Source of the DNA: Candidatus Methanorudis spinitermitis
GTDB lineage: Archaea > Methanobacteriota > Methanobacteria > Methanobacteriales > Methanobacteriaceae
DNA: 64,000 bases
Direction: 5' to 3'
Assembly (NCBI GenBank): GCA_031286225.1
Contig: JAITUQ010000038.1
Span: forward strand, 1-64,000
The translations under genes and the position numbers were made by a program. Below, piece by piece: positions 1 through 64,000 of this stretch (the first letter of the stretch is position 1; every line of letters begins with the position of its first letter). The notes beneath the pieces were generated by a model. It did not search any database. It saw only the letters and a list, made by a program, of their open reading frames with translations, and was not told where the DNA came from.

Positions 1-7
1 TAATCAT
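1..7 (-). CDS. possible start of a gene leaving the window (5' fragment)
   Basis: Reading the minus strand, a GGTG element (bases 14-11) stands three bases before an ATG at 7-5. This is the same Shine-Dalgarno plus ATG arrangement that precedes many genes in this window. Only two codons are inside, so no function can be proposed. Confidence 0.25.
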
Positions 8-319
8 TTTCACCAAAAATACAAAAGTATTTTTAAAATGAAAAAACAAATAACTTGAAAAACAATAAAACCAACCAAAAATAAAGCTCCAAAAAACTTC
101 AAAAAAATAGGGGGCTAAAATTTTATAGATGAAATTTAATAAATTTATTAAAAATTAGATTTTAATGTTTGATTTAAAAAATATATATTTAAATCATGAA
201 AAATGAAACAGTAAATAAATTATATGATTTTTAATATGATGAATAATTTACAATCGAAATATTCTTGTTTGATTTTAAGGGGTTTTAATCATGAGAACTC
301 TTGAAAATTATCTAGAAAA

Positions 320-532
320 CTATAATTCTTCTTCAATTTTTTTTTTATCTTCAAGTTCTTTCGCTTCCATAAGTATTTTTGTGACTTCTTTGGATCTAGC
401 ACCTTTATCAAGCTTCCAATTTGCTGATGCATTTTCATCTAGCCATATGGCTATTTTTTTTGGAAGTGATATGTTCATTCTTGATTTTTCTGATAGCTTC
501 CAGATTCTATCAACATCATCCTTATTTACCAT
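320..532 (-). CDS. small ribbon-helix-helix-like DNA-binding protein, 70 aa
   Basis: A short charged protein. After about 18 residues a strand-like segment (RMNISLP) is followed by a helix (KKIAIWLDENAS), a loop and a second helix (ARSKEVTKILMEAKEL), the order expected of a CopG/Arc-type ribbon-helix-helix domain; the C-terminus is Lys/Glu-rich. Such proteins are usually dimeric repressors or plasmid and antitoxin regulators. The plus-strand frame over the same bases encodes Ser/Phe-rich low-complexity sequence and was rejected. A TATA-like element (about 555-562, minus strand) lies some 25 bases upstream of the ATG and no Shine-Dalgarno is visible, so the transcript may be leaderless. Palindromes in the spacer at 591-930 are possible operators. 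The fold is inferred from pattern only. Confidence 0.5.
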   Translation of the reverse strand: MVNKDDVDRIWKLSEKSRMNISLPKKIAIWLDENASANWKLDKGARSKEVTKILMEAKELEDKKKIEEEL

Positions 533-590
533 ACACTGATAATTTGATTTAATAGATATATATTGTTTTCTTATTGTTTACATATTTTTT

Positions 591-930
591 CACACACGTA
601 TTTAATTACTTATTTTTATATATAATAAATACATTTATTTCAATATGTGTGTAAGTGTGTACACACATACTTATTTTAATAACTATAATTTTTTTGGGTT
701 CATTATTTTTTTTAGAAGTATTTATTTAATTTTATAATTTCAAATAATAAGTTAATTATTTTCATAGCTTTTTAAAAAGTTATTAATTCCAATTATACCT
801 TTTAATGACCTTTTTTATTTTCATTTAATATTTATTTTTAATAATCTATTAATTTAAAATATTTTTATTCAGTATTCAATGACATTAGTAATTTTTTAGT
901 AAACATGTGTGTACACAATTAAACACACAA
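591..930. repeat. cluster of TGTGTGTA/TACACACA palindromic motifs
   Basis: CA/TG-rich motifs stand out in a spacer that is otherwise nearly all A and T. TATGTGTGT (644-652) is repeated inverted as ACACACATA (661-669) around an internal GTGTGTACACAC palindrome (655-666). A TGTGTACACA palindrome occurs at 908-917, with ACACAC half-sites at about 591-597 and 924-928. They lie between the RHH-like gene and the surface protein gene and could be operators for the former. The rest of 540-1236 shows no ORF. Confidence 0.5.
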
Positions 931-1034
931 CAAAATATATAAGTAGTTGTCAATATATAAAAAGATAATTATATTAAAATTAGAAATTACATTAACTTGT
1001 ATAATCATTATTAAAAATTTAAGTAATTTAATTA

Positions 1035-1148
1035 GTTTATACAATTTTATTGGGTTTTATTCTCATTTGTATAATTAAATCTTCTATTAATTGTGTAGTT
1101 TGGTTTGTTTATACGGTTTTATTGGGTTTTATTCTCATTTGTATAATT
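1035..1148. repeat. 42-bp direct repeat, two copies, period 72
   Basis: Bases 1035-1076 and 1107-1148 are identical except for two adjacent positions (AA versus GG). The unit contains TTTTATTGGGTTTTATTC and ends in TTTGTATAATT. The second copy ends about 90 bases before the small surface-protein gene, so the repeat may belong to its promoter region. It is far better conserved than the surrounding spacer. Confidence 0.75.
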
Positions 1149-1236
1149 GAATATTACTTTGATTACTTTAATCATTTTTTGATAGAGTAATGACATAATT
1201 AAATGAAACTTTAATGATTTTTATATTGGAGGAAAC

Positions 1237-1509
1237 ATGAGCTCTAAAAACGAAGAAAGAATAGTTGTAACACTGTTAATTGCTTTGGTTGCATTTGGTA
1301 TAGGCTCAGGGATTGGTATCTCTGTAGGTTTTGCTCAAAATGACAATACTACAGATCACAACACTACAAATAATACAACTACTGTAAAAAATATTACTAA
1401 CACTAATGCTTCTGAAGTTTCGACTTTAAATACTTCAAATGAAACTGAATATGAAACTTCAGTAATATACTATAGTTTGGAAGACTTAGGTAAGAAGGAT
1501 TCTTATTAG
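1237..1509 (+). CDS. small membrane-anchored surface protein, Asn/Thr-rich, 90 aa
   Basis: The protein has a short charged N-terminus, one hydrophobic segment at about residues 9-33 (IVVTLLIALVAFGIGSGIGI and on), then an Asn/Thr-rich stretch with many N-x-T sequons (NTT, NNTT, NIT, NAS, NTS), which are potential N-glycosylation sites, and a short C-terminus. This suggests a signal-anchored protein facing the outside. A perfect GGAGG (1229-1233) sits four bases before the ATG, which fixes the start. It stands alone, followed by 600 bases without a gene. I do not recognise a family; function unknown. Confidence 0.75.
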   Translation: MSSKNEERIVVTLLIALVAFGIGSGIGISVGFAQNDNTTDHNTTNNTTTVKNITNTNASEVSTLNTSNETEYETSVIYYSLEDLGKKDSY

Positions 1510-1700
1510 TTAAGTGTTATGACTGTTTATTGGGTCATTCTGATAATATAGTTTTTAATATTTTCTTATAGGAATCAGTTTTATAATTTATTAGTATTAT
1601 TAAAAAAGATAGAACATTTGATTTTTTTTTTAAACTTCATTAAAGATTTTTAAGAATTTATCTTAGAAAAATGTCTTTTTTCTTTGAAATTCAATAAATT

Positions 1701-1715
1701 TCCGATTTATATATT
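1701..1715 (+). promoter_or_regulatory. BRE/TATA promoter of the orphan ncRNA candidate
   Basis: TCCGATTTATATATT fits the methanogen BRE plus TATA layout. No ORF starts within the next 400 bases, but a GC-richer stretch begins about 25 bases downstream, so it may drive a non-coding RNA. Seen by eye only. Confidence 0.4.
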
Positions 1716-1737
1716 ATTCAGTACTATGATTTACAGT

Positions 1738-1848
1738 ATGAATCTTTTGGACTTTTCTGTAATTTGGTGGGAATTAATTTCCTAGATAGACTTGTTATGG
1801 ATATTAAGGGTCTATAATTTGCTTCTATGGGGGGTTATTTTTTTTTAA
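1738..1848 (+). ncRNA. candidate orphan non-coding RNA
   Basis: About 110 bases with clearly more G and C than the flanks, beginning at the expected distance from a TATA element and ending in a run of nine or more T (about 1838-1846). Inside, GGGAATTAATTTCC (1770-1783) is self-complementary apart from one G-U pair, and a G-run (TATGGGGGG) precedes the T-run, which could act as a terminator. No ORF of useful size crosses it. It resembles no RNA family that I recognise. The rest of 1510-2114 holds nothing else I can support. Confidence 0.35.
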
Positions 1849-2114
1849 AAAAATAATCAATACTCTTTTTTCATTTCCTTTTTAATAAACTTATTTTTTA
1901 ATATAAAATTTTTAGAGGGTTGAAAGATTGGAGAAAATTGAGCTTGTGGATGTTTTATTAAGTATGTTTTTGGACTAATATAGATTTTGAGTAATATTTA
2001 TAATAATTAATTTTAAACATAAATAATAGCTATTATAAAATTATATTAACAATTATTAAGAAAGATAAGTATTGAATAGCTTAATGTGTAAATACAAATT
2101 TATAGGTTTTTTAA

Positions 2115-3008
2115 ATGAGAAGTAGATATTCAATTATTGAAGACACGTTTTGTGAGGCATTTAAAGGAAGGTATATTAGAGCATTAATAACTACTGATGA
2201 TGATAAAACATTGAAACAAGCTGCTTATGATTCTACTTCTACTCCTGGAGCTGTCATCGGAAGAATTGAAGGAGGGGTTGAATCCTTTGTTAAGGAAGAT
2301 AAAACTCCTGATGGGCGAATTGGAGCTATTGTTCAATATTGGTTCGGTTCAGATGACCTTAAAAAGTTTGAATTAGAATTATCCTATAGAATACGACAAG
2401 ACATTCTTGTTAAACCTTTTACAAGTGTTTTCAACATCACTGAAAACCCTGATGGATACATCGGAATGATGAAACAAGTAGGACATTGTGGAGACGGTTA
2501 TGAATGGGAAGAAAATAGCTATGGTAGAAATATGATAAATATTCCAATAGCTGTCCCTGACTTTAAAATAGAATCAAAATTAGCTTATTCAAATGGAATT
2601 ATGGGAGCTAATTTTTGGTATATGTGTGAAAGAAAAGAAACAGTTCTTGAAGCAGGTAAATTAGCTATTGAAGCTATAAATGATGTTGAAGGAGTTATCA
2701 CTCCATTTGGAATATGTTCTGCAGCTTCTAAGGTTGAAACTAATTATCCTTGGATTGGTCCAACTACTAATCATAAATATTGCCCTTCATTAAAAGATAT
2801 TCTAAAAAAAGATTCAAAGGTTCCAGAAAATGTTAACTATATTCCTGAAATTGTTATTAATGGAGTTAATATAGAATCCATTAAAAAATCAATGAAAATA
2901 GCTATTGAAAGTATTTTGGATTTAGATGATATTGTAAAAATATCTGCTGGGAACTTTAATGGTGCTTTAGGGGAATATAATATAAATTTATTGGATTTGT
3001 TTAGTTAA
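2115..3008 (+). CDS. formylmethanofuran:H4MPT formyltransferase-like protein (second-copy Ftr type)
   Basis: At 297 residues it has the length of Ftr, which moves the formyl group from formylmethanofuran to tetrahydromethanopterin in CO2-reducing methanogenesis. Family features are visible: IEDTFCEAF near the N-terminus, [11 protein letters not shown], a FNITENP segment, [25 protein letters not shown], the CPSLKD box and [18 protein letters not shown] near the end. It departs from the usual main Ftr in many places, for example the N-terminus ([12 protein letters not shown]) and the central [12 protein letters not shown] segment, so it looks like the divergent paralogue known from related genomes rather than the housekeeping copy. 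A kinase, a polyferredoxin and a CBS gene follow on the same strand. The Shine-Dalgarno is weak (AGGT, nine bases before the ATG). Confidence 0.85.
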
Positions 3009-3145
3009 ATTTGTGCTTTAAGTGAATATTATTAATTTATATGAGTAATTAGTTAAAATTGTTCATTAAAAAATCATTATTAATTTATTGGATTTATTTA
3101 GCTAATATTTCTATCTTAAGAGTTTATAGTTGATTAAAAAAAGAA

Positions 3146-4117
3146 TTGGTGGATGATAAAATCGATGTAGATGTTATAGGTTTTGGAGCACTTAACTTAG
3201 ATAAGCTATTTTATGTTAATGACATTGCTCATGAAGATGAAGAAAGCTTTATAAAAGATTTTAATCAAAATCCTGGTGGTTCTGCATCTAATACAATTAT
3301 AGGATTATCTCGACTAGGAGTATCAGTTTCTTATATTGGAAAAATAGCTAATGATAATGAAGGTGATTTTTTAAAGAGGAATCTTATTTCAGAAGGAGTA
3401 TTTCTTAATAATTTAATAATTTCTGATGAAGGATGTACTGGAAAAGTTTTGGGTTTTGTTAATGAACATGGAGAAAGAGCTCTTTATGTTGACTCTGGTG
3501 TTAATGATGAAATATCAATAGATGAAATCAATATTGATCAAATAAAAACTTATAAAATCATTCATTATTCTTCTTTTGTTGGAAATTCATTTGAAACTCA
3601 AAAAAAATTACTTGATTTATTACCTGAATCAATTTTATTAAGTTTTGATCCAGGACATATTTATGCTAAAAAAAAAATTAGCTCATTAAAAAAAATTTTA
3701 GATAGAACAAATATTCTTTTAATAAATGAAAAAGAGTTAAAACTATTATTTGAAGATTATTATTTAAGAAAGAATCAATCAAAAAACAATTCATTAAGCT
3801 TTAGAGATATAGCTATTAATTTATTAAATGATGGGATTGAGAATATCGTTGTTAAAAGAGGAGAAAAAGGAGTTTATGGAATAAACAACAGAGATGAAGA
3901 AGTTAAAATTCCAGCTTATAACTCTAAAGTTATTGATACTACAGCAGCTGGAGATTCATTTAATGCTGGTTTTTTATTCGCTTATCTTAATGATTACTCT
4001 TTAGAAAAATCTTGCATGATTGGCAACTGGATAGCTTCTAAATGCATAGAGGATATTGGTATAAGAGGTCTTCCTAGAAAAAAAGAACTAGAAAAATTTG
4101 AAAAATCAATTAGCTAG
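3146..4117 (+). CDS. PfkB-family carbohydrate or nucleoside kinase
   Basis: A ribokinase/PfkB-fold kinase of 323 residues. It shows the N-terminal substrate motif GFGALNLDKLF, the glycine pair in NPGGSASNT, and the C-terminal PfkB signature DTTAAGDSFNAGF with the catalytic Asp in AAGDS. The substrate cannot be read from sequence; archaeal relatives phosphorylate sugars, nucleosides or other small alcohols. The first in-frame start is TTG (3146) directly followed by GTG (3149), with no clear Shine-Dalgarno, so the start is uncertain by a codon or two. It lies 137 bases after the Ftr-like gene and before the polyferredoxin gene, an arrangement that suggests a shared role. Confidence 0.88.
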   Translation: MVDDKIDVDVIGFGALNLDKLFYVNDIAHEDEESFIKDFNQNPGGSASNTIIGLSRLGVSVSYIGKIANDNEGDFLKRNLISEGVFLNNLIISDEGCTGKVLGFVNEHGERALYVDSGVNDEISIDEINIDQIKTYKIIHYSSFVGNSFETQKKLLDLLPESILLSFDPGHIYAKKKISSLKKILDRTNILLINEKELKLLFEDYYLRKNQSKNNSLSFRDIAINLLNDGIENIVVKRGEKGVYGINNRDEEVKIPAYNSKVIDTTAAGDSFNAGFLFAYLNDYSLEKSCMIGNWIASKCIEDIGIRGLPRKKELEKFEKSIS

Positions 4118-4383
4118 CTATAATCTATTTTTAAATATTCATTTTTTTAAGTTAAATTTTATTATAAAAATTTAAAAGTATATTATTGTGAATAAATTAA
4201 AAAAATTTAATTAATAATAAAATACAATATTAATATTGAAATTAATTAATATGAATTATAATATTTACAAGAAGAATAATTTACATTAAACACTATTAAA
4301 AATAAGATTAGTTTCAAATTTTGATTAAATTTATATAGCTATTTTTATTTAATAATTATTTAATTAGAGCACAAGATGATTAT

Positions 4384-5202
4384 ATGGAGATTAAACTCAA
4401 AAAAAAAATTAAAGATCTTCAAAAAGAAATTATACTCAAATACACAGATTTTGATAATGATATTGAGGATTTTAAATTAAAAACTGAGGATTATGAAGCT
4501 AATGAGAAGATTATAGCTATTTCTTCTCGCTGTATTCGATGTAATCTTTGTGTAGAAGAATGCCCTGTGGATGCAATTACATCATCTTCTTCTACTAAAA
4601 CTCCTAAAATTAAAAATAATTGTGTTAAATGTGAAATTTGTGTTCAAACAGGTCCTATTTCATGTATTTATATCATAGAAGCTACTTCCTTTATAAATGA
4701 AGAAAATGATGATGTAGAATATTTTTTAAAAGAGAAAAAAGTTCCACATAGAATTCTTCGAATGGAGAAAATAGAACTTAATAGAGAAAAATGCTCATCA
4801 TGTGGAACATGCACAAAATTCTGCCCTACTAATGCTATTTCCATGAAAGACAAATCAATTATTGAAGCTGCAGATAATAAAAGTTATCCAAAATTAGAAG
4901 AGGGAAAATATCCTTATATCAAAAAAAATTTATGCATAGGCTGTGGAGCTTGCGTTAATTTATGTTCACAAGGAGTTTTTGATCTTGAAAGGACATTAGG
5001 TCCTGTTATTGAAACTAAGTTATTAGATATTAATCAAGATGCTTGTGTTGGATGTAGTTTATGTGAAGAAAATTGTCCTGTGGAAGCTATTAGTTTAAAA
5101 AATGGAAATATAGTTTTAGATAATGAATCATGTATAAAATGTAATTTATGTTCTTCTAAATGTCCTGTAAATGCTTTGTCACTTAGAGAAAAAGATAATT
5201 AA
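4384..5202 (+). CDS. polyferredoxin with six [4Fe-4S] motifs
   Basis: The 272-residue protein carries six ferredoxin cysteine clusters. Five are near-complete (CIRCNLCVEECP, CSSCGTCTKFCP, CIGCGACVNLC, CVGCSLCEENCP, CIKCNLCSSKCP). The second (CVKCEICVQTGP) has Gly at the usual fourth-Cys position, with a Cys three residues later that may substitute. A charged helical N-terminal extension of about 45 residues precedes the clusters. Polyferredoxins pass electrons between hydrogenases or dehydrogenases and soluble ferredoxin; a six-cluster type is known as part of the Eha energy-converting hydrogenase locus. That and the neighbouring Ftr-like and kinase genes make an Eha link plausible but unproven. 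No strong Shine-Dalgarno is visible. Confidence 0.9.
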   Translation: MEIKLKKKIKDLQKEIILKYTDFDNDIEDFKLKTEDYEANEKIIAISSRCIRCNLCVEECPVDAITSSSSTKTPKIKNNCVKCEICVQTGPISCIYIIEATSFINEENDDVEYFLKEKKVPHRILRMEKIELNREKCSSCGTCTKFCPTNAISMKDKSIIEAADNKSYPKLEEGKYPYIKKNLCIGCGACVNLCSQGVFDLERTLGPVIETKLLDINQDACVGCSLCEENCPVEAISLKNGNIVLDNESCIKCNLCSSKCPVNALSLREKDN

Positions 5203-5302
5203 ATATTGGTTTTTATTATTTTCAAATTTAAATGCTTTTTTTAAATTTAATATTATTAATAGTAAAATCATATGAAAATAAAATTTTAATAGAGGTATTT
5301 TT

Positions 5303-5938
5303 ATGAAAACTAAGGAAATGATTGATAAAGATTTTATTTATGTATCAAAAGATGATAAAATTGATGATGTTTCCATAATAATGGAAAATTCAAAAAAACT
5401 CGCAATTCCTGTGGTAAATGATGATTTAAAACTTGTTGGATGGGTAACTTCTTTAAATATTACAAAGGGACTAAGAGAAAAAAAAGAATTTATTTCAGAG
5501 ATCATGGGACAAAAAGAGGAAGTTTTTTATTCACATGAAAATGATCCTGCAAGATTAGCAGTTATTGAAACTTCAAAGCACAAATTAATTAGTGTTCCTG
5601 TACTTGATGATGATGGTGTTGTTATAGGAGTTATAAGATCTTTTGATATAGTTGATACATTATCTTCACTTTATGAAGTAAAAGTTTCTAAACTTTATGA
5701 AGCAATGGAAAATGAATTGAAAGGTGTTAATTGGGATGAATTAATGGAAGCTTCAGCTTTATTAAGTCGAAGAACAACGGGAAAAAAGATAAAGCCTAAA
5801 GATTATGAAAAAAATATTAGAACTTCTACATTTGGAGAAGCTATTTGGGCTACTGGAGGACTTGAAAAATTTTTCGCTGGCTTAATAACAGTGGGAGAGC
5901 TTGTAATCGCTCGTAAAGTGGGTAAATCAAAAAAATAG
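5303..5938 (+). CDS. CBS-domain protein with basic C-terminal tail
   Basis: Two CBS motifs form one Bateman module: residues about 8-60 (ending VGWVTSLNI) and about 67-122 (ending IGVIRSFDIVDTL). The remaining 90 residues hold a charged helical part (MENELKGVNWDELMEASALL) and a glycine/hydrophobic segment (ATGGLEKFFAGLITVGELVIA) with a basic end. CBS pairs bind adenosyl ligands and sense energy status, so a regulatory role is likely; the C-terminal part is not recognised. AGAGGT (5291-5296) six bases before the ATG fixes the start. It is the last gene of the Ftr-like, kinase and polyferredoxin group. Confidence 0.82.
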   Translation: MKTKEMIDKDFIYVSKDDKIDDVSIIMENSKKLAIPVVNDDLKLVGWVTSLNITKGLREKKEFISEIMGQKEEVFYSHENDPARLAVIETSKHKLISVPVLDDDGVVIGVIRSFDIVDTLSSLYEVKVSKLYEAMENELKGVNWDELMEASALLSRRTTGKKIKPKDYEKNIRTSTFGEAIWATGGLEKFFAGLITVGELVIARKVGKSKK

Positions 5939-6152
5939 CTTATCACTTAATTAAAACCGTTATTTTAATTAACATATCTATTTTTGAAATTTTTAAAATT
6001 ATATGATACTTAATTCTATCCATTTCAGTTCTTTTTTAATTTTTATTTTAATTAATAATTTTTTTAATTAGTTATTTTTATTATTTTTTTAATTTTTATT
6101 TTAATTAATATTTTTTTTAAAAATAACCAACATTAATAATTGTTATAAGTAA

Positions 6153-6380
6153 TTAATAATATTCCATTAGCTCATTAAACTCAGGATTAGAGACAAATTC
6201 ATTAATAAAACCTTTTAAATCATCAATAAATTCTTTTTTTCTTTTTTTAATTTCTTTTATCTTTGAATAATCCTTTTTTAAAGTCAAAATCATTAAAAAA
6301 TCATCTGTTTCAAGTTCAATCTCAGGAAATTCTATTTCTGGAAGTTCAATTTCCAAATCATCAATGTTTTCTAGTTTCAT
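6153..6380 (-). CDS. small acidic protein of unknown function, 75 aa
   Basis: The open frame continues upstream to 6464, but a GAGG element six bases before the ATG at 6380 favours the shorter form starting MKLENIDD. The first half is strongly acidic with a short internal repeat (ELPEIEFPEIEL) and the second half is Lys/Glu-rich helical. It has no cysteines, membrane segment or known motif. It lies 100 bases downstream of HMG-CoA reductase on the same strand and could be co-transcribed. Composition supports a real small protein, but no function can be assigned. Confidence 0.55.
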   Translation of the reverse strand: MKLENIDDLEIELPEIEFPEIELETDDFLMILTLKKDYSKIKEIKKRKKEFIDDLKGFINEFVSNPEFNELMEYY

Positions 6381-6481
6381 AATAGTCCTCATGTAAAAAT
6401 AGCTATCTATTAATTTCTTATAAATTTCATAATAATACCCAAAATAAAAATAGATAATCTTCAACTAAAAATAACCATATA

Positions 6482-7687
6482 TCAAGCTCTTCCTAAATCT
6501 TTATGAGCTTTTGCTAAATGACCCGTAGCTAAAGCTCCTATTAAAGATAATTCTCCTGCCAATACTGTAGCTATTGTAATTTCTGCAAATTTTTTTACAT
6601 TTCCAGAGCCTGTTACTCCTAAAATATTTAAGCATTCATTAGCTGTATCTAAACTTGTACCTCCACCAATAGTAGCTATTGGTAAATCTGGCATATTAAC
6701 AGAAAAATATAGATCTCCATTTCTATCTTCTGCAGTGGTAATTCCAAGGGACCCTTCGCTTATGTGAGCTACGTCTTGCCCTGTAGCTAAAAATAAAGCT
6801 CCAATCATATTTGCATAATGAGCATTAAATCCCATACTATTAGCTACAGCAGAACCAAGCAAATTTTTTGCAATATTAACTTCGACTATATCTGTAGCTG
6901 TTGTTTTAAGTTTCTTTTTTACAATTTCTCTAGGGATACATACATCAGCACTAACAGTTTTCCCTCGACCTTCAATCATATTAATTCCAGATGGTTTTTT
7001 ATCAACACATACATTACCACTTAGTGCGATTAAATGAGCATCTTTTTCATTTAACAACATGTCAAGGATTTTTTCAGTAGCTATTGTAACCATGTTCATT
7101 CCCATACTATCTCCTGTGGAGTAAACAAAACGGGGATAAACATAATTACCTACAATTAAGATAGGATCTATTTTTAATAGCTTTCCATGATTTGTAGTAG
7201 ATTCAGCTATTTTTTTGAGTTGTTGGAACTTTTCTTCAAACCATTTTTTAATTTCAATAGCTTCGGGTACTGATTTTGTTTTAATCACAGGAGCTCTAGT
7301 CATTTTATCATCAATGATTTTAGTATTTACTCCTCCAACTTCAGTAATAGTAGAACATCCTCTATTTACTGATGCAACTAATGCTCCTTCAGAAGTAGCT
7401 AATGGTATGTAGAATTCATCATTGGCATAATCTCCATTGATTTTTAGTGGTCCAGCTATTCCAACTGGAATTTGCACAGCTCCAATTGGATTTTCAATAT
7501 TCTTTTTACTAGCTGATTCCATATCAATTGTGTAATCATCTATTTTATCTAGTTTTGACCTAGTGATTTCTTCTATGAATGTTCTTCTTATATCAATAGC
7601 TTCTTTATTAGATGATGAGTATTTTTCAACTTCATATAATTTTATTTCACCATTTTTAAGTTTTTCAATAATTTTATCATAATTCAT
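6482..7687 (-). CDS. hmgA: 3-hydroxy-3-methylglutaryl-CoA reductase (class I)
   Basis: Reduces HMG-CoA to mevalonate with two NADPH, the committing step to the isoprenoid side chains of archaeal lipids. The 401-residue protein shows the class I core: PVGIAGPLKING, the catalytic Glu in ATSEGALVASVNRG, the Asp in GDSMGMNMV, the Lys region SGNVCVDKKPSGIN, a GG-rich cofactor segment (IATIGGGTSLDT), and the C-terminal His (LATGHLAKAHKDLGRA). It has no N-terminal membrane part, as usual in archaea. The frame could begin at GTG 7696, but that GTGAT is itself a good Shine-Dalgarno for the ATG at 7687, so I chose the latter. Confidence 0.97.
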   Translation of the reverse strand: MNYDKIIEKLKNGEIKLYEVEKYSSSNKEAIDIRRTFIEEITRSKLDKIDDYTIDMESASKKNIENPIGAVQIPVGIAGPLKINGDYANDEFYIPLATSEGALVASVNRGCSTITEVGGVNTKIIDDKMTRAPVIKTKSVPEAIEIKKWFEEKFQQLKKIAESTTNHGKLLKIDPILIVGNYVYPRFVYSTGDSMGMNMVTIATEKILDMLLNEKDAHLIALSGNVCVDKKPSGINMIEGRGKTVSADVCIPREIVKKKLKTTATDIVEVNIAKNLLGSAVANSMGFNAHYANMIGALFLATGQDVAHISEGSLGITTAEDRNGDLYFSVNMPDLPIATIGGGTSLDTANECLNILGVTGSGNVKKFAEITIATVLAGELSLIGALATGHLAKAHKDLGRA

Positions 7688-7980
7688 AAAAATCACTTAA
7701 TTTTCTTTAATAGAATACATTTACAAAATTATCTTTAAATTATTTGATTAAAATTTATTTTTTTGTATATTTTATTATTATCATTTTTTTTTTAAATTAA
7801 TAATCCTTATTTTAAATTATATAAATTTTTATAAAATCATTTTTATTATATTAAAAAAGATTATTTATTAAAAAGTATATCAAAACAATGTAATAAAAGT
7901 AAAATCCAATTAATCATATTAATAAATGAAAATAATAATTTTTTAAAGGTTTTTTAATTAATACTTTTAATAAATTATTC

Positions 7981-8136
7981 TTAGTTAAGTGGGAAAAATA
8001 CAACAGGAAAATTAGGAACTACTCCTAAAAATAAGTTAAAGCGACAATTAAATGTAATGTTTATTACATGAAAAATTATTGTAATTAACCAAAGAATAAA
8101 CCCAAATAAAAAAGTCATGAAATAGTTCTTTTTCAT
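7981..8136 (-). CDS. hidden small membrane protein, 51 aa
   Basis: An uninterrupted minus-strand frame from ATG (8136-8134) to TAA (7983-7981), in the most GC-rich part of a 600-base spacer. The translation begins MKKNYFMTFLFGFILW, continues as a hydrophobic segment to about residue 28, has a polar NITFNCRFN turn and a second hydrophobic part ending PVVFFPLN. A short Lys start followed by two membrane-spanning candidates is typical of small membrane proteins. There is no clear Shine-Dalgarno and the spacer is AT-rich, so chance is not excluded. It lies between sucD and hmgA, on the same strand as both. Confidence 0.45.
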   Translation of the reverse strand: MKKNYFMTFLFGFILWLITIIFHVINITFNCRFNLFLGVVPNFPVVFFPLN

Positions 8137-8142
8137 TATTTT

Positions 8143-8296
8143 TATCTTTATTAATATTGAAAAAATATTTTTAAAAATTTTTAAAATTTTATTTATAACT
8201 ATCTTTATTAATATTGAATAAATTATCTTTTAATTTATTTTTATTAATATTGAAAAAATATCTTTTTCATTGTTTTTTTTAAATATTGAATAAATT
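8143..8296. repeat. AT-rich imperfect repeats (TTTATTAATATTGA units)
   Basis: The element CTTTATTAATATTGAA recurs with small changes at about 8146, 8204 and 8237, with a shorter form (TTAAATATTGAATAAATTA) just before the sucD stop codon. Spacing is irregular (about 58 and 33 bases). No coding potential. Confidence 0.5.
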
Positions 8297-8297
8297 A

Positions 8298-9155
8298 TTA
8301 AATAGCTTTTATCAAATTAACAATTTCTGATGGTCTATGGGCGATTTTGACTCCTGCATTTTCAAGAGCTTTCATTTTACTTTCAGCTGTTCCTGTATTT
8401 CCTTCAACTATAGCTCCAGCATGCCCCATTCTTTTACCAGGAGGAGCAGTTAATCCTGCAATGTATGAAACAACAGGTTTTGAAATATTGTCAGCTATGA
8501 AATCTGCTGCTTTTTCTTCAGCATTTCCTCCTATTTCACCAATTATCACAATTTGCTCAGTTTCATCATCATCCTCAAACATTTGAAGAACAGAAGAAAA
8601 ATTTGTACCAATAACTGGATCTCCACCAATTCCTACACATGTACTTTGACCTATGTTTGCTCTTGTTAATTGACTAGCTACTTCATAAGTTAAAGTTCCA
8701 CTTCTGGAGATTACACCAACATTACCTTCTGAAAAAACATTAGTAGGCATAATACCAAGTTTTCCTACTTTTGGCGAAATAATTCCTGGAGTATTTGGTC
8801 CAATTACAGTAACATCATTTTTTTTAGCATATGCCATAATCTTCATAGAATCATGAACTGGAATATGTTCTGTAATTATCACAACAAGATCCACATGTTT
8901 TATAGATTCATATGCTGCATCTTTAGCAAAGGGTGCTGGAACAAAAATAATTGATGAATTAACATCCATATTTTCTTTGACTTCTTCAATTGAGTTAAAT
9001 ATAGCTACTCCTTCAAAATCTTGTCCTCCTCTTCCTGGAGTTACTCCAGCTACAATATTTGTATTATATTGAAGCATTTGACTTGTATGAAATGAACCTT
9101 GTTTTCCTGTTATTCCTTGAACTAAACATTTAGTATTTTCATTTAATAATATCAT
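8298..9155 (-). CDS. sucD: succinyl-CoA synthetase, alpha subunit
   Basis: The alpha subunit of ADP-forming succinyl-CoA ligase, which couples succinyl-CoA and succinate with ATP. In methanogens it takes part in the incomplete reductive TCA pathway to 2-oxoglutarate. At 285 residues it is full length, with the CoA-binding N-terminal half ([20 protein letters not shown]), the central [10 protein letters not shown] segment, [10 protein letters not shown], and the phospho-His motif [13 protein letters not shown] near the C-terminus. The beta subunit is not in the window, so the pair is encoded apart here. Confidence 0.96.
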
Positions 9156-9439
9156 AAAATCCCTCAGAGCTAATTGATTAAGAAAGTTGTAAGAGTAAAA
9201 AGTTTTTATATCTTGATTTATAGTTTATAATAATTTATAATAATTAATATTATTTTTTTAATATATACAAATTTTTTTTAATATTTTTTTTTAATATTTA
9301 CAAATATCCTTATTTTTATTAAATTTTTATTAAAATATAACATGGTGATGATTGCTTTAAGAAATTATTGTTAATCAATTTCATTTTTTATGATTAGATA
9401 TTTTTTAATGTAGTATAAACCATGTATTGTTTAAATCAT

Positions 9440-10165
9440 TTATCTTAAGATTTGCATTCTATTTTGGAAAGGAATAGCTAAATCAATAACATTTCCATTC
9501 ATAAAAGCCGTCGCCGATACAATTACACTTCCAGGAATTACATTGCATGAAGTGTTTCTTTCAACTAAATAAACATTTTTGTTTCCTAAAGAAGCACCTA
9601 TCATTGCACCTGAAATAATTCCAATAGATTCTAAATTTTCAACTGATGCTACAACAATAGGATCATCAGTTTCACTTGAAACAAATCCAACTCCAGGAAT
9701 CTTTTGATGTTTTTCACCTAAGCTTTCAGATATGTCTGTAAGACCTTCCATACTCTTTGCTGCATTAATTGCAGAATTAGCTACATCTTCTACAAATTTT
9801 TCTCCACCATAAGTATCATATGCAAGAATAATAGCATCAGGATACATATCCTGTTTTATTTTAGCTTCGCCGTAGGATATTCCTTCCCCTGCAGAGTCTA
9901 TATCTTTAGCTATTCCAGCAATATCTCCAATATCTTCTGCATTATCTTTTAGAATATCAACTATTCCCTGATTAATAGTCTCAATTAAGTCATCTTCAGC
10001 AAATGCACTTATTACAACATCATCTCCAGTAATATTTGTTAAAGCTGCATGACTAGCTCCTAAATCAATGAGATTAGGAATATCTTTCTCAATATTATTT
10101 ATTAAAGATTTACTACAAGAAACATCATTGATTGATATATCTGCACCAATAGCTATGACTTTCAA
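9440..10165 (-). CDS. conserved methanogen-type protein of unknown function, 241 aa
   Basis: A soluble alpha/beta protein without membrane segments. The N-terminus (MKVIAIGADISINDV) looks like a first beta strand and glycine loop. The middle is rich in acidic residues and Ile (EDIGDIAGIAKDID), followed by DAIILAYDTYGGEKFVED and a C-terminal Gly/Ala-rich part (GIISGAMIGASLGNKNVYLVE, VIPGSVIVSATAFMNG). It has two cysteines (residue 17 and in NTSCNVIPG). The steady codon use and length show a real gene, and my impression is that it is restricted to methanogens, but I cannot name the family. It stands between sucD and the divergent aroD. Confidence 0.8.
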   Translation of the reverse strand: MKVIAIGADISINDVSCSKSLINNIEKDIPNLIDLGASHAALTNITGDDVVISAFAEDDLIETINQGIVDILKDNAEDIGDIAGIAKDIDSAGEGISYGEAKIKQDMYPDAIILAYDTYGGEKFVEDVANSAINAAKSMEGLTDISESLGEKHQKIPGVGFVSSETDDPIVVASVENLESIGIISGAMIGASLGNKNVYLVERNTSCNVIPGSVIVSATAFMNGNVIDLAIPFQNRMQILR

Positions 10166-10477
10166 TTTAACACCTAATTTATTATTATATTTTAAATTCA
10201 GCTATTTTATTATATTTTATTTATATTAATTCTATTAATTTACATTCATTTATAATCTCTTATATTTTTCATAGTAAATTATTATCATAATTGATAAAAT
10301 TTTCTAGAATCATTATATCTATATCAAAAATTATTAATAGAGCATTTAAAAGGAATTGTTTATTTATAAAATTGAAATATTAGTTAAAATAAAAAAATTA
10401 AATAATAATAAAAATAATAGTATTTTTAATTAACTTTAATAATTAATTATAAGCACTTAAAAAATTGAGGGAATGAA
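10166..10477. other. divergent intergenic region between the unknown gene and aroD
   Basis: About 310 bases of AT-rich spacer between two divergently transcribed genes; both promoters should lie here. Apart from the aroD Shine-Dalgarno at its right end I see no repeat, RNA-like segment or small ORF. Confidence 0.5.
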
Positions 10478-11179
10478 TTGTATCGCGAAACGAAAATAGC
10501 TATTCCAATATTTAAAAAAGATAAAAATTCTGCCTTAAAAGCTGGGAAAGATTATATAAAAAAAGGTGCGGATATTTTAGAGCTTAGAATAGATGGTTTG
10601 TCAAATCCTAATACTAAAATTGTAAAAGATATAATTGAAGAGATAAACTTTCCAACAATAATTACAAATAGAAAAAAGTCAGAAGGAGGATTTTTCGAAG
10701 GTAGTGAAGAAGAAAGAGTAGCTATTCTTCAAGAATGCTCTTGTGTAGCTGATTATGTAGATATTGAACTTCAAACTGATTTAAAATATATTAAGTCAAT
10801 AAAAAATTCGGCTGTTAAAACCATAATATCCTTCCATGATTTTGAAAAAACACCTCCAGTGGATGATTTATTAGCTATTGTGAAAAAAGAAAAAAAATTA
10901 GGAGATATAGCTAAAATTGCAGTAATGCCAAAAAATTTAGAGGATACAATAATTGTTTTAGCCATTCTTTCGCGATGTAAAGATACAATAGCTATTTCTA
11001 TGGGGGAATTAGGTAGTTATACTCGAATTATAGCTTCTAAATTTTCTTCACCTATTACATTTGCATCAGGTGATGATACAACAGCCCCTGGGCAAATTGA
11101 TATTGAAACCATGAAATTAATGCTAAATATGGTTTTTTTAGATCATGATGATTTAATAAAGGATGTGAAAAATCTTTAA
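10478..11179 (+). CDS. aroD: 3-dehydroquinate dehydratase, type I
   Basis: Third step of the shikimate pathway: dehydration of 3-dehydroquinate through a Schiff base. The 233-residue protein has the type I barrel features: LELRIDGL, the PTIITNR segment, the active-site His in IISFHDFEKTP (H120), the Schiff-base Lys in DIAKIAVMP (K146), and SMGELGSYTRI followed by SPITFAS. The start is TTG, supported by GAGGG six bases upstream, and the encoded MYRETKIAIPI is the expected first strand. Other aromatic genes (aroE, aroK, chorismate mutase) are scattered over the window. Confidence 0.95.
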   Translation: MYRETKIAIPIFKKDKNSALKAGKDYIKKGADILELRIDGLSNPNTKIVKDIIEEINFPTIITNRKKSEGGFFEGSEEERVAILQECSCVADYVDIELQTDLKYIKSIKNSAVKTIISFHDFEKTPPVDDLLAIVKKEKKLGDIAKIAVMPKNLEDTIIVLAILSRCKDTIAISMGELGSYTRIIASKFSSPITFASGDDTTAPGQIDIETMKLMLNMVFLDHDDLIKDVKNL

Positions 11180-11258
11180 TACATAGAATAAATTTAAAAC
11201 TTATAATAGAACTTAAAATATCTTATTTATAATTTCATCTGAAAATGGAGGTATTCTC

Positions 11259-11894
11259 ATAGAAAAAAATAATAAGATTATTATAATATTTTCTATAATA
11301 ATTTTTCTTGGAATTTTAACAGCTAGTTCTTATTCACTTTCAGACAACATTACAATAAATCTCCAATTAGATGGAGAAAATGTTACAGTAAAATCATTAG
11401 CTATTCCTTTTGGAAAAGACATGGAATCAATGGAGAATGAAATAATAGAGTATAGTATAAACGAAATGAATAATGTGGATAGTAATATAAGTTCGTTAAG
11501 ATATGGAGTTACTAAAATAGCTGAAAAATATGGATTTACTAATATAAATGTTGAGATAAGTTCTCAATTTGGAGAAGATAAACTTCCTATGATAGTCATA
11601 GTTGATGGAACATCCATGGTCCCAACATTACAAAATGGAGAGGTAGTAATAATTGAAAAAACTCAAAATATCAATGTTGGTGATATAGTTGTAGCTAAAG
11701 ATCCAGAATATGGATTATTAATAAAAAGAGTAGGAAATATCACAGGTGAGAAAGTTTTCCTATCAGCAGATAATAATGATACAGTAAGTATTTTTGAAAA
11801 TGGAACTTATTATCAACTGATAGCTGTTGAAAAATGGACTAATGCATCAAATATTGTAGGAATAGCTAAAATATTCAATATTAGGTCAAATTGA
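11259..11894 (+). CDS. signal peptidase I-like S26 protease, apparently starting at ATA
   Basis: The core from 11421 contains the S26 Ser motif DGTSMVPTLQNGEVVII, a VGDIVVAKDP segment and the general-base Lys region GLLIKRVGNI, as in enzymes that cleave signal peptides outside the membrane. The first ATG (11421) would give 157 residues without a membrane anchor. In the same frame the sequence extends upstream through an ideal signal anchor (IIIIFSIIIFLGILTASS) to ATA at 11259, where a perfect GGAGGT (11247-11252) sits six bases upstream. There is no ATG, GTG or TTG in frame between the stop at 11214 and the anchor. I therefore propose an ATA start and about 211 residues. A sequencing error or a decayed start is the alternative. 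Confidence 0.75.
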   Translation: MEKNNKIIIIFSIIIFLGILTASSYSLSDNITINLQLDGENVTVKSLAIPFGKDMESMENEIIEYSINEMNNVDSNISSLRYGVTKIAEKYGFTNINVEISSQFGEDKLPMIVIVDGTSMVPTLQNGEVVIIEKTQNINVGDIVVAKDPEYGLLIKRVGNITGEKVFLSADNNDTVSIFENGTYYQLIAVEKWTNASNIVGIAKIFNIRSN

Positions 11895-12088
11895 AAATAA
11901 AAAATAGAAGTTATTTATAAGAATATTAAAAAATAAAAAATTTTAAATAAAAAATTGAAATATGAATAATAGATAGAATTAAGATTTTTAAATAAAAAAT
12001 TGAAATTAAGAATTGAAAATAAAATAATTAATTTTTTTTCAGTTTTATAAATGATTAAATTTTATCTAAATAAAATAAAATTTTTAGA

Positions 12089-13048
12089 TTAGCTATATTC
12101 AGCTAATCTTTCAATTCTTTTTAGCATATTAGGATGGGTTGAAATTAATTCCATTAATTTATCACTTGTTTTTATATTAACTTTTTTATATTTTAATTGA
12201 GATAATTCAGAGGCAGAAATTTCACCATCGTGATCAATATCCAACTGGGATAATTCATTAATTTCATTGGCTGCAACTGAAACGTCATTTAAACAGAAAG
12301 CTTTTATCCCTTGAATATTTTTAACTTCTTCTTTATTTGCAGTGGCTGAATCATATACAAGTTTATATAGTGCTGAAGCTAATTTTTCTGGTCGCCCTCC
12401 AAGTTCTATACTACCTTGGTCTGCATAGTATTCTCTTGTTCTTGAAACAAACAAAACAATTAGCTGTCCAAGGAGATATGCTCCAAAAGCTAATATTCCT
12501 ATTATAAATCCGCCACTATTTCTACTATTTCCACCATAAAAGAAAGATATTGCTATAAAATAACAAATTAATGGAACAGCACTTACTAATGTTGTTACAG
12601 CCATGTCACTATGTTTAATATGTGCAATTTCATGAGCTAAAACAGCTTTAAGCTCTTCTTTATTCAATTTATTTAATAAACCTTTTGTAACACAAACTCT
12701 TCCATCTTTTTTTGTTCTACCAAATGCAAAAGCATTTGGAATATTAATGTTAGATATCCCAACCTTAGGTTTAGGAATTCCTGCAGACATAGCTAAATCT
12801 GAAATTATTCGATGTAATTCTGGTTCTTCAGTTTCTGAAACATATTCAACGTTCATTGATGATTGAACTATAATAGGTCCGATTAAATATTGTAAAAGAA
12901 CAACACCTAATCCTAATGCAGCATAAAATTCATATCCTCCAAAATCAAGCAAAGTTCCTGCTACTAATAGAATCACATAAACTAAACCAAACAATAAAAC
13001 CATAGCTAGCCATAATCTTATTCTAAGCCCCCATGAATTTAATTTCAT
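12089..13048 (-). CDS. htpX: HtpX-type zinc metalloprotease with EF-hand-like insert
   Basis: A membrane protease of family M48 that degrades damaged membrane proteins. It has two N-terminal membrane segments (about residues 15-35 and 42-62), the zinc motif HEIAH (H139, E140, H143), two further hydrophobic segments (about 150-175 and 180-203) and the Glu ligand in SRTREYYADQGS. Unusually, residues 270-281 match a calcium-binding EF-hand loop (Asp at 1, 3 and 5, Gly at 6, Ile at 8, Glu at 12), placed between the protease domain and the conserved STHPNMLKRI end. I believe related archaeal proteins have a comparable insertion. Full length at 319 residues. Confidence 0.93.
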   Translation of the reverse strand: MKLNSWGLRIRLWLAMVLLFGLVYVILLVAGTLLDFGGYEFYAALGLGVVLLQYLIGPIIVQSSMNVEYVSETEEPELHRIISDLAMSAGIPKPKVGISNINIPNAFAFGRTKKDGRVCVTKGLLNKLNKEELKAVLAHEIAHIKHSDMAVTTLVSAVPLICYFIAISFFYGGNSRNSGGFIIGILAFGAYLLGQLIVLFVSRTREYYADQGSIELGGRPEKLASALYKLVYDSATANKEEVKNIQGIKAFCLNDVSVAANEINELSQLDIDHDGEISASELSQLKYKKVNIKTSDKLMELISTHPNMLKRIERLAEYS

Positions 13049-13191
13049 TATTACACTCCTTAATTATTATACTTTTTTTTTTTTTAAAAAATTGAATTTA
13101 TTAAAATTAGAATATTGAAAAATATATTTAATTTAAATATTTCCTTATTTTTATATAAATTTTTTTCATATGGATTATTAATGTTAAAAAA

Positions 13192-14118
13192 TTATTCAAA
13201 TTTCAGAAAATTAGAAGGGTTATTTTTATAATATTGTAAAACTTTTTTATCTTTGTTATTTAATTTTTTCTCAGATGTTGGGTGTATTGAACTTCCTTTT
13301 TTTGCAAAAATTTTTCCACCAGATTTTTTTGCACCTAAAAATTTTCCAGCATTTCCATCTATAATAACTGTTCCATTTTTCATTTCAACAGCAGTAAAGT
13401 CATCACAATTCCCATTTATTATAATAGTGCCTCCATTTAAAAGTGCAGCTGTATTGTTCCCAGCATTTCCATTTACTCTGACAATACCTTTTTTCATTAA
13501 AATCCCTGTTGATAGATCCACATCATTATTAACAATTACTTCAACATCTCTATCTAACCTTGCACCAACAGTATCTCTTATTATTCCATCATTAATTTCC
13601 AATTTTTTTCCACTAAAATTTGCACCAATTAAGTTAATTTTAGATATTGAGTCCATTAATATTTCTGTAATTGATTTAAATTTTTTATATCCTTTAATAT
13701 CTGATTTTATTTCAACTAAATTTCCAATAGGATCTGTAACTTTCCCTTTAACATAAATGTTACCACGTCTCATACTTATTCCCATTCGGCTAGCTATATT
13801 CCCATTTACAAAAACATCTCCAACATCACAGGCTTTACCACTACCACCAAAATATTTTAAATCAACACCCATACTTGAACACAAGCGATGTCCTGCATTC
13901 CCATTTATCCTAACAGATCCACTATTTTTCAGATGCTCAACAATGTCTTCAAAGCTATAGCTATTTCCAGGAATTTTATCATTTAATTCAAGCTTTTCTC
14001 CATTATGATTCCAATAAAAATTATATGTAAAATCACAGAGACAATCAACAGGATCATCAATATCAAGTTCAATTAGATTTTCAGTCGATATTTCTTTCTT
14101 TTTAAATCTTTCAAACAT
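13192..14118 (-). CDS. FwdC/GltB-type GXGXG beta-helix protein
   Basis: The protein is built from repeating GXGXG-type turns: GSVRINGNAGHRL, GDVFVNGNIASRM, GNIYVKGKVTDPIG, GIVRVNGNAGNN, GTIIINGNCDDF, GTVIIDGNAGKFLG. This right-handed beta-helix is shared by subunit C of formylmethanofuran dehydrogenase and the C-terminal domain of glutamate synthase. The N-terminal 60 residues (MFERFKKKEISTEN and on) are acidic and unlike FwdC. No Fwd partner genes are near, so it is probably a stand-alone homologue, not the housekeeping subunit. Some databases label such proteins tributyrin esterase, which nothing here supports. It lies downstream of nothing obvious and upstream of htpX on the same strand. 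Confidence 0.8.
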   Translation of the reverse strand: MFERFKKKEISTENLIELDIDDPVDCLCDFTYNFYWNHNGEKLELNDKIPGNSYSFEDIVEHLKNSGSVRINGNAGHRLCSSMGVDLKYFGGSGKACDVGDVFVNGNIASRMGISMRRGNIYVKGKVTDPIGNLVEIKSDIKGYKKFKSITEILMDSISKINLIGANFSGKKLEINDGIIRDTVGARLDRDVEVIVNNDVDLSTGILMKKGIVRVNGNAGNNTAALLNGGTIIINGNCDDFTAVEMKNGTVIIDGNAGKFLGAKKSGGKIFAKKGSSIHPTSEKKLNNKDKKVLQYYKNNPSNFLKFE

Positions 14119-14215
14119 TTTGAAACTCCTATTAGCTATTAATTACATCTAAATTTGATATTTTTTAATATTTTACTATAATTCTAATGATTTTATTTTA
14201 TAATCTTAATAATTT

Positions 14216-14291
14216 TTTTATATAATCTTTACACTATTGTATCATTTTTAGATTTTTATATAATCTTTACTTTATTATATCATCTTTAATA
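14216..14291. repeat. 38-bp tandem duplication in AT-rich spacer
   Basis: TTTATATAATCTTTAC followed by a TATTGTATCAT-like segment occurs twice with a period of 38 bases (TATATAATC at 14219 and 14257). It lies in the 400-base divergent spacer 14119-14526 between the FwdC-like gene and the following surface protein; nothing else is seen in that spacer. Confidence 0.55.
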
Positions 14292-14526
14292 TTTTATTAA
14301 GTAATGTATTATTTTTTAAAAATTGTTTAATTAATTAAAGGTTTATTTTTTATAATTAATATTAAAAATAATCTTTTAGAAATTGTTTAAATGGTAGTGG
14401 AAAATATTTTTTTAGATTAAATTTTTTATATTACTAAGAGTATAATTTATATTAAACATTATTTAGATTTAACATAACTTTTATTAAACATAATTTATAT
14501 ATCTTTTAATGTAATAGGTGATTATA

Positions 14527-15045
14527 ATGAATAAAATATTTATTGGTGTAATCCTTTTATTTGTTCTGACAATTGTTGGTATTTCTGCTTTTTTACTTGT
14601 TCAAGATACAGGTGATGATATTATTAATATAACTGATAATTCAACTAATGTTAGTGAGGATGATATTGATTTTACAAATCATAATGGAGTAACTGATGAA
14701 AATAATGTTACTGTTACTGCTAACTGTCAAAAAACAGCTTATCAAGGAACTTATGCTGTTATAATTTGGAAAGTCACAAACAATGGAAATAAAACCATAA
14801 AAAATGTTAAAGCTTTGGATCAATTAGGTTTTCATGATTTTGGTGAAATTGAACCTTCTCAATCAAAAACATATAGATTTACTACTTATATCCCAACTAA
14901 TAAAGATCTTCAAGTAGACTTTGGAGTGGAAAATGGGCAATGGCCAGGACCTCTTTGGATTGGAGGCTTTGCACTAAGTTATTCTATTGATAATGAAACT
15001 TTCAATACAAATGCAAATCAAATGCAAATTCAAGTCAAAATTTAA
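14527..15045 (+). CDS. membrane-anchored extracellular protein with Ig-like domain
   Basis: An N-terminal hydrophobic segment (residues about 4-25, IFIGVILLFVLTIVGISAFL) is followed by a polar Asn/Asp/Thr-rich linker with N-glycosylation sequons, then a beta-rich domain of about 110 residues (TVTANCQKTAYQGTYAVIIW, TNNGNKTIKNVKALDQLG, SQSKTYRFTTYIP) like CARDB or DUF11-type surface modules. It is probably exposed outside the membrane; the role is unknown. The frame opens at GTG 14518, but AGGTGAT (14516-14522) is a near-perfect Shine-Dalgarno for the ATG at 14527, which I prefer (172 residues). Confidence 0.75.
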   Translation: MNKIFIGVILLFVLTIVGISAFLLVQDTGDDIINITDNSTNVSEDDIDFTNHNGVTDENNVTVTANCQKTAYQGTYAVIIWKVTNNGNKTIKNVKALDQLGFHDFGEIEPSQSKTYRFTTYIPTNKDLQVDFGVENGQWPGPLWIGGFALSYSIDNETFNTNANQMQIQVKI

Positions 15046-15377
15046 CTTTCTTATTTTCTCTAATTTTTCTAAATTTTGAATCTTTTTAGTGATAATTATT
15101 TAATGTTTCTTTTGAATGAAAACAATTTTTTAATTATTTTTATTATTTTTTATAATTATTTTTAAGCCAATTAATTTTTTTATGAAAAATTTTATTAATT
15201 CTTTTTTTATTTTAAACCAAAAGGTTTATGATATATTTTTAATAATGTAAATTCATATTATTTTTTTTTAAAATGAATATTATTAAATCATATTACTTAT
15301 GTAATTATTAATGTGAAAAAGAGAAATATCTATTATTATACCATTATAAAGTGGAATACAGAAATTTAGGTGATTTA
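15046..15377. other. AT-rich spacer upstream of the RFC operon
   Basis: About 330 bases, mostly T-runs and A/T mixtures, downstream of the surface protein (the T-runs could end its transcript) and upstream of rfcS. The AGGTGAT Shine-Dalgarno of rfcS is at its right end. Nothing else can be supported. Confidence 0.5.
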
Positions 15378-16325
15378 ATGAGTGGACCTTGGGTAGAAAA
15401 ATACAGACCTAGGAACTTGGAAGATATTGTAGGTCAAACACATATTATGGAATTATTAAAAAATTATGTTAAGGAAGAAAGCATGCCAAATTTAATGTTT
15501 ACTGGTCCTGCAGGGGTTGGAAAAACAACAGCCGCTCTAGCATTAGTTAAATCAATACTTGGAAAATATTGGCGTCAAAATTTCCTTGAATTAAATGCAT
15601 CAGATGCAAGAGGTATTGAAACTGTAAGAACAAATATTAAGAATTTTTGCCGTTTAAAACCTGTGGAAGCTCCATTTAGAATAATATTTCTCGATGAAGT
15701 TGACAACATGACAAAAGATGCTCAACATGCATTAAGACGTGAAATGGAAATGTATACAAAAACAGCTTCATTTATTCTCTCTTGCAATTATTCATCAAAA
15801 ATTATAGACCCTATTCAATCAAGATGTGCAATATTTAGATTTGCACCAATTAAAGGTCAAGATATTATTAAAAGATTAGAATATATAGCTAAAGAAGAAA
15901 ATTTTGACTATGATGATTCAGCTATTGAAATTATAGTTTACTTTGCTGAAGGGGATATGAGGAAAGCTATTAATATTCTTCAAGCATCTGCTTCAATAGG
16001 TGAGGAAATAACAGAAGATAAAGTAAATGATGTTGTTTCTAAAGCAAGACCTCAAGATATTAATGATATGATAACAAAAGCTCTTACTGGGGATTTTATG
16101 GGTGCAAGAGATTTACTTAGAGAAACAATGGTTTCACAAGGAACTAGTGGAGAAGATATGGTAAATCAAATTTATCAGGATGTAGCTAAAAGAGGCATGG
16201 AAGGAAAAATGGACTCTGAAATTTATATAAATTTAATTGAAGCTATTGCTCAAACTGATTTTAGAATTAGAGAAGGAGCTAATCCAAGAATTCAACTAGA
16301 AGCTCTTTTAACTAAATTTTTATAA
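15378..16325 (+). CDS. rfcS: replication factor C small subunit (clamp loader)
   Basis: AAA+ clamp-loader subunit that, with RfcL, opens the PCNA ring and loads it on primed DNA. Visible are [19 protein letters not shown], Walker [13 protein letters not shown], Walker B FLDEVDNM, the arginine-finger SRC motif ([10 protein letters not shown]) and the collar helices. The frame is open from GTG 15351, but AGGTGAT at 15369-15375 is the Shine-Dalgarno for ATG 15378, which gives the family N-terminus (315 residues). rfcL follows 56 bases downstream, so the two subunits form an operon. Confidence 0.96.
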
Positions 16326-16381
16326 TAGTTCAATGCTGTAATTAATGGATATTTTCTAAGATGTTACCAAAAGGTAAAAGT

Positions 16382-17887
16382 ATGCTTTGGACAGATAAAT
16401 ACCGACCAAAAGTCTTTAAAGATATTATTGGTAATGGTAAACAAAAAAAAGAAATAGAAGCTTGGGTTGAAAATTGGAAAAATGAAATTCCTCAACCATG
16501 TTTACTATTAATTGGTCCAGCAGGAACTGGAAAAACAAGTATTGCTCATATAATAGCTAATAATTTTTCAGAATTCATTGAGCTAAATGCAAGTGATAAA
16601 CGTTCTCACGATGTTATAATGAACACAGTAGGTGAATCTTCAACAACGCAATCTTTATTCAGCAAAGAACGTAAATTAATCATTTTAGATGAAGTAGATG
16701 GTATCCATGGAAATGATGATAGAGGTGGAACTCGAGCTATTGGAAAGATAATTAAAGAGTCTCATCATCCTATTGTTATGACAGCTAATGATTTTTACAG
16801 CAAAAGATTAACAAGTATTAAACCAAAGTGTCAAGTTGTAAAAATTAATAAAGTACATACTAATTCCATTAACGCACTTCTTAAAAAAATTTGCAAAGAA
16901 GAAGGCATTGAAGCAGATCCATTAGTTATTAAAGAATTAGCTAAACGTTCAAATGGAGATATGCGTTCAGCTTTAAATACACTACAAGTAATTGTTGAGG
17001 AATCAAAAAAACTTGGACTATCTGATTTAGATATTGTAAGTCAAAAAGATAATATAAATAATATATTTGATACTGTTCGTAGAGTCTTAAAAAGTAAAAG
17101 TATTGATAAGGTAAAAAAATCTATGATGTTAGATGAAGATCCAACACTTGTAATGGAGTATGTAGCTGAAAATATTCCAAGAGAATATGAAAAAGCCAAA
17201 GAAATTAAAAAAGCTTATGAAATGATTAGTGAAGCTGATCTATATTTTGGTAGAGCTAGATCTAGTAGAAATTATACGTATTGGAGATATGCTACAGATT
17301 TCATGGGAATTGGAGTAGCTTTAGCTAAAGATGAAACATATAAAAAGTTTACAAGATTAACTGGATCTATGGCTTTTTCATTAATGGGAAGAACACGAGG
17401 AAAAAGGGCACTTAGAGATAGAATAGCTGAAAAAATGTCTAAAAAGCTTCATATATCTAATAGTATAGCTATTTCTATGTTTCCAGAAATGGAGATAATG
17501 TTTCAAAATGATGAAGTAGCTTATGAAATAGCTAGTTATCTAGATTTTGATGATGATGAAGTCAAAAGATTTAGAAAAAGAAAAATTCCAAAAAAAGTAA
17601 TTAAAAAAATGGAAAAGAAGAAATTAGAGGAAAAATCTAAATCTAAAGATTTTAAAAGTTCTTCATTAGGAGTAGCTGTTGAAAAAGATGAAACTAAAAA
17701 ATCAAACTCAAAAATAGAAAAAAAGAAAAAATCTTCAGAATCTGATGATTCAAAAATAGAAAATAACGAAATTACAGTAAAATCTAAAAAGGGTTATTCT
17801 GATCAGGATAAAAAAGAAAATTTAGAAGAAAATGAAACAAAGGATAAAAAAGAAAATTCTGCTCAAAAATCTCTATTTAATTTTTAA
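16382..17887 (+). CDS. rfcL: replication factor C large subunit with PIP box
   Basis: Large clamp-loader subunit. [17 protein letters not shown], Walker [13 protein letters not shown] and Walker [10 protein letters not shown] are followed by the collar domain, a basic/acidic low-complexity tail of about 100 residues (Lys/Glu/Ser-rich, from about residue 405) and a C-terminal PCNA-interaction motif QKSLFNF. The SRC arginine finger of the small subunit is not present, as expected. AAGGTAAAAGT before ATG 16382 favours that start over ATG 16361; length then 501 residues. Second gene of the rfcS-rfcL operon. Confidence 0.96.
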
Positions 17888-18111
17888 TATTTTTATAATG
17901 AAAATTATTTTTTTTAAACATGAATTATAAGAAATTTTTTTACATAATTATAATTATAAATTTTTAATATAAATTATAAATTTTTAATTTTTATAAAATA
18001 TTTTATATTATTATTAACTTTTGATTTTTATAAATTATTTCTTATTTTTATAAAAATATTTCTTTTATATAATAATTGCCATGTTTTTTTTGAAAATAAT
18101 AATTTTAATTT

Positions 18112-19299
18112 TTAAGGAGGATAAAATAAATCCTCATTTTTCCTGTGTTTTAACCAAGCAGATAGCATATAATCATCTACTTTGTAGAAAGAATTGTTAT
18201 TAGATATTATTCCTTTGTTTTTAAGTTTTTTAAGATTTTTGGTGATGGTTCCTTCTGAAAAACTAGTTTTTTCAATTAATCCTTTCCATTTCAGTTGGTC
18301 GTTGTCTATAAGAGTTGTTATTATTTCTTTTTCTTGTTTAGAAAGTGATGACCATAATGTTATCCATTTAACAGCTATTTGATCTAATTTATTATAAAAT
18401 TCTTCAACAACCTTATTTTCACCGTAGATAACATTATCAGACATAATATTACAAAAACTATTTATATATGCTGGATAACCATGCGTACATTTATAAAATC
18501 GTTTTAAACCTGTTTTGTTGAATTTGATTTCAGATATTCTTTCTTTAAGATAATTTTCACAGTCTTCTTCTGTAAATGGATCTAAGTTGAATTGTATCAT
18601 TCTATTTCCAAAAGCACCATTTATACCATTTAGTTTATCAACCATATCACTTGTTGCTGAAGTGGATCCTGTGAATATATATGTTACATTATCTTGTTTT
18701 TGTGAGTAACTTCTAAATAACCATAAAAAGCTTTCAGGAGATTTTAATTCTCCTATAAATTGAAATTCATCCAGTACTATTACAAAACCTTTAATTTTTC
18801 CATTTGAGGAATCAACTATTTTTTGAGGATATTCCATTACAAATTGACTTAATTTTTGATAGTTATCTTTAACTTGTGGAATTGGAATAGATAAAATTGA
18901 TCCAGCTTCATTAAAATCATAATCATGGTTTTTTATTTTGGATATTAACTTTTTCACAGAATTATATGTGTTTTTAAATATGGGGGCATGATTTCCTATT
19001 GATTTGTTCATCTCTTCAAGTAGTCTGTTCATTATTTCTTCTTCTGTTAAATTTCCTTTTTGAAGAGCATATATATTTGATACATCAACATATGCAGTTA
19101 AAATATTGTTGGGGAGAGAATTAATTAATTTTTTTAAAAGAAATGACTTTCCAACACCACGAAAACCTGTAAGCAAAATTTGATTAGATACATCATGATT
19201 TAAAGTATTGATAAATGATTTAAGTTTAACTAACTCCTTTTCACGATTGTAAAAATATTTATCAATATCATTTGGAACTCCAAGTGGAATAAACACCAT
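18112..19299 (-). CDS. archaeal STAND-type AAA ATPase with C-terminal winged helix
   Basis: A member of the archaeal ATPase group found in many copies in archaea and often in mobile or variable regions. Walker A GFRGVGKSFLL (about residue 45), Walker B FVIVLDEFQFIGE, a sensor segment TYIFTGSTSAT, and a C-terminal winged-helix region (LIDNDQLKWKGLIEKTSFSE). GGTGA (minus strand) five bases before ATG 19299 fixes the start; the frame is open to 19338. The biological role of the family is not established. It stands alone between the convergent rfcL and the aroE pair, and three tandem palindromes lie upstream. The last codons form a GAGGA/TCCTC hairpin that could help termination. Confidence 0.85.
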   Translation of the reverse strand: MVFIPLGVPNDIDKYFYNREKELVKLKSFINTLNHDVSNQILLTGFRGVGKSFLLKKLINSLPNNILTAYVDVSNIYALQKGNLTEEEIMNRLLEEMNKSIGNHAPIFKNTYNSVKKLISKIKNHDYDFNEAGSILSIPIPQVKDNYQKLSQFVMEYPQKIVDSSNGKIKGFVIVLDEFQFIGELKSPESFLWLFRSYSQKQDNVTYIFTGSTSATSDMVDKLNGINGAFGNRMIQFNLDPFTEEDCENYLKERISEIKFNKTGLKRFYKCTHGYPAYINSFCNIMSDNVIYGENKVVEEFYNKLDQIAVKWITLWSSLSKQEKEIITTLIDNDQLKWKGLIEKTSFSEGTITKNLKKLKNKGIISNNNSFYKVDDYMLSAWLKHRKNEDLFYPP

Positions 19300-19376
19300 T
19301 TGATTCACCACAGAAAAATAATAGTTTCTATTATACATTTTTATAAAGTTATAATATTTAAAATTATTTATTTATC

Positions 19377-19509
19377 GCACCTCATTTTTTTATTGTTGTA
19401 ATATAACAATAAAATTTTGCTCTACATCATTTTTTTACTGTTGTTTTTGAACAATAAAATTTTGCTCTACATCATTTTTTTTACTGTTATTTTTGAACAA
19501 TAAAATTTT
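19377..19509. repeat. three tandem ~45-bp repeats with operator-like palindromes
   Basis: Units at 19377-19418, 19419-19463 and 19464-19509 share CATTTTTTTA, a dyad and AACAATAAAATTTT. The dyad in the first is TTATTGTT-N7-AACAATAA, perfect; in the other two it is TTACTGTT with AACAATAA, one mismatch. Units two and three also share GCTCTACATCA. They lie 80-210 bases upstream of the ATPase start, in front of its likely promoter, and look like a cooperative operator array. The terminal repeat of a small mobile element is the alternative. Confidence 0.7.
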
Positions 19510-19573
19510 ACACTACGATATTTTGGTACAATAAATTAAGTTCATAGAATCCTAAAACAAAAATATAAAAAAC

Positions 19574-20665
19574 TCAATCAATGTCATTATTCAAATTTTT
19601 TTTAATAAAAATAGCTGATTTTAATATATTTTCTTTATATTGAGGAACATTATCATCTAAAAATTTCATAAAAGAAATAGCTATTTTATCAGAATCGTTT
19701 TCATTATTAAATAAATTATTATTATCATACTTACTTTTATTCTTATTATTCTTTGTTTTATCTTTATTTTCATTATTCAATACTTGATAATTATATTTTT
19801 TTATTTTATCTTGATCTTTATTATTTAATGTATTATTATTCTTTATTTTATCTTTATTTTGATAATTTAATATATTATTATTATTATCTTTTATTGAGTT
19901 ATTTTTATCTTTTTCATAATTTTTATTTAAATAATTATCAAAAAATAGCTTAATCCATTCATTTGAAACATTAATAAATGGATAAATTATTTCAATTTCA
20001 TTATTTTCTATTTTATCATTTTTAACTCCGTTTCCTGAAAAAATATCTGATAAAATAGAGTTTACTTCTTCATTTAAAGTTGTAGATAAAGCTATAGCAT
20101 TAAAGTGAATTTTTTCATTTGTTAATATATAATTGCCCAATCCAAAAATAGCTTCCTCAAGGGATAAAAAATTAGATTCAAATATAGCTATACCATATTT
20201 TCTCGAATAAGGTTCTAAAACAATTTTTAATAAATTATCTACTTTATTTTGAGGTTTTAATAATAAAATATTATCTTTGGGATTTAATTTATCCGCAAAA
20301 ATCTTTGAAGATCTACTACAAATCTTTTGAAAAATAGTAGATCTAACAATAGCTATTTCAGGAAAATATTTTTCAAATGTTTTTTCTCTTTTTTTTGAAA
20401 ATTTTGAAAATCTAACATTATTTATATAAATTGTATTTGTCAAGTAGCTAATATATCGTGTATCAATTCCAAGAATTTTAAGTAGCTTTAAAACTTTTTT
20501 TTTAGAATTTAAATAATTTGAATCAGCATTTTTCCAATAATTTTTGTTATAGTGATCTTTTTTATCCATTTTATCATTAGAAAAGTCATCTTTGAAAGCT
20601 GTATCTTTTTCCTTTTTATCAAATAAACATATAAATAAATCTAAATAGCTATTTATTAATTTCAT
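19574..20665 (-). CDS. unknown protein co-transcribed with aroE, with Asn/Lys-rich insert
   Basis: A 363-residue basic protein whose start overlaps the aroE stop by 17 bases on the same strand, so it is very likely translated together with AroE. The N-terminal 215 residues look globular (LGIDTRYISYLTNTIYINN, AIVRSTIFQKICSRSSK, LNPKDNILLLKPQNK, SLEEAIFGLGNYILT). Residues about 235-325 are a low-complexity Asn/Lys/Asp stretch with short repeats (NKDKIKNNN, ENKDKTKNN), followed by a conserved-looking C-terminus. I do not recognise the family. Position next to aroE suggests an old conserved neighbour. The insert is probably a disordered linker grown by slippage. Confidence 0.75.
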   Translation of the reverse strand: MKLINSYLDLFICLFDKKEKDTAFKDDFSNDKMDKKDHYNKNYWKNADSNYLNSKKKVLKLLKILGIDTRYISYLTNTIYINNVRFSKFSKKREKTFEKYFPEIAIVRSTIFQKICSRSSKIFADKLNPKDNILLLKPQNKVDNLLKIVLEPYSRKYGIAIFESNFLSLEEAIFGLGNYILTNEKIHFNAIALSTTLNEEVNSILSDIFSGNGVKNDKIENNEIEIIYPFINVSNEWIKLFFDNYLNKNYEKDKNNSIKDNNNNILNYQNKDKIKNNNTLNNKDQDKIKKYNYQVLNNENKDKTKNNKNKSKYDNNNLFNNENDSDKIAISFMKFLDDNVPQYKENILKSAIFIKKNLNNDID

Positions 20666-21557
20666 TTAAAAGTGTTTTTTCCATTAAATCAATTGGAGCT
20701 TCTAAACCAGTCCAAATTTTAAAATTTTCAGCTCCTTGATATAAAAGCATCTTAATCCCAGAAACAATAGTAGCATTAGCTAATTTAGCTTCTTTAAGTA
20801 AACATGTATTAATTGGATTATACACAATATCATTTACAATTAAGTCAGAGTGCATTTCATTTGCAGTAGCTATTGGTTCTGCGTCAACATTAGGATCCAT
20901 TCCTACAGGTGTTGTATCAATTAAAATATCTGCATTTTTTAAATGCTTAGGAATGGAGTCTATTCCTCCATAGTCAAAATTTAAATCAATATGAGAAAAG
21001 TCAATTGTTATATCATCTAGCTTAGAGTTATCCTTAAAATTAGCTGAAAGAAGAGTTTTAAGATCATAAACAAGTGATTTTGCTTTTTTTTCACTTCTAT
21101 TTATTATGGTCAAATTTTTAACATTTGTTATAGCTACTTGAAAAGCTATTGCTCTAGCAGCTCCTCCTGCTCCTACAATTACTACATTTTTATCATTTAA
21201 ATTAGAAACTTCTTCAATAGCTCGTACTGCTCCAACACAATCAGTATTAAATCCATATGATTTTCCATTATGAAATTTAATTGTATTTACAGCACCTATT
21301 AGATTAGCCATAATATCAAATTTATCAATTTCATTTAAAACTTTCCTTTTATGAGGAATAGTAACATTAAGACCTTTTATATCAAATGCTTTGGCTCCAG
21401 CTATTGCAAATTTTAGATCCTGCTTTTTTACATTAAATGGAACATAAGCATAATCTAAGTTTAATGATTTAAATGCTGCATTAAACATAGGAGGAGATAA
21501 GCTATGCTCAACAGGATCTCCAATAATACCAAAAATCTTTGTAGTTCCATTTATCAT
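20649..21557 (-). CDS. aroE: shikimate dehydrogenase
   Basis: Reduces 3-dehydroshikimate to shikimate with NADPH. The 302-residue protein shows the substrate motif DPVEHSLSPPMFNAAF, the catalytic Lys in NVTIPHKRKVL, the Asp in GFNTDCVGAVR, the dinucleotide loop VGAGGAARAIAF followed by NRSEKKAKSL, the DTTPVGMDP segment and the C-terminal LLYQGAENFKIWTG. GGTG three to seven bases before the ATG acts as Shine-Dalgarno. The following gene overlaps its 3' end by 17 bases. Confidence 0.97.
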   Translation of the reverse strand: MINGTTKIFGIIGDPVEHSLSPPMFNAAFKSLNLDYAYVPFNVKKQDLKFAIAGAKAFDIKGLNVTIPHKRKVLNEIDKFDIMANLIGAVNTIKFHNGKSYGFNTDCVGAVRAIEEVSNLNDKNVVIVGAGGAARAIAFQVAITNVKNLTIINRSEKKAKSLVYDLKTLLSANFKDNSKLDDITIDFSHIDLNFDYGGIDSIPKHLKNADILIDTTPVGMDPNVDAEPIATANEMHSDLIVNDIVYNPINTCLLKEAKLANATIVSGIKMLLYQGAENFKIWTGLEAPIDLMEKTLLNEINK

Positions 21558-21896
21558 TTTAACACCAAATTACAATTATTTCTTTAGCTATTTTGAATAA
21601 AATAATATAAAATTAACATTTTATGATTTTAAACAATGTTTAATTATTTTTGATTAAAATTTAATTTTTTTAATGATACTTATTATTTTTTTTAAAATTG
21701 AAAATTATTTTTACTATTTTTTTTAATATAGAAACTTATTTTTTTTAATGAAAATTACTTTGATTATAAAATTAATAATTAATTATTATATAATTATATA
21801 AACTTTAATCAATAAATAATTTAATGTTTAATTTTTAAGATAATAATTATATAAACTATCAAAAAAGTCATTTAAAAGAATAAAATTATTTATCTT

Positions 21897-22060
21897 GAAT
21901 ATAGTGAATGTGTATAGCTGAAATTTACTAAAATTCTGAATATAGTGAATGTGTATAGCTGAAATTTATAAAAGCCCTGAATATAGTGAATGTATATAAC
22001 TGAAATTTACAAAGATTCTAAATAAAATGGAGGGATATAACTGGAATTTACAAAACCAAG
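21897..22060 (+). repeat. four tandem 41-bp units; the last is the hisS initiation region
   Basis: Units start at 21897, 21938, 21979 and 22020, exactly 41 bases apart. The first two are nearly identical, the third differs at several positions, and the fourth is more diverged. The fourth contains the hisS Shine-Dalgarno GGAGG (22029-22033), the CTG start and the first codons. In every copy a stop triplet (TAG or TAA) precedes CTG-AAA/GAA-TTT-A, so the unit is a duplicated initiation region with lost Shine-Dalgarno in the upstream copies. The rest of 21558-22040 is AT-rich spacer between divergent aroE and hisS. Confidence 0.85.
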
Positions 22061-23330
22061 GGGAACAAGAGATTTCCTTTTTAGTGAAATGAAACAACGA
22101 AAAAAAATAGAAAATATTTTAAGAGATACTTTTGAAATTTATGCTTTTCAAGAAATTAAAACTCCTTTATTTGAAGATTTATCCTTATTCACAACAAAAT
22201 CAGGAGAAGAAATTATAAATCAGCTATACAATTTTAAAGATAAATCTGATCGAGAAATAGCTCTTCGTCCAGAATTAACAGCTCCAGTAGCCAGACTATA
22301 TTTAAATGAAATGCAAAAAACAGCTAAACCTATAAAGTTGTATTATTTTGGTAGTTGTTTTAGATATGAAAGACCTCAAAAAGGAAGATTTAGACAATTT
22401 TGGCAGTTTGGTTGTGAATTAATTGGTGCTAAATCTCCTGAAGGTGAAGCTGAAATTATAGCTATGGCTGAAGATTCTCTTAAAAAATTAAAAATAGCTA
22501 CTGCTGAGATACATATAAATCATCTTGGGATAATTAGAGGATTATTTAAGCACTTCAAAATTAGTAATGAAACTCAAGAACAAGTCATGACATTGATTGA
22601 CAAAGGAGATAAAAAATTATTTGAAAAAGAAATTTCCCAAAATAATCTAATTGAAGATTCTAGATTAGCTAATATATTGATTAAACTTATTGATTTAGTT
22701 GGAAATGATGAAATATTAAAAGATGTTGAAAGTCTTATAGAGGAATTTGAAGAAACAAAAGATTCTTTCAATGAGTTTAAAGAGATAATCAACTTACTCC
22801 ACAGTTTTAAAATTTCAAATTATACTATTAACCTTGGAATAGCTAGAGGTTTAGATTATTACACAGGAATTGTTTTTGAAATATACGTTCCTGAATTAGG
22901 AGCTCAAAAGCAAGTAGCTGGTGGAGGTAGCTACAATCTTGTGGAAGTTTTTGGTGGAGAAAAAGTTGAATCTACTGGTTTTGCATTTGGTTTTGATAGG
23001 TTGATGAACGCTATTAAAGATAAAGAAGAAAGTGAAGCTATTGTTGATGTTTTTGTAGCTCCAATGTCTGATGAGACACGACCAAAATCCTTTGAAATCT
23101 GTCAAACACTTAGATCTTCTAATATTAAAACTGAAATTGATCTTTCAAGAAAAAAACTTAAAAAACTGCTAAATACTGCTAATAAATTAAAAGCTAAGTA
23201 TGTTATTTTAGTTGGAAAAAATGACTTAGATGAAAACAATGTTACCATCAAAGATATGGACAGTGGAGATCAAGAAAAAATAGCTATTGATGACATTGTC
23301 AAATATATCAAAAAAAAATGTAGTTATTAA
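22041..23330 (+). CDS. hisS: histidyl-tRNA synthetase, apparently starting at CTG
   Basis: Class II synthetase charging tRNA-His. Motif 2 FRYERPQKGRFRQFWQFG, the His signatures GLDYYTGIVFE and GGGSYNLVEVFGG, motif 3 STGFAFGFDRL, and a C-terminal anticodon-binding domain (VDVFVAPMSDE onward) are all present. Starting at the first ATG (22089) would delete the conserved KPRGTRDF segment, which is intact and in frame upstream. The only possible start before it, directly after an in-frame TAA, is CTG at 22041, with GGAGG seven bases before it. About 429 residues. The ATG at 22027 is out of frame. The initiation region is the fourth copy of a tandem repeat. Confidence 0.93.
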   Translation: MEFTKPRGTRDFLFSEMKQRKKIENILRDTFEIYAFQEIKTPLFEDLSLFTTKSGEEIINQLYNFKDKSDREIALRPELTAPVARLYLNEMQKTAKPIKLYYFGSCFRYERPQKGRFRQFWQFGCELIGAKSPEGEAEIIAMAEDSLKKLKIATAEIHINHLGIIRGLFKHFKISNETQEQVMTLIDKGDKKLFEKEISQNNLIEDSRLANILIKLIDLVGNDEILKDVESLIEEFEETKDSFNEFKEIINLLHSFKISNYTINLGIARGLDYYTGIVFEIYVPELGAQKQVAGGGSYNLVEVFGGEKVESTGFAFGFDRLMNAIKDKEESEAIVDVFVAPMSDETRPKSFEICQTLRSSNIKTEIDLSRKKLKKLLNTANKLKAKYVILVGKNDLDENNVTIKDMDSGDQEKIAIDDIVKYIKKKCSY

Positions 23331-23455
23331 TGATTTCTAAATCATATAATTATCCTATTATTTCAAAAAAATTCAATTAAATAATTTTAATAATATTTCA
23401 TTGATTTCAGATGGAGTATGCCTTTAAGTAAAAACCTATTATATTAGTGAGTAAA

Positions 23456-24253
23456 ATGATTAGTAATTTAGAAAAATACAAAAAAGATTTAGAAAATCTT
23501 ATAAATAAGGGCAATTTACTTTACTCTGCAATGTTGTCTGAATGTTATCCTAATAAAAAGAAAGAGCGTTTAAATATTAAAGATGCAGACAATGAATCTT
23601 TAGATAAATTACCAGACTTTAATTCGGAATATCAAGAATGGTATTCTGAAGCTAGTATAGTTATTAAACAACTGCTCACGGACCGTTTAGATGACTTTAA
23701 GAGTTACTATGATAAACCAAAATCTAGAAAGCAAATTAATGTTGAAAATTATTGTATAAAAGATTATTTAGATGGAATAACCGTTAGTACTTATAGAGAA
23801 ACAATTGTTGATACGAGTGCAGCTATACCAAAATTTCAACAACAATTAGCAATACTCAAATCTGTTTCTTCTCGTTTCACTAGCTCTCTTTTTGATATCC
23901 AGCAGCTTGTACAAGCAGATCTTTTTGATTCTGAATTAGATGCTGCAAAAGAATTAACTAAAAAAGGATTTATTCGTGGAGCTGGTGCTATTGCTGGAGT
24001 AGTACTTGAAAAACATCTTTCACAAGTGATGGATAACCATAACATATCTACACGTAGAAAAAGACCTACTATTAATGATTTTAACGAAACTCTAAAAAAT
24101 AATAATGTTATTGATGTTCCATTATGGAGACAAATACAAAGATTTGGAGATATTCGTAATTTATGTGATCATAACAAAAATCGTGACCCTTCAAAAGAAG
24201 AAATTTCAGAACTTATTGATGGTGTTGAAAAATTAACAAAGACACTTTTTTAA
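23456..24253 (+). CDS. HEPN-like protein next to a restriction-modification enzyme
   Basis: About 265 residues, all soluble. The N-terminal 130 residues are helical and charged (NLEKYKKDLENLINKGN, EASIVIKQLLTDRLDDFKSY). The C-terminal 110 residues resemble the HEPN/DUF4145-like group: GFIRGAGAIAGVVLEKHLSQ, then PLWRQIQRFGDIRNLCDHNK with an R-x4-H motif (R234, H239 from this start), then a helix EEISELIDGVEKLTKTLF. R-x4-6-H is the catalytic motif of HEPN RNases found in toxins and abortive-infection systems. Similar proteins often sit beside restriction enzymes. GTGAG five bases before ATG 23456 sets the start. Activity is inferred, and it could be a structural accessory. Confidence 0.6.
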   Translation: MISNLEKYKKDLENLINKGNLLYSAMLSECYPNKKKERLNIKDADNESLDKLPDFNSEYQEWYSEASIVIKQLLTDRLDDFKSYYDKPKSRKQINVENYCIKDYLDGITVSTYRETIVDTSAAIPKFQQQLAILKSVSSRFTSSLFDIQQLVQADLFDSELDAAKELTKKGFIRGAGAIAGVVLEKHLSQVMDNHNISTRRKRPTINDFNETLKNNNVIDVPLWRQIQRFGDIRNLCDHNKNRDPSKEEISELIDGVEKLTKTLF

Positions 24254-24367
24254 GAATTAAATAGTTAATATTTTGAACAATTGCTAAATAAATTGTATTT
24301 TAATGTTATATATGTAGTTTAATAAACTTTAACTCATTGAATTTTTTTAATATTTCATAGTGATTAG

Positions 24368-27112
24368 ATGTCTGCCAAACTAAGTTTAAATGAAATAAGA
24401 AATAAAGCTTTAAATTTTTCTAAAGAATGGGAAAATGAAACAAGCGAACATGCTGAATCTCAAACATTCTGGAATGAGTTTTTTCAGGTTTTTGGTTTAA
24501 AAAGAAGAAAAATAGCTATTTTTGAGCAGAATGTTAAGGTTAGGAAAGATGGAGCTTCAAAGTTCATTGATTTACTGTGGCCTGGAAATTTAGTAGTAGA
24601 ACATAAATCATTAGGCAAAAGTTTAGACAAAGCTTATAAACAAGCTGTTAACTATTGTAATGGTTTAAATGATTCTGATTTTCCACAATATATCATACTT
24701 AGTGACTTTGAAAATTTTCGTATATATGATTTAGATTCTGAAAAAGTAGAAGACTATATTCATTTTAAATTAAAAGACTTTTATAAAAATATTCATCATT
24801 TTGGTTTTATTTCAGGTTATGAAAAAATTAAGTATAAAGAATCTGATCCTGTAAACATAAAAGCAGCTGAAGAAATGGCTAAATTCCATGATAAATTAAA
24901 AGACATTGGTTATGATGGACATGATTTAGAAGTTTACTTAGTGAGATTATTGTTTTGTTTATTTGCAGATGATACTGGTATTTTTGATAAAGATTTATTT
25001 TTAATGTTTTTAATTAATAAAACAGCTTCTGATGGTTCTGATTTATCATCAAAACTACAACATTTATTCCAAATTTTAAATACTCCTGAAGATAAAAGGC
25101 TTAAAATATTAGATGAATCATTAAATGAATTTCCTTATGTTAATGGGAAACTATTTGAAGAAACACTTATGATTCCTGCATTTGATAGGGATATGAGAAG
25201 TACACTTTTAGATCTCTGTCGACTTGATTGGGCTAAGGTTTCTCCAGCAGTTTTTGGTTCTCTATTTCAATCAGTAATGGATACTGATGAGAGAAGAAAT
25301 TTAGGAGCACATTTCACATCAGAAAAAGATATTTTAAAATTGATTGATTCTCTTTTTATGAATGAATTATGGGATGAATTTGAAAGGATAAAAAATTTCA
25401 GTACTAATATAAGAGAGCATAAGTTAAATGAATTTAGAAATAGAATAGCTAAATTCAAATTTTTTGATCCAGCTTGTGGTTGTGGAAATTTTCTTATAAT
25501 AGCTTATAGGGAACTTAGAAAAGTAGAAAACGAAATATTACGACTTTTATACAGTAAAGATGGAGATACATTACAAGTATGGAATTTACAAGATTTATCA
25601 AAAATAAGAATTGATTCATTTTATGGAATTGAAATTAAAGAGTTTTCAGGGAAAATAGCTGAAGTCTCTATGTGGATGATGGATCATCTAATGAACAATG
25701 AACTTTCTAATACATTAGGTCATTATTTCATCAGATTACCTCTTTCAAAACCAGCTAATATATTAATTGATAATGCATTGCGTTTAGATTGGAGTGAATT
25801 TATAACACCTGATGATAATGTTTATATTTTAGGAAATCCTCCTTTTGGAGGAAAACAATATCAAAGTAATGAACAAAAAGAAGATATGAAAATTGTTTTT
25901 GATGGTGTTAAGTCTTTCGGAAATTTAGATTATGTTACTGCATGGTATATAAAATCAGCACAATATATTCAAGATACCAATATTCAAGTAGCATATGTAT
26001 CAACAAACTCTATTTCACAAGGAGAACAAGTAAGTATATTGTGGCAAGAGATGTACAATGAATATAAAGTTAATATAAATTTTGCTCATAGAACATTTAA
26101 ATGGCAAAGTGAAGGTAGAAACTCAGCTAAAGTATTTGTTGTTATTATAGGATTTTCACAACTTGATAAAAAAGATAAATTTCTTTTTGATTATGAAAAA
26201 CCAAATTCTGAACCACATAAAATTAAAGTAAAAACTATAAATCCTTATTTAATAGAAAATAAGGTTAAGTTTATATTATCAAGAAGAACTCCTATATCTG
26301 TAAGTCCACCAATTTCTTTTGGAAGTATGCCAAATGATGGAGGTAATCTTCTTTTAAATGAAGATGAAAAAAATAGCTTAATAAATGAAGAACATGACTC
26401 AATAGATTATATAAAACCATTTATTAGTGCTAAAGAATATTTAAATGGAATAAATAGATATTGTTTATGGTTAAAGGATATTGCTCCTTCAAAATTGAAT
26501 AGTCTTCATAAAGTTCTTGAAAGAGTGAATGCAGTTAAAGAAAAAAGATTAGAAAGTACAAGAAAAGCTACTAATGAATTAGCTAACACTCCTTATCTTT
26601 TTGGAGAAATCAGACAACCTGATAATGAGTATATTGTTATTCCAAAAACTTCTTCTGAAAATAGAGAATATATTCCCTTGTCTTTCTTTAGTAAAGATTA
26701 TATTGTAGGAGATTCTTGTTTTGCAGTTTTTGATGTTAATTTATATCATTTTGGAATATTAATGTCAGAAATTCACATGACTTGGGTAAAATATGTTTGT
26801 GGAAGGCTTAAAGGAGATTATAGATATTCTATAAATATTGTTTATAATAACTTTCCATGGCCTAATCCAAAGGAAACCCAGATTAAAAATATTAAAAAAG
26901 CTTCAAAAGAATTATTAGCTATTCGCAGTGAAATGTTAAAAGATAATTCTTTAGCTGATTTATATAATCCTCTTACTATGCCAAATAATTTAAGAAATGT
27001 TCATAAAAAATTAGATAAAGCTGTTTATAAAGCTTATGGCAAAACTTTTAAAAATGAAATGGATATAGTTAATTTTCTATTTGAACTTTATGAAAAATAT
27101 CAAGAAGAATAA
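24368..27112 (+). CDS. MmeI-like single-chain restriction-modification enzyme (type IIL/IIG)
   Basis: A 914-residue fusion of nuclease, adenine methyltransferase and target-recognition domain, cutting and methylating DNA with one polypeptide. The N-terminal PD-(D/E)XK site reads D68-X9-E78-X-K80 (in KFIDLLWPG and VVEHKS), the spacing I recall for MmeI. A helical connector follows (KAAEEMAKFHDKLKDIGYDG, LVRLLFCLFADDTGIF). The methyltransferase has motif I FFDPACGCGNF (D367) and motif IV GNPPFGG (N490), as in gamma-class N6-adenine enzymes. The C-terminal 300 residues should recognise DNA. Nothing is truncated, so it appears functional. It follows the HEPN-like gene by 114 bases, with both inserted between hisS and hisI. 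Confidence 0.9.
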   Translation: MSAKLSLNEIRNKALNFSKEWENETSEHAESQTFWNEFFQVFGLKRRKIAIFEQNVKVRKDGASKFIDLLWPGNLVVEHKSLGKSLDKAYKQAVNYCNGLNDSDFPQYIILSDFENFRIYDLDSEKVEDYIHFKLKDFYKNIHHFGFISGYEKIKYKESDPVNIKAAEEMAKFHDKLKDIGYDGHDLEVYLVRLLFCLFADDTGIFDKDLFLMFLINKTASDGSDLSSKLQHLFQILNTPEDKRLKILDESLNEFPYVNGKLFEETLMIPAFDRDMRSTLLDLCRLDWAKVSPAVFGSLFQSVMDTDERRNLGAHFTSEKDILKLIDSLFMNELWDEFERIKNFSTNIREHKLNEFRNRIAKFKFFDPACGCGNFLIIAYRELRKVENEILRLLYSKDGDTLQVWNLQDLSKIRIDSFYGIEIKEFSGKIAEVSMWMMDHLMNNELSNTLGHYFIRLPLSKPANILIDNALRLDWSEFITPDDNVYILGNPPFGGKQYQSNEQKEDMKIVFDGVKSFGNLDYVTAWYIKSAQYIQDTNIQVAYVSTNSISQGEQVSILWQEMYNEYKVNINFAHRTFKWQSEGRNSAKVFVVIIGFSQLDKKDKFLFDYEKPNSEPHKIKVKTINPYLIENKVKFILSRRTPISVSPPISFGSMPNDGGNLLLNEDEKNSLINEEHDSIDYIKPFISAKEYLNGINRYCLWLKDIAPSKLNSLHKVLERVNAVKEKRLESTRKATNELANTPYLFGEIRQPDNEYIVIPKTSSENREYIPLSFFSKDYIVGDSCFAVFDVNLYHFGILMSEIHMTWVKYVCGRLKGDYRYSINIVYNNFPWPNPKETQIKNIKKASKELLAIRSEMLKDNSLADLYNPLTMPNNLRNVHKKLDKAVYKAYGKTFKNEMDIVNFLFELYEKYQEE

Positions 27113-27160
27113 AAATTAAGAAGAAAAAATTTTTGATATAATAATTAAGGAGATGTAATT

Positions 27161-27595
27161 ATTAAAATCAATTTTAAACACGATATAGGTGGGCAAAAAT
27201 TAGTAATAGCTGTAGCTCAAGATTATAAAACCTCTGAAATTTTGATGGTTGCATATATGAATAAAGAAGCATTAGCTAAAACATTAGCTACTGGACTTGC
27301 TCATTATTGGAGTACTTCACGAGGAAAGCTATGGTTGAAAGGTGAAAGCTCAGGAAATACTCAAAAAGTAAAAGAAATTTTCACTGACTGTGATATGGAT
27401 GCTATTATTTTAAAAATTGAGCAAACTGGTGCAGCATGTCATGAAGGATATTACTCTTGCTTTTTTAGGAAATTAAACATTGATAAAATAAATAAATCTA
27501 GGAAAGATTTAGAAAGTTTAGATGATGAAGAATTAGAAATTATAGCTAAAAGACTTTTTAATCCTGAAGAAGTTTACAAAAAGAATGCTGATTAA
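27161..27595 (+). CDS. hisI: phosphoribosyl-AMP cyclohydrolase, apparently starting at ATT
   Basis: Opens the purine ring of phosphoribosyl-AMP in histidine synthesis. The metal and active-site features are present: [39 protein letters not shown] and the Cys pair region [15 protein letters not shown]. The first TTG/ATG (27242/27245) would start inside the conserved core and lose about 27 residues. The frame continues upstream through [20 protein letters not shown], as in the family, to ATT at 27161 (or ATT 27158), behind AAGGAG (27147-27152). The preceding in-frame codons to the TAA at 27146 include no ATG, GTG or TTG. I propose an ATT start and about 144 residues. Confidence 0.9.
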
Positions 27596-27792
27596 TATTT
27601 ATATTTTTTAAAATTATTTTATTAAGATAATGAGTATTATAACTATTTAGTTGAATCTATTGATTCATAAAAAAGATTATTAATAATATAATACATAATC
27701 ATTAAAATAAGGATAATAATATTAAAAATAATGATATGAATTAATATTGTTTAAAATAAAGTTTAAAGTATTATTTAATTTTAGATTTTATA

Positions 27793-27902
27793 ATTTATAT
27801 TATTTAAAATAAAGATTTAAGTTTTATTTAATTTTATATTTAATATTTTTTGATTTATATTATTTAAAATAAAGATTTAAGTTTTATTTAATTTTATATT
27901 TA
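27793..27902. repeat. 50-bp perfect tandem duplication, period 60
   Basis: Bases 27793-27842 and 27853-27902 are identical, and a diverged third copy precedes them (about 27746-27790). The unit reads ATTTATATTATTTAAAATAA and onward. It lies in the 405-base spacer 27596-28000 upstream of the PINA gene; no ORF is present in the spacer. Confidence 0.75.
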
Positions 27903-28000
27903 TATTATAAAGATATGTTTACTTAAAACAATCATTTAATCATAAATTTAAATGTTTTACATCAAAATAATCAATTATTTACAATTAGGAGACAAGCACA

Positions 28001-29914
28001 TTGGAATATTTTCAAGAACTAGATGATAAAGAGGAACTTTTTAAAAGAATTGTCCCTGATACAAGTGCGGTTATCGAAGGAACCATTAGTAAAATTATTA
28101 ATGAAAATGAATTAAATTATCCTGAAATAATAATACCTGAAGCAGTAGTAGCTGAATTAGAATACCAAACAAATAATGGAAGGATCATAGGGCAGAATGG
28201 TCTTAATGAACTAAAATATCTTCAAAAACTTGCAAATGAAGGAAAAATAGCTATTAGTTTCACTGGAAAACGTCCAACTAATTATGAAATTTCCTTGTCA
28301 AAAAAAGGTGAAATTGACTCAATTATTAGAGATCTTGCTAAGATGGAAGTAGCTACTTTACTTACTTGTGATAAAATTCAAAGTGAAGTAGCTGAAGCAC
28401 AAAATATCCCTGTAATTTACGAGGAACAAGAAGATAAATCAAAAATTCCTTTAAAAATAGCTAAATATTTTGATCATGAAACCATGTCTATTCATTTAAA
28501 AGAAAATGTTCCTCCTATGGCAAAAAAAGGAAAACCTGGTTCTATTGACCTTGTAAAAATTGACACCAAACCACTTAGCTATGATTATTTAGAAAAATTA
28601 GCTGAAGATATTATTGAAAAATCAAGTCATGATTTTAAAACTTACTTGGAAGTTGATGAAGATGGAGCTACTGTTGTTCAATCAAGAGAATATAGAATTT
28701 CAATAGCTAAACCTCCATTTTCTGAAGGTATGGAAATAACTGCAGTTCGTCCAGTTGCTGAAGTTTCACTTGATGAATATAAATTATCAGATAAGTTAAT
28801 GGCTAGACTTCGAGACACTGCAAAAGGAATCCTTATATCAGGTTCTCCAGGAGCAGGTAAAAGTACATTTGCTCAAGCAGTAGCTAAGTTTTTTTCTGAG
28901 GATTTAAATAAAATTGTAAAAACAATGGAATCCCCTCGTGATCTTCAAGTAGGAGATGAAATTACTCAGTATGCTCCACTTTCAGGAGATATGGAAAAAA
29001 CAGCAGATATTTTACTTCTTGTAAGACCTGATTTTACAATATATGATGAGCTTAGAAAAAACCATGATTTTAATATATTTGCAGATATGAGATTAGCTGG
29101 TGTTGGAATGATAGGGGTTGTCCATGCAACAAAACCAATTGATGCTATTCAGAGAATATCAGCTAGAGTAGATCTTGGAATAATACCTTCTGTTGTTGAT
29201 ACAACAATTTATATTGAAGATGGGGAAATAAAAGCTGTTTATGAAACTAATTTTACTGTAAAGGTTCCTTCTGGAATGAAGGAAGCAGATCTTGCAAGAC
29301 CAGTTATTGAGGTTAGAGATTTTGAATCTGGTGAATTGAAAAATGAAATCTATACTTATGGTGAACAAACTATTGTCATGGATGTAGGGCTTGTTCAAAG
29401 TTCTAAAAAAGGAAATAAGGCTAAAAAATCTTCAGTAGATAAAATTGTTGAAAAAGAAGTACTTAGAGCTGTTAAAAGAGTTGTTCCAAAGGCATCTATT
29501 AAAGTATCTGTTGAATCAGAAGATAGAGTAAATATTTATTTAGAAGAAAAATTTATTCCAAAAATAATTGGTAAAAAAGGAAAGAGAATAGCTGATCTTG
29601 AAAAGAAAGTTGGAATAAGTATTGGTGTAGAACCAATTGAAACTTTAAATAGAGAAGCTTTTGGTGAAAATAATAGGGTTTCAACAGAATTTGAAGTTCC
29701 TTATGAAATATCTAAGAAACATTTAAGCTTAAATTTTGGTCACGAATATATTGGTAGTGAATTTGACGTATTAGCTAATGATGAATATTTATTTACAGCT
29801 ACTGTTGGTAAAAAAGGAATAATTAGAATGAGAAAAGATCTTGAACTAGCAGATATTCTTTTTGATGCAATTTCAATGAATTTTCCAATAATAGCTAGAT
29901 TAAGGTCAAATTAG
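28001..29914 (+). CDS. PINA: PIN-domain plus VirB11/PilT-type ATPase with KH domain
   Basis: A 637-residue archaeal protein with an N-terminal PIN domain (VPDTSAVIEGTI, acidic residues in PEAVVAELE and the LLTCDK segment), then a hexameric secretion-type ATPase (Walker A GSPGAGKSTFAQA, Asp-box YDELRKNHDF, His-box GVVHATKPIDAI) and a C-terminal KH-like RNA/DNA-binding region with IPKIIGKKGKRIADLEK. In Sulfolobus a protein of this architecture, PINA, unwinds and migrates Holliday junctions. The start is TTG with an upstream AGGAG (about nine bases away). It follows hisI on the same strand after a 405-base spacer. Confidence 0.92.
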   Translation: MEYFQELDDKEELFKRIVPDTSAVIEGTISKIINENELNYPEIIIPEAVVAELEYQTNNGRIIGQNGLNELKYLQKLANEGKIAISFTGKRPTNYEISLSKKGEIDSIIRDLAKMEVATLLTCDKIQSEVAEAQNIPVIYEEQEDKSKIPLKIAKYFDHETMSIHLKENVPPMAKKGKPGSIDLVKIDTKPLSYDYLEKLAEDIIEKSSHDFKTYLEVDEDGATVVQSREYRISIAKPPFSEGMEITAVRPVAEVSLDEYKLSDKLMARLRDTAKGILISGSPGAGKSTFAQAVAKFFSEDLNKIVKTMESPRDLQVGDEITQYAPLSGDMEKTADILLLVRPDFTIYDELRKNHDFNIFADMRLAGVGMIGVVHATKPIDAIQRISARVDLGIIPSVVDTTIYIEDGEIKAVYETNFTVKVPSGMKEADLARPVIEVRDFESGELKNEIYTYGEQTIVMDVGLVQSSKKGNKAKKSSVDKIVEKEVLRAVKRVVPKASIKVSVESEDRVNIYLEEKFIPKIIGKKGKRIADLEKKVGISIGVEPIETLNREAFGENNRVSTEFEVPYEISKKHLSLNFGHEYIGSEFDVLANDEYLFTATVGKKGIIRMRKDLELADILFDAISMNFPIIARLRSN

Positions 29915-30110
29915 CTATTAAAAATTTTTATAATTAAGAAACCATTACAATTAAAAAGCCATTCTATTAAAAAATTATCCTTAGCTATAAAAAAGTATTT
30001 TATTATTAAATAAATATTATAAATAAATAAATAGAGATTTAACTGAAAAATTTAAATTTATAGTATAAAAACACAGTTTATAAAAATTTCTATTATTTAA
30101 AGGTGAAAGA

Positions 30111-30854
30111 ATGAAAATAGGAGTATCTTCATTATCATTTTATAAAGAAAATATATTAAATAATTTAGAATTTATAGAAGGGTTAAATGTTGATTATTTT
30201 GAAATATTGAAAGATTATCCTAATGATAAAATTGATAATGATATTTTAAAATCCTATAATCTAAAATATACAGTTCATTCTCCTTTCATAGACCTGAATT
30301 TATCATCTTTAAATAGAAATATTCAAAAATTATCAATAGCTGAAATTAAAAAATCAATAGATTTAGCAAGAGAACTTGAATCAGAAATTGTGGTTGTTCA
30401 TCCTGGAAGTGTTCCTTTTTTAAGTAGACCTTTTGAAAAAGAAATATTAGCTATATCAAAAGAATCTATAAAAATTTGCGGAGATTATGGAAAAGATCTT
30501 GGTGTTAAAGTAGCTATTGAAAACATGCCTAATATTGAAGGCTTTCTTTATCAAAATGTTTTCAAATTAAATGAATTACTAGAAGAGCTTGAAATGACTA
30601 TGACATTAGATCTTGCCCATGCAATTACTAATGGTTTTAAAGAAAATGAGCTTTATTTTGATTCGGTAAAACACATACATTTATCTGATAATAATCATGA
30701 ATTTGATGAACACCTATCATTAGGGGAAGGGTCAATTGATTTTAAAGCTGTCATCGATATTTTTAATAAAAATAATTATGATGGAGTATATACTATAGAG
30801 GTATATGATAAAGAATCTGTTGTAAAAAGTGTTGAATATTTAAAAAAAATTTAA
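30111..30854 (+). CDS. TIM-barrel sugar isomerase/epimerase or endonuclease IV-like protein
   Basis: A 247-residue member of the xylose isomerase-like/AP endonuclease 2 superfamily. Metal-ligand segments are in the usual order: YTVHSPFIDLNL, IVVVHPGSVP, VAIENMPN, TLDLAHA, HIHLSDNNHEFDEH with LGEGSIDF, and a final YTIEVYD. Family members include sugar-phosphate isomerases and endonuclease IV, and the sequence does not choose between them; the short length and missing C-terminal helices favour an isomerase-type enzyme. GGTGA before the ATG supports the start. Confidence 0.82.
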   Translation: MKIGVSSLSFYKENILNNLEFIEGLNVDYFEILKDYPNDKIDNDILKSYNLKYTVHSPFIDLNLSSLNRNIQKLSIAEIKKSIDLARELESEIVVVHPGSVPFLSRPFEKEILAISKESIKICGDYGKDLGVKVAIENMPNIEGFLYQNVFKLNELLEELEMTMTLDLAHAITNGFKENELYFDSVKHIHLSDNNHEFDEHLSLGEGSIDFKAVIDIFNKNNYDGVYTIEVYDKESVVKSVEYLKKI

Positions 30855-31192
30855 GATAGAAAAACTTTCTGATAAATATTTTTTCTATATTGAAATAGTG
30901 TTAAATTCAGATTTTTAACAATTCTAATAAAATTAATTGTAATATCTATTTTTTAAATTTATTATTTACTATTTAAATTTAATATAATACTATAATCTTA
31001 TTTTTTTTAAAAATAACTTGATGTTAAAAGTTAGGATTTGTGGATTTTAAAAAATCATAGATTTTCATTAATAATTATTTAAAAGATGAATATAATTATA
31101 ATCACTTAAGAATAAATATGAATATAATTACTTTTAAAATGATTTTTTAATAAATAAACTTATATTTAAAGAAAAAAATTTGAGGGTATTAT
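30855..31192. other. AT-rich spacer upstream of the PaaK-like gene
   Basis: About 340 bases between the isomerase-like gene and the ligase gene. A GAGGGTA Shine-Dalgarno lies at the right end. No small ORF, RNA-like segment or long repeat was seen. Confidence 0.5.
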
Positions 31193-32500
31193 ATGGCTAC
31201 AATTTGGAATAAAGATGCTGAGGGTATGTCAAGAGAAGACATTGAAGAATTACAATTAAAAAGTTTGCAAACTACTGTAAAAAATACTTACGAAAACGTA
31301 CCTCATTATAATAAAAAATTTAATGAAATTGGACTTTATCCTGAAGATATACAATATTTAAAAGATATAGAGAAACTTCCATTTACCACAAAAGAGGATC
31401 TGAGGGAAACTTTTCCTTATGGAATGTTTGCAGTTTCTCCAAATAATATTATTGAAATCCATAGCTCTTCAGGAACAACGGGTAAACCTGTAGTATCTGG
31501 ATACACTCGCAGTGATATTGACAGTTGGGGTGAGTTAATGGCAAGAGGACTAACAATGATGGGTATGGATGAAGATGATATACTACAAAATACTCATGGT
31601 TATGGTCTTTTTACTGGAGGGTTTGGAGTTCATTACGGAGCCCATAAAATTGGTTTAACAATTATTCCAATATCAACAGGACAAACAAGAAGGCAAATAG
31701 AAATTATGGAAGATTTTAAAGCAACAGCGCTAATTTTTACACCATCTTATGGTTTGTATATAGCAGAAGTAGCTAAGGAAGAAGGAGTTAATCCGAAAAA
31801 ACTTGGTTTAAAAGCTATTGGTTTTGGTGCTGAGATGTGGACAGAAGAAATGAGAAAAAAAATTGAAAAATCATTTAACGCACCAGCATATAACATATAT
31901 GGACTTACAGAACTAATGGGTCCAGGAGTAGCTGTTGAATGTAGCCAGCAAAAAGGACTTCATATTTCTGAGGATTACTTCTTTCCTGAAATTATTGATC
32001 CAAAAACTCAAAAAACTTTAGATGAAGGAAAAAAAGGAGAGTTAGTATTAACTAGTTTGAAAAGAGAAGGAATGCCAATTATAAGATTTAGAACAAAAGA
32101 TATTACTTCCCTAGATTATGATAAATGTGGCTGTGGTAGAACATTTGTTAGAATGAAACGGATAACTGGTAGATCTGATGATATGCTTAAAGTTAAAGGA
32201 GTAGCTGTTTTTCCATCTCAAATTGAAAAAGCATTACTTAAAGCTAATGACATAGAACCTCATTATCAAATCATTGTAACAAGACCTAATATAATGGATG
32301 AAATTGAAGTTAAGGTTGAAGCTACTGAACATCTTTTCTTTGATGAAGTAAAGGAAATGATTAATATAAAAAACAAGATTGGAGACTATATTGAAAATGA
32401 AATCGGACTGCGCGTAAAAGTAACATTAGTAGAACCAAAAAGTCTTCCAAGAAGTGAAGGAAAAGCTATAAGAGTAATAGATAAACGAAATTTACATTAA
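31193..32500 (+). CDS. phenylacetate-CoA ligase (PaaK) family protein
   Basis: An AMP-forming acyl/aryl-CoA ligase of 435 residues. The adenylate-binding [13 protein letters not shown], the PaaK-type [49 protein letters not shown] and the zinc-like [10 protein letters not shown] segment, and the C-terminal [20 protein letters not shown] domain are visible. In methanogens such enzymes activate imported aryl acids so that indolepyruvate oxidoreductase can make aromatic amino acids; the following ACT protein fits this use. GAGGGTA precedes the ATG. Confidence 0.93.
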
Positions 32501-32659
32501 ATCTTTAATAATTTGAAATTTAATAATTAAAAAGATGAATATAATAGATTTTTTAACAATGAAAAATTTTTTATTTAAAGAGTAGGGCCTAATGGATTTT
32601 TTAATAATTAAAAATTTTATAATTAAAGAGTAAAATCTAAAATAAGTTTAGGGATTAAA

Positions 32660-33091
32660 ATGAAAATCAAACAATTATCCATATTTTTAGAAAATAAAGA
32701 GGGGAGACTTTGGAATGCATTAGATATATTAGCTAATGATAATATTAATATAAGGGCTTTATCACTAGCTGATACATCTGAATTTGGAATTTTAAGAATT
32801 ATTGTTCAAGATCCTGAAAAAGCTAAAAAAGTACTTGAAGATAATGATTTTATTGTAAAGATAAAAAATGTCATAGGGGTTGAATTATCTGATACTCCTG
32901 GAGGACTTGCAAAAGTTTTAAAACTTTTAAATGAAAACAAAATTAATTTAGAATATCTTTATGCTTTTACCCATGAAAAAAGTGAAAAAGCTATTCTGTT
33001 ACTTCAAGCAAATGATTTGGATAGTTTAATAGGAGTTCTAGAAAAAAACAATATTAAAGTTGTTCCTTCAAAGGAAGTATACAATTTATAA
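32660..33091 (+). CDS. tandem ACT-domain protein
   Basis: A 143-residue protein with two ACT modules: residues about 1-70 (KIKQLSIFLENKEGRLWNAL) and about 72-140 (GVELSDTPGGLAKVLKLLNE). ACT pairs bind amino acids. This type commonly accompanies PaaK-like ligases and indolepyruvate oxidoreductases and probably senses aromatic amino acids. It lies 160 bases behind the ligase gene on the same strand, and a TAGGGATTAAA sequence before the ATG serves as ribosome-binding site. Confidence 0.9.
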   Translation: MKIKQLSIFLENKEGRLWNALDILANDNINIRALSLADTSEFGILRIIVQDPEKAKKVLEDNDFIVKIKNVIGVELSDTPGGLAKVLKLLNENKINLEYLYAFTHEKSEKAILLLQANDLDSLIGVLEKNNIKVVPSKEVYNL

Positions 33092-33153
33092 ACAAATCTA
33101 TAGGGAAGTAGTAGAGAAAATTTTATTGAAGAATATGACTTAGGGATGATAAT

Positions 33154-33417
33154 ATGGTAGAAGTAAAAAGAATTAGTGTAATTAAAATGATAATTTTCAT
33201 GTTTTTAGGAACTGCTTTATTATATTCATTATACTTAGGTGAGCGAGATATAGTTTTAGCTATTGTTGCTGGTATTTTTGGTTATATAGCTAAAGATCCA
33301 AGTGTAATCACTGATAATACAAATGATGAGGATAAATCTGAACCTATTGAAGTAGAAAAAATAACTGTTAATAAAGTAGAAACACCTAATGATGAAGATA
33401 ACTTTGTAATGGAATAG
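33154..33417 (+). CDS. small two-span membrane protein, holin-like, 87 aa
   Basis: Two hydrophobic segments (about residues 10-28, MIIFMFLGTALLYSLYLG, and 32-46, IVLAIVAGIFGYIA) are joined by a short charged turn (ERD), followed by a 40-residue acidic cytoplasm-like tail. This size and topology fits holins, though the acidic tail is long. AGGGATGAT precedes the ATG. Its stop is only five bases before the ATG of the pseudomurein-endopeptidase-like gene, so the two are translationally coupled, as in phage lysis cassettes. The holin role is inferred from context; the sequence itself has no diagnostic motif. Confidence 0.6.
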   Translation: MVEVKRISVIKMIIFMFLGTALLYSLYLGERDIVLAIVAGIFGYIAKDPSVITDNTNDEDKSEPIEVEKITVNKVETPNDEDNFVME

Positions 33418-33422
33418 ATATT

Positions 33423-34328
33423 ATGACCAATCAGATTAAAGTATCTTCTATTGTATTTGGGGACAGTATTAATAGAGTGATTGCTTGGAAAAACGAAAAT
33501 AATCAAGAAAATCCAAAAATTGTTAGTGTTAATAGTACTACGATTCAATGGAAAGAATGGAAAAATGCTTATCAAGAAATTAAAACAAATTATATAGGAC
33601 CATATACTTTCTTACATTTTTTAGACTCATATAATAGAGTTATCGAATGGAAAAATAACAATGAACAAGTAAATCCAAAAACTGTTCGTGTGAATCAAAC
33701 AACATTAACATGGGAAGATTGGAATAATTTATTTACTAATATTTTTAAAAATATTACTATAACTGTAGTTATTCCAGACACACCAAAAAAAGCAGAAGAA
33801 ACTCATATTAGTGGTATTCTCCCAGTTTACCATTTCAACCAACAAGCAATGGGTAGACCATGGGGAGAATATTGCTGTGGACCTGTATCTGCTCTTATTT
33901 GTGCATCTCATCATGATTTAGTTGATTTTAAAAATTTTCAAGCAAAAAATATTGGTTTAATAACTGCTATGAATACCAGAGTTGGATCAGGAACTAGCCC
34001 AAATGATATGGTAGCAGGTTTTAATAAGTATTTCACTACATTAGAAATGACTCCTGTAGAATTTACAGAAAAAAATTTTAAATACAATATTTTGAAAAGT
34101 ATTCCAATGGTTGTAAATGTTTTAACTGATAGTACTATTGGGTATAAGGGTAGATTTGGGCACTACATGGCAGTTACTGGATATGACAATGGAAAAATTG
34201 GAGTAAGTGACCCCCATGGATTTAACATAGGTAGAGGACAAAGATACTGGTATCCTTATAATGTAATCAAGAGAGTTCGAGATAATAATTTTGGAGGCAG
34301 ACCATTATGGGTTATCTCAAGAAAATAA
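33423..34328 (+). CDS. pseudomurein endoisopeptidase-like cysteine protease (PeiW/PeiP type)
   Basis: A 301-residue protein. The N-terminal 105 residues are two repeats of about 40 residues with 54-residue spacing (FGDSINRVIAWKNEN and FLDSYNRVIEWKNNN, each later with Thr-Thr and a Trp pair), like wall-binding repeats. The C-terminal domain has a papain/C39-like triad: Cys in GEYCCGPVSAL (C152), His in RFGHYMAVTGYD (H247) and Asp in GVSDPHG (D263). Methanobacteriales phages use C71 enzymes of this layout to cut the pseudomurein peptide bridge. There is no signal peptide, so release would need the preceding membrane protein. No other phage genes are nearby. Confidence 0.78.
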   Translation: MTNQIKVSSIVFGDSINRVIAWKNENNQENPKIVSVNSTTIQWKEWKNAYQEIKTNYIGPYTFLHFLDSYNRVIEWKNNNEQVNPKTVRVNQTTLTWEDWNNLFTNIFKNITITVVIPDTPKKAEETHISGILPVYHFNQQAMGRPWGEYCCGPVSALICASHHDLVDFKNFQAKNIGLITAMNTRVGSGTSPNDMVAGFNKYFTTLEMTPVEFTEKNFKYNILKSIPMVVNVLTDSTIGYKGRFGHYMAVTGYDNGKIGVSDPHGFNIGRGQRYWYPYNVIKRVRDNNFGGRPLWVISRK

Positions 34329-34412
34329 TGATTATTAAAAAGTAATAATAAAATAAAAATAGAAATTTAATTAATGAATATGATTTAATTAATTTTTAAA
34401 ATCATTGAAAAT

Positions 34413-34922
34413 TTATTCTGAAGAGTCTGGCGAGAAGACACGACTTGCAAATTCAGAATCTACTAAAAGGATTCCATTAGAACTTTCACTAGCTAATGTA
34501 ACTTTATTCAAAACTGCAGTAGCTGATTCTTCTTCTTCAACTTGTTCTTCAACAAACCATTGTAAGAAGTTATTGGTTGCATGATCTTTTTCTTCAATAG
34601 CTAAGTCTACTAGATTATTTATTAGACCAGAAACAGTTATTTCATGAGATAAAACTTGTTTGAAAACATCAATAGGAGAATCCCATTTAAATTTTGGTTT
34701 TTCAATTGCATCTAGACTTACTCTTCCTCCTCTTCGAATGATATAATCATAAAATCTCATTGAATGAGATAATTCTTCTTGAGCTTGAACTCTCATCCAG
34801 TTAGCAAAACCACCTAAATCAGTATCTTCAAAATATGCCGCCATAGCTAAATACAAATACCCAGAATACATTTCAGCATTAAGCTGTTTGTTTAGTTCTT
34901 TTTCCATTATTTGACTTACCAT
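34413..34922 (-). CDS. ftn: ferritin (non-haem, iron storage)
   Basis: A 169-residue four-helix ferritin. Ferroxidase ligands are visible in helix A ([19 protein letters not shown]), helix B ([18 protein letters not shown]), and helix C/D ([21 protein letters not shown] with the EExxA-type end). It stores iron and removes peroxide. GGTG before the ATG sets the start. A rubredoxin gene follows upstream on the same strand, in line with an oxidative-stress role in this anaerobe. Confidence 0.96.
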
Positions 34923-35101
34923 TTTAACACCTTAGAACTTAATAACATAAAAAAGTTTTCTTAAATGAAAATAAAGAATAATTATTAATTTTTTTAAGAT
35001 TTTTATTTTAATAAAAAAATATTTTCTTATGTTCATTTTTTTAATAAGATATTATTTATTAATATCAATTAGATTTTTATAGTGAATTTCAATGATTATT
35101 T

Positions 35102-35260
35102 TTATTTAACAAATTCTTCTTTTCCTACTCCACACAATGGGCAAACCCAATCATCTGGCAAATCTTCAAAAGATGTTCCTGGTTCAAAACCATTATCAGG
35201 ATCTCCTTCTTCAGGATCATATACATAACCACACATTTCACAAGTATATTTTTCACTCAT
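35102..35260 (-). CDS. rubredoxin, 52 aa
   Basis: Read directly from the minus strand: ATG at 35260-35258 and TAA at 35104-35102. The protein begins [19 protein letters not shown] and has the second pair in [15 protein letters not shown]. The two CxxCG knuckles bind one iron, and the aromatic core residues (Tyr at 11, Tyr at 13, Trp before the second knuckle) are present, so this is a canonical rubredoxin. It is an electron carrier for oxygen and peroxide detoxification by flavodiiron proteins or rubrerythrin. AAAGGT precedes the start. It lies upstream of ferritin on the same strand. Confidence 0.95.
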
Positions 35261-35686
35261 TTTTTACACATACCTTTAATTTATTTCATCTTGGTTTAAT
35301 AATTTTTAAACATTTATAGAAGTTTATAATAAAATTCTATATAAACTATTTATTAGTTATATTTATTCATATAGCTTAATAAAATCTTTCATTATAGCAA
35401 AAGACATTAATTTTTTTTATTAATAAATTTTATAATTATTCTTTATTTTTTAAAATAAGTATTAAAAACAATTTTTTAATAAAAAAAGTTAAAAATAAAA
35501 TCTTTAAAATAATTATATTTTATTTAGCTATCTTTTTTTAATTTTTTTTTAAAAATTAAAAGTGTTTTATTGCAGTTTTTTTTTTTTAAAGTATTTTTTT
35601 TTAAAAATTAATTCTTTTAACAAGAAATCTTAGAATTTTCTTCATAGCTATGTTAAAATATCTCTGTTATGATTTCTAGTCTATTT

Positions 35687-35774
35687 AAATCTTAATATTA
35701 TTCAATAGCTTTGTTAAGATTTTTGAATAGATTTCGATTGTATTACATTCATTAATTTTTTTTAGACTAATGAA
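35687..35774. repeat. overlapping inverted repeats upstream of the zinc-ribbon gene
   Basis: AAATCTTAA (35687-35695) pairs with TTAAGATTT (35714-35722), while TATTCAA (35699-35705) pairs with TTGAATA (35723-35729), so the two hairpins exclude each other. A third pair is TTCATTA (35748-35754) with TAATGAA (35768-35774) around a T-run. The spacer 35261-35686 is AT-rich with long T-runs and holds nothing else I can support. Confidence 0.6.
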
Positions 35775-35784
35775 CCTGAGATAG

Positions 35785-35800
35785 TGCAAAAGTTTATATA
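35785..35800 (+). promoter_or_regulatory. BRE/TATA promoter, leaderless start
   Basis: GCAAAAGTTTATATAG fits the archaeal BRE (A-rich) followed by TTTATATA (35792-35799). Transcription should start about 25 bases downstream, almost at the ATG of the zinc-ribbon gene (35824), which has no Shine-Dalgarno. Confidence 0.6.
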
Positions 35801-35823
35801 GTATATTAATCTATATTTTGAAT

Positions 35824-36225
35824 ATGGATGATATAGTTGATAATAAAGATAAGTTTTTTTTGAAAGAAGAAGATGCTTTAAGGATTTTTCGAAGTATTCG
35901 TTGGGCAGATGGTGTTTATTGTCCAAAATGCAAGTCTTTCAATATTTATAATCGTGGAATTCAAGGTAATTCTAATAAATATTCTTGTAATGAGTGTGAA
36001 AACAATTTTAGTGATTTTACTAACACCCCATTTGAATATAATAAAATACCTTTAGCTAAAATAATTTACATTATAGCTAATATGAGGTCTAAAAGCATTA
36101 ATAAACTTGCAATTGAGCTTGAACTTCATAGAAATACTGTTAGTAGACATCATAAAAGGATTCGTGAATTTTTCCATAAAAAACACAGAAATTCTTCTTT
36201 TGATGGTGAAACTGAAAAGGATTAA
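35824..36225 (+). CDS. stand-alone zinc-ribbon/HTH protein, N-terminal part of an IS1595-type transposase
   Basis: A 133-residue protein. DALRIFRSIRWADGVYCPKC begins a zinc ribbon with CPKC and CNEC pairs, followed by FTNTPFEYNKIPLAKIIY and a helix-turn-helix (SINKLAIELELHRNTVSRHH). This layout matches the DNA-binding head of IS1595/ISXO2 transposases, but the catalytic DDE domain is absent, and the frame ends cleanly with a stop rather than breaking up. A strong TATA element directly precedes the start. It could be a domesticated regulator or an IS remnant. I cannot find the rest of an element in the following 377 bases. Start taken as ATG 35824 (TTG at 35818 possible). Confidence 0.75.
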   Translation: MDDIVDNKDKFFLKEEDALRIFRSIRWADGVYCPKCKSFNIYNRGIQGNSNKYSCNECENNFSDFTNTPFEYNKIPLAKIIYIIANMRSKSINKLAIELELHRNTVSRHHKRIREFFHKKHRNSSFDGETEKD

Positions 36226-36602
36226 ATCTATATAATTGTTAGAGAGAAATATTTGAAAAAAATCTTCTAATAAATAATATATCTGAAAAAATAACTTAAA
36301 AAAAGATTAATAGCTATCTATTCAACTAATAAAGATTTATTTTTATTATATTATGAATTTTAAGAATAGATTTCTCTTTAAATCCTTCAAACTATATTTG
36401 AAATAATGAAATATATTAAGTGCATGAAATTTTAATTATAAAATTTAGCTAAAAAAGATTTATCAAAATGATATTTATACTAAAATGATAGATTTAAAGT
36501 AAAATACTATAATTAATAATTTATGGTTAGAATAGCTAATAACTATGGTTTAAAAAATGATTTAAATACATTTAAATTAATTTTAACAGGAAGTGAATTA
36601 TA
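36226..36602. other. AT-rich spacer upstream of the methyltransferase gene
   Basis: About 375 bases. There is no transposase remainder, no inverted repeat matching 35687-35774, and no small ORF. The AGGAAGTGAATT Shine-Dalgarno of the next gene lies at the right end. Confidence 0.5.
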
Positions 36603-37154
36603 ATGAGTGAGGATCGTGTATGTCCACATCAACTATCAAGAGTTTTAGATTCAAATATTAGAAAAATTATTCATAATCCTAAAAAAATATTAAAACCTTA
36701 CATTTCTAAGGATATGAAAGTTTTAGATGTTGGTTGTGGTCCTGGATTTTTCACAAAAGAAATGGCTAAACTAGTTGGAAATTCAGGAAGTGTAACTGCT
36801 GCAGATTTACAGGAAGAAATGTTATTATTTTTGAAAGATAAAATAAAAAATACAAATCTTGAGGGTAACATCAACTTTCATAAAACTGAAAAGGATGAGT
36901 TAGGTTTATCAGATGATTTTGATTTTATTTTAGTTTTTTTCATGCTTCATGAGGTTCCTAATCAGAGAAAATTTTTAAAAGAATTATATAATCATCTTAA
37001 TAGGGATGGAAAAATCTTAATTTCAGAACCAAAATTTCATGTTACTAAGAAAGATTTTCAAGAATCACTAAACATTATTAATGATATTGGTTTTAAAATA
37101 ATTGAAAGACCATCTATCTTTTTTGGTAGGTCTGTACTTATTCAAAAAGAATAA
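36603..37154 (+). CDS. class I SAM-dependent methyltransferase
   Basis: A 183-residue Rossmann-fold methyltransferase: motif I VLDVGCGPGFFT, the acidic end of strand 2 (VTAADLQEEML), motif IV region DDFDFILVFFMLHEV, and the post-motif NHLNRDGKILISEP. The UbiE/ArsM-like HEVPN segment is common in small-molecule methyltransferases; the substrate is unknown. It has an unusual N-terminal MSEDRVCPHQ with a Cys. AGGAAGTGA lies a few bases before the ATG. No functional neighbour gives a hint. Confidence 0.88.
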   Translation: MSEDRVCPHQLSRVLDSNIRKIIHNPKKILKPYISKDMKVLDVGCGPGFFTKEMAKLVGNSGSVTAADLQEEMLLFLKDKIKNTNLEGNINFHKTEKDELGLSDDFDFILVFFMLHEVPNQRKFLKELYNHLNRDGKILISEPKFHVTKKDFQESLNIINDIGFKIIERPSIFFGRSVLIQKE

Positions 37155-37509
37155 TAACTATATACTTAACAGTTGCAAACATTAAGTAATAGTTCATAGC
37201 ATTAATTTTTCAAAATTTTAAATTAAAACATTGCTATATAATATTTTTAAATATTTACATTAAAAATAACATAATTTAAAATATTAAATAAATTCAAGAA
37301 TTATTAATTTTTATTAAATTTATTTATAAATTAGAAAAAAATAGCAATTAATATAAAATTTATTTATTAATTGAGAAAATTAATAATTTGAATTAAATTT
37401 ATTTATTAAGAAAATTAATAATTTGAATTAAATTTATATATAAATTTAAGAATTAGTATTTAAATAAAATTTATTAAAAAAATAAATAAAATATTGATAT
37501 AAATTAAAC
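37155..37509. repeat. AT-rich spacer with a 35-bp tandem duplication
   Basis: AAAATTAATAATTTGAATTA and the following TTTAT occur at about 37376 and 37411, with a period of 35. The spacer separates the convergent methyltransferase and S17e genes and contains no ORF. Confidence 0.5.
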
Positions 37510-37707
37510 TTAGACTTGAGAAGATTCTTGTTTAACCAATCGTGTAATGTATCCAGCTATTTTGTTTCTTAAATGTTTTGTACTTACAGTAGAGTATTCA
37601 GCTACCATTTTTTTATTTTCATCAAAATCAGTAGTAAATTTACCTTTATGAGTTTCAATAAGTTCTTTAGATATACGTTTAACAAATGATGTTCTAATAT
37701 TTCCCAT
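37510..37707 (-). CDS. rps17e: 30S ribosomal protein S17e
   Basis: A 65-residue archaeal/eukaryotic ribosomal protein of the small subunit. The family sequence is clear: [20 protein letters not shown], then [20 protein letters not shown] and [12 protein letters not shown]. Its start lies 14 bases inside the 3' end of the chorismate mutase gene, so translation is probably coupled. The aroK, chorismate mutase and rps17e order is one I recall from related Methanobacteriales. Confidence 0.96.
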
Positions 37708-38026
37708 TTTTTTTCCTCTTTAAAATTTCTTTTTGTTGATCTTTACTTAATTTAGTTAGTATATTCATAATTTTAATAAGAATATTTTTATCAATATTTT
37801 TATCAATAGCTAACTTTGATACTTTATCATAAATAACCTTTTCTCTATTTTTATCATAAATATCCATACCCAGAAATATTTTCACATTAATAATATCTTT
37901 AGCTAATAATGTTCTCTTTGAGATTAGGCTGATTATTTCTTTATCAATTTTATCAATTTCCTCTCTGGAATTTTTAAGAATATTTTTTGCCTCATATTCA
38001 TTATTAAATAAGTTTTTTTTATTCAT
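37694..38026 (-). CDS. chorismate mutase, AroQ type
   Basis: Converts chorismate to prephenate for Phe and Tyr synthesis. The 110-residue all-helical protein has the AroQ pattern: [20 protein letters not shown] in the first helix (Arg and Asp at the active site), [20 protein letters not shown] with the conserved Arg-Glu, and a final helix. The 20-residue N-terminal extension is not conserved-looking. It starts 14 bases behind the aroK stop and overlaps rps17e by 14 bases, so the three genes form one operon. Confidence 0.88.
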
Positions 38027-38040
38027 GTTATCTATAATAT

Positions 38041-38895
38041 TTATATTAATTTAGTTCCAATGTTGTCAACTTTAGTTTCAATAATTTCACCAGAATAAGA
38101 ACTCCAAGCATTTTTTACATTATCGATTGAATTATCATCAACAATAGCTACAAATGCTGATCCAGTTCCAGATAACCCTGAAGCAATAGCTCCAGCTTCC
38201 ATTGCATCAATAGCTATGTTTGCGTCAAATCCTAAAGATGCAGAATATAATATTCCATTTAAATTTAAAGCTGTATAATACTGTTTTTGACGTGCCTTTT
38301 CAAATGCTAATTTTACTAATGGTGAAAGTAGCTTCATCCTACTTACATCTGATTTTGAGGTCATGGAATCAATGTTTTCTAAATATATTAATATTTTTTG
38401 TTTTTCCATTTTTTCTTTTATAATTATTTTTCTTTTTTCATTGTCTGTAACAGTAATTCCACCAAAATATGAAGCTGTTGCATCATCAAATGCTCCAGTT
38501 ATTGTTACTCCAGATTCTAAAGAAGCATCAATAGCTAAATTAATTATTTCAAAATCATTAAGTGGTTTTAATCCATATTCTTCACATAATAATAAGTGAG
38601 TTGACATGACAACTGCATTAGATAGGGCACTACTACTTGACAAGCCAGAAGCTAATGGTAATGTTGATTTAGTTTTAATCTGAATTCCTGTATCAATATT
38701 ATAATGATTTAAAACTTTTTTCACAGATTTTTCCATTAAAGTAGTATCAACATCTAAATCAGGTCTACATTTAATTTTTGATGATAGTTTAGCTTCAGCT
38801 ATTATATCTAAATCAATTCCAAAAGCAGAACCAGAACCTGTAGCTATTGCATTAACAACAGTAGCTGATCCAGGGGAACGAACAATTTTTTTCAA
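38041..38895 (-). CDS. aroK: archaeal shikimate kinase (GHMP family)
   Basis: Phosphorylates shikimate with ATP. Archaea use a GHMP-fold enzyme unrelated to bacterial AroK. The 284-residue protein shows [20 protein letters not shown], the ATP loop [29 protein letters not shown] and the C-terminal [12 protein letters not shown]. First gene of the operon with chorismate mutase and rps17e. An AGGTGG-like element is complementary to the upstream ACCACCT (38899-38905, minus strand), giving a strong Shine-Dalgarno. Confidence 0.96.
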
Positions 38896-39472
38896 TTAAC
38901 CACCTATAATCTTGAAGAATGTTAAATTGTTTTTAATTAAAATTAGTTAATTAAATATTAATTGGTATTATATTTATAATTTTAATTTTATTAGCTATTT
39001 CATTATTTTCAATTGAACATATTAAACATGATTAATAACAGTAGCTGTGATAATGGTTTTACTCTACTTTTTTGTTTTATAAATTATAAATGATTTAATA
39101 CTACAAAAATTCAAATATTTAATAATAAATTTTAAATATCAATATTTACATAATTATAAACATAGGTTAATCTTAATATAGTCAAAGAAATAATTTTTTA
39201 CAAAAAAGAATACTCATATATTTTGATTAAAAATTATTTTCATTAATATATATTATTTTAAAAAACAATTAATGAATATTTATATTAAAATATTTAAAAT
39301 TATTCAATAGTTTTAAATATTAAAATTTTACTATAAAAATAAATATATTAAGATTTTACTTAAAAATAAATATTAATATATTACTATATAAATGTAAAAA
39401 ATTTTCATCTTAAAGTATAATATCTAAAGAGCTTTTTTTTTTTATCTTAAAAAGTATGTAGAGGAATTTAAA
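38896..39472. other. 577-base spacer without a recognisable gene
   Basis: Divergent spacer between aroK and the glutaredoxin-like gene. One GC-richer patch at about 39035-39075 (ACAGTAGCTGTG, which forms a small ACAG/CTGT hairpin, then TACTCTAC and a T-run) could be a terminator or a small RNA end, but no promoter or frame supports it. The rest is A/T mixture. Confidence 0.45.
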
Positions 39473-39721
39473 ATGGTTTTAAAAGTAGAAGTATTTACAT
39501 CTCCGAGTTGTCCTTATTGTCCTATGGCAGAACAAGTTGTTGAAGAAGCAAAACAAGAAATGGGGGATGCTATGGAAGTTGAAGTTGTAAATATTATGAC
39601 TGATAGGCAAAGAGCTATTGATTATGGCATAATGGCTGTTCCAGCTATAGCTATTAATGGTGTTATTGAATTTGTTGGAGCACCTTCTAAAGAAGAGTTA
39701 ATGGCTAAATTAAAGCTTTAA
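39473..39721 (+). CDS. glutaredoxin/thioredoxin-like small redox protein, 82 aa
   Basis: A minimal thioredoxin-fold protein with the active site SPSCPYCPMAEQ (CPYC, residues about 12-15), a central VEVVNIMTDRQ strand, the cis-Pro segment MAVPAIAING and a final GAPSKEELMAKL helix. It resembles the small glutaredoxin-like thioredoxins studied from Methanothermobacter. It probably reduces protein disulfides in the cytoplasm. GAGG lies about ten bases before the ATG. Confidence 0.93.
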   Translation: MVLKVEVFTSPSCPYCPMAEQVVEEAKQEMGDAMEVEVVNIMTDRQRAIDYGIMAVPAIAINGVIEFVGAPSKEELMAKLKL

Positions 39722-39983
39722 TTTTGATAAAATTTAATTTTAAATATTAATTATAACAATTATTTTTTAATTTTCAACATAAAAATGTTTTTTTATTATC
39801 TAATTTTTAATTTTTCATAATCTATTTTATTTACTCATTAAAATCACCGTTTATTAATATTATCTGTTCTGTTATCTCTATTGAATTTACAGGATTAATA
39901 CATCAATGGTAATTTAATAAAAAATATATATTATACAGTAGACTTATTACATTATAGGAAGCAAATAAAATGGAGCAATAATC

Positions 39984-40946
39984 ATGAATTTATTTTTAGA
40001 CAATGTAAAAAAAGGAAAAAATAACTTGTGGAGATATCTACTAACTATTTTCTTATCTTGGGGACTTAGTAGTATAATAGCTTCAATTCTTTTTATTTTT
40101 ACTATTCTTTTTTATATCATGCATTTTGGAAATTTTGATATTAATATTATCTTAGACTCTATAGTTAATTTCCAATCAGATCCAGTATTTCTCTTTTTAT
40201 TAATATTTTTATCATTTTCACTTTCTATGATAATTTTTTACATATGTGTAAAATTTATTCATAAAAAAGATTTAATATCTCTAGTAAATGTTTCAAAAGG
40301 AAAAAATATCGCTGGGAAAAGAATATCTTGGATTAAAAGAATTAGATGGGATAGATTTTTAAAAGGAGCTTTATTATGGTCAATTTTTTTAATTATCACT
40401 GAATTTATTTTATATATTTATAATCCTAATTCTTTTATTTTTAATTTTGATATTGAAAACATTTTTTTAATGATTTTATTATTCATTATAGCTATTCCTA
40501 TCCAAGTTACTTTTGAAGAGTTATTTTTCAGAGGATATCTCATTCAAGGGCTTAAATTGAAAATTAAAAATCCTATATTTATTATTTTATTTAGTTCACT
40601 TGTTTTTTCTCTGGGTCATATAATTAATGGGGGATATGACTCAATATTCATGATTCAAAATGTTGTTGTAACTCTTATAGTTGGTATTATGTTATGTGGA
40701 TTCACTTTAGTCGATAATGGAATTGAGTTAGCTACAGGTGCTCATTTAGCTAATAATTTCTTTGCTGTTATCATTAGTTCTTCAGATGGAAGTTTGGGTA
40801 ATTTCAACAGCATTATTCAAACTGTTGGAAACGACCCAATAATTGATACTCTGTTTACAACTAGTTCTCTAATAGTTTTTGCGTTAATTCTATTTTTATA
40901 TAAAAAAGAAAATGTTTTAAAAGCTCTTAATCTAGGAAATAATTGA
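39984..40946 (+). CDS. CPBP-family intramembrane glutamic protease
   Basis: A 320-residue protein with about eight membrane segments. The CPBP/Abi motifs are present in order: EELFFRG (EExxxR), LVFSLGHIING (FxxxH-type) and the later TGAHLANNF (HxxxN). Such proteases process prenylated or membrane peptides and in bacteria confer immunity to their own bacteriocins; the archaeal role is unknown. It stands alone. The start ATG is followed by a Lys/Asn-rich cytoplasmic N-terminus before the first membrane span. Confidence 0.88.
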   Translation: MNLFLDNVKKGKNNLWRYLLTIFLSWGLSSIIASILFIFTILFYIMHFGNFDINIILDSIVNFQSDPVFLFLLIFLSFSLSMIIFYICVKFIHKKDLISLVNVSKGKNIAGKRISWIKRIRWDRFLKGALLWSIFLIITEFILYIYNPNSFIFNFDIENIFLMILLFIIAIPIQVTFEELFFRGYLIQGLKLKIKNPIFIILFSSLVFSLGHIINGGYDSIFMIQNVVVTLIVGIMLCGFTLVDNGIELATGAHLANNFFAVIISSSDGSLGNFNSIIQTVGNDPIIDTLFTTSSLIVFALILFLYKKENVLKALNLGNN

Positions 40947-41326
40947 AAATTATCAGCAATTCACAGAAAATAGATTAATTTTTATCTCATCATTTATTTC
41001 TTTAACAATTTTAATCTATAGGATCAATTAAAAAGTAAACTCATCATAAAAATATATGCTTTTTTTTTAACTTAATTTTAACCAATCTTGTTGATTTAAG
41101 AGATATTTATAAAAAAAATAGCAATATCTAAAAATTATAATATCTAAATTAAAATTTTTGAATTTTTAAATATTATTAAAACAATAATTAATACAAGGTA
41201 TTTATTATTTAATTTCTCTTAAAAAATAAATATGATTTTAATGGTGATTATTCTAAGATTACTATTTTTGATTATATTTATATCTTTTATATTTTCTAAA
41301 TTATTCACTTATCATCAGTTATTTTC
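40947..41326. other. AT-rich spacer upstream of cbiD
   Basis: About 380 bases between the CPBP protease gene and cbiD on the same strand. No small ORF, long repeat or structured segment could be supported. The cbiD start lacks an obvious Shine-Dalgarno. Confidence 0.5.
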
Positions 41327-42439
41327 ATGAATCTAAATAATCAAAAAACCTCCATTTACTATGGATTAACAACAGGAAGTATAGCTACTGCTGCATCACT
41401 TGCAGCTTTAAAATCTATATTGTATGATGAAAATCTTAATTTTGTTGAAATATTCACTCCCTTTGATAAAATTAATGTGGATATTCACAGTTTTGATAAA
41501 ATTAATGAAAATAAAGGAAGGGCAATAGCTATAAAGTATCCATATAATGATCCTGATGTTACTGTTAATGTAAAAATAGTAGCTACTGTTGAATTAATGG
41601 AAAAAGATTTATATTTAAAAGAAAATTCAAAGGAAAACACATCAGAGGATATTATAATCATTGGTGGAGAAGGTGTAGGAAAAGTAACAAAATCAGGACT
41701 TCAAGTACCACCTGGAAAATCCGCTATAAATCCAGCTCCTGCAGGTATGATAAAAGAAAATTTAGCTAATCATCTCCCTACTGGTAAAATAGCTAAAGTT
41801 GAAATTTCTGTTCCTGAAGGTGAAAAAATAGCTAAAAAAACTATGAATAATCGTCTTGGTATAATTGGCGGAATATCGATTCTTGGAACAACTGGAATTG
41901 CAAGACCCATGTCTTCAAAAGCTTATAAAGAATCTTTACTTTGTCAGATTGATGTAGCTATTGGTGAAGGTTACAGAAATGATAGTCTTGTTTTTGTTCC
42001 AGGAAATATTGGTGAAAAACTTGCACTTGAAAAATTAAATGTTGAAAAAGATCAGATTATACAAATGGGAAATTTTGTTGGATTTATGTTTGAAGAAGCC
42101 AAAAAAAGAGGAATAAATAAATTAACTCTTTTTGGGCATATTGGCAAGTTAGTAAAATTAGCTGGAGGAATTTTCAATACTAAACATTCAATAGCTGATG
42201 GAAGAAGAGAAATCATAGCTGCTCATTCTGCATTATGTGGAGCTAGCAGACAGACAGTTCAGAAAATTTTTAAATCAAAAACAACAGAAGATATGTTAGC
42301 TATTTTAAAAGATAATAATCTTGATTTAGATGTTTTTAATAGTATAAGTTTAGCTATTAAAAAAAATTCTTTAGAAAGTTTTGATATTGATATTGATATT
42401 ATTCTTATGGATATGAAAGGAAATCAATTGAATTTTTAA
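41327..42439 (+). CDS. cbiD: cobalt-precorrin-5B (C1)-methyltransferase
   Basis: Methylates C1 in the anaerobic cobalamin pathway; cobamides are needed by the methyl-transfer step of methanogenesis. The 370-residue protein shows YGLTTGSIATAASLAALK, GGEGVGKVTKSGLQVPPG, AINPAPAGMI, LGIIGGISILGTTGIARPMS, FGHIGKLVKLAGGIFNTKHS and DGRREIIAAHSAL, all typical of CbiD. It is a single gene here; the other cobamide gene in the window, cbiT, lies 8 kb away on the other strand. Confidence 0.96.
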   Translation: MNLNNQKTSIYYGLTTGSIATAASLAALKSILYDENLNFVEIFTPFDKINVDIHSFDKINENKGRAIAIKYPYNDPDVTVNVKIVATVELMEKDLYLKENSKENTSEDIIIIGGEGVGKVTKSGLQVPPGKSAINPAPAGMIKENLANHLPTGKIAKVEISVPEGEKIAKKTMNNRLGIIGGISILGTTGIARPMSSKAYKESLLCQIDVAIGEGYRNDSLVFVPGNIGEKLALEKLNVEKDQIIQMGNFVGFMFEEAKKRGINKLTLFGHIGKLVKLAGGIFNTKHSIADGRREIIAAHSALCGASRQTVQKIFKSKTTEDMLAILKDNNLDLDVFNSISLAIKKNSLESFDIDIDIILMDMKGNQLNF

Positions 42440-42792
42440 TATTAATTTCAAATGCTCTTTTTTAAAGATTATATATTAAACAATATAATATTTAATTAAA
42501 TTAATTTCTATAAGATTTTATATAATATCTTGAAATAACAATTTAATTATTAAATTAAATTAATTTCTTAAAATATTATAATATTGTCATGAAAAATTAA
42601 TTATTATGATATTTTTGTATTAGTATATAAATTTATCCTAAAAATTAAATTTACACAACAATATATTTTAAAATAATAATTAATAACTTAATTTATATTA
42701 ATATCATAACTTTTGAAATAATTATTAATGATTTAATTTGCTATTAATTTCTATAAAGTTTTGTAAAATATTTAAAAAATAAGGGGAATATA
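42440..42792. other. AT-rich spacer with short repeats upstream of the glycosyltransferase
   Basis: About 350 bases. AATTAAATTAATTTCT occurs twice near 42495 and 42555, followed each time by TA-rich sequence. There is no ORF. AAGGGGAATATA before the next ATG is the ribosome-binding site. Confidence 0.5.
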
Positions 42793-43872
42793 ATGAAAAT
42801 AGCTATGATAGGACAATTTCCACCGCATATTGGAGGTGTTGGAGTTCATATTCACAGTTTAGCTAAAGAACTTGTGAAAAATGGAGATGAAGTTTTTGTT
42901 ATTACATATCCTCATAAAAATATAAAAGATATTGATGGAATTCATGTTATTGGTACATATGGACCAAATATAGCTGGTATTCGAAGTTTATTTTTTTTAA
43001 TATTCGGAACAATTCAATTGATTAGAACAATAAGAAAGTACAATATTGATATTGTCCATGGTCATTATCTTTATCCTTCTGGGCTTGCAGCTGTTTTAGC
43101 TAGTGTTTTTACAAAGAAAAAGGTATATGTAACTTCTCATGGATCAGATATGTTTTGTTTGTATCCTAAATACAAATTTATCCAACCTATAATTAAATTT
43201 GTATTAACGCGTGCAGATGCAGTTTTAGTTGTCAGTGAAGCTTTAAAAAAAGAAGTCCTAAAACTAAATATTCCAAATATAGAAAATAAGATTAAAATAA
43301 ATTGGAATATTGTTGATATAGAAAAATTTCATCCTAATGATAAATATAAATTTAAAAAAGAGTTAAAAATACTTAAAAATCAACCAATCATTTTATTTGT
43401 TGGAAATATAATTAAAAGAAAAAATGTAGCTACAATAATAGAAGCAAAAAAGTTATTGAAAGAAGATTGTACTTTAGTTATAGTTGGTGATGGTCCTCTT
43501 TTAAATAGCTTAAAATCAAAAGTTGAAGCTGAAAAAATAGCTAATGTTATATTTACAGGATCTAGAGGGGATGTTGAAAATATAATTCCAAGTTCAGATT
43601 TATTGATTTTACCATCATATTCTGAAAGCTTTGGATTGGTCTTAATTGAAGCATTAGCTTGTGGTAAGCCAGCTATTGGAAGCAATGTTGGTGGAATAAA
43701 AGAAATAATAACTGAAAATGTTGGACTCTTAGTTGAACCAAGAGATAGTAAGGGATTAGCTAATGCTATTGATTTAATTTTATCTAACCCTGAAATAAGT
43801 GAAAAATTTCAGTCCAATGCAAGAAAAAGAGCTATTGATTTTTCAAAGATTGAAATTCCTTATTACGAATAA
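42793..43872 (+). CDS. glycosyltransferase family 4
   Basis: A GT-B glycosyltransferase of 359 residues. The N-terminal domain begins MKIAMIGQFPPHIGGVGVH, the usual donor/acceptor glycine-rich start. The C-terminal domain has ILFVGNIIKRKNV, the nucleotide-binding LVIVGDGPLL and the E-x7-E retaining motif in SESFGLVLIEALACGKP. It uses a nucleotide sugar, probably for surface glycans or glycolipids; the acceptor is unknown. It stands alone and converges on the TetR gene. Confidence 0.92.
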   Translation: MKIAMIGQFPPHIGGVGVHIHSLAKELVKNGDEVFVITYPHKNIKDIDGIHVIGTYGPNIAGIRSLFFLIFGTIQLIRTIRKYNIDIVHGHYLYPSGLAAVLASVFTKKKVYVTSHGSDMFCLYPKYKFIQPIIKFVLTRADAVLVVSEALKKEVLKLNIPNIENKIKINWNIVDIEKFHPNDKYKFKKELKILKNQPIILFVGNIIKRKNVATIIEAKKLLKEDCTLVIVGDGPLLNSLKSKVEAEKIANVIFTGSRGDVENIIPSSDLLILPSYSESFGLVLIEALACGKPAIGSNVGGIKEIITENVGLLVEPRDSKGLANAIDLILSNPEISEKFQSNARKRAIDFSKIEIPYYE

Positions 43873-43954
43873 TTAAACATTAAAACAGTTTGAAAATCAA
43901 TATTAGAAGCGATTATAAGTGATTATTATTAGTATTATTATTTAATTTATAATA

Positions 43955-44572
43955 TTACTGTTTTTTAATTGCTTCCCAAATCAATTCTATGTTACTTTCT
44001 ACTAATTCATCAACTGCAATGTGTGGTTGAAATACCAATAGACCTATAAATCCTTTTAGAGATGTTTGTATGAATATAACTATTTTTCTGACACTCATAT
44101 CATCTCTTATTTCATTGTTTTCAACAGCTTCTTGAACTAATTCATAGAAAAATTTATATAATTCATCATGTATTTCATGAGCAGTACTAATTTCTGGATG
44201 TTTATGGTAAATACTTGTAAGTAGCATGAAATAGTCTTTGTATTTAACTTTTGGTCTGGTTAATATATATGGGAAGTCATCTTCTTTTGTAGATAATTCA
44301 GCACCTTCATATCTGAAAATGAAGTTCATTTTTTCAAGAAACGGCCCCTTAAATTCTTTTATTTCATTTTTAGTTTCATAAAACTGGTCCATTAGGTATT
44401 TATTTATCATATATTCTAGTAGTTCATCTTTATTTTTGAAGTAGTAGTATATTGATCCAGTAGCAACTCCTGATTCTTCTTGTATTTGTTTTATTGACAC
44501 ATTGTCAAAACCATATTTTAGTGATAATGCAAATGTAGCATCGATTATTTTGTGTTTATTATTTGATTTCAT
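43955..44572 (-). CDS. TetR-family transcriptional regulator
   Basis: About 205 residues from ATG 44572. The N-terminal helix-turn-helix is typical: HKIIDATFALSLKYGFDNVS, then IKQIQEESGVATGSIYYYFK and NKDELLEYMINKYL. The all-helical C-terminal domain should bind a ligand. The frame extends to an ATG at 44611, but the added residues (IIVYIIINICFY) read through a promoter-like A/T stretch, so I prefer the internal start. The dyad at 44632-44651 is a candidate autoregulatory operator. No adjacent efflux gene reveals its target. Confidence 0.9.
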   Translation of the reverse strand: MKSNNKHKIIDATFALSLKYGFDNVSIKQIQEESGVATGSIYYYFKNKDELLEYMINKYLMDQFYETKNEIKEFKGPFLEKMNFIFRYEGAELSTKEDDFPYILTRPKVKYKDYFMLLTSIYHKHPEISTAHEIHDELYKFFYELVQEAVENNEIRDDMSVRKIVIFIQTSLKGFIGLLVFQPHIAVDELVESNIELIWEAIKKQ

Positions 44573-44631
44573 GTAAAAGCATATATTTATTATTATATAT
44601 ACTATTATCATTTTTTTAATTATTCTTAAAT

Positions 44632-44651
44632 AATATGGTATTTTTCATATT
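44632..44651. promoter_or_regulatory. operator-like palindrome upstream of the TetR gene
   Basis: AATATG and CATATT arms of six bases flank an eight-base spacer, 60 bases upstream of the preferred TetR start. TetR proteins usually bind such dyads in their own promoter. The rest of 44652-45251 (600 bases) shows no ORF. A slightly GC-richer patch at 44960-45060 (AAACCAGACTGATTTTTGAC) has no clear structure. Confidence 0.4.
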
Positions 44652-45251
44652 AATTACTTAACATTTATTTATTTAATAAATATAGTTGTAAATGAATGAT
44701 TTAATTATATTTACAGGTTATAAAAAGTTTATAATATATACTTGTTTTTTTATACATATACTTTTATAAATAATTCATTTTTGTTTTTATATTTAAAATA
44801 ATAAGGTATAAATGTTTTAAATTATATATTTACAAAAAAATAATTAAGTTATTTCTAACTTTGAATATATTTAAAAAATAAGAGGCAATAAAAAATTGGT
44901 CAGATATTTTAGTCTTAAATTTAAAATTTCATAAAATTAAACTTTCCATTTCATGTTGATTTAAAGTAAATAAAGCATTTTTTAGCGTTTTTTCTCTTTA
45001 GACAGATTTAAAATTTTATCGATATTTTAAAAAACCAGACTGATTTTTGACAATCTCAAAATAAAAAATTTTTTAATTATTGATTAGAATATGTAAATTA
45101 TAAATACATAGAATTATATAAAAGAAAGTAATAATTATTTAATAATTTTTAATAATAATTAATTTTTTATTTTTAAAAAATTTTTAAGATGAAAATAATA
45201 TAGATTATAGATAATATTATATAATTTAAGTCAAAATTCACTGTTGATATT

Positions 45252-45725
45252 ATGAAAAAGGATTTTACACATTTAACTGAAAAAGGAGTGCATATGGTTG
45301 AAGTTGGAGATAAACCAAAGCAAAAAAGAAAAGCTGTAGCTACTGGTAAAATCATACTTCAAAAAGAAACAGTAGTTATGATTAAAAACCAGAAAATAAA
45401 AAAAGGAAATGTTTTAACTACTGCACAAATAGCTGCTATAAACGCTGTTAAAAATACTTCAAATTTAGTACCTTTATGTCATCCTTTAAATATTACAGGA
45501 ATTAATGTTGATTTTGATATAAAAAATACTGAAATAATAGCTACAGTTAGTGTAAATTCCCTTGGGCAAACTGGTGTTGAGATGGAAGCTATTACGGGAG
45601 TTAGTGTTGGATTGTTAACAATATGGGATATGGTAAAAGCTGTTGAAAAAGATGAAAAAGGTCAATATCCCGATACTAAGATTTCAAATATTTCTGTGAT
45701 TAAAAAAGAAAAAAATCTAATATAA
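45252..45725 (+). CDS. moaC: cyclic pyranopterin monophosphate synthase
   Basis: Second step of molybdopterin synthesis; methanogens need the cofactor for formylmethanofuran dehydrogenase. The 157-residue protein has MVEVGDKPKQKRKAVATG, VPLCHPLNITGI (the His/Lys region), GVEMEAITGVSVGLLTIWDM and the terminal MVKAVEKDEKGQYP, matching MoaC throughout. It stands alone; moaE is 13 kb downstream on the opposite strand. Confidence 0.97.
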   Translation: MKKDFTHLTEKGVHMVEVGDKPKQKRKAVATGKIILQKETVVMIKNQKIKKGNVLTTAQIAAINAVKNTSNLVPLCHPLNITGINVDFDIKNTEIIATVSVNSLGQTGVEMEAITGVSVGLLTIWDMVKAVEKDEKGQYPDTKISNISVIKKEKNLI

Positions 45726-45884
45726 ATTTTTTTAAAGATAATGGTTACCTATAGTAAGAAAGTTTAGTATTATTTTTTTTCTTAAATATAATAAATAAGG
45801 AAAATATTAAAGTTTAGTGTTATTTTTATCTTAAATATAATAAAAAAGGAAAAAATAAATATTATAATTTAATGATTGATTTTT

Positions 45885-47957
45885 ATGGAAACTATTCCGA
45901 AGAACATAAAAAATATTATAAAGGATTGCTATCCTTATATTAAAGAATTTAATCCTGCACAGAAACATGTTATTGACTCTGGCTATTTAAAAAATGATTC
46001 TAATTATATAATAGCTATTCCTACAGCTAGTGGAAAAACATTACTGGGGGTAATGGCAGCTTTAAAATCTATTTTAAAAGGTGGAAAAGCTATTTATTCA
46101 GCACCTTTAATTTCAATTCAAAATGAAAAAGTAAAAGAATTTAAAAAGTTTGAAAAACATGGAGTAAAGGTTGGAAAACATCCATCATCTTCAGACTTAG
46201 CTATAATGGTCTTTGAATCTTTCGACGCCTTAACACGATTTTCATGGGATACTTTAAGAGAAGTTGATACTTTAATCATTGATGAATTTCACATGATTGG
46301 AGAATACACAAGAGGACCAACTTTAGAATGTGCTATAACAAGAGCTAAAATTATCAATCCAAACTTAAAAATTATAGCTCTTTCAGCAACTTTACAAAAT
46401 ATGGAAGAAATTGAAGGGTGGTTAGAAGCAAAAGTTATTGAACATGATTATAGACCAGTACCTCTAAATAAAGAAGTTTTAAATACAGAAATGTTTTCTA
46501 CATCTAATAAAAATGAGGTTGTTTTTAAAATTGTTGAGAAATCTATTGAAGATAAGTCTCAAGTTCTTAGTTTTGTTTCAACAAGAAGATTTACAGAAAG
46601 CTTAGCTAGTTATGTATCAGGAAAACTCAAGAAAAAAACCAGTGCCAAGGAAAAAAAAGCATTTAAAAAAGTATCTGAAAGTATTTTAGAAGTTCCAAAA
46701 AGAAAAGGTTCTAGACCAACTTCTACTTGTTTAAAATTAGCTGAATCAGCTGAAAATGGTGCTGTTTTTCATCATGCAGGACTGTTCAATGAACAGAAAG
46801 AAATTATTGAGGAAGAATTTAGAGCTGGGAATCTTTTAATGATTGCAGCTACTCCTAGTTTGATGTATGGTGTGAATTTACCTTCTAAAACTGTTGTTAT
46901 AAGAGATTATACTCGTTGGACTTCACAAGGTCCACAAGCTATTCCTGTTTTTGATTATGAGCAAATGTCTGGTCGAGCTGGACGACCACAATATGATAAT
47001 GTAGGATATTCATATCTTATAGCTAAGTCTTTAGATGAAGCATTTGATCTTCAAGAAAACTATGTTAATGGTGAGATTGAATCGACTCATTCTAAACTAA
47101 TAGAAAATAAAGACGCTGTTTATAAACAGATTATAACTCAAATAGCTTCTAATTTATCAAAAAACATGGAAGAAATCCAAGATTTTTTCAGTAAAACCTT
47201 TTATGGATTTCAGATGAATAATAATCCTTCAATGAAATTATTTGCAGAAGATAGTTTGAAGTATGAAATAGAAACAGCTTTAGAATTTTTACTTCAAAAT
47301 GGAATTTTACAAGCTACTCCTGAAGGTTTAAAAGCTACTGCTTTAGGAAATTTAATAGCTAAATCTAATTATATGGTTGAAACTGCTGTTAAATTAAAGG
47401 AGTTTGCATCTCATCTTGAGGAAATTGATAATAATGAGTTAATTTATCAACTTACTTTAAGTCCTGATTTACCATTAATTTCATTTAAAGGAAGAAAAAG
47501 TAAAGATCCTGTTCGAGAAAAGCTATCTGAGAAAGGTTTATTTGCAGTAAACATTGGAAATCACGAGGCAACATGTGTATCATTAATAGAATGGATTGAT
47601 GAGAGAAATGAGTATGAAATTGAAAATGCATATCATGTTTATTCAGCCTCAACAAGGCGATCAGCTTATGAAGCTTCTCTTTTAATTAAGTTTCTTAAAA
47701 ATATCTTAGAAGTTTTAGGTAAGTATAGCTATTCAAAAGATTTAGATTATCTTTCTGCTAGATTATATTATGGTGTAAAAGAAGATTTGATTCCATTGGT
47801 CTTAGGAGTTAAGAGATTAGGTAGAAAACGAGCTAGATCTTTAGTAAAAGCTTTTGGAGATGATTTAAGACCTGTTAGCGAGCAACAACTTCAAAAAGTT
47901 GATGGAATAGGACCAAAATTAGCTACAAATATAAAAAAATTTGTAGACAACTATTAG
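45885..47957 (+). CDS. hel308: Hel308-type DNA helicase
   Basis: A superfamily 2 helicase acting at stalled replication forks. Motif I IPTASGKTLLGVMAA, motif II DEFH (LIIDEFHMIGEY), motif III ALSATLQNMEE, motif IV/V AATPSLMYGVNLPSKTVVI, motif VI QMSGRAGRPQYD, a winged-helix and ratchet region, and a C-terminal helix-hairpin-helix-like end (VDGIGPKLATNIKKF). The frame opens at TTG 45876, but the ATG at 45885, giving METIPKNIK, is the more usual start. About 690 residues, full length. Confidence 0.94.
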   Translation: METIPKNIKNIIKDCYPYIKEFNPAQKHVIDSGYLKNDSNYIIAIPTASGKTLLGVMAALKSILKGGKAIYSAPLISIQNEKVKEFKKFEKHGVKVGKHPSSSDLAIMVFESFDALTRFSWDTLREVDTLIIDEFHMIGEYTRGPTLECAITRAKIINPNLKIIALSATLQNMEEIEGWLEAKVIEHDYRPVPLNKEVLNTEMFSTSNKNEVVFKIVEKSIEDKSQVLSFVSTRRFTESLASYVSGKLKKKTSAKEKKAFKKVSESILEVPKRKGSRPTSTCLKLAESAENGAVFHHAGLFNEQKEIIEEEFRAGNLLMIAATPSLMYGVNLPSKTVVIRDYTRWTSQGPQAIPVFDYEQMSGRAGRPQYDNVGYSYLIAKSLDEAFDLQENYVNGEIESTHSKLIENKDAVYKQIITQIASNLSKNMEEIQDFFSKTFYGFQMNNNPSMKLFAEDSLKYEIETALEFLLQNGILQATPEGLKATALGNLIAKSNYMVETAVKLKEFASHLEEIDNNELIYQLTLSPDLPLISFKGRKSKDPVREKLSEKGLFAVNIGNHEATCVSLIEWIDERNEYEIENAYHVYSASTRRSAYEASLLIKFLKNILEVLGKYSYSKDLDYLSARLYYGVKEDLIPLVLGVKRLGRKRARSLVKAFGDDLRPVSEQQLQKVDGIGPKLATNIKKFVDNY

Positions 47958-48221
47958 AATTTATAATTAATAGATTGCTTTAAAAAATATGCTTCTTGTA
48001 TTAATTAAATTGTTGAAATTATAATAAGTTTATTAAAATAAATAAAGATAATCTTTAGTAATTTCACAATAACATAAATTAAAAAAATTTCTTTTTTTTT
48101 AAATTTAATAGTATTATATCTTCTTTTTTTGACTATTATTATAATAAAATAACAATAATTTAATAATAATAGAATAATATTGATGAAAATAAATTAAAAA
48201 ATATTTATATATTATATTTTC

Positions 48222-49514
48222 TTATTTAACAGCTTTAGCTAATGCCTGGTCAATATCAGCTATAATATCTTCTAGATTTTCAATTCCAACAGATAACCTA
48301 ATAAAATCTGGACTTACTCCTGTAGATTCTTGTTCTTCTCTTGAAAGGTTTGAATGAGTTGTTGAAGCTGGATGGATAACTAAACTTTTTGAATCTCCAA
48401 CATTAGCTAGATGAGATAGTAATTCAACACTTTTTATGAATTTTTTACCTTCTTCTATTCCTCCTTTAATTCCAAACCCAACTAAAGCTCCATAACCACC
48501 ATTTAAATATTTATTAGCTATTTTATGAGATGGGTGACTAACAAGACCTGGATAATTAACCCAAGAAACAGCTTCATGAAGCTCTAAAAATTTAGCTACT
48601 TCTAATGCATTTTCACTATGCTGTTTTACTCTAAGTGAAAGTGTTTCAAGACCTTGTAATAGCAAAAAAGAATTAAAAGGACTTATTACAGTTCCAATAT
48701 CTCTCATTAGCTGAAGGCGTGCTTTTGCAATATACGCTGAATCTTCAAATGCTTCGCTGTAAATTAAACCATGATAACTTGGATCAGGCTGTGTAAACTC
48801 TGGGAATTTTCCATTTTTCCAGTTAAAATTTCCAGAATCAACTATTACTCCTCCAATAGTTGTTCCATGCCCTCCAATAAACTTTGTTGCTGAAAGAACT
48901 ATAATATCTGCACCATATTCTATTGGTTTTACAAGCCCAACACCTGATGTATTATCTATAATTAAAGGAATATCATTTTTATGAGCTATATCTGCTAGTT
49001 TTTTAAAATCAGGAACATCTAATTTTGGATTTCCAATTGATTCAGCATAAATAGCTTTTGTTTTTGAATCAATAGCTTTTTCAAATTCTTCTAATCTATC
49101 AGATTTTACAAATTTAACGTCTCTTCCAATTTTTGGGAAAGTATTCTTAAATAATGTGTAGGTACCACCATATAGATTATCGCCAGATACAATATTGTCT
49201 CCCATTTGAGATAAATTTAAAATAGCTAAAGTAATAGCTGAAAGACCTGAAGATTGTGAAAGGGCAGCTATTCCTCCTTCTACAGCAGCTACTCTTTGCT
49301 CAAAAATATCTGATGTAGGATTTGTTATTCTCCCATATAAGTTTCCTGATTTTTTAAGACTAAATAGATCTGCAGCTTCATCAGCATCATCAAAAACATA
49401 TGAAGTAGTTTGATAAATTGGAACTGCTCTTGATTTTGTTTCTTTATCTACGTTTTCCTGACCTGCATGTAGTTCTATAGTTCTCTTTCCATATTTTTTC
49501 TTTTCCTCTCTCAC
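48222..49514 (-). CDS. O-acetylhomoserine sulfhydrylase-type Cys/Met enzyme (PLP)
   Basis: A 430-residue PLP enzyme of the Cys/Met metabolism family, close to Met[48 protein letters not shown], the cofactor segment [16 protein letters not shown] Lys in [16 protein letters not shown] and the C-terminal [14 protein letters not shown]. MetY makes homocysteine from O-acetylhomoserine and sulfide; methionine gamma-lyase or cystathionine activities are possible for this fold, but [17 protein letters not shown] favours the MetY subgroup. No partner acetyltransferase gene is in the window. Confidence 0.9.
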
Positions 49515-50012
49515 AAAATCACCTTGAATATATGATAAATACTTCTTTTTGTTTATAATTTGAATAAATCTAACAATATTTTTCTTGAGAACAATTTCTA
49601 TATTTTTTTTATTATTAAATTGATTAATAAGATTAGGACTTATAATTAATATTTAAAATTATTATTTAATTTTAAAATTTAAGATTATAATTATACTATT
49701 CACATTAAAATTATTAATTTAATTTTAAAATTTAAGATTATAATTGTTATTATTAGTATATAAAATAATTATTAAAATTATATCTTTAACAATTGTTAAT
49801 GAATTTTATACTCTAATAAAAAATATAATCAAATAATAAAAGTAAATCAACATTAAAAATAAATAAAATATGAAATTGTTTATCAATATAAAACATGATA
49901 TTTATAAAGCTAATATGAATTCTTAGCTACTTGTTTTTTTACATTAAATAGTTTAAATTAACATTAATAGAATAAGAATGATTTCTAGTATATATTTCAA
50001 TAAAATAACGAA
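49515..50012. repeat. 498-base spacer with a 27-bp repeat, period 53
   Basis: TTAATTTTAAAATTTAAGAT followed by TATAATT occurs at about 49666-49692 and 49719-49745. The rest is A/T-rich with no frame; the metY promoter should lie at the left end. No structured RNA segment was noticed. Confidence 0.5.
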
Positions 50013-50213
50013 TTATTTTATTTCAACAGTTTTTGGACTTCTACCCATTTCTAAAATAAATTTATTAACTCTTTCTATCATATCACTATAGTTTTCGCGA
50101 GGTATTTTCCTATTATTTATTTGAGCATATTCTGGCATTTCACCATTTTCATTCTTGAAATCCATTATACTATTAACCATTTCTCTATATTCTTTTAATG
50201 TCAAATAATTCAT
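50013..50213 (-). CDS. pseudomurein-binding-repeat (PMBR)-like microprotein, 66 aa
   Basis: Two related half-repeats: YREMVNSIMDFKNENGEMPE followed by YAQINNRKIP, and MIERVNKFILEMGRSPKTVE. The NG-x-x-P/GRSP spacing with Val/Ile and Phe before it is the pattern of pseudomurein-binding repeats in wall proteins and phage endopeptidases. It has no signal peptide and no catalytic domain, so it may be a free wall-binding domain, a remnant, or part of a two-component surface system. GTGAT before ATG 50213 marks the start; the frame is open to 50243. Confidence 0.7.
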   Translation of the reverse strand: MNYLTLKEYREMVNSIMDFKNENGEMPEYAQINNRKIPRENYSDMIERVNKFILEMGRSPKTVEIK

Positions 50214-50617
50214 AAAAATCACGATGATATTTAAAATATTCATGGACTTTAATAATATGGTATTAAATAATATATTCTACTATATAAATGATTCTATTAT
50301 TTTTATAAGTTTATTTTTCAATGGAAAATTATAAAATTAAAAATTAATTTAAATAAGCATATTATTTCATTTAGTTAAATTATATATTACTAGATAATAA
50401 TTTAAAAACAGACTTTAGCTATTATTTTTAATAAATAAGAAAAATAAATAATATTTCTTGTATTACAACTTCATATTTAATAAATAGTATTTATTGTATT
50501 ACAATTTCATATTTAATAAATAGTATTTTAAAAAAATTAAATTCCATAATTTAAGTGAATTTAGCGATTAATCCATAATTTAAGTGAATTTAGCTACTAT
50601 TAATAATAATGAATTAT
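50214..50617. repeat. 400-base spacer with two sets of tandem repeats
   Basis: TATTACAACTTCATATTTAA and TATTACAATTTCATATTTAA, each followed by TAAATAGTATTT, lie about 35 bases apart (50461 and 50497). Just to the right, CCATAATTTAAGTGAATTTAGC occurs twice in the spacing 50545-50595. They lie directly downstream of the cbiT stop codon and upstream of the microprotein gene; no ORF. Confidence 0.55.
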
Positions 50618-51178
50618 TTAAATTTTACTATAAATTATAGCTATTGGATTTTCAGCTTTCATCATAACTCCTCTTTTAAGAATATGACCTCTGGAAACAT
50701 TTACCTCAATAATTTCAGGACTTAAATCATTCTCCTTCAATTTTTCAATAGCTTCTAATTTTGTATTAAGTAAAATCGCTGTTATGATTACTCTACCATT
50801 TGGATTTAGTTTTGATATAGCTAATTCTAATATTTCATCTAAATCCTCGCTACTACCACCAACAATAGCTACATCCATATTTTCAATTGATTTTAAAGCA
50901 GAAATCCCATCATTTTTGATTAAATCAACTTTTTCAGCTACACCATGCTTTTTGATATTTTGCTTTGTCAGTTCAATAGCTTTTGAATTTTTATCAATAG
51001 CTATAACTTTTTTGGCTCTTTTTGCCATTTCGGTTGTTATTCCACCAGTTCCACAACCAATATCAACTACAAGATCATTAGATGATACTTGAGATTTGCA
51101 AAGAATTAAACATCTTATTTCTTCTTTACTTGGTCCTGGAACTTTTTTTGATGATATAAAGTCTTCATCTTTTATCAA
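50618..51178 (-). CDS. cbiT: cobalt-precorrin C15-methyltransferase (decarboxylating) subunit
   Basis: Small SAM methyltransferase of the cobamide pathway that methylates C15 and decarboxylates the C12 acetate. The 186-residue protein shows KVPGPSKEEIRCLILCK, motif I DIGCGTGGITTEM, VIAIDKNSKAIELTKQNIKK, MDVAIVGGSSEDLDEIL and ISKLNPNGRVIITAI. The start is TTG with AAGGATGATT upstream. First of several minus-strand genes (CbiT, UbiX, HD, then MoaE and NadM after the adhesin). Confidence 0.95.
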   Translation of the reverse strand: MIKDEDFISSKKVPGPSKEEIRCLILCKSQVSSNDLVVDIGCGTGGITTEMAKRAKKVIAIDKNSKAIELTKQNIKKHGVAEKVDLIKNDGISALKSIENMDVAIVGGSSEDLDEILELAISKLNPNGRVIITAILLNTKLEAIEKLKENDLSPEIIEVNVSRGHILKRGVMMKAENPIAIIYSKI

Positions 51179-51272
51179 AAAATCATCCTTAAATTATTTT
51201 TTTTTATTTAGAATTTTTATCATTATTTTAGTAATTATTTTATTAAAAAAATTATTTTATAAATTAAAATAG

Positions 51273-51821
51273 CTATTCCCATCGTTTAAATAGATTATTT
51301 TCAATGTTCAATGAATCTAATATTTTTCCAACAATAAAATTAGAAACATCATCTAAACTTTCTGGTTTATGATAAAAAGCAGGCATAGCTGGAAGAATTA
51401 TTCCTCCTTCTTTAGAAATTTTTAACATGTTTTCTAAATGAACAGATCTAAGTGGAGTTTCTCTTGGAACAATAATTGTTTTTCTATTTTCTTTTAAAGC
51501 TACATCAGCCACTCTTGATATAGAATTATTAGCATAACCATTAGCTATAGATGATAATGTTTTCATTGAACATGGAACAATGACCAAAGAATCAAATTTA
51601 AAGGAACCACTATTTATAGAAGCTGTTAAATCATTAACTTCAAAATATTCAGTAGCTATTTCTTTAATATAATCTAATTTGACTCCTAATTCATATTCAA
51701 GAATAATTTCTGCAGGTTCACTAATAACAACTCCAGTTTCAATATCGAGTTTATTTAGAGCTTTTATAAGCTTTACACTATATATAACTCCACTTGCACC
51801 AGTAATAGCTATAATAATCAT
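51273..51821 (-). CDS. ubiX: flavin prenyltransferase UbiX
   Basis: Adds a dimethylallyl group to FMN to make the prenylated flavin used by UbiD decarboxylases. The 182-residue protein has ITGASGVIYSVKLIKAL at the N-terminus, VVISEPAEIILEYE, VIVPCSMKTLSSIANG, ISRVADVALKENRKTIIVPR and ETPLRSVHLENM. No UbiD partner lies in the window. The gap to cbiT is 94 bases, on the same strand. Confidence 0.95.
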   Translation of the reverse strand: MIIIAITGASGVIYSVKLIKALNKLDIETGVVISEPAEIILEYELGVKLDYIKEIATEYFEVNDLTASINSGSFKFDSLVIVPCSMKTLSSIANGYANNSISRVADVALKENRKTIIVPRETPLRSVHLENMLKISKEGGIILPAMPAFYHKPESLDDVSNFIVGKILDSLNIENNLFKRWE

Positions 51822-51933
51822 TTTATCTACATGTTTTTTAAGATTATTTTATTTATAAAATAATTTAATAATTCTCATAAAAATATCATATAATAATAGT
51901 TATAATAATAAGAATTATAATATTAACAATTTT

Positions 51934-52200
51934 GAAATTTTTTAAATATATTTCTAATAATTAAATATATTTTTATTAATAATATGAAATTTTTTAAATA
52001 TATTTCTAATAATTAAATATATTTTTATTAATAATATGAAATTTTTTAAATATTTTTTAATTTATTATAATTTTTCTTTAATAATAATTATATTATTTTT
52101 AAATATTTTTTAATTTATTATAATTTTTCTTTATATAATAATAATTATATTAATTTTTAAATATTTTTTAATTAAAAATTTTTTTAATTAATAGCTAAAT
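51934..52200. repeat. 52-bp tandem units and ~57-bp tandem units
   Basis: GAAATTTTTTAAATATATTT starts at 51934, 51986 and 52038 (period 52; the last copy partial). Overlapping the end, TTTTAAATATTTTTTAATTT recurs at about 52045 and 52098 with a TTATAATTTTTCTTTA tail, and a third, shorter copy follows. No ORF is present in 51822-52232. Confidence 0.65.
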
Positions 52201-52232
52201 TTTTAAATATTTTTCATGGATAATTTTATTAA

Positions 52233-53459
52233 TTAGATCAATAGCTTTGATTGGTCAGAATATATAGTATCAAAGCTATTTTCAGTTTTTTCAGGAAGTT
52301 CTAAGTAATCTTCTAAATTAAAGTTTTTAAATTTATGTCGATCTTCTTTAGGAACATATAAGCAAATGTCTGGATAGTTGAATCTTGCATTTTTTAAAGC
52401 TCCAACAATACTTGAAATATCACTAAGATGGTATAATTTACCTCCAAATGAGACTTGGGTTTTCATTTCACTGAAATTAGGATACTCAGGAATATTTAAA
52501 ATAACATAGTCTTTTTCAATATCCATCTCCTCACTAATCTCTTCTTCAGACTTTTTTAATTTTTCTTTTTTTATTTTAAAAACATCTTGAGGTCTTTCAA
52601 ATTCATTTAAAGGAGTAGAATTAACATTTTTTAAAAGATTCCTATTATCTAATCTTTCTATCATATCCTTAACAAAACCTTCTTGATTTCTACAAATACT
52701 TACAATATCAGAATCATCATAGTGATACATCTTTGAAAAATCTATAACATCTTCCTCATTCATTCTAATTAAACATCTTCTAAACATAGAATTAATAATT
52801 CTAGTGGTATGGTGTTGATAAACACTTGGATACATTTGATATCTAGCTACAAGTGCTGATTCAGCAGCTTGAACTCCTTTAATGTCTAAAAATAAATATT
52901 GATTCAGCTTCATGTTAGCTATTATTCGTTCTACATCAATGATGCCATAAGCTACACCAGTATAGTGAGAATCTCTGATTAAATAATCCATTCTATCTAC
53001 ATCTAATTCTCCAGATATAATGGGACCAAAAGTACCTTTTCCTTGAATAATACTAATAATATCTTCAATATCAAAACTTTCGCTTATAATTTCATTTAAA
53101 TGAGTATTTTTAATTACTTTAGCTGTTAATTCTTCATGATTTACATTTAAAACAGCTTCAGAAACATGTGAAAATGGACCATGCCCTATATCATGAAGTA
53201 AAGCTGAAATTCTAACTAATTGTTTATCATAATCAGATAATTCTAGTTGATCAGCTAACTTTGATCCTAAAAACATTGCCCCAATTGAGTGTTCAAACCT
53301 TGAATGATTTGCTCCAGGGTAAATTAAGGATGTAAATCCAAGTTGTTTAATTCTTCGCAACCGTTGAACTTCTGGAGCATCTAAAACTTTAATTTCAAAT
53401 TCATTTAAAGAAAGATTTCCATGAACACTATCTCTAATAAATCTGTTTGATTTATACAT
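52233..53459 (-). CDS. HD-domain dNTPase-like phosphohydrolase
   Basis: A 408-residue HD-superfamily protein: DSVHGNLSLNEFEIKVLDAP, RRIKQLGFTSLIYPGANHSR, FEHSIGAMFLG, then the metal pair in SALLHDIGHGPFSHVSE and the Asp in SGELDVDRMDYLIRDS. It is close to deoxynucleotide triphosphohydrolases; the substrate is unproven. A Lys/Glu-rich helical part follows the HD core. It lies in the minus-strand block with UbiX and CbiT, and the adhesin gene is divergent on its upstream side. Confidence 0.92.
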   Translation of the reverse strand: MYKSNRFIRDSVHGNLSLNEFEIKVLDAPEVQRLRRIKQLGFTSLIYPGANHSRFEHSIGAMFLGSKLADQLELSDYDKQLVRISALLHDIGHGPFSHVSEAVLNVNHEELTAKVIKNTHLNEIISESFDIEDIISIIQGKGTFGPIISGELDVDRMDYLIRDSHYTGVAYGIIDVERIIANMKLNQYLFLDIKGVQAAESALVARYQMYPSVYQHHTTRIINSMFRRCLIRMNEEDVIDFSKMYHYDDSDIVSICRNQEGFVKDMIERLDNRNLLKNVNSTPLNEFERPQDVFKIKKEKLKKSEEEISEEMDIEKDYVILNIPEYPNFSEMKTQVSFGGKLYHLSDISSIVGALKNARFNYPDICLYVPKEDRHKFKNFNLEDYLELPEKTENSFDTIYSDQSKLLI

Positions 53460-53644
53460 TTTTACACAAACACTAATTAAAAATTATTTATAATATAATT
53501 AGATTTTATTAATTTATTTCTTAATAGCTATTTATCTTTTATAGCTTAAAAAATTAATTAGTAATTTTATAATTTAAATAATATGTTTATTGAAAGTATA
53601 ATAAGAATATTATTTTATTCTATAAGAATAGAAATGAATAATAG

Positions 53645-53750
53645 GAGTCTTGGTCAAAAGTAATTTGCTCTATGAAAAACTTTCTTATTTTGTTAATCAA
53701 AACATTTTCACGTGGTTTTGATTTTACAATTTGGACTTTTGGTCAACACT
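53645..53750. ncRNA. candidate structured RNA with nested hairpins (strand unknown)
   Basis: In a spacer that is otherwise extreme A/T, bases 53645-53760 have clearly more G and C. An outer pair CAAAAGT (53655-53661)/ACTTTTG (53735-53741) encloses an inner hairpin AATCAAAAC (53695-53703)/GTTTTGATT (53715-53723) with an 11-base loop containing ACGTG. The flanks repeat TTGGTCAA on both sides. No frame of useful length crosses it. The strand cannot be decided. The remaining spacer (53460-54150) shows nothing else. Confidence 0.4.
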
Positions 53751-54150
53751 CAATAGCTATAAAAAAAGAAGCTTTCTATTTATACTATAATAAGTATCTT
53801 ATAAAAATAGATATTTACAAACAGCAAAAAATGCTAGAAAAAATATTATAGAAAAATATATAATAATATTTATTTATAAAAAATTATTTTTTTTTATTAA
53901 ATTACTACTTAAAAAATATAATAAATATATACAATTCATTAGAGAAAAAGAATTTAAAATATTTTTTATTTATTCTTTTTTTATTCAATTTTTTTTTTAA
54001 AAAAATATATAATATATTGACTATTTAATTGAATATAATACAAACTAAATATAACATAAATATATTAGCACTATATCTATACATATAATTCGTTTTTATT
54101 TGAAAAGATATATAAGACTATTCAATATAAATAATAGCTATGCCTGATTA

Positions 54151-54279
54151 TAATGAATCTTCATTAAATAAATTATGCCTAATAATAATTGCTCATGCTT
54201 AAAATATTATCTTTGTTTTCAAATTTCTTACAATATAATAATTTTTTTTAGGTGTTATAATTTTTCTTATAATTAGGCA
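54151..54279 (+). promoter_or_regulatory. structured 5' leader of the adhesin gene
   Basis: TAATGAATCTTCATTA (54151-54166) is a perfect inverted repeat. TGCCTAAT (54176-54183) pairs with ATTAGGCA (54272-54279), which ends 38 bases before the adhesin ATG. A TATA-like ATATATAAG at about 54107 would start an mRNA with a leader near 190 bases. The pairing could regulate translation or stability; this is inferred from complementarity only. Confidence 0.4.
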
Positions 54280-54317
54280 AGCTAACACTTTTACTAAATA
54301 TAAAGGGAGGTGAAAAA

Positions 54318-57300
54318 ATGAAAAAAATGGAAAGTGTATTTTATAATTTTAAAAACAACCACTCTCTATTGCTCATTATTTTATTATTATTTATAACTAT
54401 AGTCATCTCAATGTCTTCAGTTTCTGCAGCTTATGATACATATACAGATATACGTGTTGATACTGTTGACAATGTAGTTCCTTATCTTCAATTCAATATA
54501 ACTGGAACCTTGTATAATACTAACAATAGTGCGCCAATTTCTGGACAAATCATTACTGTTACAATAACAGGTGATTCTCGTACCTATATTAATTCAGCAA
54601 CTACAGATGGCGCTGGAAATTTTAGAATACCTTTTGTTGTAAATACTTCAGCACTTCATAATGCACGAATATCATATGCGGGTAGTGGTTCTATATATAG
54701 TCCAACGACAGTGAACATGCCTATAGAAGCTAAAAAATTAGCTTCATTTTTCGAGAATGTGGATGTTTTTATCGATGGTGGTCGTCAGATTTCAGGTCAA
54801 CTTGTTGATGAATATGGAAAACCTATTGTAAATGGACAAGTTAATTTAACTGTAATTGCATCAAATGGTGTTACTACCTTATCAAGTGTTGTAGTTAATA
54901 CAAATAGCACTGGTCATTTTACAACTCGTAATACAGCGTTTTCAATTCCTCAAAATTCATATGACAATAATAATGGACCTAATGTAATAATTGAATATTT
55001 AGGTAATCAAACTTTTTATTCAACCAAAATGACTGCTGGTATGACTTCTGTTTTTATGTATGCTATTACAATCAATCATTATGGTGATGTTACAGTTAAT
55101 GAAAAATTCAACCTTACTGGAGTATTATGGGAGTTTCGTCTTCAAAGTGGTGCAGTAAAAACCCCTATGTCTGCTGGACATAGTATAAATGTTACTATTG
55201 TAAGTGGTAATGGTGCTGTAACAAATAGAACTATTATTACAGGTACAAATGGTGCTTTTTGGGTTGAACTTGATGAAACATATGGTAATTGTAGTATAAC
55301 ATTTGCTTATCGTAATACATCTGTATTAACTGTTACAGAAACAATAACTCTTTTCGTGGCTAAATTACCAACATATATTGAATTTGATCATCCATTGGAT
55401 GTTACAACTGGTAAGGCTAGCACTATTTCTGGAAAATTATATGATAAGTATGGGAATGGAATAGGGGGTAAAGTTGTTGCTGTATTTGTTGATGGGATAA
55501 ATATTGGTGGTGCAACTACTATCTCAGATGGATCATTTAGCATAAATCACACATTTACTACTATGGGAAACCATACCATAACAGTTGTTTTTGATGAAGA
55601 TAGTAATTATTACTATTTTAACAAAACAATAATGGTTGGAGTAGAACTTTTAGGTTCTATTGTAACTGTTGAAAATGTTACTGTAAATGTTACTGAACAA
55701 TTTACTATTAATGGTAATTTAACAGCTAAAGATGATGTTAAAACTCCTCTTAGTGGTGTTGTAACAATTGAATTTTGGCTTGATGGTGTTCTAAAATATA
55801 GAATTGAAAATGTGCCTGTTAATAATGGAAAATTTAGCTATAGCAATAGATTCAATGTTTCTGGTAATTATACAGTTAGAGTCTATTATGATGGCATAAC
55901 AGATAATATAGGCGGTTCTTATGCAGAGGGATGGTTACTAGTTCTTCCAAAAAATACTTCAGTTGTTGTTACTAATGTGACTGTTAGAGCTACTGATTCA
56001 TTTAATCTTACTGGTAGAATTGTTGATCCTATTACTGGTTTTGCTATTAATGGAACTGCAACTATTACTATTATTGTTGGTGGTGTAACTCTTTCTAATA
56101 CTGTTAATGTTGTAGATGGTAATTTTAGATGGGATAATATACGTATCAATACTACAGGAAACTATACTGTTAGTGTAACTTATAATGGTAATCAAATATA
56201 CGCTGTTTCAACTGGAAACGGTTGGGTTAATGTAATCCCTATGCCTACTACTACAACTGTAAATTCTGCAGCTAGTAAACCAGGTGTACAGTTTAATATT
56301 ACTGGCACTGTTATTGCTGATAATGGAGATAGAATAAATGGAACTGTAAGAATAAACATTCGAAATGACACTCTAGGAGTAAACGTAAATTATACTGCTA
56401 ATGTTATCAACGGTGAGTTTATCTTACCTGTTACTCTCACAATTGTTGGTAATTATACTGTTACTGCTACTTATGATGGTAATGCTACTTATGCTGGTTC
56501 TTATGGTACAAATACTATATTAATAGCTGAAATAGGTACATTACTCACAGTAACTGATAGTACTGTTTATACTACTCAGACTTTTACTATTAGTGGTACT
56601 TTGATATCTGTTGATGGTACTCCTCTTGATGGTGTTTATGTAACTATTACTATTACCAACATTACAGCAGGTGTTTCAAACAATTATACTGTTAGGGTTA
56701 ATAATGGTGTCTTTAGCTATAGCAATATATCCTACATTGGAGATTTCAACTATACAGTTGAAGTTGAATTTTTAGGTGCTGGATTTTATGCTGAATCTAA
56801 TGCAACTGGATGGTTACAAGTTAATCGTATACCTACAACTATCACTGTAAGCAATGAAACTGCTTTTGTATATAATAGAAGTACTCCTTTTGTTGCATTA
56901 CTTTGGGATACAATTAATAATAGACCTATAGCTGGAGCTACAGTTGAATTCTTTATTGATGGAATTTGGGTTGCTAATCGAACTACTGATATAAATGGTA
57001 AAGCATATTATTATCTTACTGCTGACTTTGGTACCTATAATATCACTGTTTATTATAATGGTAATCTGACTTATAGGGAATCTGATAATCTTGATAGCAC
57101 ACATATGTTTACAACTAGAGAAATGGAAACTTATATTGTTGTTGAGAATGTTACTACTAAACCATTCCGTACTGGTAGAATAACTATAACTCTTTACAAT
57201 GAGTTCCATGAAATTATACCTTTTGAAAATCTTACTGTGCTTTTTGATGGTCAAACATTTACTGGTTCTACAGATTCTTTAGGTAGATTCTTTATACCTT

Positions 57301-58172
57301 ATTCTACTACAGAAGCAGGTATTTATCCTATTATTGCAAATAGTGCTTTAACTAACTCTCGTCTTAGAGCATCACCTCAAGCTACTGGTCGTTTGACTGT
57401 TGAAATGCTTGATACTAAAATTATTATGAAGAATGTTATTGTAAATGCTCTTCAAGCAGCTTCTTTTAGTGCTACATTAGTTGATGAGGACGGTATTCTA
57501 TTGTCTAATAGGATGGTTGATATTTTCATCGATGGAGAGCATTTTGGCACATTTACTACTGATTCATATGGTAAAATATACATTAGTCTTGGGTTACGTC
57601 CAACTGGTGTTTATGCTATTACAGCTACTTTCTCAGGTGATCCTAATGTTCGAGCAGCTACTATTTCTGATTGTACTTTAACAGTTCGCCCTATAAGGAC
57701 TACTATATTTGTTGCAGCGGTTCAAAATAAAAATGAATCTACTAACTTTGTAGCTAGACTTTATGATGAATTTAACAAACCAGTAGTTGATAGACCAATA
57801 GTATTTTACCTTAATGGTCAATTTATTGGTATAGCTATAACTAATAGCAATGGAACAGCTATTTTACCATATACTTACACTCCAAGTGGTAGAATTGTTG
57901 CTGAGTTCCTTGGAGACCAGATTTATCTTGAATCTCTTGATAATCGTCTTTTCGGAAATAATTCACTTGTAGTCAATAATGATACAAATCGTACTCCAAA
58001 AGTTTTAGGAGATAATGATACTAAAGATGGTAAAACTGGTAATGACACAAAAGATGGCAAAAAAACTATATCTGCTATTGCAATGTTAAATACTGGTAAT
58101 CCTATAGCTATGGTATTAATTTGTTTGTTAAGTGTTCTTTTGATTGGATTAAGACGTAGAAATAGAAATTAA
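54318..58172 (+). CDS. adhesin-like protein with about twelve Ig-like repeats (1284 aa)
   Basis: A large surface protein of the adhesin-like class abundant in Methanobrevibacter. Signal peptide: charged start, then SLLLIILLLFITIVISMSSV and a SAAYD cleavage zone (about residue 38). About twelve Ig-like (Big/invasin-type) domains of 90-100 residues follow, each with the pattern of an N-terminal T-x-V strand, a DExG or DGxG turn, VxFxDG and a Tyr-rich last strand (YDGN, YxGN). Many N-x-T sequons. A short Asp/Lys/Asn/Gly linker and a C-terminal membrane anchor (AMVLICLLSVLLIGLRRRNRN) end it. GGGAGGTGA precedes the ATG. No LPxTG motif. It probably mediates attachment to cells or surfaces. Confidence 0.9.
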   Translation: MKKMESVFYNFKNNHSLLLIILLLFITIVISMSSVSAAYDTYTDIRVDTVDNVVPYLQFNITGTLYNTNNSAPISGQIITVTITGDSRTYINSATTDGAGNFRIPFVVNTSALHNARISYAGSGSIYSPTTVNMPIEAKKLASFFENVDVFIDGGRQISGQLVDEYGKPIVNGQVNLTVIASNGVTTLSSVVVNTNSTGHFTTRNTAFSIPQNSYDNNNGPNVIIEYLGNQTFYSTKMTAGMTSVFMYAITINHYGDVTVNEKFNLTGVLWEFRLQSGAVKTPMSAGHSINVTIVSGNGAVTNRTIITGTNGAFWVELDETYGNCSITFAYRNTSVLTVTETITLFVAKLPTYIEFDHPLDVTTGKASTISGKLYDKYGNGIGGKVVAVFVDGINIGGATTISDGSFSINHTFTTMGNHTITVVFDEDSNYYYFNKTIMVGVELLGSIVTVENVTVNVTEQFTINGNLTAKDDVKTPLSGVVTIEFWLDGVLKYRIENVPVNNGKFSYSNRFNVSGNYTVRVYYDGITDNIGGSYAEGWLLVLPKNTSVVVTNVTVRATDSFNLTGRIVDPITGFAINGTATITIIVGGVTLSNTVNVVDGNFRWDNIRINTTGNYTVSVTYNGNQIYAVSTGNGWVNVIPMPTTTTVNSAASKPGVQFNITGTVIADNGDRINGTVRINIRNDTLGVNVNYTANVINGEFILPVTLTIVGNYTVTATYDGNATYAGSYGTNTILIAEIGTLLTVTDSTVYTTQTFTISGTLISVDGTPLDGVYVTITITNITAGVSNNYTVRVNNGVFSYSNISYIGDFNYTVEVEFLGAGFYAESNATGWLQVNRIPTTITVSNETAFVYNRSTPFVALLWDTINNRPIAGATVEFFIDGIWVANRTTDINGKAYYYLTADFGTYNITVYYNGNLTYRESDNLDSTHMFTTREMETYIVVENVTTKPFRTGRITITLYNEFHEIIPFENLTVLFDGQTFTGSTDSLGRFFIPYSTTEAGIYPIIANSALTNSRLRASPQATGRLTVEMLDTKIIMKNVIVNALQAASFSATLVDEDGILLSNRMVDIFIDGEHFGTFTTDSYGKIYISLGLRPTGVYAITATFSGDPNVRAATISDCTLTVRPIRTTIFVAAVQNKNESTNFVARLYDEFNKPVVDRPIVFYLNGQFIGIAITNSNGTAILPYTYTPSGRIVAEFLGDQIYLESLDNRLFGNNSLVVNNDTNRTPKVLGDNDTKDGKTGNDTKDGKKTISAIAMLNTGNPIAMVLICLLSVLLIGLRRRNRN

Positions 58173-58179
58173 ATTTTTT

Positions 58180-58210
58180 AAAGGATTTTTATTTTTTATC
58201 CTTTTTTATA
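58180..58210 (+). terminator. hairpin terminator after the adhesin gene
   Basis: AAAGGAT (58180-58186) and ATCCTTT (58198-58204) form a perfect 7-bp stem with an 11-base T-rich loop, followed by T-rich sequence, eight bases behind the adhesin stop codon. The remaining 58211-58514 is A/T-rich spacer without a gene. Confidence 0.65.
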
Positions 58211-58514
58211 TTTTTTCTTATTTTTTTAAAATTAAAATCTCACATTTCTAATAATAGAAATATTTTGTAATAATTCTTCACTAAAAAGTAATAATATTTT
58301 TCTATTTAATAACTTGATTTATATAAGAATCATTAAAAATAAGCAGTAATAATTAATATGATGATTGGAATTAAAGTTAAAAATAGAAATAAAGAAAATA
58401 TTTTTCCTAAAAAAAATTTTAATAAATTTGTATATTTTATAAAGTTGTTCTATTTTATTTAAAAAATATATTTTTCAGGTTTTCCCAATAAAGGGATTTT
58501 ATGTCTTTAAATTA

Positions 58515-58952
58515 TTATCCTCCAGCCATAATTATTTTTGTGCCTGTTTTAGATATTTCTTCTTTTTTAAATTCAAGATCAAACTTTGTTCTTTCAATAA
58601 CATCTTTTAAAGCATCTAAAGTTTCTTTTCTGTGAGGTCCAAGAACAGCTACTAAAAATAATGTGTCTCCAGTATAAAACTCACCAATATAATGAACAAT
58701 AGCTATTTCATAGATTCCAAATTTAGATTTTACACTTTCAGAAATTAATTTAAGTTCTTTTTCAGTTTTTTCTTTATCAGGTGTTGTTAATATTAATTTA
58801 TCTAAATCTAAATCTTTTTCCTTTCCTCTAACAATCCCTTCAAATGTGAAAATAGCTCCTGATTCATCAATTCTACTACTTTTTTTCAATGAATCAACAA
58901 GATCAGCTATTTTATAAAATTCATCATCTTTTTCAATAATTTTAACAATCAT
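58515..58952 (-). CDS. moaE: molybdopterin synthase catalytic subunit
   Basis: Transfers sulfur to cyclic pyranopterin monophosphate to make molybdopterin. The 145-residue protein has the MoaE pattern: SGAIFTFEGIVRGK, the TTPDKEKTEKEL segment, IGEFYTGDTLFLVAVLGPHR with the active-site Arg, KETLDALKDVIERTK, and a C-terminal KKEEISKTGTKIIMAGG. MoaD is not in the window. Same strand as NadM; the adhesin lies on its left. Confidence 0.9.
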   Translation of the reverse strand: MIVKIIEKDDEFYKIADLVDSLKKSSRIDESGAIFTFEGIVRGKEKDLDLDKLILTTPDKEKTEKELKLISESVKSKFGIYEIAIVHYIGEFYTGDTLFLVAVLGPHRKETLDALKDVIERTKFDLEFKKEEISKTGTKIIMAGG

Positions 58953-59191
58953 TATTCTCCCTTTTATTATCGTTTAAAGAAATAAATTATTCATTTAATA
59001 CCACTTAAATAATTGATTAAAAATTAAATTATACATTCATATTTTATATATTTTTTTAAAAAATATAGATTAAAAATTTTATATAATCTCTGTTCTTATA
59101 CATTAAAATTTAAATTATTTATTTTATATTTTCTATTTTTTTTTAAAAAATATAGATAAATAATATAATATTAATTAAAAAAAGATTTACT

Positions 59192-60221
<1,030 letters not shown>

Positions 60222-61922
60222 ATGATAAAAATCGAAAATCTTTCTAAAACTTACAAGTTAGACAATGGTGAGGAAGTTTCAGCTTTAAAAAATATAAATT
60301 TAGAGGTTAAATCTGGAGAAATTTTAGGTATTATTGGAATTAGTGGTTCTGGAAAAACTTCTCTTCTTAGAATACTTAGAGGTGTTGAAACATTTGATAC
60401 TGGAAAAGTTACAATAGATGATATTGAAGTAGCTAGTGATTCAAGTAATTTTTATTTTAATAAATTAAAAAAAGCAACAGCTATACACTTGCAGAGATCA
60501 TTTGGGCTATGGCCAGAAACAACTCTAAGTAATGTTATAAGAAAATTATTTGGAGTGAAATATGGTGATGAAGCTATGACTGATTTTGACTATGCTAATA
60601 ATGAGTTTAAAGAAGAAGCTGAATCTATCTTAAAAGTTGTCGGTCTTGAAGATAAGATTAATCATTTTGCTCCAGTTCTTAGTGGTGGTGAAAAGCAAAG
60701 ACTTATTATAGCACGACAATTAGCTAAAAAACCAAAAGTTTTACTTCTTGATGAACCAGCTACAATGGCTTGTCCTAAAACTAAACAAGATATTTTAGAC
60801 TCAATAAAAAGAATTAATAAAGAGTTAGGTGTTACAGTTATTTTAGTTTCTCATTTACCCGAAGTTCATAGATTTTTAGCTGATCGTTTAATTTTACTTG
60901 AAGATGGAGAAATAAAAGAAGAAGGAAATGTTGAAACGATTACTAAAGACTTTTTAAAAGACTTAGAAGATGAAGTAGCTATTGATCCAAATATCAGTAA
61001 TGAAACTGTTGTAAAAGCAAAAGATTTGGAAAAAAGATTTTATCTTTTAAAAGGAGGTAATGTTTTAGAAATTGAAGAGGTTAATTTTGAAGTTAAAAAA
61101 AGAGATATTTTAACCTTACTTGGAGCAAGTGGTGCTGGTAAAACTATTCTTCTTCGTATGATAGGAGGATTAGAATATCCAGATGAAGGAGAAGTATTAT
61201 TTAGATTAAACAAAGATACATGGGTTGATATTAATAAACCAAGTATTAATAGAATGGATGTTCGAAGAAAAATAGGCATAATGCATCAAGAATTTGCTCT
61301 TTCTCACCATGCTACAATTAGAGATCAATTAGCTACAAAATTAGGATTTAAAAATCAGTTTGTTGTTGATGATGCAAAAAAGAAAGCTAAGGAATTAGAA
61401 TTAGGAGATGAATTATTAGATGCATTATATCAACTTACTGATTTACCTGAAGTAGAAGCTAAAGCAAGACTTGAAAAAATTGGTCTTCTTCCAGATATTT
61501 TAGATGAACTATTTCCTAAATTCCCTGAAAAAGCTGTAAAGGAAGAAGTTAAACCATTATTTGATGCTTTAGATTTATCTTTAGATATCTTAAATCGAAA
61601 ATCTTATGAATTATCTGGAGGTCAAAAAGTAAGAGCTATGTTATCTCTAGCTTTAGTTTCTAAACCTGAAATTTTACTTTTAGATGAGCCATTTGGTGAT
61701 TTAGATCCTATAACTTTAAGATTAATTTCAAATTCAATCAAAAAAATCAATAAGGAGTTTAAAACTACCATAATTATGGTTTCTCACAATGTTGATTTTA
61801 TTAAAGAATTAAGTAAAAGAGCTATTTTCATGGATAATGGGAAAATTATAGATGATGGTGATCCTCTAAAAATAGCTAATAATTTTGTAAACTTTTGTAA
61901 AGCAGATTATTTAATTAATTAG
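60222..61922 (+). CDS. atwA: methyl-coenzyme M reductase system, component A2 (AtwA)
   Basis: A tandem-ATPase ABC protein that, with MCR activation complex partners, energises reductive activation of methyl-CoM reductase. The 566-residue protein has two nucleotide-binding halves: Walker A GISGSGKTSLL, signature LSGGEKQRLIIA, Walker B LLLDEPATMAC, then GASGAGKTILLR, LSGGQKVRAML, LLLDEPFGDLD. There are no membrane parts. The first half carries the unusual TMACPKTKQ after Walker B. The frame is open from GTG 60213, but GTGAT is a Shine-Dalgarno for ATG 60222. Confidence 0.9.
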   Translation: MIKIENLSKTYKLDNGEEVSALKNINLEVKSGEILGIIGISGSGKTSLLRILRGVETFDTGKVTIDDIEVASDSSNFYFNKLKKATAIHLQRSFGLWPETTLSNVIRKLFGVKYGDEAMTDFDYANNEFKEEAESILKVVGLEDKINHFAPVLSGGEKQRLIIARQLAKKPKVLLLDEPATMACPKTKQDILDSIKRINKELGVTVILVSHLPEVHRFLADRLILLEDGEIKEEGNVETITKDFLKDLEDEVAIDPNISNETVVKAKDLEKRFYLLKGGNVLEIEEVNFEVKKRDILTLLGASGAGKTILLRMIGGLEYPDEGEVLFRLNKDTWVDINKPSINRMDVRRKIGIMHQEFALSHHATIRDQLATKLGFKNQFVVDDAKKKAKELELGDELLDALYQLTDLPEVEAKARLEKIGLLPDILDELFPKFPEKAVKEEVKPLFDALDLSLDILNRKSYELSGGQKVRAMLSLALVSKPEILLLDEPFGDLDPITLRLISNSIKKINKEFKTTIIMVSHNVDFIKELSKRAIFMDNGKIIDDGDPLKIANNFVNFCKADYLIN

Positions 61923-62280
61923 CTATTAATATGATTTTAACTAAATTATATTAATATTCAACCTTTTTTTTATATTATATTATCTTGATAAGATTTAGTA
62001 TAAGATTATTAAATTATTTGTTAATTTAATTTGTATTTTTTAAATAAAAAAATTTATTATAGAGTTACTTAGAGTAAAATCTAATATAATTATAATATGT
62101 TATATTGAATAAATTAATTATAAAGTTATTTATAGTAATATTTAATAAAATCTATTATGTACTATACTAATAAAATTTATATATAATATTATTTATATTA
62201 TTATTAACAGAATTTATTATACTTTATTAAATATCATATAAATATAGTTTTAATATTATAATGTGTTTATTGTGGTTTAT
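61923..62280. other. AT-rich spacer with imperfect repeats
   Basis: About 360 bases. AGTTACTTAGAGTAA (about 62064) and AGTTATTTATAGTAA (about 62123) are imperfect copies some 60 bases apart. No ORF is present. Confidence 0.5.
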
Positions 62281-62676
62281 ATGTTTAAAAATATTATGGT
62301 TCCTTCAGACGGATCTGAAGATTCAAAAAAAGCAGAAGATGTAGCTATTGAAATAGCTAAAAATTTTAATTCGAAAATTACTGCTGTTTATGTCCTAGAT
62401 GATAAGATGATTTATCCATATGAGGTTTTAGAAGAGGAAGGCAATGAAATTCTTGGAAATATTTCTAAAAAAGGAAAAAAAGCAGGAGTTGAAGTTGTAG
62501 AGCAACTGATTACTGGTGATCCTCTTCGTGATATGAAAACAATAGCTAAAAAAGCTAATGTTGATTCTGTTGTTATTAGTCCTCATGGAAGAAATAAATT
62601 AGAAAAATTAGTTTTTGGAAGTGTAGCGGATAGAATCATTAAAACTTTTGATATTCCAGTTATATTAATTAAATAA
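62281..62676 (+). CDS. universal stress protein (UspA family)
   Basis: A 131-residue nucleotide-binding Usp fold: start MFKNIMVPSDGSEDSKKAED, central ITAVYVLDD, VDSVVISPHGRNKLEKL and the ATP motif (GR, nine residues, GS in VFGSVADRII), then IPVILIK. It probably binds ATP and responds to stress. The frame is open from GTG 62263 but MFKNIMVP is the family start. A rubredoxin gene follows 106 bases downstream. Confidence 0.93.
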   Translation: MFKNIMVPSDGSEDSKKAEDVAIEIAKNFNSKITAVYVLDDKMIYPYEVLEEEGNEILGNISKKGKKAGVEVVEQLITGDPLRDMKTIAKKANVDSVVISPHGRNKLEKLVFGSVADRIIKTFDIPVILIK

Positions 62677-62782
62677 TGAAAATTATTATACTTAAGGAAA
62701 TATATACCAATCATATTTTAATATTTATTTGGATAAATTAATGAAATTTTAATATGATCAATTTTTTTTAAGAGATGATATT

Positions 62783-62944
62783 ATGAATGAAAAAATGAAA
62801 TGTAAAGTTTGTGGATACATATATGATCCTGAAAAAGGTGAACCAAGAGCTAATGTTGAACCTGGAACAGAATTTGAAGATATTTCAGATGACTTTCGTT
62901 GTCCAGTATGTGGTGCTCTAAAAAAAATGTTTTTATCTTTATAA
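62783..62944 (+). CDS. second rubredoxin, atypical, 53 aa
   Basis: Read directly: ATG at 62783, TAA ending 62944. It begins [19 protein letters not shown] and has the second knuckle in [15 protein letters not shown], so both CxxCG iron sites are present. The usual Trp before the second knuckle is Phe, and the usual GVGKDEF end is replaced by [10 protein letters not shown], giving a basic hydrophobic tail. It should bind iron, but its partner surface may differ from the rubredoxin at 35102. AAGAGATGAT precedes the start. It lies behind the UspA gene on the same strand. Confidence 0.92.
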
Positions 62945-63146
62945 TAATGATAATAATATTGTTGAAATTAGTCATTAGCTTAAACTGATTCTACTAAATA
63001 AGATAGATTGTGTATTTTCTGTTAAAAACTTTTATTTTTTTTTATTTTTCTCTTATACTTTTTTATAATTTTTTTTATAATATTGTAAATAAGTTCTATA
63101 AATTTTTCAATAAACAAATATTTATCTAAATTGATATAATTCAAAA

Positions 63147-63172
63147 TAATTAACTTTTAAAAAAGTTAATTA
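63147..63172. repeat. perfect 26-bp inverted repeat
   Basis: TAATTAACTTTT (63147-63158) pairs with AAAAGTTAATTA (63161-63172) across two bases. It is flanked by direct repeats of GATATAATTCAAAATA (63133 and 63176). The position downstream of the second rubredoxin fits a terminator or an excised small element. Confidence 0.55.
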
Positions 63173-63219
63173 AATGATATAATTCAAAATAGCTAATTCT
63201 TAGAAAATTTAATTAAAAT

Positions 63220-63520
63220 AAAATACTTTTTTTAAGATTTATTTATAAATTAACTATAATAAAACATTTAATTTAGAAATAATTAATATTTATAAGATTA
63301 ATTTTAAAATAAATTATGTTAAGAATTTAATAATAATGAATATTTTTTTTAAGATTAACTAAAGAATCAATTATAATAAAAAATTTAATTTAAAAATAAC
63401 TATTTTTTTTAGATTTATTTATAAATTAATCATAATAAAAAATTTAATTTAAAAGTAATTATTCTTATTAATCTTTATTTATAAATAAATTATAATAGAA
63501 ATTTTGTTTAAAATATAAAA
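63220..63520. repeat. AT-rich tandem repeats of about 60 bases
   Basis: ATTTATTTATAAATTAA followed by a TATAATAAAA segment and TTTAATTTAAAA-type sequence recurs about four times (near 63235, 63345, 63410 and 63470), with irregular changes. The whole stretch 62945-63620 holds no ORF. Confidence 0.5.
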
Positions 63521-63624
63521 GCTTTTGGTATGATTATTTAGGAGTATACAAATATAAATTTAATTTTATAAAAATTTAAGAACTTTTATAATATTTTAAT
63601 TTCTTTAATCCTTTTTTATATTTG

Positions 63625-63682
63625 TCTAACAACTGTTAGATTTATATACAATGAAAACAATATTTTATCTAACGAATGTTAG
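63625..63682 (+). promoter_or_regulatory. TetR promoter with two flanking operators
   Basis: TCTAAC-AACT-GTTAGA (63625-63640) is a perfect dyad. CTAAC-GAAT-GTTAG (63669-63682) is a second, with the same half-sites and four-base spacer. The TATA element TTTATATA (63641-63648) directly follows the first, and the second covers the predicted transcription start. Binding would block the promoter, as in autoregulated TetR genes. The start codon is 12 bases further on. Confidence 0.75.
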
Positions 63683-63694
63683 TTAGGTAGATTT

Positions 63695-64000
63695 ATGAGT
63701 GAAATTACAACTAAAGAAAAAATATTTAATGTAGCTATTGATTTATTTTCCCGTAAAGGATACAATGAAGTGTCAATAAGGGAAATAGCTAAGGGTGTTG
63801 GGATTAAAGAAAGTTCTATTTATTATCACTATTCTAAAAAGGAAGATATATTAGATAATATTTTTAAATACTATTTAAAAATGATGAATAAAGTTGAAAT
63901 ATCTGAAGAGCAAATGGAAGAGCTTTTAAATCAAAACCCAAAAATATTTTATCACTTTGGATCAGAAGCAATTAAAAAACAATATGCTACATTGAAAATG
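63695..64000 (+). CDS. TetR-family transcriptional regulator (3' end outside the window)
   Basis: The first 102 residues are present. It begins MSEITTKEKIFNVAIDLFSR, then EVSIREIAKGVGIKESSIYY and HYSKKEDILDNIF, the standard TetR helix-turn-helix. The following residues begin a ligand domain. The two dyads in its promoter make it very likely autoregulated. Genes beyond the window may be its targets. Confidence 0.9.
   Translation, partial: MSEITTKEKIFNVAIDLFSRKGYNEVSIREIAKGVGIKESSIYYHYSKKEDILDNIFKYYLKMMNKVEISEEQMEELLNQNPKIFYHFGSEAIKKQYATLKM

Follow-up and report, generated by a model that had tools for sequence, protein, structure and literature searches.

Does a small membrane-protein gene that stands directly before a gene for a pseudomurein-cutting enzyme, in a methanogen chromosome and outside any recognizable virus, form a lysis cassette? 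This question is raised by a 64-kb stretch of DNA from Candidatus Methanorudis spinitermitis, which was analysed at full length and is referred to here as the window. The putative holin gene (33154-33417, + strand) encodes an 87-aa hairpin membrane protein with an acidic C-terminal tail, and the putative endolysin gene (33423-34328, + strand) encodes a 301-aa enzyme. A spacer of 5 nt (33418-33422) runs from the stop codon of the former to the ATG of the latter. The original prediction, made from the sequence alone, had placed a two-span membrane protein five bases before a pseudomurein endopeptidase at this site, and both ORFs are indeed there, on one strand; their translational coupling across the 5-nt spacer is likely. 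We consider it probable that the pair is a minimal, virus-derived, stand-alone holin-endolysin cassette in a methanogen chromosome, with a putative lysis function.

The enzyme matches Peptidase_C39_2 (PF13529) over residues 137-265 (33831-34217, + strand) at E=5.2e-7 and 30.8 bits, above the curated cut-off of 24, and has no match to Peptidase_C71 (PF12386), for which no match at E 1e-5 was found in the window genome (G000) either. By sequence it is a relative of PeiR (8z4h, E=7e-4). A Foldseek search with its AlphaFold2 model, built from 8 sequences and poor in the N-terminal half (pLDDT <50) but fair over residues 150-300 (mostly 60-88), ranked the PeiR structures 8z4h and 8z4n 1 and 2 (E ~1e-6), ahead of C39 peptidase domains. 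An alignment of 8 proteins, in which the window enzyme is compared with relatives from viruses and proviruses, shows no variation at C152, H247 or D263, and neither does a second one with IMG/VR proteins; apart from the window protein and one virus contig, the two alignments share no members. C152 aligns with PeiR Cys90, the residue mutated in structure 8z4n, and H247 and D263 with the His and Asp in the matching PeiR motifs. The Cys-His-Asp triad on which the original prediction had built its pseudomurein endopeptidase is therefore that of the PeiR/C39 class and not of another enzyme class, and PeiR is the closest protein by both sequence and fold.

The two wall-binding-like repeats that had been noticed are also real. 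Repeat 1 (33470-33566, + strand) and repeat 2 (33632-33728, + strand) are direct repeats of 97 nt each, 74% identical and 162 nt apart. The PMBR match of the whole enzyme is weak (E=0.004, below the Pfam cut-off); its closest relative, a Methanobrevibacter curvatus protein with 41% identity over the C-terminal part, passes both the PMBR (2.6e-6) and the C39 cut-offs. The host genome has 27 PMBR matches, as expected for a pseudomurein-walled cell. PeiR, which is able to lyse M. ruminantium cells, combines a C39 domain with two PMBRs (PMC6189367, PMC2812497). Like PeiR, which comes from the Methanobrevibacter ruminantium provirus phi-mru, the window enzyme has two N-terminal repeats, a C-terminal C39 papain fold and the same Cys-His-Asp positions. 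It differs in its distance (18% identity in the structural alignment), in its weak PMBR match and in the setting of its gene, beside a hairpin membrane-protein gene and outside any provirus. On sequence and model comparison, the 301-aa protein is a PeiR-type pseudomurein endopeptidase and a putative endolysin, an additional member of an already known kind of enzyme. Hydropathy reveals no hydrophobic N-terminus and hence no signal peptide, unlike a chromosomal C39 protein of a second genome (G005). The enzyme would therefore need another route through the membrane, and a membrane partner is to be expected.

The 87-aa protein has the features of such a partner. AlphaFold2 predicts a hairpin of two helices, at residues 3-28 and 31-46 (block pLDDT ~67-90), followed by the acidic tail, which is modelled at low confidence. 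A hidden Markov model built from 23 viral IMG/VR proteins, with the window protein excluded, served to search 4263 six-frame ORFs, from which it recovered the window membrane protein at E=4.7e-10 as the sole significant match in 64 kb, a protein of the virus vir075 at 3e-30, and ORFs left unannotated in the isolated viruses and prophages psiM100 (1.3e-6), PhiF3 (2e-6) and psiM2 (3.1e-6). As controls, 7262 ORFs around lysins gave 0 matches and 1937 other ORFs nothing significant; the virus Drs3 had no match. Neither Pfam nor NCBIfam offers a curated holin match for the membrane protein. Among PHROGs the best match is phrog_13825, which has no assigned function, and the holin family phrog_1129 appears at E=0.03, in 3 of 11 family members. 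Holin diversity is very high, and the absent match to a curated family lowers the holin claim only a little. Small size, a membrane hairpin, a charged tail and linkage to an endolysin gene are all holin-type features.

Viral members of this family sit beside the terminase genes. In psiM2 (L155, 3924-4178), psiM100 (L154, 10795-10953) and PhiF3 (L157, 6369-6542), the unannotated hairpin-protein ORF lies just before the terminase region. In vir075 (BK068243, 10925-11110) the family member stands in the same layout, followed by a second membrane protein and TerS/TerL, and proviruses reached through weak genome matches likewise carry a homologue directly before the second membrane protein, TerS and TerL. 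TerL is detectable in 24 of the 39 IMG/VR stretches that contain the family, as is the second membrane protein (24 of 39). This second protein combines a coiled coil with a C-terminal membrane helix and resembles XhlA at E=0.0027, below the cut-off. In psiM2 and psiM100 a Shine-Dalgarno-like sequence precedes the hairpin ORF, whose stop codon shares bases with an ATG within the annotated ORF7, the gene just before TerS, whose product has a C-terminal membrane helix; the ORF7 start is probably annotated too far upstream. Because the family stands before the terminase genes of the psiM viruses, whose holins a 2015 review reports as not identified (PMC4456609), we propose it, on sequence grounds, as a strong candidate for the psiM holin. 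We found no paper that names the family as a holin in a literature search conducted largely outside subscription journals.

The original prediction had likened the layout to a phage holin-endolysin pair, for which a search in other methanogens and in viruses gave a divided answer. In the viruses examined, the family gene is not beside the lysin gene; the two lie kilobases apart, and none of 58 lysin stretches (some overlapping) has the family nearby. In vir075, 25 kb separate the membrane gene (10925) from the lysin gene (35845), with the block from terminase to tail between them and with the same strand and order as in the window; spacing is similar in G085 and G098. In a second genus of methanogens (g15), by contrast, the membrane family does stand alone with a lysin. 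Two of its genomes encode a 113-aa family member (E=1.1e-7 with the viral-only model) whose gene ends 20 nt before that of a C71 pseudomurein endoisopeptidase on the same strand, both chromosomal (G135, L181 5774-6798; G134, L182 7065-8088). The lysin has two PMBRs, matches PF12386 at 1e-30 and finds 8z4f and 8jx4 in the PDB. In a third genome (G136) the membrane gene is intact, the adjoining lysin gene starts at the contig end and the C71 part lies on another contig. The cassette is thus found in all three g15 genomes examined, which represent three species, at one chromosomal place, and the 42 viral queries detected no viral genes in the 14-16 kb around the pair in G134 and G135. Close viral relatives of this lysin were not found.

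Nei-Gojobori dN/dS values in g15 (lysin 0.06, membrane protein 0.19-0.29, part of the neighbouring P-type ATPase 0.14) indicate that the g15 cassette is retained under purifying selection; these figures concern g15 only, the window cassette being known from one copy in one genome. Among 30 C71 stretches, the membrane family occurs nearby only in those of g15. The partner there is of the type of PeiW (psiM100) and PeiP (psiM2). These C71 pseudomurein endoisopeptidases are expected to act on the same polymer as the window enzyme and likewise have PMBR repeats and a Cys-His-Asp triad, but are transglutaminase-like, whereas the window enzyme is C39. Since C39 and C71 are different peptidase families, one membrane family has been joined to two unrelated lysins. 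That the family recurs with non-homologous lysins, each time in a stand-alone cassette, argues more strongly than any other finding for a functional partnership.

No virus is detectable around the window pair. The 42 viral query proteins, which covered capsid, tail, integrase, terminase, portal and the second membrane protein, gave 0 matches in the window, no tRNA genes were found in its 64 kb, and a repeat search of the window turned up no convincing flanking pair resembling an attachment site, in agreement with the earlier impression of an orphan. One candidate site, GAATATGA[C/T]TTA on both flanks, was dropped as chance-level in AT-rich DNA (~0.5 expected by hand estimate). For the window genome as a whole, the absence of a provirus is based on family searches: TerL (PF03237) has no match (genome ~94% complete), and the single tyrosine recombinase lies on another contig. 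The cassette is flanked on the left by an ACT-domain gene (32660-33091, + strand), 62 nt upstream, and on the right by a ferritin-like gene (34413-34922, - strand). We take the upstream neighbours to be a phenylacetate-CoA-ligase-like gene and the ACT-domain gene, and those downstream on the opposite strand to be ferritin and rubredoxin. In another genome of the genus (G105), the ACT and ferritin genes are direct neighbours in tail-to-tail orientation, separated by a short spacer in place of the cassette, an empty site. The enzyme has no single-protein match in G105 or in a further congener, G106 (both genomes incomplete). Third-position GC of the membrane gene equals that of host genes and is moderately higher in the lysin gene. 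A lone fragment of an IS1595-type transposase zinc ribbon (135 aa, 35818-36225, + strand; PF12760, 4.7e-8) lies 1.5 kb downstream of the cassette.

A tailed Methanobacteriales virus is the probable source of the genes, which may have arrived as a preformed cassette or been brought together when the capsid-tail block between them was deleted; such a loss of the structural block would preserve order and strand. Close relatives of the enzyme are rare. Single-protein queries matched it in 6 of 139 genomes, exact-pattern scans with single-protein queries for either cassette protein found no close relatives in IMG/VR or GTDB contigs, and a two-sequence pattern query returned only M. curvatus. The M. 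curvatus lysin gene (NZ_LWMV01000105; L008/L009) sits with baseplate, tail and integrase genes, and no head genes were recognised. The element spans ~14.0-30.3 kb of that contig, comprises tail, baseplate, lysis and integrase genes with a shortened tape-measure gene, and is either a degraded provirus or a tail-only element. As in the window, the related enzyme is preceded there by a two-helix protein, in overlapping frames; unlike in the window, the cassette lies within a degraded provirus and its membrane protein is non-homologous. This 77-aa protein had been considered as a homologue of the window membrane protein and was rejected after a direct test. Two other genomes hold remnants: a broken integrase with lysin fragments (G014) and a lysin gene with stop codons (G010).

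If the window genes are expressed, we propose that the 87-aa protein would insert into the cell membrane as its predicted hairpin, accumulate there and, judging from linkage, size and topology, open the membrane in the manner of a class II holin. The enzyme, presumably made in the cytoplasm given its missing signal peptide, would escape through the hole and bind the pseudomurein wall by its two N-terminal PMBR-like repeats. Its C39 domain may then cut wall peptides, as the conserved triad and the PeiR fold suggest, and the cell would burst. The lambda S-R and PBSX XhlA-XhlB-XlyA modules likewise consist of small membrane protein(s) and a cytoplasmic endolysin; the window cassette follows this plan but is archaeal, with a holin-like protein that has no recognised sequence homology to theirs. 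Both stand-alone cassettes are without the XhlA-resembling second membrane protein that follows the family gene in methanogen viruses. A bacterial parallel is DLP12 of E. coli K-12, a defective prophage with holin, endolysin and spanins whose role has been tested (PMC7918800). There, too, lysis genes from a defective virus are kept in the host chromosome, whereas the window cassette has two genes only and a putative role.

Several other explanations would account for parts of these observations. That the pair occurs in one genome only would fit an assembly join, in which a piece of virus contig was misplaced in the chromosome. Both flanks are syntenic with G105, which simply lacks the pair, so a join is unlikely; with a 121-kb contig, a window free of viral genes, host-like GC in the membrane gene and only moderately higher GC in the lysin gene, we find it scarcely credible. 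Remodelling of the wall, which the original prediction had offered as one use of the pair, would make the enzyme a host hydrolase for growth or division and the small protein its membrane anchor or export helper. Secreted C39 proteins are common in the host's family, and so are long wall proteins that are C39/C71-like, but the chromosomal C39 relative has a signal peptide and the window enzyme does not, matches in so few genomes are unlike a housekeeping function, and the partner family is viral; this part of the prediction is disfavoured and looks improbable, whereas its enzyme class, its holin-endolysin-like layout with viral relatives for both genes, and its isolation from any provirus all stand. 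The lysin could also be a lysin and its neighbour some other virus protein, an antiholin or an entry or exclusion factor, adjacent by chance. The missing curated holin match would suit this, as would the viral habit of keeping the family gene beside terminase genes and the second membrane protein instead of the lysin gene. These two points also count against our main reading, as do the unrelated two-helix protein before the M. curvatus enzyme and the below-cut-off PMBR match of the window enzyme. The lambda lysis genes, however, also precede the terminase genes, the topology is that of a hairpin, and at two separate stand-alone loci the family gene immediately precedes, on the same strand, a lysin gene, the two lysins being non-homologous. 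We judge a chance neighbour unlikely.

A stand-alone holin-endolysin cassette, our preferred reading, may be idle or in use. It may be the inert last trace of a provirus, two genes left by deletions that have no present function and will decay. Degraded stages in relatives (M. curvatus without detected head genes, G014, G010) are what such decay would leave, absence from G105 and G106 implies that the cassette is recent or often lost, and order and strand match a provirus of the vir075 layout with its middle removed. Yet neither ORF is disrupted, the spacing is tight, what remains is precisely the two lysis-type genes, and in g15 the pairing with another lysin is kept by purifying selection. 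We give the inert trace considerable weight, somewhat short of an even chance. The host may instead have domesticated the genes as a programmed-lysis or abortive-infection system and burst on a signal such as virus challenge, starvation, or DNA or vesicle release. For this speak the g15 cassette, in 3 of 3 genomes at one place with a lysin dN/dS of 0.06, and the precedent of DLP12; against it, the window pair has no adjoining regulator or sensor gene, no PADLOC match and a single known copy in its species, and, with 62 nt between it and the ACT gene, the pair may be transcribed by read-through and not under control of its own. A scan for sigma-70 promoters and terminators relied on bacterial models and was uninformative for an archaeal host. 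Domestication is a possibility that we entertain with reserve. The weights given to the rival readings are not exclusive: both of these accept the main mechanism, and what divides them is whether the cassette is still used.

What is new here is that a holin-endolysin-like gene pair stands alone in an archaeal genome and has a counterpart in a second genus. How endolysins of pseudomurein-methanogen viruses pass the membrane is a standing question (PMC4456609), for which the window and g15 pairs point to one family. Placed ahead of the terminase genes in numerous methanogen viruses, this family offers a holin candidate that can be tested directly. Should the host be keeping the g15 cassette as a function of its own, methanogens would have a chromosomal lysis system; this would bear on the release of DNA and vesicles and on methane-control tools, in which PeiR is already employed. 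As a speculative generalization, methanogens may repeatedly keep the hairpin holin with any available pseudomurein lysin (C39, C71) as programmed-lysis cassettes, the hairpin family being the missing holin of pseudomurein-methanogen viruses.

Other observations concern lysin-like genes elsewhere and the rest of the window. In the congener G106 (C23, L107 8963-10336), a 457-aa lysin, which differs in its N-terminal domain and includes a C39-like part, is encoded alone among housekeeping-type genes, with no viral genes detected. C71 lysin-like genes in chromosomal-type surroundings, without the membrane partner, occur in G110:C6 (L188 1369-1935) and G104:C62 (L212 1192-1893). Within the window, a Type IIG restriction-modification enzyme (24368-27112, + strand; PADLOC model, 1159 bits) follows a 268-aa ORF (23447-24253) that has no PADLOC match. 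Finally, a 76-aa ORF (50013-50243, - strand) consists almost wholly of two PMBR repeats and looks like a pseudomurein lysin cut back to its N-terminal part, the catalytic domain being absent; it may be the remnant of a lysin or a protein that binds the wall on its own.
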